A DNA stretch of 47,266 nt from Candidatus Eiseniibacteriota bacterium (GTDB taxonomy: Bacteria; Orphanbacterota; Orphanbacteria; Orphanbacterales; Orphanbacteraceae), in contig JAJRWB010000060.1 of assembly GCA_024276995.1 (NCBI GenBank), forward strand, positions 1 to 47,266, in the 5' to 3' direction. Position numbers and translations under genes: made by a program. Shown here in pieces: positions 1 through 47,266 of this stretch. Numbering within the stretch: the stretch's first letter is position 1; every line of letters starts with the position of its first letter. The notes beneath the pieces are model-generated. The model was not told where the DNA came from and did not search any database. It saw only the letters and a list, made by a program, of their open reading frames with translations.

Positions 1-687
1 AGGCGCCGTGTTCCCCCACGGGTAGATCCGTTCGTCGTTGTACTGCCCCGCGTATTCCCATTCCGCGTCCGTCGGAAGACGAAATCCGGAAGCTGTGTAC
101 GGGTTTCCACCGTTGCACGTCCACGTCGAGTGATCGTACGCGCGCGCGAGCCCCGCCTGCAGGCTCAGCCAGTCACAGTACGCCACAGACCCGTACCACG
201 ACACCAGGATCATCGGATGATTCTCTTTTCCCGCGTCTACAGAGAATACCCCTCCGGAAAAGGAGATCTGGCAATACGCGCTGCTCAGATCGACCAGCGT
301 CTTTGTGCTGCCGTCAAGGTTGTCCAGAACGGACGAGGCGGTCGCCGTCACATAGCCCTGGTCGTACGCCCACTGCACCGCATCACGGTAGTCCTGGTTG
401 GTGATCTCGTACTGCCCGAGGTAGAAAGCGTGCGTCAGCGTCACCTGCCGCTGATCGATGCCGCAACTCGCCACACCGTCCCCCATGGTGAACGTGCCGG
501 CGGAGACGAGAACCATCGGAGGCACAAGGGTAGTGCCAAACGTAATACTGTCGATGCCCGACACGGGAAAGACGGCGCTCGTGCTCCCGCTGTGCACTTC
601 CATGTTCCACCCGCAGTTCCCTTCCGGCGCTACTGCCAGAATCGTAACTGCCAGAACGGTAAGAATACTCAATATGCGATCTCTCAT
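1..687 (-). CDS. Secreted FGE/SUMF1-family (formylglycine-generating-enzyme-like) protein, 3' end cut off by the window
   Basis: The frame is open from an ATG at 687 to the window edge (229 codons), so the C-terminus is missing. The start follows a GGGGAGGA ribosome site. The product opens with a hydrophobic secretion signal (about residues 1-25) and then shows FGE-sulfatase family landmarks: an MVLVSAGTFTMGD strand near residue 52, QYEITNQDY near 95, HPMILVSWYGSVAYCDWLS near 160 and GFRLPTDAEWEYAG near 205, ending at YPWGNTAP. Family members either oxidise a sulfatase cysteine or are non-catalytic binding domains. The catalytic cysteine region lies beyond the window, so activity cannot be judged. 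It starts 79 nt after the stop of the gene at 767-1339 and probably shares its promoter. Both open with an f-G-x-D-S-I-type segment before the main domain, suggesting related architecture. Confidence 0.85.
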   Translation of the reverse strand, partial: MRDRILSILTVLAVTILAVAPEGNCGWNMEVHSGSTSAVFPVSGIDSITFGTTLVPPMVLVSAGTFTMGDGVASCGIDQRQVTLTHAFYLGQYEITNQDYRDAVQWAYDQGYVTATASSVLDNLDGSTKTLVDLSSAYCQISFSGGVFSVDAGKENHPMILVSWYGSVAYCDWLSLQAGLARAYDHSTWTCNGGNPYTASGFRLPTDAEWEYAGQYNDERIYPWGNTAP

Positions 688-766
688 CGTTCGATTCCTC
701 CCCGGCTCGAAGATCGTGTTCGCGTTTTCCACGGTCGTTGTTTCCTTCTGCCTGCTTCGCCGGCCC

Positions 767-1339
767 TCATCGGAGCAGGATCATCCGCCGGCTCTCCTCC
801 ACACCGGGCGTGGTCAGCCGGTAGAAATAGACCCCCGTCGATACCTCGCGCCCGGCATCGTCCCGCCCATCCCAGACGACCGCGTGATCGCCCGCTTCCT
901 GCTTTTCCCGGATCAATGTCCTGACGAGCCTCCCGCTGACGGCGTACACCGCAAGTTCCACGTCGCCCGCCTCCGGAAGGCGAAAAGCGATTCTCGTCTT
1001 CGAGACCACCGGGTTCGGCTCGTTCGGGAATAGCTTCAAGATCGAGGGAAGCGAAGCGATTCCCTCGGGAGAGGAGACCGACGTCGCCACAGCCGAAAAG
1101 TCGATTTTCTGAATCGTCGCCAGTGCGTACCGGTCGGTCGATGCCGCAGTCGTCACCACGAGCGTGTCTGAGAGAAAGTCGAGCTTCTGAACGTCGGTGA
1201 TCGGGTAACAGAACGGCCCACCGGGGGCGAAAACACAGAGCGTGGGGTTCGTCGCGGAAGCCGCGGGGCAAAAAAACGCCCCCCAGAAGAACAGGGAGGC
1301 GATCACCGCAAGAGACCCTCTTCGATGGAAACGGTTCAT
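767..1339 (-). CDS. Small secreted protein with C-terminal FlgD-like/type-A sorting domain
   Basis: This 190-residue product starts at ATG 1339, behind a GGGAAGGGA site. It has a clear signal peptide (basic start, hydrophobic core, cleavage near PAASA at about 29). The mature N-terminal half repeats a short pattern, ITDVQKLDFLSDTL then LATIQKIDFSAVA, of unknown function. The last 90 residues are the FlgD-like sorting domain: FPNEPNPV, VYAVSGRLVRTL, GDHAVVWDGRDDAG, STGVYFYRL and a terminal RRMILLR. In FCB bacteria such tails are used for surface delivery or anchoring; the secretion machinery is not in this window. An upstream ATG at 1450 also has a ribosome site but gives a poor signal peptide. 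A start at 1543 is excluded if the promoter at 1498-1526 is real. The function of the mature domain is unknown. Confidence 0.75.
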   Translation of the reverse strand: MNRFHRRGSLAVIASLFFWGAFFCPAASATNPTLCVFAPGGPFCYPITDVQKLDFLSDTLVVTTAASTDRYALATIQKIDFSAVATSVSSPEGIASLPSILKLFPNEPNPVVSKTRIAFRLPEAGDVELAVYAVSGRLVRTLIREKQEAGDHAVVWDGRDDAGREVSTGVYFYRLTTPGVEESRRMILLR

Positions 1340-1497
1340 GAGACTTCCCTTCCCCCGCCGGTGGCGACGACCCGTCGTGACCGCCGGCGAGACTCGCAAT
1401 ACATGACAAAAAGATAATGATGAAAAGAGGGCGAAAAAGGCATAAGACATCCCTCTCCCTTGCTGAACGACTCCAGAGGGGTAACCCGCCAGTCGGT

Positions 1498-1526
1498 AGT
1501 ATAGCGCAGTACTCTCGAATAAGCAA
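1498..1526 (-). promoter_or_regulatory. Sigma-70-type promoter for the 767-1339 / 1-687 unit
   Basis: On the minus strand TTGCTT (1526-1521) and TATACT (1503-1498) are separated by 17 nt. Transcription would start near 1491, leaving a leader of about 150 nt before ATG 1339. The call rests on motif match and position only. Confidence 0.55.
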
Positions 1527-1740
1527 TGATTATCCGGGCTCACAATTAGCCAGATATTCTATTTCCGGAAAAGCGAACAAGTAACCAGATTCCCGATTTC
1601 CAACAGGTTCCCGCATGAGATGACTGCCATTCAACTCCCAGACACGGGAGTGATTTCCGTTCTCGCTGGAATCATCCCGGCCCCTCCAATCCCGTATCTC
1701 CTCTTTCCAGGGCCGTCGATCCCTCCGTAGCGTGGCTCCC
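1527..1740. other. Intergenic stretch with no gene recognised
   Basis: No coding pattern is visible on either strand. The only structure noted is an inverted repeat, ACTCCC / GGGAGT at 1634-1639 and 1646-1651 with a 6-nt loop and no T-run, so it is not an obvious terminator. Confidence 0.5.
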
Positions 1741-2050
1741 CTCGGGACGCTCAGCGAGACGAGGCCGGTGGATCCGGCGGTGGCCCGGCGTTCCCACCGG
1801 GGATCATCGGGATGAGCCGGGCAAGCTCCCTCCGTGGCGGCGAGCGCCTGTCCGGGAGGCTTCGAAGCGCGGCCGGCTGGACCTGTCGCGGTTCAGGGTG
1901 GACCGCCCCGGGTCCACCCTGGGACGCGATGGGCCGGCCGAGCGGAGAAGCGAGGTCGCTCCCGAAAGGGAGTGACCGAAGCGGCCTCCCGGCGGGCATT
2001 TGCCGCCGCGGAGGGAGCCGGTGCACAGCCGCGGAGGGAGCGAGCGGCGC
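1741..2050 (+). other. GC-rich element with nested inverted repeats: candidate structured RNA or dispersed repeat
   Basis: Perfect or near-perfect arms nest inside one another. GCTCCCTCCG (1825-1834) pairs with CGGAGGGAGC at 2009-2018 or its copy at 2032-2041. CCGGGAGGC (1852-1860) pairs with 1984-1992, continued by TTCG (1861-1864) with CGAA (1977-1980). GGCCGGC (1871-1877) pairs with 1933-1939, then TCGCG (1886-1890) with 1925-1929, then an 11-bp stem 1894-1904 with 1911-1921. A 9-bp hairpin 1955-1963/1968-1976 has a GAAA loop and one G-T pair, which as RNA would be a GNRA tetraloop and a wobble on the plus strand. A local stem joins 1771-1783 and 1794-1805. A 14-bp direct repeat lies at 2005-2018 and 2028-2041. 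Short proline/arginine-rich open frames here look like translated GC repeat. It does not match my recollection of RNase P, tmRNA, SRP or 6S RNA. It could be a dispersed intergenic repeat. Confidence 0.4.
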
Positions 2051-2059
2051 AGTCCCCCC

Positions 2060-2626
2060 TCAGTCTCCGAAGAGCAGGGCCACTTCCCGTTCCAGGGCGG
2101 TCACGAGCAGATCGAGTTCATCGCCTCTTTCCCCATCTCGCAGGGCGGCGGCGAGTCCCCTGTAGTACCACTCCTGCTGCTCCCGGCCCCGGCTGAAGCG
2201 GCTCCACACCTCCTCACCGATCGCCGCGTGATCGGCCACGATGCCGCTCAGGTTGTGCAGCTTGTCGGCGGCGACCACGAGTTTCACGTCGTAGGGCGCG
2301 GCGCCGATCGTCTCGAGGGTGTGGCGTTTCCGCTCTTCCCAGGGCCCATGGTGGTCGGGTTCGGACGCCCCTTCCACGAGAGCGCTCACCCGCTCGCCGA
2401 ATTCGGCGCGCAGTTCCTCGGCGGTGGTCGGCGTGTCTTCGATCGTATCGTGGAGAATCGCCGCGGCGAGAATCTCGTCGTTGCAGCCGAGACGGGCGAG
2501 AAGGAGGGCGACGCCGAGGGGATGCGTGATGTAGGGGATATCGGTCCCCTTTCGCTGCTGCGCGCCATGCCGGGCCGCGGCGAAAGAGACGGCGTTCATG
2601 ACCAGTTCTTCTCCGGATCGGTCCAT
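2060..2626 (-). CDS. HD-domain phosphohydrolase, RelA/SpoT-hydrolase (MESH1/SAH)-like
   Basis: This 188-residue single-domain protein is about the size of small alarmone hydrolases. It carries the metal-dependent HD signature of the RelA/SpoT hydrolase half: H20 after AAAR, YITHP at 32-36, HDTIED at 59-64 and the distal DKLHN at 121-125. No synthetase, TGS or ACT domain is present. The likely reaction is removal of the 3'-pyrophosphate from (p)ppGpp or hydrolysis of a related nucleotide in the cytoplasm; substrate cannot be read from sequence. The gene lies just downstream of three tRNA genes on the same strand. The start is ATG 2626, with GGGAG 9 nt upstream; that site sits in a small hairpin (see 2628-2640). 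No second gene follows, only the GC-rich element. Confidence 0.85.
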   Translation of the reverse strand: MDRSGEELVMNAVSFAAARHGAQQRKGTDIPYITHPLGVALLLARLGCNDEILAAAILHDTIEDTPTTAEELRAEFGERVSALVEGASEPDHHGPWEERKRHTLETIGAAPYDVKLVVAADKLHNLSGIVADHAAIGEEVWSRFSRGREQQEWYYRGLAAALRDGERGDELDLLVTALEREVALLFGD

Positions 2627-2627
2627 A

Positions 2628-2640
2628 GGGAGCTACTCCC
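2628..2640 (-). promoter_or_regulatory. Hairpin overlapping the ribosome binding site of the HD gene
   Basis: On the minus strand GGGAG, TAG, CTCCC stands immediately before the ATG at 2626. GGGAG is the best Shine-Dalgarno candidate and CTCCC is its exact complement, so the site could be masked in the mRNA. The 3-nt loop and 5-bp stem make this modest evidence. Confidence 0.35.
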
Positions 2641-2670
2641 GGTCGATTGGTGGCGAAGGGGCGGGAAGAA

Positions 2671-2747
2671 TGGGGTGAGTGACGGGGATCGAACCCGCGA
2701 CCACCAGATCCACAGTCTGGGGCTCTACCAGCTGAGCTACACCCACC
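2671..2747 (-). tRNA. tRNA-His (anticodon GTG)
   Basis: This is a full cloverleaf on the minus strand. Acceptor GTGGGTG (2746-2740) pairs with CACTCAC (2681-2675), the D arm is TAGCTCAGCTGGTAGAGC, the anticodon loop is CTGTGGA and the T arm is GCGGGTTCGATCCCCGT. The His-specific extra G(-1) at 2747 faces discriminator C at 2674, and CCA is encoded at 2673-2671. Confidence 0.95.
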
Positions 2748-2814
2748 ACACGGCGTATATTGTAGGGCAGCGGCGGTCGGCGGGCAAGCGGTTCGACCGC
2801 GAAACAAGGGAGCA

Positions 2815-2887
2815 TGCGCCCGGGAGGATTCGAACCTCCAGCCTACGGATTAGAAGTCCGTTGCGCTATCCATTGCGCCACGGGCGC
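2815..2887 (-). tRNA. tRNA-Arg (anticodon TCT)
   Basis: Acceptor GCGCCCG (2887-2881) pairs with CGGGCGC (2822-2816), with discriminator A at 2815. The anticodon stem CGGAC/GTCCG-type arm holds loop CTTCTAA, giving TCT for AGA codons. The T arm is GGAGGTTCGAATCCTCC. CCA is not encoded. Confidence 0.95.
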
Positions 2888-2892
2888 CTGAA

Positions 2893-2966
2893 TCGGGGCG
2901 ATAGGATTCGAACCTACGACTCCCTGCTCCCAAAGCAGGTGCGCTACCGGACTGCGCCACGCCCCG
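2893..2966 (-). tRNA. tRNA-Pro (anticodon TGG)
   Basis: Acceptor CGGGGCG (2966-2960) pairs with CGCCCCG (2900-2894), with discriminator A at 2893. Anticodon stem CCTGC/GCAGG holds loop TTTGGGA, giving TGG for CCA/CCG codons. The T arm is GTAGGTTCGAATCCTAT. It is 5 nt from tRNA-Arg, so the two are probably cotranscribed, with tRNA-His further on. CCA is not encoded. Confidence 0.95.
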
Positions 2967-3014
2967 TGAACCGTCTCGATCGGAAAGGAGGCGATCCGCC
3001 CGGTGAAGAGAGCG

Positions 3015-3039
3015 AAAAAAAGGCCGGCCCGCCACCGGC
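3015..3039 (-). terminator. Rho-independent terminator after rdgB
   Basis: On the minus strand GCCGG (3039-3035), a 7-nt loop, CCGGC (3027-3023), then C and seven T (3021-3015). It lies 18 nt after the rdgB stop and ends the smpB-to-rdgB operon before the tRNA genes. Confidence 0.6.
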
Positions 3040-3056
3040 TCATCCTTACCCTGTCC

Positions 3057-3665
3057 CTATTCTAGGTTCCCTTCGACGAGGCGGGCAAGAATTTTCTTCG
3101 CCCCCTCCATGGCGGCGGCCCTGTGGCTCACCCGGTTCTTGACCTCCGCGGTAATCTCGGCGAACGTCCCCTTCGAGGGTTCATGGTAGAAGAGGGGATC
3201 GTAGCCGAAACCCCCGGTGCCCCGTGCTTGGCGGAGAATCACGCCGTCGACCCTTCCTTCCGCCGTGCCGATCACCCCCGTCGGCAACGCGACCGCGGCC
3301 ACCGTGGCGAAGTGCGCGGTCCGCTCGCCGTCGGGGACGGATTCCATCTCCCGGAGCAACTTTTCACAGTTGTCGGCGTACGTGGCGTCCTCTCCTGCGT
3401 AGCGCGATGAGAAGACCCCCGGCGCCCCCCCGAGGGCGTCCACCATGAGGCCGGTGTCGTCCGCGAGGGAGAGAAGCCCCGTGGCGCGGGCGAGAGCGAG
3501 CGCCTTCTTCGACGCGTTCCCCTCGAGGGTGTCGCGGTCTTCGATCACCTCGGGAAGGCCGGGGCGATCGTCGACGGTGACGACGCGAAAGGGCAGATCG
3601 GCGAGGATACGGCGGATCTCGGCGATCTTGTCTTTGTTCCCCGTGGCGAGAAAGAGCTTCCTCAC
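3057..3665 (-). CDS. rdgB: RdgB/HAM1 family non-canonical purine NTP pyrophosphatase
   Basis: The enzyme hydrolyses dITP, XTP and ITP to monophosphates plus pyrophosphate, keeping deaminated purines out of nucleic acids. The sequence shows the family N-terminus [15 protein letters not shown], the metal/nucleotide acidic motif [23 protein letters not shown], and the base-recognition GFGYDPLF near the end. The 202-residue length is typical. I place the start at GTG 3665, which overlaps the TGA of rph as GTGA and puts the conserved motif at residue 2; an upstream frame extension is rph sequence read out of frame. It is the last gene of a six-gene operon. rph-rdgB adjacency is common in bacteria. 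Confidence 0.93.
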
Positions 3666-4387
3666 ATTTCCTTCTCCGCGGCCAGAGCCGCCTCTTGCGA
3701 AGCGGTCAGCTCGGCGCATCCCTTGCGGGCGAGTTTCAGCATCTTCTGGAGCGCGGCGGAAGAGAACGGCTCCCCTTCCGCCGTCCCCTGCACCTCGATG
3801 TAGCGCCCCTTACCGGTCATCACCACGTTCATGTCGACATCGGCAGCAAAGTCTTCCGTGTAGTCGAGGTCGAGGCGCGCCTCCCCCTCCACGATGCCGA
3901 CGCTCACGGCGGATACCGAGTCGGTGAGCGGCCACTGGGGGAGCATTCCGCGCCGCTCGAGAAAACGAAGGGCGTCGTGGAGCGCCACGTAGGCGCCGGT
4001 AATTGACGCGGTGCGCGTCCCGCCGTCCGCCTGGATCACGTCGCAGTCGATCACGATCGACCGCGGCCCGAGGGCCTTCATATCGACCACCGCCCGGAGC
4101 GATCTCCCGATGAGCCGCTGGATCTCCTGGGTCCTTCCCTTCACCCCCCTCGTCTCGCGGGGAATCCTCTTGTGGGACGACCGGGGAAGCATGCTGTACT
4201 CGGCGGTCACCCATCCTCCGCCGCTCTCGCGGCGGAAGTGGGGGACCTTCTCTTCCACCGTGGCGGTGCAGATCACTTTCGTATGGCCGGTGGCGATGAG
4301 AACCGCCCCTTCTCCATACCGGAGATAACGGCTCCGGATCACCGTCTTCCGAAGCTCGTCGGGTGCCCTTGCGTCTTTTCTTTTCAT
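3662..4387 (-). CDS. rph: Ribonuclease PH
   Basis: This phosphorolytic 3'-5' exoribonuclease trims tRNA 3' ends, using phosphate to release nucleoside diphosphates. The 241-residue product carries the usual landmarks: an [17 protein letters not shown] start strand, [27 protein letters not shown], the RNA/phosphate-binding [19 protein letters not shown], and the catalytic-region [19 protein letters not shown]. It ends with an acidic [12 protein letters not shown] block and a helical tail. ATG 4387 overlaps the murI TGA as ATGA, indicating translational coupling. Its position between murI and rdgB fits a housekeeping operon. Confidence 0.95.
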
Positions 4388-5211
4388 TGAGATCGGTAAT
4401 ACTCCTCGACCTGCTCGGGGCTGATCCGCTCCACTTCGCCGATCGGCCTTCCGAGAAAGAGTTCCGCTTCCTCCTGGAAACGATGGGGGACGTCGCTCAC
4501 CACGAAGTGATGAACCGGGGAATCGCCGCCGCACCCGGCGGCGGGGGAAAGGATCGAACGGAGCGCGGCCGTGGTGGCCGCCGCGTTGTCCACGAGCGCG
4601 ACTTCCGGGCCGGCCACGGCGCGAATCGCGTCTTTCAAGACCGGGAAATGGGTGCACCCGAGGATGATCGTGTCCACCGGTTTCGCGAGAAGAGGCCCTA
4701 AGTACTCGCGAATCACGTCGCGTGTCACTTGGCGATCGACCCACCCTTCCTCCGCCAGCGGCACGAGGAGGGGGCACGCCGCCGCGGTGACCCGTATCGA
4801 CCGGTCGATCGCGCGCAGCGCGTTTTCGTACGCCCCGCTCGCGACGGTGCCGCGCGTGCCGATCACTCCGATGCTGCCGCTCTTCGTCGCCTCCGCTGCC
4901 GCGGCGGCGCCCGGCTCGATCACGCCGATCACCGGAACATCGCACTCGGCGCGGAGCGCCGGGATCGCCACCGACGACGCGGTGTTGCACGCCACCACCA
5001 CGCACCGGACGTTCCTGCTGAGAAGAAAGCTCGTGTTCTGCATCGAGAAGAGAAGAACGGTTTCCTTCGATTTCGGACCGTAGGGAAGGCGGGCGGTATC
5101 GCCGAAGAAGAGTACCTCCTCGTTCGGCAGTTCTCGGAGAATCTCGCGGACCACGGTGAGCCCGCCGATGCCCGAGTCGAAGACACCGATCGGTCGCCGT
5201 TCTAGCGCCAT
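4384..5211 (-). CDS. murI: Glutamate racemase
   Basis: It interconverts L- and D-glutamate, supplying D-Glu for peptidoglycan stem peptides in the cytoplasm. The 275-residue product has the Asp/Glu racemase pair of catalytic cysteines, C75 in ACNTASS and C186 in GCTHFP, the N-terminal [13 protein letters not shown] (with D12) and the [11 protein letters not shown] motif. The ATG at 5211 overlaps the end of the GerMN gene by 10 nt, and its stop overlaps the rph start. Placement directly after an amidase and a GerMN lipoprotein makes this a cell-wall section within the operon. Confidence 0.95.
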
Positions 5212-5780
5212 TCCGCCACCTCGAAGGGACGGGTCGCGCCCACGTGGCCGGCGATCGATTCGACTCGTTCGCCGTCGATGAGGAAGGTGACACGTGAAAC
5301 GTCTGGAAAACTCCCCCCCATGGTGCGCACCACGGCGCGGACGAAGGCGAGTTCGGATGAACTCCCCCAACGCCAGCTGCGCAGCGAAGCGCCCTTGAGG
5401 TCGAGAAAGAGGCCGCCCATATCGTCGAAGAAGATCCCTTCCGTCTCGAGGGCGGGAGGCACCACCGCCCGGCGGGAGGACGATTCGGAGCCGCCGGCGA
5501 GCGCGGCGAGAAGGGCGCGGGCGAACGCTTCCCGCGACGGGTTCCCGGGAAAGATCTCCCGTCGCTCGCCCGCCAGTTCGCCGCCGTCGCTCTCGAAGTA
5601 GAGCACAGCCGACCGGGAGAGTTCCCCCCCCTCGACCGCCGGTCCCTCCTCCTCTCCCACACCCTCCCGGTGCGGCCGGCACCCGGGCGTGATCAGCACG
5701 AAGGCGAGGAGAACCGCGGCGAAACGACCGCGCGAAACGGCGTCGAACCGCGCGAGGCCGAAGCGCTCCGGCCGGTTCAT
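5202..5780 (-). CDS. GerMN-domain lipoprotein
   Basis: This 192-residue product has a long N-terminal hydrophobic stretch ending in LITPGC, a plausible lipobox with C34. After a linker follows one GerMN-type domain (about residues 58-192): [19 protein letters not shown], a helical [18 protein letters not shown] segment, [26 protein letters not shown], and [26 protein letters not shown]. GerMN domains were named from spore-germination GerM but are widespread in non-spore-formers beside N-acetylmuramoyl-L-alanine amidases. The neighbour here is exactly such an amidase, with its stop overlapping this ATG (5780) by 4 nt. The likely role is in peptidoglycan remodelling at the envelope; the molecular activity is unknown. 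Confidence 0.82.
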
Positions 5781-7291
5781 GATCCACTCCCGATGTAGCC
5801 GCCGATTGCCCCGGCGAGCGCACCGGCGATTCGCCGGGCCATCCGATCGTCGAGGAGAACCGCCTCGTCTTCCGGCGAGGTGGCGAAGCCGATTTCTACG
5901 AGCACCGCAGGCATGTCGGCGCCGGCGAGAACCTGGAAAGGCCCCTCCTTCACCCCACGGGGAACGCCGATGTCGAGTCTCTTCAGCGCCCGCACGATGC
6001 GCCCCGCCACCTTGTCGCTCGCGCCCCTATACGACGTTTGCACCGCTTCCCACGGGATGAAGCGAAAATCCTGGTCGATCACGCCACCGACGAGAGCGCT
6101 TCCGTATCGCGACGTCGCCTCCTCCACCACGGCGTTCACCCTTTCCTTCACCTCTCTTCCAGGAGAATAGACGTACACTTCGGCGCCCGAAAGGGACCGG
6201 TCGGGAGAGCCGTTCACATGGAGGCTGACGAAAAGGCCGGCGCCGGCGCGGTTCGCAATTTCGGTCCGCGCGGTGAGCGAAAGATCGAGGTCGCCGTCAC
6301 GGGTGAGAATCGCGGTGACGCCGTGATCCCGCGCGAGCCGATCACGCAGAAGCCGTGCCATGGCGAGAACGTAATCCTTTTCCACGAGACCCTGTTCACC
6401 GGCGCAGCCGGGGTCGTCCCCTCCGTGTCCGGCGTCGATCACCACGGTGCGCCGCGGTGGGGAAACGCTTTTCGGAGTGGTGAGCACGACGAGATCCTCC
6501 TTCTCCCTCCCCCCACGCCGAAGAAGCTTCTCCGTCGACAGCCGCACGACGATCCTCTCCGGCCGCCCCTCCTTCTCTACGCTGTAATCGGTCATCGCGC
6601 TATCGGTCGTCACTTGGAGCACGGCGGTGTCTCCTTCCACCGACCATGCCAGCGAATCGACGAGCGAACCCTCCGCCGGGAGGGGGAGGGGCGATCTCCC
6701 CGGACGGGCACCGGGAAAACGAAGGGCGATTCCCGCCGCCTCGTCGCGTGGGAAGACGTCGCACTTCCCCGACGGGGTGATCACCATCTCCGTTCCACCG
6801 GAAACGGAGTTGAGCCGCACGTCGTCGAGAACCACGACGGGCGATCCGATGGAAAGGAGGCGGCGGCCTTCGTCCCATTCGACCGCATACCCGGTCACGA
6901 GGTCGGGGAGGATCTCCACCACGAGCTGCAGCGGGAGGCGGACCATGCCGTCCCGGAAGAGCACCGGTTCGCGCAGATGGATCACGCGGTCGTCGATCAC
7001 CACGTTTCGATTGTCCACGGTGATCTTCACTCGGCTCGCGCCGATGCGAAGGGTCATCTTCAGCAGGTCGCTCCGCCAAAATTTGCTCGCCCCGTAGAGG
7101 AGGGAAACGTCGTCCGCGGTGAGATACTCCCCTCGCGCCCCTTCCAGGCGAGTGTCGAACCGTTCGATCCTCCCGTCGGGAAAGCGCACCTCCATGGATG
7201 GCGCTCCCCATGCCGACACGACCGCAAGAGCGAGCCACGCGACCGCGCAGACGGCGGCCACGCGCCGCGCCCCACACCGCTCAGCGCCCAC
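5777..7291 (-). CDS. Secreted N-acetylmuramoyl-L-alanine amidase (Amidase_3)
   Basis: It cleaves the bond between muramic acid and L-Ala in peptidoglycan. I start it at GTG 7291, preceded at good spacing by AGGAAGGAGA and overlapping the smpB stop by 11 nt, giving 504 residues. An ATG at 7324 lies deeper inside smpB. A signal peptide (to about residue 30) is followed by a copper-amine-oxidase-N-like / AMIN-type region (about 35-270; VRLPLQLVVEILP) and a C-terminal Amidase_3 domain with the zinc ligands visible: H289 in IDAGHGG, E304 in LVEKD, H358 in SLHVNGS, and catalytic E466 in VLVEIGFATSP. It probably acts in daughter-cell separation or turnover. The symbol amiC is tempting but not assigned. 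Confidence 0.9.
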   Translation of the reverse strand: MGAERCGARRVAAVCAVAWLALAVVSAWGAPSMEVRFPDGRIERFDTRLEGARGEYLTADDVSLLYGASKFWRSDLLKMTLRIGASRVKITVDNRNVVIDDRVIHLREPVLFRDGMVRLPLQLVVEILPDLVTGYAVEWDEGRRLLSIGSPVVVLDDVRLNSVSGGTEMVITPSGKCDVFPRDEAAGIALRFPGARPGRSPLPLPAEGSLVDSLAWSVEGDTAVLQVTTDSAMTDYSVEKEGRPERIVVRLSTEKLLRRGGREKEDLVVLTTPKSVSPPRRTVVIDAGHGGDDPGCAGEQGLVEKDYVLAMARLLRDRLARDHGVTAILTRDGDLDLSLTARTEIANRAGAGLFVSLHVNGSPDRSLSGAEVYVYSPGREVKERVNAVVEEATSRYGSALVGGVIDQDFRFIPWEAVQTSYRGASDKVAGRIVRALKRLDIGVPRGVKEGPFQVLAGADMPAVLVEIGFATSPEDEAVLLDDRMARRIAGALAGAIGGYIGSGS

Positions 7292-7742
7292 GGCCGATCT
7301 CCTTCCTCGCCCTGTCGATCTCACGTTTCGCGTCCCTCTCGGCGATGGCGGCGCGCTTATCGTGCGCTTTCTTCCCCACGGCGAGCCCCAGCTCCAGCTT
7401 CACCCAGCTCCCCTTGAAATAGAGCTTCAACGGCACCAGGGTGACCCCCTTGCTCTCCACCTGCCTCGTGAGCCGCCGGATCTCGGACCGTCCGAGCAGG
7501 AGTTTCCGTTTCCGCGTCGGCTCGTGGTTGAACCGTCCCGCCATCTCGTACGGGCGGATGTGGGCGCCGATGAGGAACACCTCCCCCCCGTCGATACGGG
7601 CGTACGATTCTTTCAGATTCGCGTGTCCCGCCCGGAGAGATTTCACCTCCGACCCGGTGAGAATGAGGCCCGCCTCGACCGTGTCGATAATCGTGTATTC
7701 GTGTCGCGCTTTCCGATTTGTGCATATGATTTTCACGTCCAT
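7281..7742 (-). CDS. smpB: SsrA-binding protein SmpB
   Basis: SmpB binds tmRNA and places it in stalled ribosomes for trans-translation. The 153-residue product begins with the family motif KIICTNRKARHEYTI, then EAGLILTGSEVKSLRAGHANLKESY, HIRPYEMAGRFNHEPTR and RKRKLLL, and ends in the basic AHDKRAAIAERDAKREI tail that reaches the decoding centre. I choose ATG 7742 because it matches the family start, although the ribosome site before it is weak; an in-frame ATG at 7790 would add 16 residues. It is the first gene of the operon ending with rdgB. No tmRNA gene was recognised in the window. Confidence 0.95.
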   Translation of the reverse strand: MDVKIICTNRKARHEYTIIDTVEAGLILTGSEVKSLRAGHANLKESYARIDGGEVFLIGAHIRPYEMAGRFNHEPTRKRKLLLGRSEIRRLTRQVESKGVTLVPLKLYFKGSWVKLELGLAVGKKAHDKRAAIAERDAKREIDRARKEIGRGR

Positions 7743-7780
7743 AAGGAGTTTTTTCCGGAAGAGTTCCACGGGGAAAGGTC

Positions 7781-7794
7781 GCGATTGCAATCGC
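7781..7794. promoter_or_regulatory. 14-bp perfect palindrome at the predicted smpB transcription start
   Basis: GCGATTGCAATCGC is a perfect palindrome lying directly downstream of the candidate -10 box at 7802-7797, so it covers the predicted start site. That position would suit a repressor operator. No regulator can be named. Confidence 0.35.
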
Positions 7795-7796
7795 CC

Positions 7797-7825
7797 AACC
7801 TAGCAGAATAACGACCCGCCCTCAA
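7797..7825 (-). promoter_or_regulatory. Possible sigma-70 promoter for the smpB operon
   Basis: On the minus strand TTGAGG (7825-7820) and TAGGTT (7802-7797) are 17 nt apart. The -35 is good and the -10 is weak. Confidence 0.35.
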
Positions 7826-7906
7826 GGAAAATCGGTGCGCCCCGGTACGCCCGGCGCGCGGACCCGGTCCAAGCCCCGTCCGCCATTCTTTCCGCCATTC
7901 TTCTCC

Positions 7907-7935
7907 TTGACCGGCTGCCGACGCGGCCCTACACT
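7907..7935 (+). promoter_or_regulatory. Sigma-70 promoter for tRNA-Leu
   Basis: TTGACC (7907-7912), 17 nt, TACACT (7930-7935). Predicted initiation near 7942 is about 19 nt before the mature tRNA 5' end. Confidence 0.6.
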
Positions 7936-7960
7936 TCCTATTTGCACACCGTTCCTGGCT

Positions 7961-8047
7961 GCCGAAGTGGCGGAATTGGTAGACGCGCATGATTCAGGGT
8001 CATGTGGGCGTATGCCTGTGGGGGTTCGAGTCCCCCCTTCGGCACCA
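7961..8047 (+). tRNA. tRNA-Leu (anticodon CAG)
   Basis: Acceptor GCCGAAG pairs with CTTCGGC. The D arm holds GCGGAATTGGTAGACGCG. Anticodon stem CATGA/TCATG encloses TTCAGGG, giving CAG. A long class-II variable arm (GTGGGCGTATGCCTGT region) is followed by the T arm GGGGGTTCGAGTCCCCC, discriminator A8044 and encoded CCA 8045-8047. It is the only plus-strand gene among minus-strand operons here. Confidence 0.95.
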
Positions 8048-8058
8048 CTCCTTCCGGA

Positions 8059-8829
8059 TCAGAGAAACTTGTAGAAAATCACCCCATCGAACCGCGGCGT
8101 GTCGCCCTCCCCGGCCAGGTATTCGAGGAAAGGCACCGAAACGACCTTTCCCGACGACGACGAGGCGTGGTGCAGCACAGCGCCGTCGAAAACGATCCCC
8201 TCGTGGGAGACGAGATACCCCTTCGCGACGTTGCGCCGGTTCACGAAGGCGACGCCGCAAACAGCGCCGAGCCGTTCGGCGATCTCCGGCGTGAGCCGAT
8301 CGGCCGGGAGGAAACGCGCCGTCACCGTGAGTTCCCACGGTATGTCGAGAAGGGCGGTCCCTTCGGCGGTGCGGTTCAAAGTGAGAGAGATCTCCTCGAG
8401 AAGGGAATCGCCCGCAGCCTCGGCGGTGATCTCTTCGAACCCGGGAGAATGGAGGATCCTGTCGACGGTGAAGTGATAGCGATTCGCGTAATCGACCTTC
8501 CCGCCCCTGTAATGAATCGCGATGATCGCCTCCTTCGCCTCGGCGAGAGAGGTGGAGCGGGCGAGGGCCGCGTCGGTCAAGACGAGCACGGTACAGTCGG
8601 TGCTGTCGAGGCGGAAGATCGGATCGGGATCGACGTCGCCCCCCTTCCCCTCGCCGAGGCAGCCGAGGGCGTACGGCGTTCCGGTGCGCAGGAGCGCGAG
8701 CGTGCGAAGTCTTTCGCTCGGCGATGATTCGACCCACGACGGCGACGAAAGGAGAGAATCGATATCGCCGGGGGACATCTCGGGGAGCATCACGACGGGG
8801 AGCGCCAGGAAAAGAGCGGCCATCGTCAC
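8059..8829 (-). CDS. DUF1460-type NlpC/P60-like N-acetylmuramoyl-L-alanine amidase-like protein
   Basis: The 256-residue product starts at GTG 8829, overlapping the upstream TGA as GTGA; ATG 8823 is an alternative. A short hydrophobic N-terminus (MTMAALFLALPVVML) suggests export. The core fits the DUF1460 papain-like family, whose known members cleave peptidoglycan-derived muropeptides: RTGTPYALGCLGEG near 48-61, the presumed catalytic cysteine in RLDSTDCTVLVL (about 73-84), and a late histidine region HHASSSSGKV followed by YLAGEGDTPRFDGVIFYKFL. The family match is from motif memory, so the catalytic assignment is inferred. It is the last gene of the long rpsU operon and stops 11 nt before the convergent tRNA-Leu. 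Confidence 0.7.
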   Translation of the reverse strand: MTMAALFLALPVVMLPEMSPGDIDSLLSSPSWVESSPSERLRTLALLRTGTPYALGCLGEGKGGDVDPDPIFRLDSTDCTVLVLTDAALARSTSLAEAKEAIIAIHYRGGKVDYANRYHFTVDRILHSPGFEEITAEAAGDSLLEEISLTLNRTAEGTALLDIPWELTVTARFLPADRLTPEIAERLGAVCGVAFVNRRNVAKGYLVSHEGIVFDGAVLHHASSSSGKVVSVPFLEYLAGEGDTPRFDGVIFYKFL

Positions 8830-10478
8830 GGCGAGCCTTCCTTTCCTCGTGCGAGGAGTTTCTCCAGGTTGCGCCGCGCTTCGAGGGCGGCCGGGTCGAC
8901 GCGCACCGCTTCCCGCAAGAGCTCTTCGGCGCGCCGCCGGTTGCCGTCGCGCAGGAGAAGGAGCGCCAGGTCGTTCCGCACGTCCCCGTCGGCGGGAAGG
9001 AGCTTCACCGCCCGCTCGAGGTCTCGCCTCGCCGCGTCATCCCTCCCGATTGAAAGGAGGAGCGCCGAGCGCTTCTTCCGGATCACACCGTTGTCCGGGT
9101 CGAGTTCCACCGCCATGCGGTATTCGTCGAGGGCCTTTTCCGTCTCTCCCTCGCCGGCGAAAAGCATCGCGCGGTTCACGTGGACGGTGACGTAACCGTC
9201 GGCGCGGGGATCGAAATCGATCGGTTCGCAGACGTTCGTCATCGCCCACGCGCTGGCGAGAAAGGCGGCGGAAAGAAGGGCGGCCCGCGTGCGCCGCCGG
9301 GCGATCATGGCGCCGAACTCGAGCACGCCGTGGGCGGCGAAAAGGAGGAGGAACGGCACGGCGCCGACACGATAGCGGGAGAAGATATAGAACGCCGTCA
9401 GCGGGAGAAGCACCGCACCGACCACCGCGTAGGGGAGAAATCGTTCCCGGAACCTCCTGATCGAAACGACCATGCCGAAGAGAGCGAACGGCGCGATCAC
9501 GCCGAAAGTGAGAGGCACGGCGCGGAGGAAACCGAAGCGGTCGCGAAGGTAATAGAAATTCTCGTTGTCCGGCACTTCGAGGTCGTTCCAGAAAAGGAGG
9601 AACTTCGTGAACCAGAGACGCGCCGCCGCACGGGGCGAGGAGGCGATCCAGCGGAACGCCTCGCCGTACCAGAAGCGGGAAAGCTCCACCGGGGTGAGCG
9701 CTCTTCCCGCGCGGCGCTCCCCCTCGGCGCGGAAATCGGCCTGCTCGAACCTGGGGTCGGGCCTCACGAAAGGAAGCGGGGTGTAGACGCCGCGCGCCCG
9801 GTCGTTGTTGCCGATGAAGAAATTCTCTCCCCCCTGGGAGGTGACGGCGATCCATTCGCCGCTGGCGGCGCGGTTGTGCAGCGTAACCGGAGCGACGGCG
9901 AGGATCCCGCCGAGGAGGAGGAGAAGCGCCCTCTTCCACGACCGATCCCCTTCGGGACGGCTCCAGGCGACCGCAACGGCCCCCGCCGGGAGGAGGAGAA
10001 GATAATTCTCCCGGACGAGCGCCGAAAGGCCGAGAAGAATCCCCGCGAAGAGGATCCCGAACGATCCGCGCGCCCGGATCGTCGCGGCGATGCCCGCCGT
10101 CACGAGAAAGATGCCGAGCGCCGTCTTCATGATCTGCGTTTCATAGAAAGGGAAGGGGGCGTAGAGCGCTCCCGCCAGGGCGGCGATCAGAGCGGTTCTG
10201 CCGTCGAAGAGGGAATAGCCGATCCGGGCGACGAAGAAGAGGCTCGCCACGCCGAGAATGATCTGGACGACGCGCACCACGGTGAAATCGCGGCCCGCCG
10301 CTTTGTAGATCGCCGCGAGGAACCACGAATAAAGAGGAGCCTGGTAGTAGGGGAGGTCCGCCGGGACGTCGTCGCCACCGACCATCGCCGCCGCCCGTTC
10401 GTCGTACGCCGCAGGGTCGAGCTGCAGGTGGTCTTTCAGTTCGTATCCGTTCAGCGCGGCGAGCCAGCCGATTCTCAC
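8826..10478 (-). CDS. GT-C type membrane glycosyltransferase (PMT/ArnT-like) with C-terminal TPRs; start uncertain
   Basis: This is a polytopic protein of the dolichyl/polyprenyl-phosphate-sugar-dependent GT-C fold. It has an early loop with acidic DPAAYDERA, then PYYQAPLYSWFLAAIY, LVRENYLLLLPAG, HNRAASGEWIAVTSQGGENF, about ten hydrophobic segments, and from about residue 430 a TPR tail (EKALDEYRMAVELDPDN, DDAARRDLERAVKLLPADG, RAEELLREAVRVDPAA). Such enzymes move a sugar from a lipid carrier to an acceptor on the outer face of the membrane. The start is awkward: GTG 10478 cuts into the first membrane helix, whose coding pattern (RRRALLFLILLLGFG) clearly runs back to about 10523. No ATG, GTG or TTG occurs in frame between there and 10688, where an ATG would overlap the upstream gene by 143 nt. 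The real start is probably non-canonical or lies in that overlap. Confidence 0.8.
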   Translation of the reverse strand: MRIGWLAALNGYELKDHLQLDPAAYDERAAAMVGGDDVPADLPYYQAPLYSWFLAAIYKAAGRDFTVVRVVQIILGVASLFFVARIGYSLFDGRTALIAALAGALYAPFPFYETQIMKTALGIFLVTAGIAATIRARGSFGILFAGILLGLSALVRENYLLLLPAGAVAVAWSRPEGDRSWKRALLLLLGGILAVAPVTLHNRAASGEWIAVTSQGGENFFIGNNDRARGVYTPLPFVRPDPRFEQADFRAEGERRAGRALTPVELSRFWYGEAFRWIASSPRAAARLWFTKFLLFWNDLEVPDNENFYYLRDRFGFLRAVPLTFGVIAPFALFGMVVSIRRFRERFLPYAVVGAVLLPLTAFYIFSRYRVGAVPFLLLFAAHGVLEFGAMIARRRTRAALLSAAFLASAWAMTNVCEPIDFDPRADGYVTVHVNRAMLFAGEGETEKALDEYRMAVELDPDNGVIRKKRSALLLSIGRDDAARRDLERAVKLLPADGDVRNDLALLLLRDGNRRRAEELLREAVRVDPAALEARRNLEKLLARGKEGSP

Positions 10479-10545
10479 GCCGAAACCGAGCAGGAGGATG
10501 AGGAAAAGAAGCGCCCTGCGCCTGTCGCTCCGCGGGGCCGTCGGA

Positions 10546-11790
10546 TCAGCCCCCCTTCCTGCTCTCGATGATCCTCTGGATCTCCCTGTCGGTGAGCGTG
10601 GTGTTCGACGCCTTCGCCGCCTCGAGAATCGACGCCACGAGTTGCTCGTCGGCGTCGAAGCCGTGCGCCTCGAGCCAGTAGTGCACATTGGAGGCGCCGC
10701 TCATCGGTCCCACATCGATCCTCTGCCGCCTCCCGAACATGCCCGCCGGCACGCCGGAGTAGACCCAGTCCGCCAGCTCGACATCCCCGCGATGGAGCGC
10801 CTTGATCACCGCCGCGGCGTGCACGCCCGTGGCGGTGCGGAAAGCATCCCTCCCGAACACCGGGTAGTTCGGCGGGATCTCCACCTCGAGCGACGCCGAC
10901 GCCAATCGACAGTATTCGTTCAGCGCCGAAAGATCGTTGTCGATCCAGCCGAGAAGTTTCAGATTGACCAGGAGAATATCGATCGGAAGATTGCCGCACC
11001 TCTCCCCGACGCCGAGGGCGGTGCCGTGCACCCTCGTGACGCCCGCCTCGATCGCCTCGATGGCGTTGAGAAGCGCCGTCCCCCTGTCGGAATGGCCGTG
11101 CCAGTCGATCTTGATATCCTTCCCGCTCCTTTCGACGATGCCGCGGACGAAGCGGACGAGCGAGCGGACGCCGTTCGGCACGGCATGGCCCACCGTATCC
11201 GAAATGCAAAGACGCGACGCACCGCATTCGATCGCCTCTCCGTAGAGCGCCTTCAACGCGTCCGGGTGCGCCCGCGTCGTATCCTCGGTGACGTACATCA
11301 CCGGCAGATTCTCCTTCACGGCGAAAGTGACGGCTTTCCTCGTGTGGTCGAGCAGCTTCTCGAGAGACCACCTCTCGGTGTAGATCCGGATCGGACTCGA
11401 CCCGATGAATGTCGATGCTTCCACCGCGATCCCGCTCTTCTGCGAAATCCGGACGATCGGTTCGATGTCGCGCACCATGGTGCGGGCGGCGCAGTTCGGC
11501 CGGATCGGCAGTTTCGCGCTTGCGATTTCCTTCGCGAGCCGAAGGGCGTCCTCCTCGGCGCGCGGCCCTGCGCCCGGCAGACCGATGTTCGCCGATTGGA
11601 TGCCGAGACGGGCCATCAGGTGGAGCAGCTCGATCTTCCGCTCGATCGGCGGATCCTTCACCGAAGGAGACTGCAGTCCGTCGCGCAATGTCTCGTCGTC
11701 GAACTCCACCGGCCTGAGGAAGGAGTGAGGACCTTCGGCGCCGTTCCAGTCGTAGATCAGATCCTGGATTCTTCCTCGCTCGTCGCTCAT
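10546..11790 (-). CDS. DRE-TIM metallolyase, 2-isopropylmalate/homocitrate-synthase-like
   Basis: This 414-residue TIM-barrel enzyme has the DRE-TIM signature FDDETLRDGLQSPSV near the start, then NIGLPGAGPRAEE, EDTTRAHPDALKALY, SRLCISDTVGHAVPNGV, the metal-binding IDWHGHSDRGTALLNAIEAI (usual H-x-H-x-D), GTALGVGERCGNLPID and TGVHAAAVIKA. The family condenses acetyl-CoA with a 2-keto acid (leucine, lysine or citramalate routes) or cleaves HMG-CoA. The roughly 120-residue LeuA allosteric dimer domain is absent, so leucine feedback in the usual way is unlikely. DGLQ replaces the common DGEQ, closer to HMG-CoA-lyase-like members. No other amino-acid biosynthesis gene is nearby, so the substrate is open. 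I start it at ATG 11790. Confidence 0.8.
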   Translation of the reverse strand: MSDERGRIQDLIYDWNGAEGPHSFLRPVEFDDETLRDGLQSPSVKDPPIERKIELLHLMARLGIQSANIGLPGAGPRAEEDALRLAKEIASAKLPIRPNCAARTMVRDIEPIVRISQKSGIAVEASTFIGSSPIRIYTERWSLEKLLDHTRKAVTFAVKENLPVMYVTEDTTRAHPDALKALYGEAIECGASRLCISDTVGHAVPNGVRSLVRFVRGIVERSGKDIKIDWHGHSDRGTALLNAIEAIEAGVTRVHGTALGVGERCGNLPIDILLVNLKLLGWIDNDLSALNEYCRLASASLEVEIPPNYPVFGRDAFRTATGVHAAAVIKALHRGDVELADWVYSGVPAGMFGRRQRIDVGPMSGASNVHYWLEAHGFDADEQLVASILEAAKASNTTLTDREIQRIIESRKGG

Positions 11791-11845
11791 TCGATTGCCC
11801 CCGTCCGATCGGTTCCTGAGGAGAGTCGTTCCTTCCCCCACATTA

Positions 11846-13192
11846 TCACCGTCGCCGCCGCGCGACAAGATCCGCGCGCAGGTCGCCGGCGAGGTGGAGC
11901 GACCCGGTGATCACCAGGAGGCGACCCTTGCCGCGCGCGCCGAGCGCCGCCCGGAGCGCTTCGGCCGCATCGGGGATCACCTTCGTGCCGATCGCCGGGG
12001 CGATCCGCCGTGCGCGCCGCTCGAGCAACACGGCGCTTTCTCTTCGCGGGTGGGACGATTCGGTGAACACCGCATCGACCACGAGGGGGAGGAGATGCCG
12101 GAAGATGTCGTTGAACTTCTTCTTTTTCGACCCGCCGAAAAGGAGGACATGGCCGCCGCCGGGACGGATCTCGTCGACCAGCCGGCCGAGCACGGCGGCG
12201 GAATCGGCGTTGTGCGCCCCGTCGAGAAGCACGTCTCCCCCGACGAGGCGGAAGAGTTCCCCACGCGCCGGCCAGGAGACGTTACCGAGGGCGCGCCGGA
12301 GCGCCCCTTCGTCGGGTCGCTCTTCGAGGAGGGTGAAGGCTCGAAGGGCGGCGGCGGCATTTCCCACCTGGTGCTCGCCCAGGAGCGAGAGGGGAAGGTC
12401 CTCCCATCGCCGTCCCTCCCGATCGCTGTAGTCGAACCTGTAGGCGCCGCCGCCGGAGGCGCGCGGGACCGCCTCGTACTGCTCGCCCGCCAGCGAAGGG
12501 ACCGCGCCGATTTCGAGGGCGCGACGGCGTAGGAAGGCGCCCACCCGCGGCCGCTGCCGTCCGAACACCGCGTGGGCCCCTTCGCGCATGACCGCCCCCT
12601 TCTCCCCGGCGATCTTCAGAAGCCCGCTGCCGAGGATGTGGGTGTGGTCGTGCCCGATGGTGGTGATCACCGACAGCGCCGGCTCGGTGACATTCGTCGC
12701 ATCGAGCCTCCCGCCGAGACCGACCTCGAGCACCGCCGTGTCGACTCTCTTTCGTGCGAAGTGGAGGAACGAGACGGCGGTGATCGCCTCGAACCAGGTG
12801 CGCGAGCGGCCCGGATCGTCGAAGAAGTCGAACCGCCGGCGCAGTTCCTCCACGGCGCCGGCGAACTCGCCGCGGCTGATATTCGCGCCGCCCACGGCGA
12901 TCCTCTCGCGGGGGGAGACGAGATGGGGCGATGTCGACAGGCCGGTCCGCACGCCGTGCTCGGTCAACAGCCGCGCGAGAATCGAAGCGGTGGAGCCCTT
13001 CCCCTTCGTGCCCGCCACGAGAACGACGCGGAAACGGCGCTCCGGGTGGCCGAGGGAGTCGAGGGAACGGCGGAAGAGATCGAGGCGCATCATCTCGTCG
13101 GTGAAGCGAAGTCCGACGCGGCGCTCCCAATCGGTGAGCGTATCGAGGAAACGGAGGGCGCGACGGTACCGCGAACTCTCCCCGTCTACCAC
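11846..13192 (-). CDS. folC: Bifunctional folylpolyglutamate synthase / dihydrofolate synthase
   Basis: A Mur-ligase-like ATP-dependent enzyme that adds L-glutamate to dihydropteroate and folates. Visible marks are the P-loop VAGTKGKGSTASILARLL (about residues 59-76), TGLSTSPHLVSPRERIAVGG, FEAITAVSFLHFA, LEVGLGGRLDATN, TTIGHDHTHILG, AGEKGAVMREG, and the C-terminal NVSWPARGELF and VLLDGAHNADSAAVL. The start is GTG 13192, preceded by a strong GGAAGGGGAG and overlapping the lolA-like TAG by 7 nt, giving 448 residues, normal for FolC. The FFGGSKKKKFND-type segment replaces the usual G-x-x-x-DKD loop. It sits mid-operon between an envelope gene and a metallolyase with no functional logic evident. 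Confidence 0.93.
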   Translation of the reverse strand: MVDGESSRYRRALRFLDTLTDWERRVGLRFTDEMMRLDLFRRSLDSLGHPERRFRVVLVAGTKGKGSTASILARLLTEHGVRTGLSTSPHLVSPRERIAVGGANISRGEFAGAVEELRRRFDFFDDPGRSRTWFEAITAVSFLHFARKRVDTAVLEVGLGGRLDATNVTEPALSVITTIGHDHTHILGSGLLKIAGEKGAVMREGAHAVFGRQRPRVGAFLRRRALEIGAVPSLAGEQYEAVPRASGGGAYRFDYSDREGRRWEDLPLSLLGEHQVGNAAAALRAFTLLEERPDEGALRRALGNVSWPARGELFRLVGGDVLLDGAHNADSAAVLGRLVDEIRPGGGHVLLFGGSKKKKFNDIFRHLLPLVVDAVFTESSHPRRESAVLLERRARRIAPAIGTKVIPDAAEALRAALGARGKGRLLVITGSLHLAGDLRADLVARRRR

Positions 13193-13932
13193 GACTCCCC
13201 TTCCACGTCGAACACTTCCGTTCCCTCGGGAGGTACGAATTCGAAGAACCCGGGCGGGAGACCGATGTTCCGTTTGTAATCGCTGAATTCGAAAACGGTG
13301 TGATCTCCCGAGATCTCGCGGAACTCGCATCGCACCGGGAGGTTCGCCTCCCGGCGGATCACCAGCTCGATCGACTCGACATCCTCCGCCAGCTCGGTGC
13401 CCGGAAGGGGGGTGAGCACCACCTTGTCGGTAATGAATCCCTCCTCGCGGCCGGGGGGAAGATTTTTCACGGCGAAGCGCTTCTCCACCCCCTTCCCCGA
13501 CCCACCGAACGCCAGGAACACCCCCGGTAGGGCGATCTCGGGATCGACTTCATATCGGTGCGCCTGCCCGAGGCCCGGGTAGTAGAGCCAGATCGATCCC
13601 CCGGTGATGATCACGCGGCTCGAATCCGGTTCGGTGTACTGGAGGATCAACCGGTCCGGCTTCCCGTAGTAGAGGATCCCCTTCGACGTGATCTTCTCGT
13701 CAAAGAGGGGGACTTCCTTCGTGTGAACGAAGCGGGCGCTCAGATCGAGAAGACCGGCGTTCCCCGACTCGAGCCTTTCGAGCACGCCGGAGGGTACGCC
13801 GGGGGTGACGGCGGTCGAGTCCGCGGCGGCGCGCCACGGGGCAAGGACTCCCACGAGAAGAAGAATCGCGGGCAGGGTGCTCCCGCACCACCGACGGATC
13901 GCTTTCGAAAGGGAGATGGGCGGACCGGTCAA
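13186..13932 (-). CDS. LolA-like periplasmic outer-membrane lipoprotein carrier
   Basis: The 248-residue product starts at TTG 13932, 2 nt after the HEAT gene; no in-frame ATG offers an alternative. A signal peptide with core LPAILLLVGVLAP precedes a LolA/LolB half-barrel: DLSARFVHTKEVPLFDEKITSKGILYYGKPDRLILQYTEPDSS, GGSIWLYYPGLGQAHRYEVDP, and NLPVRCEFREISGDHTVFEFSDYKRNIGLPPGFFEFVPPEGTEV at the end. That closing motif is standard for LolA. The family shuttles lipoproteins across the periplasm from LolCDE. Several lipoproteins in this window are potential cargo. Whether it is the main LolA or a paralogue cannot be decided. Confidence 0.82.
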   Translation of the reverse strand: MTGPPISLSKAIRRWCGSTLPAILLLVGVLAPWRAAADSTAVTPGVPSGVLERLESGNAGLLDLSARFVHTKEVPLFDEKITSKGILYYGKPDRLILQYTEPDSSRVIITGGSIWLYYPGLGQAHRYEVDPEIALPGVFLAFGGSGKGVEKRFAVKNLPPGREEGFITDKVVLTPLPGTELAEDVESIELVIRREANLPVRCEFREISGDHTVFEFSDYKRNIGLPPGFFEFVPPEGTEVFDVEGESW

Positions 13933-13934
13933 CG

Positions 13935-14510
13935 TCAGGAACGGTTCCGGCGGGCCACGGCGCGGTCGATCTGGACGATGGCATCGCCGGCGAAGAAACG
14001 GACCAGTTCATCGGGATCGGAACTCTTCTTCTTCTCGAGCGCCGGCTTCGCCCGCTCGTCACCGATCAACCCGAGGGAATACGCCACCGACTGGCGCACT
14101 TTCACGTCATCGTCATCGAGAGAACCGAGGAGCATGTCGACCGCCTCGGCGCACTCGAGCCGACCGAGCGCTTCGGCGGAAGAGCACCGCACGTCGACGG
14201 ACGGATCTTCGCGAAAGAGCTTCATCAGCGGCTCGATCACCGCCGGGTCGTCGAAGAAACCGAGGGTGAACGCCGCGTAGCGCCGGACGGCGGCGTCCTC
14301 GTCGGCGAGATCGCCGAGAAGGGGCTGCACCGACACGGCACCGAGGTAGCGGAGCTTGATGAACATCCGGTTCCGCATCGGGTCGTTCCCCTCGCGGATG
14401 GCGTTGTTCATCGTTTCGAGGTAGCGGGCCGCCTCCTCCTCTTTCGTTTCGGCAAAGAGCGATCCCGCGGCGAGGAGCATCATCAGGCAAACAACGATGA
14501 TCCGCTTCAT
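13935..14510 (-). CDS. Exported HEAT-repeat protein
   Basis: The 191-residue product opens with a clean signal peptide (MKRIIVVCLMMLLAAGSLFA). The mature part is three to four HEAT-like helix pairs: VSVQPLLGDLADEDAAVRRYAAFTLG, PAVIEPLMKLFREDPSVDVRCSSAEALGRL, EAVDMLLGSLDDDDVKVRQSVAYSLGLIG, then KPALEKKKSSDPDELVRFFAG. HEAT scaffolds bind proteins. The partner is unknown, but the next gene is LolA-like, so a role in the envelope is reasonable. ATG 14510 follows a GGGTGG site, 55 nt after rpmI. Confidence 0.78.
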   Translation of the reverse strand: MKRIIVVCLMMLLAAGSLFAETKEEEAARYLETMNNAIREGNDPMRNRMFIKLRYLGAVSVQPLLGDLADEDAAVRRYAAFTLGFFDDPAVIEPLMKLFREDPSVDVRCSSAEALGRLECAEAVDMLLGSLDDDDVKVRQSVAYSLGLIGDERAKPALEKKKSSDPDELVRFFAGDAIVQIDRAVARRNRS

Positions 14511-14565
14511 GGCATTTCCACCCGGGCGACGGTCCGCCGCCCCACCATCGGGGAGATGAACGTGA

Positions 14566-14760
14566 TCAGTTCGGCAGTAGGCGGGCGATCCGCCGCGAGT
14601 CCCCCGCGCTGGCGACGGTCCGCTTCCGCAGGTTTCTCTTCTGCTTCTGGCTCTTATGGGAAAACATGTGGCTCGTGTATGCGTGACCGCGCAGGAACTT
14701 GCCCGTGCCGGTCTTCTTCACACGCTTCGCCATCCCTCTGTGTGTTTTCATTTTCGGCAT
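14566..14760 (-). CDS. rpmI: 50S ribosomal protein bL35
   Basis: The 64-residue basic protein starts [20 protein letters not shown], the family hallmark, followed by [22 protein letters not shown]. Length is normal. It lies 17 nt after the small zinc-ribbon gene and shares the rpsU transcript. Unusually, infC and rplT, its usual partners, are absent here. Confidence 0.95.
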
Positions 14761-14777
14761 TTCGAATCGTGACCTCT

Positions 14778-14969
14778 CTACTTCTTGTTGCGGAGCGAGG
14801 CGCAGCAGACTTTCGCCTCCGGCAGGGTGTGGTACGACATGCCACAGATACCGCAACGGTGCTTGCCGCCGATGCGCCCCTCCTGTTCCGCCTTGCGGAG
14901 CAGAATGTCGAAGGTGCTGTTCGTGGTCGCTTTCAAAAGAATCGATTGTTCCTGGCTCCTGAGTCCCAC
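14778..14969 (-). CDS. Small putative zinc-ribbon protein, family not recognised
   Basis: The 63-residue product starts at GTG 14969 behind a well-placed AAGGAGA. The first half ([19 protein letters not shown]) is helical. The second half has four cysteines and a histidine arranged as [20 protein letters not shown], with spacing C-x2-C-x13-CC, which would suit one zinc site. It sits between two ribosomal protein genes, which suggests a ribosome- or RNA-linked role; that is inference from context only. The good ribosome site and tight packing argue that it is real. Confidence 0.65.
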
Positions 14970-15056
14970 AATCTTCTCCTTTCGCTGCTTCGGCCTTGCC
15001 GGGGAGGATCGGCACGATCCTCCAGCGACTTGGAACTTGCGTCCTCTATTCAGTTC

Positions 15057-15257
15057 CTAATATCGGTTCGCCTTCTGAGCCTCCTGGCGCCGCCGCTTCT
15101 CCGCTTTGAGCGCCTTTTTACGCTTTCGCTCGCTCGGCTTCAGGAAACGGGCCTTCTTGCGCATGTCCTGGACGATCCCGTCTTTCTCGCACTTCTTCTT
15201 GAAGCGCCGGATCGCCTTTTCGATCGGCTCGTTATCCTTCACCTTCACCCGTGTCAT
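15057..15257 (-). CDS. rpsU: 30S ribosomal protein bS21
   Basis: The 66-residue product begins MTRVKVKDNEPIEKAIRRFK, then KCEKDGIVQDMRKKARFLKP, and ends in a very basic helix, all typical of bS21. ATG 15257 gives the family N-terminus; an in-frame GTG at 15269, with AAGGG before it, would add four residues. It is the first gene of the nine-gene operon running to 8059. The leader of about 90 nt holds a GC hairpin (15321-15326 with 15334-15339, 7-nt loop) that could serve as control by attenuation. Confidence 0.95.
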   Translation of the reverse strand: MTRVKVKDNEPIEKAIRRFKKKCEKDGIVQDMRKKARFLKPSERKRKKALKAEKRRRQEAQKANRY

Positions 15258-15357
15258 TCGCTTTCTCACACCCTTTCGTGGTCCCCCGCAGGGTGGACCG
15301 GACAGAATAAGCCCCCGTCGCGCCCCCTCGAGAGGGGCGGACCGGGATCAATGCACG

Positions 15358-15385
15358 AAAGTAGCAGAAATCGCCGCGCTGTCAA
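15358..15385 (-). promoter_or_regulatory. Sigma-70 promoter for the rpsU operon
   Basis: On the minus strand a perfect TTGACA (15385-15380), 16 nt, TACTTT (15363-15358). Initiation is predicted near 15351. Confidence 0.6.
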
Positions 15386-15491
15386 GGGATAACTCGGGGC
15401 GAGGAGAGAGGCGACCGTTTCTTTCGAATATAACGCGTTGATTTGATAGGCGTTAGCTTCAACCACACACCAAGGGGAGCACACCGCACCC

Positions 15492-15521
15492 TTGACCGGT
15501 CGAAAGGGACCGTGCTATACC
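15492..15521 (+). promoter_or_regulatory. Sigma-70 promoter with extended -10 for the sigma-54 activator gene
   Basis: TTGACC (15492-15497), 18 nt, TATACC (15516-15521), with TG one base upstream as an extended -10. Initiation near 15528 leaves only about 12 nt, all ribosome site, before TTG 15540. This argues against the longer frame that begins at the -35 box itself. Confidence 0.5.
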
Positions 15522-15539
15522 GTGCAGGGGAGGAACTCA

Positions 15540-17039
15540 TTGAATCACATCGTCTTCGTGGGCGAAGTCCCGCAGCGGAACCGGAACCTCATCGACAACT
15601 TGAGGCGCGGGGGCTTTCGCGTATCCCATCTCCTCGGTGGGGAGGCCGCGCTCCGGCATCTCAAAGACGAGGGGGCGGATCTTCTCGTGGTGGGCCGGCC
15701 GGCGGATATCGCCCCGCGATCTTTCCTGAAATCGCTCGCCGCACGATTCCCCCAGACGAGAACGCTCCTTCTGCTCGACCAGCCGGACGGTGTCGGCACG
15801 CGCGACCGGGTGATCGATCTTTCCGGCATGTCGGACGAGGAAATCGGCCGTGTCCTGCCGGGCGTGCGCCGGCGAAAGAAGGAAGCGGAGCGCTCCGCCG
15901 GTCTCGTCGGGCGAAGCGAGACGATGGAAAGGGTGCGGCAGACCGTCGACCAGGTGGCGCCCACCACGATGACGGTGCTCATCACGGGCGAGAGCGGATC
16001 AGGAAAGGATGTCGTTTCCCGCATGATCCACGAGCGAAGCGCCCGCGCCGGTGAACCGTTCATCGCCGTCAACTGCGCCGCCCTGCCCGAGGGGGTTCTC
16101 GAGAGCGAGCTGTTCGGCCATGAGAAGGGTGCCTTCACCGGGGCGACGGCGCGCAGGGCGGGGCGCTTCGAGCTCGCCGACAGGGGAACCCTCTTCCTCG
16201 ACGAGATCGGCGAAATGCCGGTTCAGACGCAGGCGAAGCTTCTCAGGATTCTCGAGGAGAAAAGGTTTCTTCGCGTGGGCGGCGTGCGAGACGTCGTGGT
16301 GGACGTGCGGCTCATCGCCGCGACGAACGCCGAGTTGGAAGAGGCGGTGGAGAAGGGACTCTTCCGGAAGGACCTCTACTACCGGTTGAACGTGATCAAC
16401 ATCCATCTCCCTCCCCTGCGCGAGAGGAGGGAAGATATTCCCGAACTGCTCGACTTCTTCATCCGCATGGCGGCGAAAGAGCACGCCATCGAGCCGGTTC
16501 GATTCACGCCGGATGCCCTCGAACGACTCAAGTCGTATCACTGGCCGGGAAACGTCAGGCAGCTGAAGAACCTGGTGGAGAAGATGGTGATCCTCCACCC
16601 CGGAGAGCAGATCGACGCCGGGCATGTTTCCACCCTCCTGGGGGAACGGTTCTCCCGTTCCCTCAACCTCCCGGTGGTCGCCGGTCAGGCGGCGCGGCCC
16701 GACGCCGAAAGGGAGCTGATCTACCAGACCCTCCTCGCCATCCGGAGGGAACTCGCGGAGCTAAAGGAGATCGTTCTCGCCCGGGAGATCGACGAGCGGA
16801 CCGCCCGGCACGCCGTGAGAGGCCACCCGGCGGAGAGGTTCCCCTTCGAAGCCGAGGTGCTCGAGGTGAACGACAGCGAGGAAGAGAAGCCCGGGATCCG
16901 GACCGCCGCCGATTTCGAAAAAGAGGCGATCCGCCAGGCGCTCGATGAAGCGGAAGGAAACCGCCGGCGCGCCGCCGCGATTCTCGGCATCGGCGAGCGG
17001 ACACTCTACCGCAAGATCAAGCAGTACGACTTGAAATAG
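15540..17039 (+). CDS. Sigma-54-dependent transcriptional activator (NtrC-like) with degenerate receiver
   Basis: The 499-residue activator is read from TTG 15540, which has GGGGAGGA 6 nt upstream. Residues 1-115 resemble a receiver fold ([21 protein letters not shown]), but the phospho-acceptor aspartate position reads G in VVGRP, so classical phosphorylation is unlikely. The AAA+ domain is intact: Walker A GESGSGKD (about 150-157), the sigma-54 contact loop GAFTGA (197-202), Walker B LFLDEIGE (218-225), and sensor/arginine-finger segments in [12 protein letters not shown] and [13 protein letters not shown] Fis-type HTH closes the protein ([32 protein letters not shown]). Its targets are unknown, and no convincing sigma-54 promoter was noticed in the window. 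Confidence 0.93.
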
Positions 17040-17061
17040 CCCGCCGGCGACGCCGGCGGGC
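17039..17061. terminator. GC-rich hairpin between convergent genes, probable terminator
   Basis: GCCCGCCGGC (17039-17048), GAC, then its exact complement 17052-17061 form a perfect 10-bp stem that starts on the last base of the stop codon. The following T-run is weak (GTTTCC), so efficiency is uncertain. Confidence 0.45.
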
Positions 17062-17088
17062 GGATCGTTTCCATAGCTTTCTTCAGCC

Positions 17089-19869
17089 TCAGCGCCCGGT
17101 TCGCTTCTTTCCCCTTGAAGTGCGGCGCGCGCCCTTCTTCGTCCCCCCTTTCCCTCCCGGCGCGGCGGCGAGTGCCGCGTGCGCCGCGGCGAGCCGGGCG
17201 ATCGGCACGCGGAAGGGAGAACAGCTGACGTAGTCGAGGCCGAGAAGGTGGCAGAACTCCACCGAGTTCGGTTCGCCGCCATGTTCCCCGCAGATCCCGA
17301 CCTTCAGTTCGGGCTTCACAGAGCGTCCCTTTTCCACGCCGATACGCATCAGCTCGCCCACCCCCGCACGGTCGACCACTTGGAAAGGATCGCTCGCAAG
17401 GATGCCCGACTGCACGTAGTAGGGAAGGAACCGGCCCGAATCGTCCCGCGAGAGACCGAATGTCGTCTGTGTCAGATCGTTCGTTCCGAAGGAGAAGAAA
17501 TCGGCGTGCTTCGCCACCTCGTCGGCGGTGAGCGCCGCCCTCGGAAGTTCGATCATAGTGCCCACCGTATAGCGGACGCGGGTCTTCTTCGCCTTCATCA
17601 CCTCGGCCGCCACGCGATCGACGACGGAGCGCTGCAGTTCCAGTTCCCTCTCGGTGGCCACCAGGGGAATCATGATCTCAGGGAACACCTTCTTTCCCTC
17701 TTTCGCCACCTTGCACGCCGCCTCGAAGATCGCCCTCACCTGCATCTCGGTGATCTCCTCGTGAACAATCCCGAGACGGCATCCCCTGTGCCCGAGCATC
17801 GGGTTCTGCTCATGAAGCCTCTCCACCGCCGCGCGAATCGCCGCCACCGGAACGGAGATCTTCTTCGACAGGTCCTTCATCTCCTTTTCCGTGTGGGGAA
17901 GGAATTCGTGGAGCGGCGGGTCGAGGGTGCGGATCGTCACCGGCAGGCTCGCCATGGCGCGGAAGATGCCGACGAAGTCGTTTCTTTGCATGGGAAGTAG
18001 TTTCGCCAGCGCCCGGCGTCGCCCCGCGAGATCATCGGCGAGAATCATCTCGCGCATCGCGTCGATCCGGTTCCCTTCGAAGAACATGTGCTCCGTCCGT
18101 GCGAGGCCGATTCCCTCGGCGCCGAAGAGCACCGCCCGGCGCGCGTCCTCGGGGGTCTCCGCGTTGGTACGCACCTTGAGGGAGCGGATCGCGTCCGCCC
18201 ATTTCATGATCCTGTCGTAACGGCGGAAAAGCTCCGACCGGGACGGCTTCATTTCGCCGAGGAGGACGCGCGTGATTTCCGATTCGATGGTGGGAACCTT
18301 GCCGAGCATCACCTCGCCGGTGCTCCCGTCGAGCGAGATATAGTCGCCGCGCCGGACGGTGACTCCTTTCACGACGAACTCACCCTTCGACGAATGGACC
18401 ACTACGTCGCCGCAGCCGGCGACGCAACACTTCCCCATCCCCCGGGCGACCACCGCCGCGTGGCTCGTCATCCCGCCGCGCGCCGTTAGAATCCCCTGTG
18501 AGACCGCCATGCCGTGGATATCGTCGGGCGACGTTTCGGTGCGCACGAGAATCAGCTTTTCCGACGGGTGGCGCGTCACCGCCGCCTCCGCCTCGTCGGC
18601 GGAGAAGACGACCTTGCCGAAGGCGGCTCCCGGCGAGGCGTTCAATCCCTTGGCGATCACTTTCCGCGCCGCCTTCGGATCGAACATCGGGTGGAGAAGC
18701 TGGTCGAGCTGGTTCGGATCGACGCGGCTCACCGCCTCGTCCTTCGTGATCAGCCTCTCGTCGACCATGTCGGTGGCGATCCGGATGGCGGCGACCGACG
18801 TCCGTTTCCCCGTGCGGGTCTGGAGCATCCACAGCTTCCCCTTCTGCACGGTGAACTCGATATCCTGCATGTCGCGGTAATGTTTCTCGAGCTTCCTGTA
18901 GATCGCCTCGAGTTCCCTATAGACGGCGGGCATCTCCTCCTCGAGAGAGATGAGCCCCCCCTTTCCCCCACCCGCTTTGTTGATCGGATGGGGGGTCCGG
19001 ATGCCGGCGACCACATCCTCGCCCTGGGCGTTGGTGAGGTATTCGCCGTAGAAACGTCTTTCCCCCGTGGCGGGATCACGGGTGAACGCGACGCCGGTGG
19101 CGCTCGTGTCGCCCAGGTTTCCGAATACCATCGCCTGCACGTTCGCCGCCGTGCCCCAGTGCCCCGGGATCTTGTGGAGCCGCCTGTAGTCGACGGCGCG
19201 CTTCACGTTCCACGAAAGGAACACCGCGCCGATGGCGCCGAAGAGCTGGTCGTACGGCTTTTCCGGGAACGGCCTTCCGGTCGATTTCGACACGACCTTC
19301 TTGAAACGCGACACGAGCGTCTTCAACCGAGCCGGCGAAAGATCGGAATCTTTCTCCACGCCCGCATCGAGCTTCATCTTCTCGAGAATCGCCTCGAACG
19401 CGTCGGAGGGAACGCCGAGCACCACGTTGCCGTACATCTGCACGAATCGGCGGTAGCAGTCCCACGCGGTGCGTTCGCTCCCCATCGATGCCGCGAGACC
19501 GGCGACGGTTCGATCGTTCAGCCCGATATTGAGCACCGTGTCCATCATGCCGGGCATCGAGATACGCGCCCCGGAACGAACGGAGAAGAGGAGTGGGTCC
19601 TTCACGTCGCCGAAACGGCCGCCCATTCTCTTTTCCACCGCCGCCATCGCCTTCCTCACATCCCCTTTCAGCCCGCCGGGGAACTTCCTCCCGTTGGCGC
19701 TGAAGAGGTTGCACACTTCGGTGGTAATCGTGAAGCCGGCCGGCACGGGAATGCCGAGACGACACATCTCGGCCAGGTTCGCGCCCTTCCCCCCGAGGAG
19801 GTTCTTCATTCCCGCGCGGCCGTCGGCCTTCCTTCCCGTGAAGGAATAGACCATTTTTCTCCTGCTCAT
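17089..19869 (-). CDS. ppdK: Pyruvate, phosphate dikinase
   Basis: It interconverts pyruvate, ATP and phosphate with PEP, AMP and pyrophosphate through a swivelling phosphohistidine domain. The N-terminal nucleotide domain shows LLGGKGANLAEM and VRSGARISMPGMMDTVLN. The catalytic histidine is H470 in GGMTSHAAVVARGMGKCCV, and the C-terminal PEP/pyruvate barrel ends with the active-site cysteine C860 in GICGEHGG. At 926 residues it is slightly longer than usual because of a Lys/Arg-rich tail after about 900. ATG 19869 aligns with family starts; ATG 19854 has the better ribosome site (AGGAG at 5 nt). PPDK suggests reversible, pyrophosphate-linked glycolysis or gluconeogenesis. It is monocistronic here. 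Confidence 0.96.
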   Translation of the reverse strand: MSRRKMVYSFTGRKADGRAGMKNLLGGKGANLAEMCRLGIPVPAGFTITTEVCNLFSANGRKFPGGLKGDVRKAMAAVEKRMGGRFGDVKDPLLFSVRSGARISMPGMMDTVLNIGLNDRTVAGLAASMGSERTAWDCYRRFVQMYGNVVLGVPSDAFEAILEKMKLDAGVEKDSDLSPARLKTLVSRFKKVVSKSTGRPFPEKPYDQLFGAIGAVFLSWNVKRAVDYRRLHKIPGHWGTAANVQAMVFGNLGDTSATGVAFTRDPATGERRFYGEYLTNAQGEDVVAGIRTPHPINKAGGGKGGLISLEEEMPAVYRELEAIYRKLEKHYRDMQDIEFTVQKGKLWMLQTRTGKRTSVAAIRIATDMVDERLITKDEAVSRVDPNQLDQLLHPMFDPKAARKVIAKGLNASPGAAFGKVVFSADEAEAAVTRHPSEKLILVRTETSPDDIHGMAVSQGILTARGGMTSHAAVVARGMGKCCVAGCGDVVVHSSKGEFVVKGVTVRRGDYISLDGSTGEVMLGKVPTIESEITRVLLGEMKPSRSELFRRYDRIMKWADAIRSLKVRTNAETPEDARRAVLFGAEGIGLARTEHMFFEGNRIDAMREMILADDLAGRRRALAKLLPMQRNDFVGIFRAMASLPVTIRTLDPPLHEFLPHTEKEMKDLSKKISVPVAAIRAAVERLHEQNPMLGHRGCRLGIVHEEITEMQVRAIFEAACKVAKEGKKVFPEIMIPLVATERELELQRSVVDRVAAEVMKAKKTRVRYTVGTMIELPRAALTADEVAKHADFFSFGTNDLTQTTFGLSRDDSGRFLPYYVQSGILASDPFQVVDRAGVGELMRIGVEKGRSVKPELKVGICGEHGGEPNSVEFCHLLGLDYVSCSPFRVPIARLAAAHAALAAAPGGKGGTKKGARRTSRGKKRTGR

Positions 19870-19926
19870 CTTCGTCGTCGCTCCTTACCTGTTTTGGATT
19901 GCACCTGCCGGATATCGCACCCGCAT

Positions 19927-19955
19927 AATTTACGGGTCCGCGCGGCGCCGCACAA
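19927..19955 (-). promoter_or_regulatory. Possible sigma-70 promoter for ppdK
   Basis: On the minus strand TTGTGC (19955-19950), 17 nt, TAAATT (19932-19927). Both boxes are partial matches; spacing and position (about 55 nt leader) are good. Confidence 0.4.
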
Positions 19956-19969
19956 GGCGGTGATTGGAA

Positions 19970-20584
19970 TCAGTCGAGTTCCTGCTGAAGGTCCTGGAGG
20001 CGGGAGATCAGCACCTGCACGAAATTGCCGCTGTTCGGGTTGATCGGGTCCCGGTTCGGATCGATGATGAGCGCCTGCTCGAGCGCCTTGTCGTAATCGC
20101 CGAGTCCCATGTACGACTGCGCCATGGCGAGGTGGATATCGCGGATCTCGATCGACCCATCCCCTTCGAGCACGAAAGCGGGATCGATGGCGACCACCCG
20201 CTTTCCCGCATCCACCGCTTGGCCGTATTCGCTGAGAATGTTGAGAATCAGGCAGCGTCCCGCCTGCGCCCCGGCTCCTTCGAAACCTTCGGCCACGGCG
20301 CGGTCGAAATAGGAAAGGGGCACGGTAAGATCGGGAGATTCCTCTCCCCTCGCCATCGCGTACCGCGTCCAGCCGATGCCGTTGTAGCCGTCCCCGATAT
20401 TGGAATCGGTTGCGATCGCCTTCTCGAACGACTGGAGGGCCCCCTCGTAGTCACCGTCGGCAAAGCGGTTCCAGCCGTCGTTCACCTGGGTGACCACCGG
20501 CGCCTCGGTGGGACTGGTCGTTTCGTTGCCGCACGCGGCGACAAGAAGGAGGATAAGGGCAGCGGCGAAGCGTCCATTCATCAT
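19970..20584 (-). CDS. TPR-containing lipoprotein
   Basis: The 204-residue product has a signal peptide ending in the lipobox LVAAC (C18). After a Thr/Pro linker, TPR-like helices follow: VNDGWNRFADGDYEGALQSFEKAIATDSN, DGYNGIGWTRYAMARG, LSYFDRAVAEGFEGAGAQAG, HLAMAQSYMGLGDYDKALEQALIIDPN. The mature protein should sit in the periplasm on a lipid anchor and act as a binding scaffold. The ATG lies 7 nt after the stop of the giant beta-helix gene, so the two are cotranscribed and it may assist that protein's assembly (inference). A second ATG at 20581 is equally possible. Confidence 0.78.
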   Translation of the reverse strand: MMNGRFAAALILLLVAACGNETTSPTEAPVVTQVNDGWNRFADGDYEGALQSFEKAIATDSNIGDGYNGIGWTRYAMARGEESPDLTVPLSYFDRAVAEGFEGAGAQAGRCLILNILSEYGQAVDAGKRVVAIDPAFVLEGDGSIEIRDIHLAMAQSYMGLGDYDKALEQALIIDPNRDPINPNSGNFVQVLISRLQDLQQELD

Positions 20585-20591
20585 TGTTGCG

Positions 20592-23500
20592 TCACCTTAT
20601 CAGGATCATCTTCCGCGTCTGCGAACGATCCCCCGCCTTCAGGCGGTAGAAATATACGCCCGAACCGACCGGGCGCTCCCGGTCGTCCGTTCCGTTCCAG
20701 TCGAAGGCATGCCTTCCGGCGGGAAGGTCGCCCCTGTGTATCGTCCGAACGAGCCGGCCGCTCACGTCGAACACCTCCAGATCGACGGCCCGCCTGGCGG
20801 GAAGGTCGAAGATGATCTTCGTCACCGGGTTGAACGGGTTGGGCATGTTCGGGTAGAGCACCAAGCGCGCCGGCACGAGATCTCGGCTCACCACCCCCTC
20901 GGAAGAGCGGACCTGGTAAGTGCCGCTCCCGGGAATCTCGGCGTTCACCCGCTCGAGGGCGGGATCGACACGCGACTCGACGAGGACCCAATCGCCGTCG
21001 ATCAGCGAGTAGATCGAAAGGTGGTTCAACTCGGCACGACTCGGGCCGAGACGGCTCACATCGACGCTCAGCAAAAGAGACCTCGAAGGATCGATCTGCT
21101 CTGTGTTCACGCGGCACGCACCGGTAACGGCGGGATCTTCCGAATCGCCCTTCGCCCTCTTCCCCTCCGGGAGCATCTCCATCAGCACGACACCGCTCTT
21201 CCGAAAAGCGCCGGACGGAACGTCGAGCACGAACCGGCCGTCGGTGCTTCGGAGCGCTCCGCCGATCCCCGTCTTGAAGCGCTCCGCCGAGAAGATTCGC
21301 TCTCCATATCCGACGAGGCCGCAAAGATCGACGGCGCGGCTCGTGAGGATCAGGCTGTCGCTCGATTCGATCACCACGTTGTCCGTGGTGTAAGTCACCG
21401 GGTTCCCGCCGATTTTTCGAAGCGGAAGCGAGACGGTGCGGAAGGCGACCGAATCGGACGGGGGGATCTGTGTGCTGTCGGCCGGACCGGTCGTCGTGTC
21501 GACACGATCGCCGTATGTCAGCGTCAGGGAGATCGAATCGCGGCGGAGCGCTTCGTCGGGAACGACGAAAAGGTTCGCCACGCCGCCCATGGTGCTGTGA
21601 AGGAGAAAACCGATGGTGAGTCCCGGCACCGTCGTATCGGGGCACACCGGTTCGCTCGAGCGGGCGATCCCGATGACGGCATCCAGGTCGGACGCGACAT
21701 CCCTTCCCGAAGCGAGCAACGGAGAGCACTCCTGGTAGCGGAAGAAATCGGCACCGGCGGCCCATAATCCCGCCGAATTCACGTCGTTTTCCGGCTCCAC
21801 GCTGCAGTATTGAGGTGGAACGGAAAGATCACCGTCCCCCGGTTCGAGATTGAGGTAGTTTCCGCCGCCGTTGTCCCATACGTCGTTCGCCTCGAGAAGG
21901 GGGAGGTTGATCCCGTCGAACGCGGGGAAGAGCGATAGGCCGTATCCACCGTTCGAAGTGATCGAATTGTTCGCGATGACCACCGTGTCCGTCGGCTCCG
22001 AGAGGGAGAGGCCGCCCCCGCCGTTGCGGTAGAAGATGTTGTTGTCCACCGAGCCGCCCGTGATCTCCTCCATGCGGATTCCACCGTAGGTGGTGGCGTC
22101 GTTCCGCGAAATAACGTTCCCCCGGATCACCGGATCCTCCGTGCGGAACAGGTAGATCGCGCCCCCGAGCCCGGCGCGGTTCCCATCGAAGTAGTTCTCG
22201 TAGATCCGCGGGGATTTCGCCCCCTCGATCGAAATAGCGCCGCCCCAGTTCTCGGTGCGGTTGTCGAGGAACTGGTTCTTCCGGATAGTGGGACTCGCGC
22301 CCCCCTTGACCTGGATCGCCCCGCCGTTCTCGAGGTGGCTGTTTCCGTTCTGGAAGATGAGGCCCTCGATGACCGTGTTGCTGTCGATGATCGGATCGTT
22401 CTTTTCCGTCGCCGCGCTGTCCTGTTCGATCACCACGATCGGTCCTTCCAAGAGAGGCTCGACCACGGTGAAGAGATTGGTGGAATCGGGATCGGGGGCC
22501 GCGAATGAGAAATCGAGATCCCACCCTCCGCGGATCACCACCGGCTTGGTGAAGCGCATGTTCACCTTGTGCGTCAGGCGGACACCGTTCTGGAAACGGT
22601 TCGTCGCCACCTCGATCGTGTCCCCCGCCGACACGCGCGCCGCCGCGTCGCCGATCATGTTCGCGGCGTTCTCCTTGCAGACATACGGGTAGATCGGCTT
22701 GTCGTTCGATCCCGACTGGCGCACCAGGAACCGATGGCCCTCCCGCGTGCACCCGGCCCCCTTCGCCCCCCACCATCGCGTGGCGCAGCTGTCCTGCAGA
22801 ACACTCACCGAATCGCGAATCGCCTGGCGGTCATAGAGCACGCTCAGATCACCGGCGGCGGTATCGCAGTATTCCGGGTTGGAAACGATTTGGAATAGGT
22901 CCGAGGTGGAAACGGACGTCTCCGCCGGGTCGAGAGAGTCGCCGCCCGGGTTGCCGTAGAAAAGATTGTGATTGATGTTCGCCGGTTCCTCGTTCCTCGT
23001 GGAATACGCTTTCCCCCGGACGGAGTAAGTGACCACGTTCTCCTGGAACCAGACGAGCGCGCCGTCGGTGTGGAACACCCCGCCCGTATCGCTTCCCGCT
23101 TCGTTCGCGAAGAACGTGTTGTTCTCGTAGATTGCCGTGGTGGGCGCCGCCACGGTATCGACGTAGATACCCGAGCCGGTTTCGGCGCTGTTTCGCACGA
23201 TCTGGTTCGTGCTCACCACCGGCGTCGCGCCGCTCTCCGCAAAGATCCCGCCGCCGAAGACGGCCCGGTTGTCGTGGATCATGTTCCGGCGCACCACCGG
23301 CGAGCCGCCGGAACCGATCCGTATCCCCCCCCCCCTGTCCGAGTCGCCGCCGGTGATGTCGAACCCATCCAGGATGGTCGCCTCCTCGGTCCCCCGCACC
23401 GGCGTTCTTCCCACGACGGCCGAATCGATGACCACCACCGGCCCTTCTCCCGAACCGATCAGTTCGGTCACATTCGCCTCGGGATCCCGGTCGTCGGTGC

Positions 23501-26500
23501 TGAAACCCTCGCGGAAGCCGCCGCGAAGCCGGACATTGGTGGGAAGCTTGATGTCTTCCTCGTAAACCCCGCCGAGCACGCGCACCTCGTCGATCGAATC
23601 GGGATCATTGAAACCGGCGAAAGAGGCGACGTCGATGGCGTCCTGAATCGAACGGGCCGCCGTACCGGGCGTGGAGTAAGGGTATTCGTCGGAACCGTCG
23701 GCGCTGACGAAATGGCGGGGCGTGCTGCATCCCACTTCACGGGCTCCGATGGTCGAACCGTCCCGCCCCGCCCTGAGGTGAGGGGAGTGATCGAAGAGCC
23801 GATAGTTCCTTGCGAAGCGGTTGCAGTAGCGTGCCTCGAGGCTGATATTCCCTTCGCCCTCGGTGAAATCGATTTCCATATCGATCCCGTTGTGGAACAC
23901 GTTGTTATGGTCGAAGATGGTTCCTTCACCGCCGACCGACCGGATGCCGGCATCGTTGAACGTGATGACGTTGTTGTAGATCTCCGGAGCGCAGTTTTCG
24001 ATGAGAAATCCCCGCCCATCTCCTTGGTTGTTGGAGATCGTGTTGTCGTGGAACGTGCCGCCGCCGCCCGCCAAGTGGATCAGGGCACCCTCCTTCCGGA
24101 CGTGCTTGTTGTCGTATATGATGCAGTCGAACATGATCGGCGCGGCCTCGTCGGCGGCATAGATGATCACGCCCGTCGAATCGGCCCTGTTCCGGAGAAA
24201 GAGGGAATTGGCGAAAACGGGAGACGCGTTCCCCTCGAGATAGGCGACGGCGCCCGTATCGGCGACACCGCCGGTGAACTCGAACCCATCGAGGAGCGTG
24301 GAATCGGAGATCCCCTGCCCGCCGTGGACAAGGCGAAATTCCTTCAGTCCTCCCATGCGGGACCGCCCCTCATCGCCCCTCGTTTCGTTCGAGAAAGACC
24401 CCGGGTCGTACCCGCCGAGATACTTCACACCGTTCACCAGTTCGATCGTTTCGAAAAGAACATTTCCCGTGGCGACCTTCACCGTATCGCCGGCATTCAG
24501 GTAGGGACTGAGCGCGTTCACGCTGCCCGAGGCGGTTCGTAGCGACGAGAATGGATAGCTTCCCGTCTGCGAAGAGGCGTTCACGAGGAAGCTGGAATAT
24601 TCGCACTGGCAATCGGGGGAGATCGAGAAAGCGCCCGCCACGGTGTCGCCGCTCGCACTGAACGTGTCGGCCGCCGCGGGAGAGCAGTTGCTGAGGTTGT
24701 AGACACCGGCGGTGGTATCGCAGAAATCGGGATCCGCCTCGATGTTGAACTTGTCGACCTGTCGCCTGTCGAAGCTGAGGAAGTTCTCCTCCGTGTCCGC
24801 CCGATCGATGTTCCCCCAGCCGACGTTCAGGAAGATATCCTTGCTGCGCGTGTTGTCGACGTATCCACCCGACCCTCCTGTGTTGTAGGCGATGATATTC
24901 GAACTCAGCTCGATCCGCTTCCCCCCTCCCGACGCGTTCTCGACGTATACGCCGCTCCCGGAATGATCGCCCTCCGGGGCGTTCTCGACCACGTTGGCGA
25001 CAATCGTGTTGAAACGCACCGTGGGGATGACGAACCCGCCGTTGGTGCCCCGCATGTCGATTCCCGCGGCGCTCGCATCGCCTCCGGTGGAGCGGTCGAT
25101 CGTATTGCCGATCACCAGGTTGTGCTCGATCAGCGGCCTGGCGCTTCCGTCGACGAGAATCCCGCCTCCTTTCACCCCGTCGGCATGGGTGATCACGCAC
25201 CCGATGATACCGTTCCGCGGGCTCTGGGATTGACTCGGACTGGTGAGGCGGACGGTCGGCTCGCCTTCGACGACTCCTGCAAGCACGGTTCGCCCCGGAT
25301 CGATATCCCGTTCCGAAAACGTGGTGTCGGTCCACCCGCCCTGGATGAGAATCGCCTTGTCCACCGTGAGGTTCACCTCGTACGTGCCCCCGGCCACCCG
25401 AATCGTGTCGGCGACGTCGGCGATATCGAGTACGGCGGCGAGGTCGCCCGTGGCGTGTTCCGGCGTTTCATAGGGGAAGATGCCCGCGCCCGCATCCTGT
25501 GCGACATAGTGGAAGACGAAGTTGCACCCCGTGGAGAGCGCACCGATCGGCAACCCCCCCGGCGCGGCGGAAAAGATGCTCGTTTCGCTGTAGAGGCGGT
25601 AATCGCCATTCTCCAGGTCGCAGAAGAGAGGAACGACATCGAATGTCTGGGTCAGCGATACGGCGCACGCCCCGTCGGCGATCGAATCGTTCCCGAAGAA
25701 ATCGCAGCTATCGGCGCGGATCGACCCGCTGCCGTCGCAACCGAGCACGATGCTGTTTCGGTTTTCGGCGAAAAGAGAGTACCGGAAGGAGGCCGTTCCT
25801 CCCCCCGAGACGTGAAGAAGCGCCGAGGTGCTGTCGGCCGCCTCATTTCCGATCACGCTGATATGTTCGAACCGCGCGGCTCCACCGTCGATCTCCACCA
25901 CGCCCCCTTCCGGCCCCGAGGCGCCGGTGAGCACGACGAACGCCATGCCGGTGGTATCCCCGGAGGCGATGGAAACAATCGGCACATCCGGATCCGCCGG
26001 TCTCACGATCGTCCCCGGAAGGATGACATCCACCTGCCCGCCGGCGAAGTTGATCGAATAGCCGCCGATGAGCTGCACCCCCGCCGGAAGAATGAGGTTC
26101 TCCGTATATTCCGCGCTCGCCACCAAAACGGTGTCCCCGGGGCGGGCCGCCGAGAGGGCGGCGCCGATGGTGCGGGCGGCGTTCTCCGGCGTGTCGTAGG
26201 GAAAGACGTCGCCCGGAAGCTCCGCCGAGACGTATTTCACTCCGGCCCGGCACCCGATGCCCCACGCACCGAAGCCCCCTCCGTCGGACGCGCCGGCGGC
26301 GAATTCCGACTCCACGAACATCCTGTAGTCATCCTGCACGACGTCGCAGAATACCGGGTCCCGCTCGAAGGTGTTCGTCGTGTCCGCGGGGCAGCCGAGC
26401 GTGTCGCGGCCGCCGTTCAGGTAGAAGAGGTTGTACGAAATCGGGGAGAGGGCGGAACTGTCGGTGCAGGCGATCGCCGTTCCCAGACCGGTATTGTAGA

Positions 26501-27257
26501 AGATATTGTCGATCACCCGGGGGGAACCGCCGGCGATGTGAACCACGCCGGATCCGGGCGACGTGCGGCAGAATGCGAAGGTGTTGTGGGAAATGCGGGG
26601 CGAACCATTCCCGACGAAAATCCCCGCCCCCCTGGCCGCGTTCGTCTGGTTGTTCACGAAAAGGTTGTGGTCGATCCTGGGAGAGCCGAATCTCACGAAG
26701 GCACCCGCGCCGTCGGAGAGGTTCGTCACCGCCGAACGGATCATGAATCCCCTTAAGACGGTGCCGCTGTCCGGCCCCGACCACGCCCACACCGTATCGA
26801 GGGTGGTCACCGTATCGATGGTGAGCGTATCGATGCGGGCGATGGTGGAATCGTATTCGAATCGGCAACCCCTCGTATCGGGGGGCGGCAGGATATAGGT
26901 CCAGAGAGAATCGTACTGGATCGCCCGTTGATCGCCTCCGCCAATCGCCTCCGCCTGGTCCCAGCCGCCGAGGAGGACGATCCCCTTCGGGATCGAGATT
27001 CCCTCATTGTAGCTCCCGCCCGATGAAAGGAAATCCTCGAACGCCACCCCGGCGACGAGCACCGTGTCGCCGGGAACAGAGACATCGAGCGCTTTCTGAA
27101 TCGTGTTGGCCGGCGTGAGAGGAGAATCGTATTCGCCGGCCGGATCTTCGGGCACCGAGAATCTCGCATGGATCACGAAGCGGGTCGTCCCCTCGGCGAT
27201 GGCGGGGAGTGCGAGGAGCGCCGTCAGGATGAGGGCGCGGCCTGTACGGCGCTTCAT
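20592..27257 (-). CDS. Giant secreted protein: six tandem right-handed beta-helix modules plus C-terminal sorting domain
   Basis: The 2221-residue product starts at ATG 27257, behind AAAGGAG. A signal peptide (to about 22) is followed by six modules of about 240-340 residues starting near residues 27, 341, 582, 889, 1182 and 1509. Each opens with a YPY-x-TPE-x-A entry, an A-L-x-x-A-x-x-GDTV-x-VA segment, a Y-x-E-x-I-x-L-x-GV-x-L-x-GG[WYF] turn, then parallel beta-helix coils with asparagine-ladder phrases (SPRIDHNLF, SPTIRKNQF, NNIFYRNGG), and closes with a DPxFCD...YRL...GA...GC linker. Residues about 1880-2130 look Ig-like. The last 90 are the FlgD-like sorting domain (NMPNPFNPVTKI, FDVSGRLVRTI, GSGVYFYRL, RKMILIR). 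Beta-helix proteins bind or cut polysaccharide or act as adhesins. No lyase active site was recognised, so a surface adhesive or structural role is more likely. Confidence 0.88.
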   Translation of the reverse strand: MKRRTGRALILTALLALPAIAEGTTRFVIHARFSVPEDPAGEYDSPLTPANTIQKALDVSVPGDTVLVAGVAFEDFLSSGGSYNEGISIPKGIVLLGGWDQAEAIGGGDQRAIQYDSLWTYILPPPDTRGCRFEYDSTIARIDTLTIDTVTTLDTVWAWSGPDSGTVLRGFMIRSAVTNLSDGAGAFVRFGSPRIDHNLFVNNQTNAARGAGIFVGNGSPRISHNTFAFCRTSPGSGVVHIAGGSPRVIDNIFYNTGLGTAIACTDSSALSPISYNLFYLNGGRDTLGCPADTTNTFERDPVFCDVVQDDYRMFVESEFAAGASDGGGFGAWGIGCRAGVKYVSAELPGDVFPYDTPENAARTIGAALSAARPGDTVLVASAEYTENLILPAGVQLIGGYSINFAGGQVDVILPGTIVRPADPDVPIVSIASGDTTGMAFVVLTGASGPEGGVVEIDGGAARFEHISVIGNEAADSTSALLHVSGGGTASFRYSLFAENRNSIVLGCDGSGSIRADSCDFFGNDSIADGACAVSLTQTFDVVPLFCDLENGDYRLYSETSIFSAAPGGLPIGALSTGCNFVFHYVAQDAGAGIFPYETPEHATGDLAAVLDIADVADTIRVAGGTYEVNLTVDKAILIQGGWTDTTFSERDIDPGRTVLAGVVEGEPTVRLTSPSQSQSPRNGIIGCVITHADGVKGGGILVDGSARPLIEHNLVIGNTIDRSTGGDASAAGIDMRGTNGGFVIPTVRFNTIVANVVENAPEGDHSGSGVYVENASGGGKRIELSSNIIAYNTGGSGGYVDNTRSKDIFLNVGWGNIDRADTEENFLSFDRRQVDKFNIEADPDFCDTTAGVYNLSNCSPAAADTFSASGDTVAGAFSISPDCQCEYSSFLVNASSQTGSYPFSSLRTASGSVNALSPYLNAGDTVKVATGNVLFETIELVNGVKYLGGYDPGSFSNETRGDEGRSRMGGLKEFRLVHGGQGISDSTLLDGFEFTGGVADTGAVAYLEGNASPVFANSLFLRNRADSTGVIIYAADEAAPIMFDCIIYDNKHVRKEGALIHLAGGGGTFHDNTISNNQGDGRGFLIENCAPEIYNNVITFNDAGIRSVGGEGTIFDHNNVFHNGIDMEIDFTEGEGNISLEARYCNRFARNYRLFDHSPHLRAGRDGSTIGAREVGCSTPRHFVSADGSDEYPYSTPGTAARSIQDAIDVASFAGFNDPDSIDEVRVLGGVYEEDIKLPTNVRLRGGFREGFSTDDRDPEANVTELIGSGEGPVVVIDSAVVGRTPVRGTEEATILDGFDITGGDSDRGGGIRIGSGGSPVVRRNMIHDNRAVFGGGIFAESGATPVVSTNQIVRNSAETGSGIYVDTVAAPTTAIYENNTFFANEAGSDTGGVFHTDGALVWFQENVVTYSVRGKAYSTRNEEPANINHNLFYGNPGGDSLDPAETSVSTSDLFQIVSNPEYCDTAAGDLSVLYDRQAIRDSVSVLQDSCATRWWGAKGAGCTREGHRFLVRQSGSNDKPIYPYVCKENAANMIGDAAARVSAGDTIEVATNRFQNGVRLTHKVNMRFTKPVVIRGGWDLDFSFAAPDPDSTNLFTVVEPLLEGPIVVIEQDSAATEKNDPIIDSNTVIEGLIFQNGNSHLENGGAIQVKGGASPTIRKNQFLDNRTENWGGAISIEGAKSPRIYENYFDGNRAGLGGAIYLFRTEDPVIRGNVISRNDATTYGGIRMEEITGGSVDNNIFYRNGGGGLSLSEPTDTVVIANNSITSNGGYGLSLFPAFDGINLPLLEANDVWDNGGGNYLNLEPGDGDLSVPPQYCSVEPENDVNSAGLWAAGADFFRYQECSPLLASGRDVASDLDAVIGIARSSEPVCPDTTVPGLTIGFLLHSTMGGVANLFVVPDEALRRDSISLTLTYGDRVDTTTGPADSTQIPPSDSVAFRTVSLPLRKIGGNPVTYTTDNVVIESSDSLILTSRAVDLCGLVGYGERIFSAERFKTGIGGALRSTDGRFVLDVPSGAFRKSGVVLMEMLPEGKRAKGDSEDPAVTGACRVNTEQIDPSRSLLLSVDVSRLGPSRAELNHLSIYSLIDGDWVLVESRVDPALERVNAEIPGSGTYQVRSSEGVVSRDLVPARLVLYPNMPNPFNPVTKIIFDLPARRAVDLEVFDVSGRLVRTIHRGDLPAGRHAFDWNGTDDRERPVGSGVYFYRLKAGDRSQTRKMILIR

Positions 27258-27335
27258 GTGAAATGAGCTCCTTTCCGGACGAAAGGGCGACCCCCAATAC
27301 GCGGGGAACACCCCGACAACTCGTTGCGATCGGCT

Positions 27336-27364
27336 ACTATAGCAACCGCTCGTTCCACTGTCAA
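27336..27364 (-). promoter_or_regulatory. Strong sigma-70 promoter for the beta-helix gene
   Basis: On the minus strand a perfect TTGACA (27364-27359), 17 nt, TATAGT (27341-27336). Initiation near 27329 gives a leader of about 70 nt. Confidence 0.8.
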
Positions 27365-27461
27365 TTCGGCCGGAATCGCTTCCGGCGCGCGATCCCGACG
27401 CCCGCCGCGGTCGAAGGGGGTCGGGCGGCCGGGAGAAAGAGGCGGCGGCACAGCCCCGTGG

Positions 27462-28628
27462 TTACTGAATCACGAGGAATTTTCCAACATGCTCCCCACC
27501 GGAGGGGGCGAGAGACTTCACATAATAGAGATAGACCCCGCTGACCACGAGATTCCCCTCGCCGTTCCTCAGATCCCAGGAGGAACTGCCCCCCCCCTGA
27601 TTATCGTGATGCTCCCATCGGCGAACGAGATCACCGCCCACCGTGTAGACCCGGATCTCCGCCTGCGGGGGGAGGTGGGTGAACTGGAGTCTTCTCGGAC
27701 CGCTCGCTTCCCACGCAGCCCTCCGCTTGTATGGATTCGGCACCACGAGAATCCTGCTCAGATCTTCCGTCCCGTTACTCCTCGGTATCACATCTCCGGT
27801 GAGAACCGAATCGACTTCGTCCTTCCCGGTAAGGGTGTCGTAGGCGACGACGAAATAATTGTAGGGGAAGTCGTTGTGAACCCCCTCCACATCCAGGTAC
27901 TGGATCGGATCGTTGGTGAGGAATGGGACGTCGGCGGAATCGCAATAGCTGAAATCACGGAGAATCTCGAAGTTCGAGGGGTTCGCGATGTTGGCGCGAT
28001 AGACCCGGTACCCATCGATCCTCCGGTAGAGCAGGCTGACCACACCGACGGAATCGCTCGCCGCCGGGACGAAACCGTTGATCGTCCGGACCGTGTCGGG
28101 GCGCTCCTCGACGATCCACGTCGTATCGATCACCGTGGCGCCGTCCACCACCGTCGTGTCGAGAGTCATCCCCGTGGTATCCAGGCGGACCCCGATCTCG
28201 ACGACCGTGTCGGCCACCACGCGGACCTCGAGACCGAGCCGGAAGTCGACCCAATCGCCGGGGGCGCAGAAAACGAGTTCCTCCTCCCCCAGATCGGACG
28301 ACGAGACCCGCTCTCCCTCGCCGGCGCCGTGAGGAATGTAATCCCACGCCATGGTTACACGACGGGAGATGGCGTTCACGGTGAACTGATCCCGGATCAC
28401 CAGTTCCGGCGTCGAGAGGGGGTTGAATTCCTCGATACTCCCCTCGCTGAACGTAAGCAGGATGCCGTGGGGAAGAGAGATCTGATCGATTCCCGGCCTG
28501 AAATCGGCGGGAATGGAAAAATCGACGCTGTCGGTCTCCTCGAACCACTTCATATCGATCGGCGCGCCCGACGCCGTCCCGTCGGCGTAAAGAGTGTCGC
28601 TTCCTCTCGCCACGATGCGAATCGACAC
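27462..28628 (-). CDS. Secreted protein, C-terminal part of a gene split by a one-base frameshift
   Basis: This open frame (388 residues if started at GTG 28628) is the continuation of the gene that begins at 29095. Upstream of 28628 the same frame reads sensibly (GSSDPILSGAPDICSNVS) back to the C7/G7 run at 28674-28680, where it joins the 28655-29095 frame if one G is added. No ribosome site precedes GTG 28628. The part contains beta-rich, Asp/Thr/Val-rich stretches (RLDTTGMTLDTTVV), a fibronectin-like YRRIDGYRVYRANIANP strand set, and a C-terminal FlgD-like fold variant (VVPNPYKRRAAW, EIRVYTVGGDLVRRWEH, SSSWDLRNGEGNLVVSGVYLYYV). It is the last gene of the operon starting at 33659. Function unknown; probably a surface-exposed protein. 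Confidence 0.7.
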   Translation of the reverse strand: MSIRIVARGSDTLYADGTASGAPIDMKWFEETDSVDFSIPADFRPGIDQISLPHGILLTFSEGSIEEFNPLSTPELVIRDQFTVNAISRRVTMAWDYIPHGAGEGERVSSSDLGEEELVFCAPGDWVDFRLGLEVRVVADTVVEIGVRLDTTGMTLDTTVVDGATVIDTTWIVEERPDTVRTINGFVPAASDSVGVVSLLYRRIDGYRVYRANIANPSNFEILRDFSYCDSADVPFLTNDPIQYLDVEGVHNDFPYNYFVVAYDTLTGKDEVDSVLTGDVIPRSNGTEDLSRILVVPNPYKRRAAWEASGPRRLQFTHLPPQAEIRVYTVGGDLVRRWEHHDNQGGGSSSWDLRNGEGNLVVSGVYLYYVKSLAPSGGEHVGKFLVIQ

Positions 28629-28654
28629 GTTCGAACAGATGTCGGGCGCACCGC

Positions 28655-29095
28655 TCAGGATCGGATCCGAGCTCCCCCCCAGTAGTTCGGGGAGACGGGG
28701 TCGTCACGATCGATGGTCGGCTCGCCGACAAACGGTCCCGTGAATTCCGGCACCTCCTTCACGGAGCGGAACTTCATGTCGAGATCGCAAAAACCATCAT
28801 AGTCGCCTCTGAACTCGAAGTGGGCCGTGCCGCCCCAGTTCGTATCGATAAGGGCGAGAGAACTGATGATCGACGGGTCGGGCTGATCCCACTCGAGCAG
28901 CATCGCCCCGGCCATCGGCGTCGCCTTCACGGTGATCGGCGGACACTCGACCGTCTGGGCGCGAAGAACCGGGGGGACGATCGCCTGCAAGACGAAGAAC
29001 GCCCATACGAGGGCACCCCTCCGCCATCCCGCGGCGCCACACGCGCCCCGGCGACCTCCGCCCTCCCGAGGGAGGTGGAATACCGGATCCATCAT
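28655..29095 (-). CDS. Secreted protein, N-terminal part of the frameshifted gene
   Basis: From ATG 29095 (AAGGGAG upstream) the frame gives 146 residues. It has a signal peptide with core GALVWAFFVLQAIVPPVL and likely cleavage after RAQ, then a beta-sandwich-like start (TVECPPITVKATPMAGAMLL). It reads YDGFCDLDMKFRSVKEVPEF and SPNYWGG and then, past the G7 run, a short non-homologous ARIRS before TGA 28655. With eight G the reading continues as YWGGSSDPILSGAPDI into the downstream frame. The whole gene would be 27462-29095, about 544 residues. Because both halves keep coding character, the lesion is recent, a sequencing error, or a slippage site. Confidence 0.7.
   Translation of the reverse strand: MMDPVFHLPREGGGRRGACGAAGWRRGALVWAFFVLQAIVPPVLRAQTVECPPITVKATPMAGAMLLEWDQPDPSIISSLALIDTNWGGTAHFEFRGDYDGFCDLDMKFRSVKEVPEFTGPFVGEPTIDRDDPVSPNYWGGARIRS
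28674..28680 (-). other. Homopolymer frameshift site (C7 on plus, G7 on minus strand)
   Basis: In the upstream frame the codons are TGG GGG GGA, which contain G GGG GGA, a legal X XXY YYZ slippery heptamer. A -1 ribosomal shift, RNA-polymerase slippage adding one G, or one extra genomic G would each fuse the two frames. A miscounted homopolymer in the assembly is the simplest explanation. Confidence 0.75.
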
Positions 29096-29122
29096 CGAAT
29101 CTACTCCCTTTCCGGCACGGGC

Positions 29123-29149
29123 GGGCGACCGGATCCCGCCCGGTCGCCC
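29123..29149. other. Strong intergenic hairpin between the two interrupted genes
   Basis: GGGCGACCGG (29123-29132), a 7-nt loop, then its exact complement (29140-29149) form a perfect 10-bp GC-rich stem just upstream of the ribosome site for ATG 29095. No T-run follows on the minus strand. A processing, stability or partial-termination role is possible. Confidence 0.4.
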
Positions 29150-29170
29150 CCCCCGCGGGGCTGAGCGCAT

Positions 29171-29434
29171 CTACTGGAATGCTTCTCCGAACAGGTTCAC
29201 GAGTATCGCTTCAACCAACTTCCGGCTCCTCTCCGGATCGAAATAGTACAGCGGCATGCCGAGATAGACCACATTTCCCCGCTTTCCATCGGATGGGATG
29301 TAGAGGCCCACCGGATTCGACGGGTCGTCGCAGGGATCCGGGTCGCCCGGCTGCAACGGGTACGGATTGGCGACCCTGCAGTACTGGTAGATCGGAACGA
29401 TGTTCCTGTCGCTCCGGTACGAGTATCTCTCGCA
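29171..29434 (-). pseudogene. C-terminal remnant of the 29435-31243 lipoprotein, separated by an in-frame TAA
   Basis: Directly after TAA 29437-29435 the same frame stays open for 87 residues to a stop at 29171. It reads CERYSYRSDRNIVPIYQYC, then GLYIPSDGKRGNVVYLGMPLYYFD, and RKLVEAILVNLFGEAFQ. The last strand-helix unit (GNVVYLGMPLYYFD...LVEAIL) is what normally closes the GATase-like domain seen before the stop, so this is the natural end of that protein. It has no ribosome site of its own. TAA is not a known selenocysteine or pyrrolysine codon. The likely causes are a nonsense mutation or a base error. Confidence 0.75.
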
Positions 29435-31243
29435 TTAGCCGAGGCCGTCACCGGCCGAAAGGAACCGGGAGCGGGTGCTGTCCACCAGAAGATCGGGCAA
29501 CCCCGGCAGGAGGGACTTGGCGCTCCAGAGAAAATCCTCGCTGTTGTTCAGCCATGTCGTTTCGACACCGCAGTATTCATAGAGCGGATGGGGGATCGAG
29601 TCGGCGACGATCGCGTTGTACCAGATCATATGGCTTCCGCACGAGATCGGCTGGCTCGACACCTGGCACGGATCGGGTATGGGAACGAACCCGGTGTCGA
29701 TGTAATTGTTGTCGGGAAGGAAGTTCCACGACGGACGAAAACCGAGTAACAGGAGGTTTCCGCCGGCATCGACGTACGACCAGATCGGGTCATTGCTCGA
29801 GGCGTGAAGCTGCTGTATGTAGGGCCACGTGTCCCCCTCGAAGTCGTCGGTGGTGAGAATCAGCGTCGAAGCGGCGCTCATCCGCCGGATCGGCGGATCG
29901 ACGACGTTGCGATCCTTCCCCGGGTTGAACTGGTCGATCAGATCGAAGCTGGCGAGGAGCGTATCCGCCCAGAAATCGAGGAATTCATCGGGCCCCGGGT
30001 AGAAATCCGGCTCGGTGCTCACGTAGAAATCGTTCCAATGGAGGACGGTGCTCAGATCGGGATCGGGGCCGGCGAACACCTCGAACGGGAATTCGCCCAG
30101 AATCTCGAGTCCCGCATCGTCCTGCACCTTGGCGAAAAAGGAGTGCCTTCCCCTCGTGGCGTTCAGCCCCCCCGAGACCGGGAACCGGGTATCATTGATG
30201 TCCCATGGATCCCAGCGGAAATCGTCGTACGCATGGGTGTAACCCTGCACTCTCCCGCCGTACGCCCTCAGATCGGCGCCCCACGAGAAGATCAGGTCGG
30301 TCCCCTCGAACACCTCGCCCACTTCCGGGGCCGCGCCACCCGAGAAACGAATGCCCATCACGTTCGAGCGGATCATGATCGAGCCGGTCGACTTGTTCAA
30401 AACCCCCCACTCGACAAAGTTCACCCCTTCGCTCGGCACCTGCTCCACCGCGCCCGCCTCGTCGATGGAACGAACGAAGAAGAAATGGCGCTTCCCCCGG
30501 ATATCTCCGTTCGTCGGCTGAAGGTTCCGCAGAACCACGAAGGTCGTCTCGGCGCCCACGCGAGTCCAGTCGAGGCTGTTCCAGAGCTCCCGCGTGACGC
30601 CGCCCCCCCCCTCGCCGTTGGGCACGTAGCCGAACTCGTCGCGGAGCCGGCCGCTCAACGTATGGAAATACTCATAGCCCACCACGGCGTTGTTCGGACT
30701 GTCGGGGTCGCTCCCCTCCCACTCGAAACGCACCGCCTCGCCCGTGCCGTTCGTCAGCCCGATCGGCCCTCCGGTCAAACGGGTCACGGGCGCCACGGTG
30801 ACCGAATTGAATGTGATATGGGTGGGCGACGGATCGAGCGCGCCCCGGTCGTCGATGGAGCGGACGAAGAAGGTGTGGAACCGGAAGAAGCTCTCGCTGA
30901 TCTCTTCGTTCCCCGAGGTCGATTGCAGCGTGTCGTACGTGCAGCACGAATCGGCGTTGACGATGAAGGTGGAATCGGTCTTCTCCACCTTCACCCAGTC
31001 GGTCGTATCGTCCCAGGCGAACTCGTATGCCACCACTTCGCCGTCCGAATCCTCGCCGAACCATTTCAGATCGACGAGATAGCTCGACTTGGTGAACGGG
31101 CGGGGGCCTCCGGAAATAATCGTGCGGGGGGGGATGTTGGTATCGGGTGACGAAAGGTCGGTGTTATCGCAGCCCGCGGCGAGGAACAGCGCCGTCACGA
31201 TCGTGACGAATACCGCCGCCGGGATCAAACGTATCTGTTTCAT
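29435..31243 (-). CDS. Lipoprotein with Ig/fibronectin-like and GATase-like domains, truncated by a premature TAA
   Basis: The 602-residue product has a signal peptide with lipobox FLAAGC (C25). Three Ig/FnIII-like repeats share a W-x-G-x-D-x-DG or FFVRSIDxxGA pattern: VDLKWFGEDSDGEVVAYEFAW, FHTFFVRSIDDRGALDPSP, RFEWEGSDPDSPNNAVVGYE, FFFVRSIDEAGAVEQVPSEG. From about residue 420 follows a Rossmann/GATase-like domain (TLILTTDDFEGDTWPYIQQL, WSYVDAGGNLLLLGFRPSW) that breaks off at SAGDGLG and resumes after the stop (29171-29434). It shares the double YVDAGGNL / YIDAGGANF style with the 37009-40452 protein. It is second in the operon, 19 nt after the LVIVD gene. Ligand and function are unknown. 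Confidence 0.8.
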   Translation of the reverse strand: MKQIRLIPAAVFVTIVTALFLAAGCDNTDLSSPDTNIPPRTIISGGPRPFTKSSYLVDLKWFGEDSDGEVVAYEFAWDDTTDWVKVEKTDSTFIVNADSCCTYDTLQSTSGNEEISESFFRFHTFFVRSIDDRGALDPSPTHITFNSVTVAPVTRLTGGPIGLTNGTGEAVRFEWEGSDPDSPNNAVVGYEYFHTLSGRLRDEFGYVPNGEGGGGVTRELWNSLDWTRVGAETTFVVLRNLQPTNGDIRGKRHFFFVRSIDEAGAVEQVPSEGVNFVEWGVLNKSTGSIMIRSNVMGIRFSGGAAPEVGEVFEGTDLIFSWGADLRAYGGRVQGYTHAYDDFRWDPWDINDTRFPVSGGLNATRGRHSFFAKVQDDAGLEILGEFPFEVFAGPDPDLSTVLHWNDFYVSTEPDFYPGPDEFLDFWADTLLASFDLIDQFNPGKDRNVVDPPIRRMSAASTLILTTDDFEGDTWPYIQQLHASSNDPIWSYVDAGGNLLLLGFRPSWNFLPDNNYIDTGFVPIPDPCQVSSQPISCGSHMIWYNAIVADSIPHPLYEYCGVETTWLNNSEDFLWSAKSLLPGLPDLLVDSTRSRFLSAGDGLG

Positions 31244-31262
31244 TTCAGAAGTTACCCCACGA

Positions 31263-33659
31263 TCAAGACGTGACGAAGAATGTCACGGTCCTTGTCTCTC
31301 CCGGCGTCCCGGAGCCCCCCCGGTCGAGGGGAGTCACTGTGAATTCGAAGATCCCTCTCGATCCGAGCAGATCGAGTTCGAGGCCGTAGCGGACGCCCTC
31401 GCCGTTGAGGCCGGACTCGGCGGGCACCGCTTCACCGATGGCCACCCGATTTCTCCCCGCGTCGGTGATCAGTTCGAGCTTGTAATCGAGGAGCACGAGA
31501 TTGGGCGGTCCGTCCGGATCGCGAACGTCCATCTCGATGACGATGATCTCCTGCGTCCTGCCGAGATCCTCGCCCGGCTGGGGTGTCACGATGTCGACGC
31601 TGGGAGCGAAGTTCACCTTGAACTCGAATTTCCCGCCGTTTCCCTCGCGACGGCCGAAGGAATCGATCCCGCCGATTTCAAGGACATAGGGAGCACCCGG
31701 CGGGCTCGGGGGAAGGGGACCCGCCTGTCCGGTGAAGACGTGGCGCGACTCGATGCTGTCGGGCGAGAAGAAGCCCGCACCCTTCACCCTCCAGAACGAC
31801 CCGATCACGGAATCCCTCAATGCGGGATCGGGAAGCTCGGCGTCGAGATCGGTGATCGACCATTTGAAGTAGATCGTGCTCGAGTCCTCGATCCGCACCC
31901 CCTGCTGGCCTGTGATATCGATAAAATCCGCTCCGGGAATGTTGGGGTCATACCAGATCGAATCGATTGTCGTTTCGGGGTCGAAATTTACCGTGAAATG
32001 CCGTCTCGCGGAGGCGTCCCCGGCGCTCCAAAGTCCTGTTTCATCCCGGGTGTCGACGGTGAACGTGTAGGTTTCGAACGGATCCAGGTTGTCATACACC
32101 ACCGAGACCGCGTCGGGTCCCACTTCGATGGGAGCCTGGTTCACTTCGGAAAGCTTGTATCGGTACCCGGTCACTTTCCCTCCCAAGGAGATCCCTTCCC
32201 AGCAGAACTTGACGGATGAATAGGCGAGGAGTGTCTCGCGCTCCGCCGGGCTCCGGAGGGTGTCGAACACGCCTCCTCCCAGGGGAATCAGTTCGGCGCA
32301 GAACCGGAGACGCGAATGAACGATCATCGACACGTCCCGGGGAGAGGAGATGTCGACGAGAACGATCCCCCTATCGTTGTTGCCGAGGAAAAGAGAGTCC
32401 CCCGAAAGGGCCAATCCGGTGACATCACCGGAAAAATCGAGCTGCGACGCTTCGACCGGAAGCGACGGATCGGATATGTCGATCGAGACGAGACCGTTCT
32501 CGCCGTCGGCGAGGTACGCGTACTCCCCGGCGACATCGACGGCGAGAGCGCTCCCCCCCGTCTCGAGTTCGCCCAGGCCGGAGAGGGACCCATCGGCGGC
32601 CACCGAGGCGATGCGCAACCCGTCGTCGGCGGCGGCCACCAGGAGGAGATCGTCGACGATCCGGATATCTCTCGGATGGCGGATCTGGAAGAGGGAATCA
32701 TGGGACACGGGGATGAGCTTGAGATCGTCGGAATCGGGGTCGAATATAATGGAAAGAACGCCTAGGCTCTCCACGCCAGCGTATACGTATTCCCCGTCCA
32801 CGGCGACGGAAACGAAGGTTGGTCGCGAGGCGGGCCTGTACCGGGCGAAAAACGCCGGCGCCGTCGGATCGGTGATGTCGAGAACAAGAAGACCGTTCGT
32901 GGCGTCTGCGGCGAAAAGGTAGTTGTCCCATAGCGCGAGCGTCCGGGTCAGCCGCCCGCTCGTCTCGAAGGAACCGACCACCTCGGAATTGACCGGATCG
33001 CGCACATCGAGCACGGTGATTCCCTGCAACCCGTCGGCGAGAAAAGCGTAACCGTCCCGGATCGCCAGATCGGTGACGTCTCCTCCGGTGAAAACCGTTC
33101 TCTCCCTCGTGATATTCTCCACATCCGAAACATCGTAGATATCGAGTCCGTTTTCCCCCCCGGCGACGAAAAGCTTGTCGCCCTCCTTCGCCATGGCGAG
33201 CGCCACCTCACTGAGGAGGAGCGCCCTCGGCTCGACGGTGGAAAAAGCGGTGAAGTCGAGACTCGCGGGGGTGCGGTCTTCTTTCCCCTCGTTGTCGATC
33301 GCCCGTATGAAGAAAAGATGATCGGCCACTTGGCTCTGGTCTTCGTCGGTGGCGGTGGGAAAGACGAACTCCGAATCCGTTTTCGACGTGAAGAGCCACT
33401 CGGCGTCCCGCCGGGTCGTATCCCCCAAGGAGTATTCGAATCCGCGGATCAGGCCGTCGTCGTCGAATCCCTTCCAGAAGAGGTGCACCCTGTAGAAGGT
33501 CTTCTCCTCCTCGGACGGGCCGACGGTGATCACCGTTTCGGGCGCCTTGTTCTTATCCGGTTCGGGAGCGACCGTTTGTTCGCACCCGATATAGACGAGA
33601 ATTCCCGTCACCAGGACGAGCAGAAAAAGAGCAAAATCGGCCAGGCGTTTTCGGGTCAT
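31263..33659 (-). CDS. LVIVD-repeat beta-propeller lipoprotein with flanking Ig-like domains
   Basis: The 798-residue product has a signal peptide with lipobox VYIGC (C26). An N-terminal Ig-like domain (VHLFWKGFDDDGLIRGFEYSL, LFFIRAIDNEGKEDRTPASL) is kin to the repeats in the next gene. Residues about 150-455 form LVIVD-type blades repeating A-[YF]-L-A-DG-x-x-G-[IL]-x-x-[IVL]-D-[IV]-x-[DS]-P: LFVAGGENGLDIYDVSDVEN, AFLADGLQGITVLDVRDP, LFAADATNGLLVLDITDP, AYLADGENGLVSIDISDP, LFLGNNDRGIVLVDISSP. Further beta-sandwich domains follow (KFCWEGISLGGKVTGYRYKL, YTFTVDTRDETGLWS). LVIVD proteins are surface or periplasmic, with unclear ligands. It heads the four-gene operon behind the promoter at 33728-33757. 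Confidence 0.85.
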   Translation of the reverse strand: MTRKRLADFALFLLVLVTGILVYIGCEQTVAPEPDKNKAPETVITVGPSEEEKTFYRVHLFWKGFDDDGLIRGFEYSLGDTTRRDAEWLFTSKTDSEFVFPTATDEDQSQVADHLFFIRAIDNEGKEDRTPASLDFTAFSTVEPRALLLSEVALAMAKEGDKLFVAGGENGLDIYDVSDVENITRERTVFTGGDVTDLAIRDGYAFLADGLQGITVLDVRDPVNSEVVGSFETSGRLTRTLALWDNYLFAADATNGLLVLDITDPTAPAFFARYRPASRPTFVSVAVDGEYVYAGVESLGVLSIIFDPDSDDLKLIPVSHDSLFQIRHPRDIRIVDDLLLVAAADDGLRIASVAADGSLSGLGELETGGSALAVDVAGEYAYLADGENGLVSIDISDPSLPVEASQLDFSGDVTGLALSGDSLFLGNNDRGIVLVDISSPRDVSMIVHSRLRFCAELIPLGGGVFDTLRSPAERETLLAYSSVKFCWEGISLGGKVTGYRYKLSEVNQAPIEVGPDAVSVVYDNLDPFETYTFTVDTRDETGLWSAGDASARRHFTVNFDPETTIDSIWYDPNIPGADFIDITGQQGVRIEDSSTIYFKWSITDLDAELPDPALRDSVIGSFWRVKGAGFFSPDSIESRHVFTGQAGPLPPSPPGAPYVLEIGGIDSFGRREGNGGKFEFKVNFAPSVDIVTPQPGEDLGRTQEIIVIEMDVRDPDGPPNLVLLDYKLELITDAGRNRVAIGEAVPAESGLNGEGVRYGLELDLLGSRGIFEFTVTPLDRGGSGTPGETRTVTFFVTS

Positions 33660-33727
33660 TTCCTTCCAGGTCCGCCTTTATAACGAATGGAAAAGTATCA
33701 GGTTACGGTTTTGCCAAACGCTGCGCG

Positions 33728-33757
33728 ACTATACCAAAGGGTTTTCCTTCGTGTCAA
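33728..33757 (-). promoter_or_regulatory. Strong sigma-70 promoter for the lipoprotein operon
   Basis: On the minus strand TTGACA (33757-33752), 18 nt, TATAGT (33733-33728). Initiation near 33721 leaves about 60 nt of leader. Confidence 0.8.
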
Positions 33758-33806
33758 CCCAAAAGCCCCTTCATGAGGCGCCGAACGGTGTGCTACTCTT
33801 CCTCCC

Positions 33807-36800
33807 ATGGCATCCGGCGACTATCGGAAACCGCTTGCCGCCACCGTCGCGGTGATCGGTTTCTGTTTCTTCCTATCCGGCTTCAGCGCTCTCGTTTTCC
33901 AGGTCGTGTGGGCGAGGAAGCTCGACCTCGTTTTCGGCCACACAGTGTATGCGGTGACCACCGTCCTGGCGGCGTTCATGGGCGGACTCGCGCTGGGAAG
34001 CCGTCTTCTCGGCTCGGTAGCGGATCGCCGGAAGGACGTGCTCCGCATCTATGCCCTCCTGGAGGCGGGTGTGGGCCTCTACGCCATCCTGCTCCCCGGC
34101 CTGATCGACGGCATGACTCCTCTCTTCCGATGGGCCTATCAGCTCTTCGGGGGATCGTTTCTCCTTTTCAGCGCCTTCCGGTTCGTGGTGTTCGCGCTCC
34201 TCCTTCTTCCCCCGACGACGCTCATGGGGGGGACCCTCCCGGTGCTCGCCCGTTTCTTCGCCCGCCGCGCGGAAAGATTCGGGGGGACCGTCGGCCTGCT
34301 CTACGGCTGGAACACCTTCGGCGCGGTGGCGGGCGCGCTCGCCGGCGGCTTCCTCCTGATTCCCGCCCTCGGCGTGGGCCGCGCCAATCTCGCCGCCGCG
34401 TCACTCAGCGTGGCGGTGGGACTGTTCATCTTTCTCCTCTCCGGGAGGATCTCCCGATCGATGGAAGCGGGCTTTCTCAAGACCGGCGCCGCGGCGGAGG
34501 AAAGGCCGCGGAAGACCGGGGGATCGGCCGCAAAGCCGGCGATGCTCAAGCTCGTCCTCGCCGTCTACTTCCTCTCCGGCATGGCGGCCCTCGGCTACGA
34601 ACTGATCTGGACGAGACTGCTGATCATGCTCGACTACTTCGATTCGGACACCTATTCCTTCACCACCATGCTCACCACCTTCCTCTTCGGTCTCTCGGCG
34701 GGAAGTCTCATCGCGGCGCGCTTCGCCGACCGCCTCCGCCGTCCGGAACAAGCGCTCGGCATCGTCCAGGTCGCCGTCGGCTGCGCATCGCTCCTCTCCC
34801 TCTTCTTCCTCGCGAAGTCGGGACATGTCATCCACCTGACCGAGCGGTCGTGGGAGGCGAGGGTGGCCCTCTGTTTCACCTGGAGTTTCGCGGTGATGAT
34901 CGTCCCCACGCTCCTCCTCGGCGCCGTCCTCCCTCTGGTGACGACGATCTACGTGCGCAACAGGAAGGACGTGGGGAAGCGCGTCGGAACCGCCTACTCG
35001 GCGAACACCGTCGGCTCGATCGTCGGCGCGGTGCTCACAGGGTTCGTTTTCATCCCCCTGCTCGGCGCGAAGGGAAGTCTCCTCCTCCTCAGTTCGGTCA
35101 ACGTCCTTCTCGGCATCATTCTCCTTTTCGCCGCCCGGGGCAAGGGATCACCGTGGAAGACGGCGCTTCCGGCAACCGTTCTTTTCACGGCGATCGTTCT
35201 CGTGTCGCCGAAAGGGAAACTCTACAGGATCGTCGAGGAGGAAGACCGGCTCCTCTTCTACGACGAGGGGAGCACCGCCACCGTTACCGTGCTCCGGCAC
35301 GCGGACGGAAGCAAATCGGCCAACGTGGACGGCATCCCCGTTGCAGGCACCGACGTGATCATGCTCACCGACCAGAAGTCGCTTGCCCATCTGCCGAGCC
35401 TGGTGCTCGATCATCCGGCGAGCGCCCTTACCGTCGGCTTCGGGTCGGGAGGTTCATCGTGGTCGTTCTGCCTGCACGATCACGTGAAGAAAGTGAGATG
35501 CGTGGAGATTGCGCCGAACGTGGTGGCCGCCGCCGGTTTTCTCGAGGAGTCGAACCACGGACTCCTCCGGCTCGGCAGATACGCGGACAAGTACGGGATC
35601 ATCATCGATGACGCGAAGAGCTATCTCAACTTGTCGGGCGACCGGTACGACGTGATCGCCACCGACTGCACCGATCTCGCCTACAAGAGCAACGCAAACC
35701 TGTACACGAGCGAATACTTCCGTTTGTGCCGCGAACGGATCAACTCCGGGGGGGCGCTCGTCATCTGGCTCAATATCACCGGCATCTCCACATACGACCT
35801 CAAGACGGCGCTCAACACCTTTCTCTCCGTCTACCCGGAAGGAAGCGTCTGGTACTTCTCGAACGTCCCGACCCACTATGTTCTCCTTCTCGGCACGGTG
35901 GAACCGCTCTCGATCGACGTGACGAAGTACCTCGAGAGGTTTCGCGACACGAAGGTGCTCGCCGATCTCGAGGAGATCGGCCTGTCCGATCCGTGGAAAT
36001 TCCTGAACTCCTTCGTCACCGCCGGACCCGCCCTGCGCGCGTGGGCCGCGGAAGGGGCGATCAACACGAACGAGAACGCCTACCTGGAGTTTTCCGTGCC
36101 CCGCACGGGGAGCGATAGATACAACGCGGTGAACCTCGAACAGCTTCTTTCCCTGAGAACGCCGGTCACGCCGTTCCTCACGAATGTCCCGCCCGGCGTC
36201 GACCGGTCGGCTCTGAAACGGAATTACCTCGCCGACGGATGCCTCCTCCGTTCCGTGATCGCCCTGTGGAGACTCGATTTCACCGAGAGCCTCGACTGGA
36301 TCGCGAGGGGAAGGGAACTGAACGGCACGGACCCCGGACTCGACAAGTTCGAGGATTTCGTCCGATCCCAGCAGCGCAGCTTCGGTCGCCGGATCGCCGA
36401 GAACGCCGGTGAGGGGGAGATCGACGCGGTGGACGCCTACAACCTCGGGGTCTATCACTTCGACAAAGAAGAGTACGGCGAAGCGGCCGATCGATTCCGC
36501 GAAGCCGTCGCGCGCGACCCGTCGAACGCAGACGCCCATACGATGCTCGGCCTCTCGCTCCTTCATCTCGGTGACAGGGAAGGGGCGGTTCGCTCGATGG
36601 AGGCGGCGGTGGCCGCCGACTCGACGGCCTACAGAGCGCTTCGCAACCTCGCGGACCTGACCCGCGACGCGGGGGATGCCGCCGGGGCGGAAGCGTACTA
36701 CCTGAAAGCTCTCTCGGTGAAGCCGGACTACCCGGCGGCGCGGGGCAATCTCGGTCTTCTCTACTTCCGCAGCGGCCGTCTCGACGAGGCCGAGGAGCAG

Positions 36801-36878
36801 TTCCGCCTTTTCCTCCGCTACTCCCCCGGCGATCCCAGGGCGGAAGCGATGCTCGAGAAGATCCGCGCCGAGCGCTGA
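33807..36878 (+). CDS. Fused MFS-like transporter / spermidine-synthase-like / TPR protein
   Basis: The 1023-residue product joins three parts. Residues 1-510 are a polytopic membrane region: SGFSALVFQVVWARKLDLVFGHTVYAVTTVLAAFMGGLALG, then a second half with the same opening (SGMAALGYELIWTRLLIMLD), typical of the fused MFS/spermidine synthase family. Residues about 530-720 are a Rossmann methyltransferase/aminopropyltransferase-like domain: LTVGFGSGGSSWSFC, VRCVEIAPNVVAAA, DDAKSYL, YDVIATDCTDLAYKSNANLYTSEYF. From about 874 there are four TPRs (AYNLGVYHFDKEEYGEAADRF and onward). True polyamine synthesis is doubtful, since such fusions usually lack the full substrate pocket. The ATG lies in the divergent region facing 33659. 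No clear plus-strand promoter was seen. Confidence 0.85.
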   Translation: MASGDYRKPLAATVAVIGFCFFLSGFSALVFQVVWARKLDLVFGHTVYAVTTVLAAFMGGLALGSRLLGSVADRRKDVLRIYALLEAGVGLYAILLPGLIDGMTPLFRWAYQLFGGSFLLFSAFRFVVFALLLLPPTTLMGGTLPVLARFFARRAERFGGTVGLLYGWNTFGAVAGALAGGFLLIPALGVGRANLAAASLSVAVGLFIFLLSGRISRSMEAGFLKTGAAAEERPRKTGGSAAKPAMLKLVLAVYFLSGMAALGYELIWTRLLIMLDYFDSDTYSFTTMLTTFLFGLSAGSLIAARFADRLRRPEQALGIVQVAVGCASLLSLFFLAKSGHVIHLTERSWEARVALCFTWSFAVMIVPTLLLGAVLPLVTTIYVRNRKDVGKRVGTAYSANTVGSIVGAVLTGFVFIPLLGAKGSLLLLSSVNVLLGIILLFAARGKGSPWKTALPATVLFTAIVLVSPKGKLYRIVEEEDRLLFYDEGSTATVTVLRHADGSKSANVDGIPVAGTDVIMLTDQKSLAHLPSLVLDHPASALTVGFGSGGSSWSFCLHDHVKKVRCVEIAPNVVAAAGFLEESNHGLLRLGRYADKYGIIIDDAKSYLNLSGDRYDVIATDCTDLAYKSNANLYTSEYFRLCRERINSGGALVIWLNITGISTYDLKTALNTFLSVYPEGSVWYFSNVPTHYVLLLGTVEPLSIDVTKYLERFRDTKVLADLEEIGLSDPWKFLNSFVTAGPALRAWAAEGAINTNENAYLEFSVPRTGSDRYNAVNLEQLLSLRTPVTPFLTNVPPGVDRSALKRNYLADGCLLRSVIALWRLDFTESLDWIARGRELNGTDPGLDKFEDFVRSQQRSFGRRIAENAGEGEIDAVDAYNLGVYHFDKEEYGEAADRFREAVARDPSNADAHTMLGLSLLHLGDREGAVRSMEAAVAADSTAYRALRNLADLTRDAGDAAGAEAYYLKALSVKPDYPAARGNLGLLYFRSGRLDEAEEQFRLFLRYSPGDPRAEAMLEKIRAER

Positions 36879-36946
36879 ATCGTCCCTTCCCGACCGAACC
36901 GCCGGAATCGGAAGAGCGACCCTTTTGCCCCGGCGGGCACACCCTG

Positions 36947-36980
36947 AAAAAAAGCCGCCGGGGCTTGATGCCCCGGCGGC
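36947..36980 (-). terminator. Rho-independent terminator after the 37009-40452 gene
   Basis: On the minus strand GCCGCCGGGGC (36980-36970), loop ATCAA, then the exact complement (36964-36954), followed by seven T (36953-36947). An 11-bp GC stem plus T-run is textbook. On the plus strand no T-run follows, so it does not serve the convergent gene. Confidence 0.9.
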
Positions 36981-37008
36981 CCGATGTTCATCCATTCACC
37001 GGCGGATG

Positions 37009-40000
37009 CTAGCGAATGAGAACCATCTTCCTGGTCTGGCTGTCCTTACCGGCGGTCAGGCGGTAGAAGTAAACACCACTACCGACCTCGGCGCCGTTGT
37101 CGTCCTTGCCGTACCAGCTGTACTCGTAATTCGCCCCGGCTTCGAGCTGGCTGTTGACGAGAGTTTTGACTTCCCGTCCGGCCACGTCGAAGATCCTGAG
37201 CTCCACATGCGACTTGACCGGCAGGCTGAAGCGGATCTTGGTGGTCGGGTTGAACGGGTTGGGGGTGTTCTGATGGAGAACCATCCGCCCCGGAACGCCG
37301 TTCGGTACGTCCACGTTGATCGTGCAGTCAGCAAGCGGGTTCGGAATCCCGGTCCCGAACTGGGTCAGGATCGTCTGGGTGAAGCAGTCCCTCGCCTTCA
37401 AGCTGCCGAGAACTTCGAGCGGCGTGGTGGATACCACGACATTCGAGTTGCTGACAACGTGAGGATGGGTCTTCAGGAACGTGCTCGTTCCACCCGTTCC
37501 GAAGTTCACCAACGCCGTCGCCGTACTCGTCACGATCGAATTGTCGGGATCGCCGATAATCGGGCAATCCCACAGGCCAACCATGGCGGTCATGTTGGCG
37601 AAGATCGTGGACGGCTGGCCGACGAGCGTGTAGGCGTTCGTCCCGGGAAGGCCCTTGAGGCCGGTGTCGTCGGTACAACCGCCGATCACCGGGGTGAGGC
37701 CCGCCGTGATCTCCCAGAAGTGGGCGCTGTTCGTGGTCTGGTTGCTGCTCGCATCCACCCACGACGGATCGCTCAGCTCGCCATCCTCGCAGAGGTCGTT
37801 GCCGGCAACCCAGAGGTTCGCGCCATCCGTGAAGTTGGCCCCCCCGGCGTCGATGTACCTTTCCAACTCGATCTGCGTGGAGTCGACAAGGGTCCGAACG
37901 TCGGAGTACCGACCGAAGAACCAGATCACCGTGTTGTAACGGCGCGTGTTCGTCGTATGGTCGATAATACCGCCGTAGCCGTCGGGATCGGTGGGCTGCG
38001 CATAGATCGGCGTCTGCTGACCGCGCGCGATGGCGCCGCCGAACATGTCGTACTCGTCGTAGACGATGCCGAGCCGATCGAGGGATTCCTCCCAGATCTG
38101 CCGGACACGGGGAACCGTGACGGTGGTCAGCGCACCGCTGCCGTCCGTATCGGCCACGATGTCATACGTGCCGTGCCGCGCGTTCGCCACGAGCAGAACC
38201 TTCTGGTTCTGTCCCGCGGGAAGCGGCCGGATGCTGGTCGGACAGGGAAGAACCTCGACCTTGAACGGCCAGTCCCCCCGCCGGTCCCAGTTCGCCGTCA
38301 CCAGATCCATGCTGGTCTGGCCATACGTGCCTCTCGTCGGGAAGGTGTCGATATTGTTCAGACTGTCTTCCGCCGAGAAGAAGTATTCGACCACGGTGCC
38401 TTCGGGCCAGACTGTGGCTCCCCCGATGGCCGCGGAGTTCTCCGCGATGGTCAGCCGCGTCCTGTAGGCGCCTGCGAACTCGTTCTTCGTGCCGGGACCG
38501 CCGATCGGATCGTCCGGCACCGAGAAGTGCAGAGCCTTCGAATGCCACGGCTCGGTGAGGGGATCCTTGCTGCCGAGCGGCCTGGCGGCGTCCTTGTCGA
38601 ACGTCTGGCCGCAGTCGATGGAGACCCGCCAGTGGATCTTCACCGTGTTCCCCTTGACACCATCGAAGTCGCGGACTTCGATCTGCAGAGAGTCTTCATC
38701 CTCCCACGTGTTCCCCGGCCACAGCTCCCAGTTTTCGCGGCTCGAGGAGTGGAGATCGAGGTCGCGCGCGTACGTATCGACAAACACGTTCGCGCCGCCG
38801 AGACTCCACTGCGTCGTGGTGGAGGAGAAGACGCCGACACTCACGTTGTCGATCAGGTAGACGACCTTCCGGTGGTTCCCCATGCAGGGAAGCTCGCCGG
38901 CGGTGTTGTAATCGCAACGATCGAGAATGCTCCAGCTGAACTGGATCGAGTCGGTGTTGGCGTTCAGGAAGTTCGACCAGTCATCGCGCCGGTCGATATT
39001 CCAGAACTGGCAGCCGGCGATGTTCACGTAGTTATCGCCGCTCCACTGGCCCCACCGCTGGATGGTGCGGTCATAAACGCGGAGCTGCTGATCGACCACT
39101 TCGCCCGCCACCGACGGGATGCAGAAATACGAATCGTACTCGATGAACACGCCGGTCCAGGCACCCTTCGTACCGTTGTACGGGGTGTTGGGACCGCACT
39201 CGAACACAGGCGTCACGAGACGGAAGTTGAAGGCGTCTTCTTTGTACGCCTGGGCTCCGAGAGCCGTATTGTCGGAAGCCCACATCCAGTTGTTGGAGTA
39301 CTCGCAGGTCGCTCCCTTGTTGATGTAGCCCGGGTCGTGGTCGAGGGTCCACCAGTCGGTGAGGATCGGCGTACCGTGAACCCACTTCCCGCCGCTCCAG
39401 AATCCGCCGATCTCGGCCTGCGGAAGAGAAGGAGCGCTCCATTCAGGTCCGAACGTTCCCGTCTCGAAGTTTTCGGGACCGTAGTTGGTGCTCGGCGTCA
39501 CGCTCTTGGCGTAGATGTTGTCCACGCGCCACGCGCCGTCGGTATGCACGCCGCCCGAAGCGTCTTCGTCGTCCCACGCGTTGTCGGACGCGAAACGCCA
39601 GCGGACGAGGAGATCGGTGGCCGAGTTATCCAGCGCGGGACCGACGTATTCGAACGGCCCGAACGTGGCACAGCCATAGTCGGCGCCGCCCGTGCCGGTG
39701 CAGCCGGCGTCGGCGAAACTCGTGCCGAAGAAACGGTCGAGCTCGAGCCATGTCGCGGTGGTCTCGTTGTTGGAGAGTGCGTACTCCAGGTAACAGTAGT
39801 CGTAGTTGATTTCGCAGTCGTACATGTGGATGCCGCCGATGGTGAACCCAGTGGCGGCGTTGAAGCCGGCACCCGACTTTCCGAGGTTGAGGATGAGGCT
39901 CCAGTTGTACGCCGGGCCATAGCCCCAGTCGTTCTTCCAGATCAGCGTATCGCCGAACTCACCGCACCACGGGGAGTAATCGGGAAGCGGATCGGTGACA

Positions 40001-40452
40001 TCGGTGAAAGCCATGAACGTGTCGATATGCCACTGGTTGGTGAGGTCAGCGAACACGTCGTAATGGTCGAAACAGCCGGGAAGACCGCTGCCGATGCCGT
40101 AAACCGTCGTGTTAGAGCAGCTGTCGCTCGGCAGGCCGGGCGCGCCGCCACCCTCCCAGCACCACGTGGCGTATCCGGGGGCCTCGGTGCCCTGGCCGCC
40201 ATCGCTGGAAAGGCCGGGGGCACATTCGGTGCCCGGATCGTTGAAGACACGAATCCAGTTCGTATCTCCCACAGCAGCGACCTTCGTGAAGATCACACCA
40301 CCATCCGCCGTTTCGACCATTCCCTCGATCACGGGGCTGGAGTGTTTCTTCTCGACGGGGACCGTCTTCACTTCCGCCATTGCCGAAAAAGCAGTGAAGC
40401 AGAAGACAGCCAGTGTCACCGCGAGTAGAACGGTTAGCTTCTTGTTCCTCAT
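37009..40452 (-). CDS. Large secreted Cys/Trp-rich protein with C-terminal sorting domain
   Basis: The 1147-residue product starts at ATG 40452 (GGAGGG at 9 nt). It has a signal peptide (to about 26, AFSAMA), then a long extracellular region. Residues about 30-560 are Cys/Trp/Tyr-rich and beta-strand-like, with lectin/MAM-like WSLILNLGKSG, WRVDNIYAKSVTP, WSGGKWVHGTPILTDWW and YLIDNVSVGVF segments, reminiscent of the non-catalytic parts of immune-inhibitor-A-type peptidases, but no HExxH zinc motif was noticed. Residues about 740-1010 are GATase-like (KVLLVANARHGTYD, YNTVIWFFGRYSDVRTL, YIDAGGANFTDGANLWVAGND). The last 90 carry NTPNPFNPTTKIRFSLP, FDVAGREVKTLVNSQLEAG, GSGVYFYRL and RKMVLIR. Own promoter and terminator make it monocistronic and probably highly expressed. 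Function unknown. Confidence 0.88.
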   Translation of the reverse strand: MRNKKLTVLLAVTLAVFCFTAFSAMAEVKTVPVEKKHSSPVIEGMVETADGGVIFTKVAAVGDTNWIRVFNDPGTECAPGLSSDGGQGTEAPGYATWCWEGGGAPGLPSDSCSNTTVYGIGSGLPGCFDHYDVFADLTNQWHIDTFMAFTDVTDPLPDYSPWCGEFGDTLIWKNDWGYGPAYNWSLILNLGKSGAGFNAATGFTIGGIHMYDCEINYDYCYLEYALSNNETTATWLELDRFFGTSFADAGCTGTGGADYGCATFGPFEYVGPALDNSATDLLVRWRFASDNAWDDEDASGGVHTDGAWRVDNIYAKSVTPSTNYGPENFETGTFGPEWSAPSLPQAEIGGFWSGGKWVHGTPILTDWWTLDHDPGYINKGATCEYSNNWMWASDNTALGAQAYKEDAFNFRLVTPVFECGPNTPYNGTKGAWTGVFIEYDSYFCIPSVAGEVVDQQLRVYDRTIQRWGQWSGDNYVNIAGCQFWNIDRRDDWSNFLNANTDSIQFSWSILDRCDYNTAGELPCMGNHRKVVYLIDNVSVGVFSSTTTQWSLGGANVFVDTYARDLDLHSSSRENWELWPGNTWEDEDSLQIEVRDFDGVKGNTVKIHWRVSIDCGQTFDKDAARPLGSKDPLTEPWHSKALHFSVPDDPIGGPGTKNEFAGAYRTRLTIAENSAAIGGATVWPEGTVVEYFFSAEDSLNNIDTFPTRGTYGQTSMDLVTANWDRRGDWPFKVEVLPCPTSIRPLPAGQNQKVLLVANARHGTYDIVADTDGSGALTTVTVPRVRQIWEESLDRLGIVYDEYDMFGGAIARGQQTPIYAQPTDPDGYGGIIDHTTNTRRYNTVIWFFGRYSDVRTLVDSTQIELERYIDAGGANFTDGANLWVAGNDLCEDGELSDPSWVDASSNQTTNSAHFWEITAGLTPVIGGCTDDTGLKGLPGTNAYTLVGQPSTIFANMTAMVGLWDCPIIGDPDNSIVTSTATALVNFGTGGTSTFLKTHPHVVSNSNVVVSTTPLEVLGSLKARDCFTQTILTQFGTGIPNPLADCTINVDVPNGVPGRMVLHQNTPNPFNPTTKIRFSLPVKSHVELRIFDVAGREVKTLVNSQLEAGANYEYSWYGKDDNGAEVGSGVYFYRLTAGKDSQTRKMVLIR

Positions 40453-40510
40453 ATTTTCTGCCCTCCATAAGCACGAACAGGAACATGGACTCACGAACGA
40501 AACATCGCAA

Positions 40511-40607
40511 TCACTCCCGGCGACCTCCGCGAAATCGCGGATTCGGCGTGGCGCCGGTTATGAAGCCTCTGCAGGCTTGTCCGAACCGGTTTTCAGTCGG
40601 AACGGAC
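40511..40607 (-). promoter_or_regulatory. Run of hairpins in the long leader of the 37009-40452 gene
   Basis: Between the promoter and ATG 40452 the transcript carries stacked inverted repeats: 40579-40583/40603-40607 continued by 40586-40588/40598-40600 across a symmetric 2x2 internal loop; 40563-40568/40573-40578 with a 4-nt loop; and 40517-40522/40552-40557 enclosing 40527-40531/40536-40540. Together they would fold into three adjacent stem-loops. The 340-nt leader is far longer than others here. I do not recognise a riboswitch class. A 51-codon open frame (ATG 40666 to TGA 40511) overlaps the structures but lacks a ribosome site. The rest of the 412-nt gap holds only the promoter and a GGAGGTGATCC block at 40664-40654. 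Confidence 0.45.
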
Positions 40608-40800
40608 ATTTGCAATGCAACTGAGAAAACGAGTCGTACACAATATTCCGGTAGGATCACCTCCATTCAGACGGTTGCGTCGAAGAGGGGCAGAACCCCG
40701 TAATCGCCGTTACTAAAGGAAGTTAGCGGCAAACACGAGAGAGCCTGTCCCATCCATGAATTGCTCCAGATTACTCTAGAAATCACTGATACCGACGGCG

Positions 40801-40830
40801 ATTATACCAAGAAACCGGCCGGAATGTCAA
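40801..40830 (-). promoter_or_regulatory. Perfect-consensus sigma-70 promoter for the 37009-40452 gene
   Basis: On the minus strand TTGACA (40830-40825), 18 nt, TATAAT (40806-40801): both hexamers are perfect. Initiation is predicted near 40794. Confidence 0.88.
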
Positions 40831-40864
40831 GGTGTGATTGTTGGAATTGCGGCGGTTAGAGGCT

Positions 40865-42583
40865 CTAGCGGGGCACGCGGGCCGATTCGTAATCTACTTC
40901 CCAAATATGGTATTCAGGAGTGTTGTTGTCGGTCGACGGCCGGTCGGTGCACGGGCTCAAGGAGACGGCGATCCGTTTGCCGTCGGGCGACCAGACGGGA
41001 TACGCTATGTCGCGCTCGCAGATGTTGATGCCGGGCTCTCCGGGAAGGCGGACCTCCCACTCCTCTCCCGTCGTAACGTCAATTACCAGAAGACGTTTGA
41101 AGTCGATGACCACTGCGAGACGGGTGTTGTCGGGGCTGATCGCCGGGTAGGAAGGGGTCTCCCCCGCCCCGCCGTAGACCACCGAGTAATCCCCCGAAAG
41201 ACCATCGTAGAGCCACACCAGGGACTCGCTCTGTTGGACGTGTAACATCTTATCATGGAACGGATTACGGGGGGAGCGCGAAAACTCCGTGCAGCTGCTG
41301 TCCGACCGGCCCACCGAATCGCGGGCGGTCACATTCAACCGCACGACCACCGTATCACGCAGGGGAACCCTCACGCAGGCGGAATCGGTGAGCCCCACCA
41401 GTTCCCCCGTGACCGTATCGGTGGAAACGATGAGCACCGACTCGAGTTTGAGAATGTGGTCGACGCCGGGAAAAATGCAGTCGAGGTAGGTGGTGTCCTC
41501 CTCGAGGGGAAAGGGCAGGCTTCCGTCGTACGTGTAGTGCGCCCCGAGAGGGGTGGCGATGAGCGCGATCGTTCCCCGCGAGTCGGAGAATCCTAGATCG
41601 ACGTGGGCGGTATCGTTTTCGAACACGTTGATCACATCGGTGAGCAGTGTATCGCAGAAGGTCCGCTCGGCATCGAGATCGGTCACCTTGGCGCCCACCA
41701 CGTAGGCTCCGAGAGGTCTCCCACCCACAACGCTGGGCGTCTTCACACCGGTTGGGACACCTTCCAGGAAGATCTCCGCCGCCATCTCCTCCTCGAGATC
41801 CTCGTCGTACGCGGTCACTTCGATCGCTCCGAGGGCGACCCGCGAGTCGGAGATGAAATAGATTTGGTCGGCGCTCCCGTCCGGGACGGTCCGCACGGCG
41901 GTCGCTTGGTTCTCGATGAAATCGTCCACATTCGAGAGAACGTAGTCGGAAGGGTCGTCGATCACCTTATCCAGCTTTTTCGGGGTATTCGCTTCGTCGA
42001 GGGTGACGACGAAAATATCGATCCCGTTGCTGAAGAGGATCTCCTCGTCGTCGAGCCACGAGGCGCCGGTCGGTCGGAAAAAGAGTGAGAGGGTATCATT
42101 CGGGATCGGATTCTCGCTCGTGATCCTCACCTCGTCTCCCGGATCGGTGAAAACGGAGACATCGATGACGTAGATATCGAACCGCCCTCCCGAAGCGCGG
42201 GTGAAGGCGATCCTGTCCCCCGTGGGGGACCAGGCGGGATCGAATTCATCCGCGTCGGCGTTGGTTATCTGATAGTAGGCGTCTTCTTCGCCCTCCCCGC
42301 CGCGCACCATGATCCAGATATTCTCCGTATTCGTATCGTTCCCCCGGTCGGAACTGAAGGCGATCGTTCTGCCGCTGTCGGAGGGATCGGGAAAATAATT
42401 CGGGTAGCTCGCCCGGTCATCCGTTACCTTCGTCCAAAACTCGCAGTCGGTACACTGGAAGGTGAGATCGTTCACGCCGTCGCCGCCGCAGCCGGAAAGA
42501 GAGAGTACGGTAACGCAGAGCGAGGCGCCGGCAGCGAGACCGGCCGAACGGACGAGGCGCCAGAATGACGACAAACTCTTCAC
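40865..42583 (-). CDS. TolB/PD40-type beta-propeller lipoprotein
   Basis: The 572-residue product has a signal peptide with lipobox LSLSGC (C32). Residues 60-150 and 470-560 hold PD40/WD40-like blades with the usual P-x-[FW]-[SD]-P-[DT]-G-x-x-IAF motif: YFPDPSDSGRTIAFSSDRG, FDPAWSPTGDRIAFTRASGG, YPAISPDNTRLAVVIDF, YPVWSPDGKRIAVSLSP. The centre (about 250-430) is a different beta-rich insert with four cysteines. Such proteins are periplasmic and bind partners or glycans. The start is GTG 42583, directly abutting GAAGGA; TTG 42574, three codons on, has better spacing to AAGGAG. The stop at 40865 is followed 35 nt later by the next gene's promoter. Confidence 0.8.
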   Translation of the reverse strand: MKSLSSFWRLVRSAGLAAGASLCVTVLSLSGCGGDGVNDLTFQCTDCEFWTKVTDDRASYPNYFPDPSDSGRTIAFSSDRGNDTNTENIWIMVRGGEGEEDAYYQITNADADEFDPAWSPTGDRIAFTRASGGRFDIYVIDVSVFTDPGDEVRITSENPIPNDTLSLFFRPTGASWLDDEEILFSNGIDIFVVTLDEANTPKKLDKVIDDPSDYVLSNVDDFIENQATAVRTVPDGSADQIYFISDSRVALGAIEVTAYDEDLEEEMAAEIFLEGVPTGVKTPSVVGGRPLGAYVVGAKVTDLDAERTFCDTLLTDVINVFENDTAHVDLGFSDSRGTIALIATPLGAHYTYDGSLPFPLEEDTTYLDCIFPGVDHILKLESVLIVSTDTVTGELVGLTDSACVRVPLRDTVVVRLNVTARDSVGRSDSSCTEFSRSPRNPFHDKMLHVQQSESLVWLYDGLSGDYSVVYGGAGETPSYPAISPDNTRLAVVIDFKRLLVIDVTTGEEWEVRLPGEPGINICERDIAYPVWSPDGKRIAVSLSPCTDRPSTDNNTPEYHIWEVDYESARVPR

Positions 42584-42599
42584 TCCTTCTATCGGAAAT

Positions 42600-42619
42600 C
42601 GGCTCGGTAGATCGAGCCG
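42600..42619. promoter_or_regulatory. Inverted repeat in the divergent promoter region
   Basis: CGGCTCG (42600-42606), 6-nt spacer, CGAGCCG (42613-42619), a perfect 7-bp dyad between the divergent genes at 42583 (minus) and 42676 (plus). It could be an operator or a leader hairpin of the minus-strand lipoprotein. A weak plus-strand promoter, TTGAAG (42635) and TATACT (42656) with 15-nt spacing, lies beside it. Confidence 0.35.
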
Positions 42620-42675
42620 TATGCCTTACAATACTTGAAGTTAAAGCAACAGCACTATACTGAAAGGGCCGTGGC

Positions 42676-44667
42676 GTGTCAAGGCCATATCTGGAGGAGA
42701 AAGTTCGGGAAAAGGAAACGGCGGCGACGCTCGCCTGGGCGGGTGTCTCCGCCGTGATCGTCACGCTCTTTCTTATCCATCACCCGGCGAGGCCGCTGTT
42801 CGGCGTCCCGGGAGGAGGGGGAGGAGAATCCCCCTGGGCAGGGCACGCGGCGGCGGCGGCGGGCGCGGCGACGACGATCGCCCTCCTCCTGCCCGGCGGC
42901 CTGGCGCTGAGGCGGCTTCTCGGCATCCACAGGGCCGGGGGGCTCACCGTATGCGGCCTCGGGGCACTCTACGGCATGGGGGTGTCGTTCCTCCTTCTCG
43001 CCGCCGGCTCGTTCCGCGCGGTGAGTCTCGCGCCGGCGCTCCTCCTTCCCCTGGCGGTCCTCCTCTTTCCGTCACGCAGCACCGAAGTCGGGGCGGCGGA
43101 GGAGCGCCCGGCCGGCCGGGCCGGTAAGGCGACGCCGCTCCTCCTTTCTGCGCTCGCTTTCGCCGGCTTCACCGTGATCACCCTCCAGGCGCTCGCGCCC
43201 CTCACGGCGAACGACTCGCTGGTGTACCACTTCTCTCTTGCCGCGAAGTACGCCGCCACGGGAGGCTTCACCGCTTCTCCGTGGAACATGTACGCCCGTG
43301 TTCCCCACGGTATCGAGCTTCTCTACGCGGCGGCGTACCTCACCGGCGCCGAGGGAGCGGCGAGACTCGTCTGGCTCCTCCTGATCGCCGGCAACCTCGC
43401 CCTGGCCGCGCGGATCTCGAAGACCGTCTTCCCGGGAAGCGGGGCGGGAGCGGCCTTCCTCCTCGTCACCACACCTCTCTTCCTCGACCCAAGGACCGTT
43501 GGGAACGTCGACGCCGGGGCGGCGTTCTTTCTGGGCCTCTCGGCGCTCCATATCCTCCGGTTCCGCCGCGGCGGCGCCCCGGGAGATCTGATCGCCGCGG
43601 GGCTGTTCGCCGCCGGGCTCTTGTGGGTGAAACCGGCGCTTTGGATCGCGTGGCCGGTGCTGCCGCTCTACCTCGTACTCACCGCCCGTCCGGAGGAGAA
43701 GGGGAAGATGTCGCTGCCGCTGTGGGCCTTTTTCCTCCTCCCTTCCGCGGCGGCCGTTCTCCCCTGGCTCATTCGGGCATCGATCTGCAGCGGCTCGGCG
43801 CTCTTTCCTCTCCGCTTTCCGGAGGGCAACGGCGCCGAATGGGACGCATCCCTCGCCTCGCAGCTGCGCACGTGGCAGATGACGATCGGCATGGGGAGAC
43901 GACCGGTCGACTTCCTCCTCCTTCCCTGGAACACCGTGCTCAACGCTCAACCGGTATATGCCCGCTTCGACGGCGTCCTCTCCCCACTCTACCTCCTTCT
44001 CCTTCCCGTGGCGCTCGTACGGGGCGGACGTGCCGTACGCCGGCTCCTCGCGGCGGCCGCGGCGGGCTTTCTCCTGTGGTCGATCGGCCCCCAGCAGCTC
44101 CGCTTCCTCTCTCCCGTCCTCCTCCTGGCGGCGGCCGCTCTCGGTGCGGGTGCGATCGGACCTTCCCGAAGGCGGCGCGCCGCCGCATCGATCCGCCTTT
44201 CGGTGATCATCGTAGCGGGCGCACTCCTGCTCGCGCCGTCGATCCGGCGCGTCGCGCGCGACACGCTGCCGGTGGTCATCGGGCGCGAGAGCCGGGAGGG
44301 TTATCTCGCGCGGAAGGTGCAGTCCTACGAGTTCTTCCGCCTGGTCGACCGCCTCGTCCCACCGGGCGGGAAGATCCTTCTCGTCTGGGAGAACCGCGTC
44401 TATTACTCTCCCCGGCCGGTGCTTGCCGACAGCTTCTTCGAGGCTTCCCAGGTGATCCGGCTCGCCGACCGCCGCGGAAGCGGCCGGGCTTTTCTCGAAG
44501 ATCTGAAACGTCGGGGGATCGGCTGGATCGCCGTGAATCGATCGCTGCAGCGGGTGTTCGAGAGAAACTTCGCGCCCCACCCGAACGAGGTTCTCGCCGA
44601 AGCGCTCAGGATGTGCGAGAAGACGGCATCCCGAAAGGGGATCGACCTGTACCGCATTCCCCGGTGA
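42676..44667 (+). CDS. Polytopic GT-C-like membrane glycosyltransferase
   Basis: The 663-residue product starts at GTG 42676, with AAAGGG upstream. It has about 12 hydrophobic segments and a GT-C layout: an early luminal loop with LTANDSLVYHFSLAAKYAATGGF, where the acidic D is the usual catalytic position, then NMYARVPHGIELLYAAAYL, TTPLFLDPRTVGNVDAGAAFFLGLSAL, and LLWVKPALWIAWPVLPLY. A soluble C-terminal stretch (about 560-660) includes KILLVWENRVYYSPRPVLADSF and GIGWIAVNRSLQRVF. Proteins of this layout transfer sugars from polyprenyl phosphate to lipids, glycans or proteins outside the membrane. It converges on another GT-C gene 31 nt away. No TPR tail, unlike its two relatives here. Confidence 0.75.
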   Translation: MSRPYLEEKVREKETAATLAWAGVSAVIVTLFLIHHPARPLFGVPGGGGGESPWAGHAAAAAGAATTIALLLPGGLALRRLLGIHRAGGLTVCGLGALYGMGVSFLLLAAGSFRAVSLAPALLLPLAVLLFPSRSTEVGAAEERPAGRAGKATPLLLSALAFAGFTVITLQALAPLTANDSLVYHFSLAAKYAATGGFTASPWNMYARVPHGIELLYAAAYLTGAEGAARLVWLLLIAGNLALAARISKTVFPGSGAGAAFLLVTTPLFLDPRTVGNVDAGAAFFLGLSALHILRFRRGGAPGDLIAAGLFAAGLLWVKPALWIAWPVLPLYLVLTARPEEKGKMSLPLWAFFLLPSAAAVLPWLIRASICSGSALFPLRFPEGNGAEWDASLASQLRTWQMTIGMGRRPVDFLLLPWNTVLNAQPVYARFDGVLSPLYLLLLPVALVRGGRAVRRLLAAAAAGFLLWSIGPQQLRFLSPVLLLAAAALGAGAIGPSRRRRAAASIRLSVIIVAGALLLAPSIRRVARDTLPVVIGRESREGYLARKVQSYEFFRLVDRLVPPGGKILLVWENRVYYSPRPVLADSFFEASQVIRLADRRGSGRAFLEDLKRRGIGWIAVNRSLQRVFERNFAPHPNEVLAEALRMCEKTASRKGIDLYRIPR

Positions 44668-44698
44668 TGCACTCTCCCCCGGCGGCGACGAACACATG

Positions 44699-46972
44699 TC
44701 AGCGGAGCAGCGCCTCCACCGACTCGTCCTTCACGCCCCCCCGCCTGACATACTCCTCCGCCAGGCGCCTTCCCTCGTCCGGAAGGCCGCTGCGCGACGC
44801 GAGAACGGCGGCGTTCTTCCACGCCGGAAGATTCATCGGGTCGTTTTTCGTTTCACGAAGGAACTCGGTGTACGCGCCGGCGGTATCCCCTTTCTTCATG
44901 GCGAGCACCCCTTTCGCGTAGTGAAGCCCGGGAAGATCATCGCCGACATCCACCGCGCGGGAGAGTACCGCCTCCGCCTCGGCATATCCTTCATGCCTCA
45001 TCAGATAAGCACCGAACAGGTAGAGCGCCGCCGCATCGCCGGTCGCCGCGCCCTCCCGGTAGAGCCCCTCCACGTTTTCCCGGTCCTGGAATAAATCGGC
45101 GAGAACCGCCTCGCGAGACGCCGGTGGCAGCTTGGCGCCGGTCGCGCGTTGGGCGCGCCACTTTTCGAGCCTCCCGATCTCCGCCGCGCGTGCGCGGAGC
45201 CGCACGGCGAGCGCCCCCTCGGCGCTTTCCGGCCCGAGGAGCGCCGCCGCGCGACCGGCGTATTCCGGGGCGTCTCCGTTCCCCGAAAGGATGCCCGCCG
45301 CCGCCAAGTGGAGCCACGCCTTCCCGTAGGCGGGATCGAGGCGGATCGCTTTTCGAAGCTCCGCCTCTCCCTCGGACAGGCGGCCGGTCCTGTACAGGAG
45401 CGTCCCGAGGTTCAAGCGAGCCTTCGGATAATCGGGATCGAGACGGACGGCGGAGCGGAACATCTCCTCGGCGCCCTTTACATCGCCACCCATCGCGAGG
45501 AGCCCGCCGAGGTTGAGCCGGGAACGCGCGTAATTCGGATCGAGTTCGATCGACTTCCTGTACTCGCGGACCGCTTCCTCCCTCTTCCCCTCGCTGTTTC
45601 GGATGATGCCGAGGCGATAGTGCGATTGCGCGTCTCCCGTGTCGGGAGAGATCGAGTAGAAATTGATATTGCACAGCAAGAAGGCGGGCAGGGCTATCGC
45701 CGTTCCCTTCGCCAGGACGGGCCACTCCCTTCGCCGCATCGCCGAGAGGGCGCGCCGCACCGCGGAGGATGCATAAAGGATGAGCACGGGCACCACAGGG
45801 AGGCGGTATCGCGTGAGAACGAAGAAGAGGACGATCGAGAAGGAATAGACCACGACGAAGGCGGCGAGGGGAAGCGCTTTGTCGCGGCGGCGGCCGATCA
45901 TTCCCGCCGCGGCGAGGGGGGCGATCACCCCGAAGGGGATGAAAAGGAGATCGATGAGACGACTGTACCGTCTCTGGAAATGATAACTTTCAATCTGTGG
46001 AATTTCGAATGTCGAAATAACGAAGAGCGACTTGCGCAGCAGCAGTTTCATCTCGGCCGCCGGATCGTCACGAATGAACTCGAGCGCCCGCGCCGTCCAG
46101 ATCCGTGAGACATCGGTCGGCTTCAGCGATCGCCCGAGGGCCTTTTCGAGCATCCGCCGGCCGGAAGGATCGTTGTCCACATCGAGGCCCTTCGGCTTCT
46201 CGTACGCACCGGACGATTCCGGGCCGTTGCCGATATAGAAATTGAGCCCCCCGTTCGAGGTGAGCGGGACGAAATCGCCGCTCGCGGCGTAGTTCCGCGC
46301 CGTGACACCCGCCACCACGAGGAGGAATCCGGCGAGGAGCGCGGTCGCCCCGGCGATGTTCCACGGGCGGCCGCGCCGAGCGCCGCGCGCAGCGACGACG
46401 AGCGCCACCGGGAGAAAGAGAACGATGTTCCCCTTTCCCACGGCGGCGAGGCCGAAGAGGACGCCGGTGAGAAAGCGATCGGTCTTCGTCCGCCTCGGCG
46501 ACGGTTCGGTGAGGCGGACGAGGATCCAGAGGATGAGCGTCACCGCCACGGTGGTGTAGAGAATCGATCCGCAGTAGAAGATCAACTGCCCGTGGAATGC
46601 CGTGATGAGCCCGGCGACGAGCGCCGTGGCGGGGGAGAAGAAACGCCTCCCGAGGCGGTAGACGAGCACCGGCGCCAGTGCGGAGACGATCGCCTGGAGG
46701 AGGCGCACCAGAAGAAGACTTCTTCCCGCGACGGCGTAGACGACGGCGAGGAGGTGGGGATAGAGAGGCCCCATGAAGTACGCGTCGTCGCCGATCAGCC
46801 CCTCGGAGAGGATCTCCCCGGCGCGTAGATCGTAGTAGCGGGCATCGAGACCGAGTCCCTGGAAAAAGGGATTCTCCCGGGCCTCGAAGAGATAGAAGAG
46901 ACGAAGGACGAGGGCCGCCCCGAAGAGCACGGCGCAGGTCGTCCGCACGCCGACTCGCCTCCTACGGAGCAT
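44699..46972 (-). CDS. GT-C membrane glycosyltransferase (PMT/ArnT-like) with long TPR tail
   Basis: The 757-residue product starts at ATG 46972, overlapping the upstream stop by 11 nt. Residues 1-430 are polytopic, with the first-loop acidic motif GLGLDARYYDLRAGEIL, then DDAYFMGPLYPHLLAVVYAVAG, GKGNIVLFLPVALVVAARG, ARNYAASGDFVPLTSNGGLNFYIGN and LTRYRLPVVPVLILYASSA. The match to the 8826-10478 protein in order and wording (N-x-x-ASGx-x-x-x-TS-x-GG-x-N-FYIGN) shows they are paralogues. Residues 445-757 are TPRs: HYRLGIIRNSEGKREEAVRE, ARSRLNLGGLLAMGGDVKGA, PKARLNLGTLLYRTGRLSEG, LFGAYLMRHEGYAEAEAVLS. Eukaryotic O-GlcNAc transferase also couples TPR to glycosyl transfer, but with a different fold. 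A protein or glycan acceptor is possible. Substrate unknown. Confidence 0.82.
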   Translation of the reverse strand: MLRRRRVGVRTTCAVLFGAALVLRLFYLFEARENPFFQGLGLDARYYDLRAGEILSEGLIGDDAYFMGPLYPHLLAVVYAVAGRSLLLVRLLQAIVSALAPVLVYRLGRRFFSPATALVAGLITAFHGQLIFYCGSILYTTVAVTLILWILVRLTEPSPRRTKTDRFLTGVLFGLAAVGKGNIVLFLPVALVVAARGARRGRPWNIAGATALLAGFLLVVAGVTARNYAASGDFVPLTSNGGLNFYIGNGPESSGAYEKPKGLDVDNDPSGRRMLEKALGRSLKPTDVSRIWTARALEFIRDDPAAEMKLLLRKSLFVISTFEIPQIESYHFQRRYSRLIDLLFIPFGVIAPLAAAGMIGRRRDKALPLAAFVVVYSFSIVLFFVLTRYRLPVVPVLILYASSAVRRALSAMRRREWPVLAKGTAIALPAFLLCNINFYSISPDTGDAQSHYRLGIIRNSEGKREEAVREYRKSIELDPNYARSRLNLGGLLAMGGDVKGAEEMFRSAVRLDPDYPKARLNLGTLLYRTGRLSEGEAELRKAIRLDPAYGKAWLHLAAAGILSGNGDAPEYAGRAAALLGPESAEGALAVRLRARAAEIGRLEKWRAQRATGAKLPPASREAVLADLFQDRENVEGLYREGAATGDAAALYLFGAYLMRHEGYAEAEAVLSRAVDVGDDLPGLHYAKGVLAMKKGDTAGAYTEFLRETKNDPMNLPAWKNAAVLASRSGLPDEGRRLAEEYVRRGGVKDESVEALLR

Positions 46973-47266
46973 GACCGTCCCGACCACCCTGGAATCCGCG
47001 CGCCCCATACACCAAGCCTCCGATCAGTCCGTTGAGGATGAAGATGCCGTAGATCAGGACGGAGAGGAACACGGCGGAGGTGGAGTCGATACCGAACAGG
47101 GCGAGCACGAGTACGAAGATCCCCTCCCGGATCCCCATGCCGGAGAGGGAAATGGGCGCCATCCTGCCGATCTCCACCAGGGGCATGAGAAGGAAGAATA
47201 CCGCCACCGGAAGGGAAAGCCCCATGGCGACGGCGAAGACCCAGCAGCCGACGATCCAAACGGAGC
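46962..47266 (-). CDS. LPG-synthase-TM / UPF0104-type integral membrane protein, 5' end outside the window
   Basis: The frame is open through the window edge and still reads as a membrane helix there (SVWIVGCWVFAVAMGLSLPV), so the N-terminus is missing; the ATG at 47225 is internal. The C-terminal block FLLMPLVEIGRMAPISLSG, GMGIREGIFVLVLALFGI and SVLIYGIFILNGLIGGLVYG is characteristic of the lysylphosphatidylglycerol-synthase transmembrane (AglD2/UPF0104) family, especially the PISLSGMGIREG loop. The family includes flippase-like proteins often found beside polyprenyl-sugar glycosyltransferases. Here the next gene overlaps it by 11 nt and is such an enzyme, which supports a shared role in glycan export or transfer. 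Confidence 0.85.
   Translation of the reverse strand, partial: SVWIVGCWVFAVAMGLSLPVAVFFLLMPLVEIGRMAPISLSGMGIREGIFVLVLALFGIDSTSAVFLSVLIYGIFILNGLIGGLVYGARGFQGGRDGHAP

Follow-up and report, generated by a model that had tools for sequence, protein, structure and literature searches.

Probable foldback mobile DNA: a dispersed palindromic repeat family with a conserved core in Orphanbacterota

What kind of element is the strongly folding segment that lies behind an HD-domain gene on contig JAJRWB010000060.1 of Candidatus Eiseniibacteriota bacterium (GCA_024276995.1)? An initial annotation of this contig, whose 47,266 nucleotides are called the window here, described the segment as a structured RNA or novel repeat built of nested arm pairs. 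The plus strand of positions 1820-2050 has a predicted folding energy of -177.4 kcal/mol as against -122.7 +/- 4.9 for dinucleotide shuffles (z = -11.1), and the minus strand one of -149.5 kcal/mol (z = -7.1 against shuffles); the plus-strand segment starting at 1841 has the lowest energy of the 818 segments of 231 nt that were taken from the two strands of the contig. The nested arms are real: a long basal stem leads to a three-way junction that bears a long arm (P2) and a hairpin (P3) with the GAAA loop noticed at the outset (Table 1). Further inverted repeats join 1859-1877 to 1933-1951 and 1886-1904 to 1911-1929. The element does follow the stop of the HD gene, which runs in the opposite sense. 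Based on the comparison of its copies, the segment probably belongs to a hitherto undescribed family of mobile repeats that are dispersed, non-coding, non-autonomous and palindromic (foldback).

Table 1. Parts of the element copy at 1716-2043 of the window and the neighbouring gene
Feature	Position	Strand	Basis or remark
Outer 5' arm TCGATCCCTCCGTAGCG, part of the upstream half-copy	1716-1732	plus	partner ~2028-2043
Half-copy of the element, degenerate and truncated	1731-1821	plus	covariance-model match; alignment with main copy
Core word GAGACGAGGCCGG of the half-copy, 13 nt	1756-1768	plus	identical in G004 copies
Basal stem 5' arm, main copy	1825-1855	plus	inverted repeat; folds; both-sided changes in C4 copy
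P2, long apical arm; conserved GGCCGG ... GGCCGGCCGAGCG flank	1871-1939	plus	fold; comparison of copies
Conserved middle strand GCCGGCCGAGCGGAGAAGCGAGG, basis of the family pattern	1933-1955	plus	pattern scan
P3 hairpin, GAAA loop; 1954-1963 with 1968-1977	1954-1977	plus	fold; covariation
Basal stem 3' arm, main copy	1988-2018	plus	inverted repeat; folds
3' arm, second occurrence (belongs to the upstream half-copy as its outer arm)	2028-2043	plus	none in C4 copy
HD-domain gene (Pfam HD_4), neighbour outside the element	2060-2626	minus	gene end faces element

A search of the same genome and its relatives revealed scattered copies, some of them partial, in three genomes. The window's own genome (G000) holds a second copy on another contig (C4:42883-43082, minus strand), which is 86% identical, folds equally well (z = -11.9) and is changed on both sides of four base pairs. 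A covariance model of these two copies found three places in the same-family genome G004, the MAG LQ108M_Bin_12 published as Orphanbacterota (PMC9727166), and a scan of G004 with the core pattern gave 13 matches, as against none for the reversed control. A second model was built from 11 of the copies themselves; it matched 32 places spread over many contigs of G004 (about 32 copies), two full copies and one weak match in G000, and a single solid copy in a genome of a third genus (G003; fold z = -10.3). Most copies are from one genome, so that they do not represent independent lineages. A relic of the 5' half of the element lies at G000:C74:16897. Covariance-model searches gave no acceptable match in four other genomes of the family or in about 234 genomes outside it, the element was not found in the phages or plasmids searched, and no Rfam family matched at or above its gathering score. 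Among the matches listed by a wider contig pattern scan, five had clear model scores, all on contigs of the G004 MAG, and the viral matches among those listed failed the follow-up model search.

Several other candidates were discarded: the first DNA matches in distant genomes (L004, L005) are coding sequence without excess folding; the match on G003:C42 (L192) lies in a coding, FlgD-like C-terminal region whose codons spell the core word by chance; the one in G055 (L265) has no palindrome (z = 0.26); and the one on G000:C67 (L195) is weak (E = 0.04) and lacks the core motif. A protein-coding reading of the window copy was likewise rejected, the 91-aa minus-strand frame having no Pfam match.

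The elements are about 90-250 nt long and carry two arms and a junction on top of a basal stem; full copies follow one order: basal stem, 5' strand GNGAGACGAGGCCGG, P2, middle strand GGCCGGCCGARCGAG..GCGAGG, P3, CGCAGC and 3' arm. The basal stem (20-45 bp) is near-perfect inside each copy and very different in sequence among many copies, and its arms have ill-defined ends; the unpaired junction strands, by comparison, are conserved. In a 29-row alignment, fitted to the structure and with some rows that were afterwards judged to be chance matches (L192), pairing holds in 94% of cells and both sides have changed in 25 of the 31 pairs; sliding of the partners lowers pairing to 31-55%. Without any alignment, complementarity scores 27.5 for a copy's own arms and 10.0 for arms of different copies. 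Two subgroups differ in how far their arms resemble each other: between copies of subgroup B, the arms are 35% identical (37% for shuffled arms) around cores that are 88% (5' core) and 94% (3' core) identical, while between copies of subgroup A arm identity rises to 57% (39% shuffled), and part of the stem therefore travels with the element. Copies that have suffered deletion of the 5' core or of P2 still have near-perfect stems (L178, L207, L213). Roughly half of the G004 copies carry a RAYT-type REP in P2, and in the other subgroup P2 is filled by a second conserved palindrome, GAAAATGGGCAGGGTTAATCAGACCCTGCCCATTTTC (L194, L196, L185, L190, L197, L198).

Both halves of the original description, structured RNA or novel repeat, thus retain something. 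Scattered copies, unrelated gene contexts, partial copies and the lack of a conserved protein speak for a repeat; structure is upheld by pairing that is kept through both-sided change, a kind of change that does not discriminate RNA from foldback DNA. We infer both the mobility of the element and the way in which its arms are formed. The core, folded as single-stranded DNA, would be recognised by a DNA-processing enzyme, and the element would spread as non-autonomous DNA; the folded-back 3' end could copy the opposite flank by template switching, which would make or renew the arms and yield, in a single step, long stems peculiar to each locus. If stems began perfect and decayed afterwards, they would resemble those of this family. 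Template switching is reported to generate both perfect stems and compensatory changes of several bases in a single event (PMC8794818). Tentatively, it is possible that the core is what inserts and that its long inverted repeats are made by foldback synthesis, with the target flank as the template, giving each insertion a locus-specific, almost perfectly paired stem. At G004:C2:335901, the 3' core in exact reverse complement stands in place of the 5' core, so that a REP is enclosed in a palindrome of 45 bp without mismatch; foldback copying would leave such a sequence as its footprint, and L016 resembles an earlier case that has since decayed. Counted against mobile foldback DNA are the likeness of the subgroup A arms, the fact that no transposase was found linked to the core in the genomes searched, and the fact that no empty site was found (the queD-gltX locus is not among the about 80 G006 contigs examined); so are the plus-strand folding bias and the conserved unpaired junction, both of which are expected of a functional RNA.

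A plus-strand structured RNA is accordingly the main rival of the mobile-repeat reading, and a rather unlikely one. It would be a new class of non-coding RNA, with a conserved unpaired junction that might bind a protein or a ligand or be catalytic, surrounded by freely covarying helices and amplified to many paralogues in one genome. Its case is made by covariation that none of the shuffles of the structural alignment reaches in both pairing and both-sided changes, with which the alignment-free arm test agrees, by the conserved junction strands, by the GAAA loop, and by the plus strand folding better than the minus strand in 17 of 18 copies. Beside this last result, the strand argument for RNA that had been drawn from the window copy alone is mixed: mismatches in the independently varying basal stems comprise 37 G-U against 24 A-C, not a clear excess (p = 0.12). 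The numerous truncated copies, the inconstant gene context, the lack of a match in Rfam and the absence of the element from four of the seven phylum genomes examined also weigh against an RNA, and pairing maintained by copying would produce covariation equally well. Gene context bears on a further, improbable reading, that of a bidirectional transcription terminator between convergent genes, either multiplied or built from local terminators. The hairpins are very stable, in 17 of 22 cases the gene on the right-hand side has its end facing the element, and about 24 neighbour pairs include 9 convergent ones, counts that come from a crude ORF call; several copies, including that of the window on its left side, nevertheless stand in other gene orders, termination does not need a conserved 100-nt core, and long palindromes lacking both core and REP were not found in 400 kb. 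The gene-end context fits neutral insertion or a terminator role alike and is not decisive. Very improbable is the proposal that the element inserts into the loop of a pre-existing long palindrome, which then becomes the basal stem: while the locus-specific arms of subgroup B and the position of one copy (L028) within a split REP palindrome would suit it, no palindrome of similar length without the core was found, REPs aside, in 400 kb of G004 and 297 kb of G000. The mobile foldback repeat thus remains the favoured reading; the element probably has no regulatory duty, and a strong hairpin near gene ends may stop transcription incidentally.

The window copy has one peculiarity, a 14-nt direct repeat (2005-2018 = 2028-2041) that doubles the closing arm and had been taken to allow alternative pairing, as in a switch. 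The duplication is real, and each closing arm in fact occurs twice, TCCCTCCGTRGCG at 1720 and 1827 and GCCGCGGAGGGAGC at 2005 and 2028. When the window was searched with the 11-copy covariance model, the stretch upstream of the main copy matched weakly (17.1 bits, E = 0.058), and it can be aligned with the main copy from the arm up to the start of the 3' core. The window thus holds a full copy and a degenerate half-copy of the element, in tandem or nested, and the closing arms are therefore doubled; an outer stem encloses both. That a riboswitch-like switch uses the duplicated arm to act on the neighbouring HD gene is scarcely credible. The segment 1825-1838 could indeed pair with either copy of the arm; against this, the C4 copy has a single closing arm, the second arm in the window has its own outer partner, the HD gene ends at the element on the opposite strand and so does not have it in a same-strand leader, and the gene contexts of other copies differ. 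The duplicated arm is better explained as a remnant of element copies that lay in tandem or nested in one another. A tandem doubling like that of the window, with CCTCGGTGAGGAGCGGCG present twice, also affects the outer portion of the 3' arm at L182 (G004:C20, 46.7 kb).

The REP palindrome word GGGGACACAATAC, found 111 times in G004, borders a Y1/RAYT transposase gene at C5:52257 (L225), the only RAYT locus that was read; because the word flanks this gene, GGGGACACAATAC is most likely the REP of the C5:52257 transposase. The RAYT locus is not flanked by the core of the element. This REP family, with GGGGACACAATACTTAATTCC palindromes at the 111 places in G004, is present in G002 and G006 too. 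Y1 transposases were found in G002, G003, G004 and G006 and not in G000, G001 or G005, of which G000 nonetheless holds copies of the element. Neither its size nor a linked transposase makes the element itself a REP.

Other features of the neighbourhood deserve mention in their own right. FGE-sulfatase-fold proteins are common targets of diversity-generating retroelements. The minus strand of the window encodes, at 1-732, an FGE-sulfatase-type protein that is interrupted by the contig end, its would-be variable part lying beyond the contig; elsewhere in the genome, a diversity-generating-retroelement-like cassette (L007, G000:C36:650-4294) joins a reverse transcriptase and a bAvd accessory gene to the final portion of an FGE-sulfatase-type protein. 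A retron origin of the element was rejected, as the sole reverse transcriptase found in the window's genome has the bAvd-type accessory gene of diversity-generating retroelements and does not lie near either full copy. The window also carries a cluster of tRNA-His, tRNA-Arg and tRNA-Pro genes (2671-2966, minus strand) and a tRNA-Leu gene (7961-8047, plus strand).

Proof of a functional RNA usually rests on covariation. The present family passes the covariation test strongly, yet much of the evidence favours foldback DNA stems made by copying, and it thereby offers a natural test case of how far template switching mimics compensatory evolution; a poorly known phylum also gains a repeat family. 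Among known systems, the attC sites of integrons are recognised as a folded single DNA strand whose stems vary freely while structural features stay. The element shares the freely varying stems and differs in its three-way-junction topology, and the copies read show no cassette array.

REPs and REPINs are dispersed extragenic palindromes mobilised by RAYT (TnpA-REP) transposases (PMC3116915, PMC8266576, PMC2817692). The element is likewise dispersed, extragenic, palindromic and free of genes, and REPs are thought to act as folded single-stranded DNA; by comparison with the 20-50 nt hairpin of a REP, however, it measures about 200-250 nt, has a three-way junction and a stem sequence that is not common to many copies. 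REP palindromes have a conserved tetranucleotide, usually GTAG, beside them, and the RAYT gene is flanked by REPs; no prominent GTAG was seen in a 15-copy alignment of the element. Closer in size are the MITE-like small repeats of bacteria, such as NEMIS/Correia, ERIC, YPAL, RPE and CIR, some of which are transcribed as RNA hairpins (PMC2229807). They too are non-coding, intergenic and under about 250 bp, with terminal arms that pair; in MITEs, however, the terminal repeats are common to the copies because the transposase reads them, whereas here the arms differ and the inner core is conserved. The quasipalindromes left by template switching show the same long perfect stems and the same multi-base, both-sided changes made in one event, and have been described for existing RNA genes and as sporadic mutations, not as the origin of the ends of a dispersed repeat family (PMC8794818); the present family may show a route by which repeats acquire locus-specific inverted ends.
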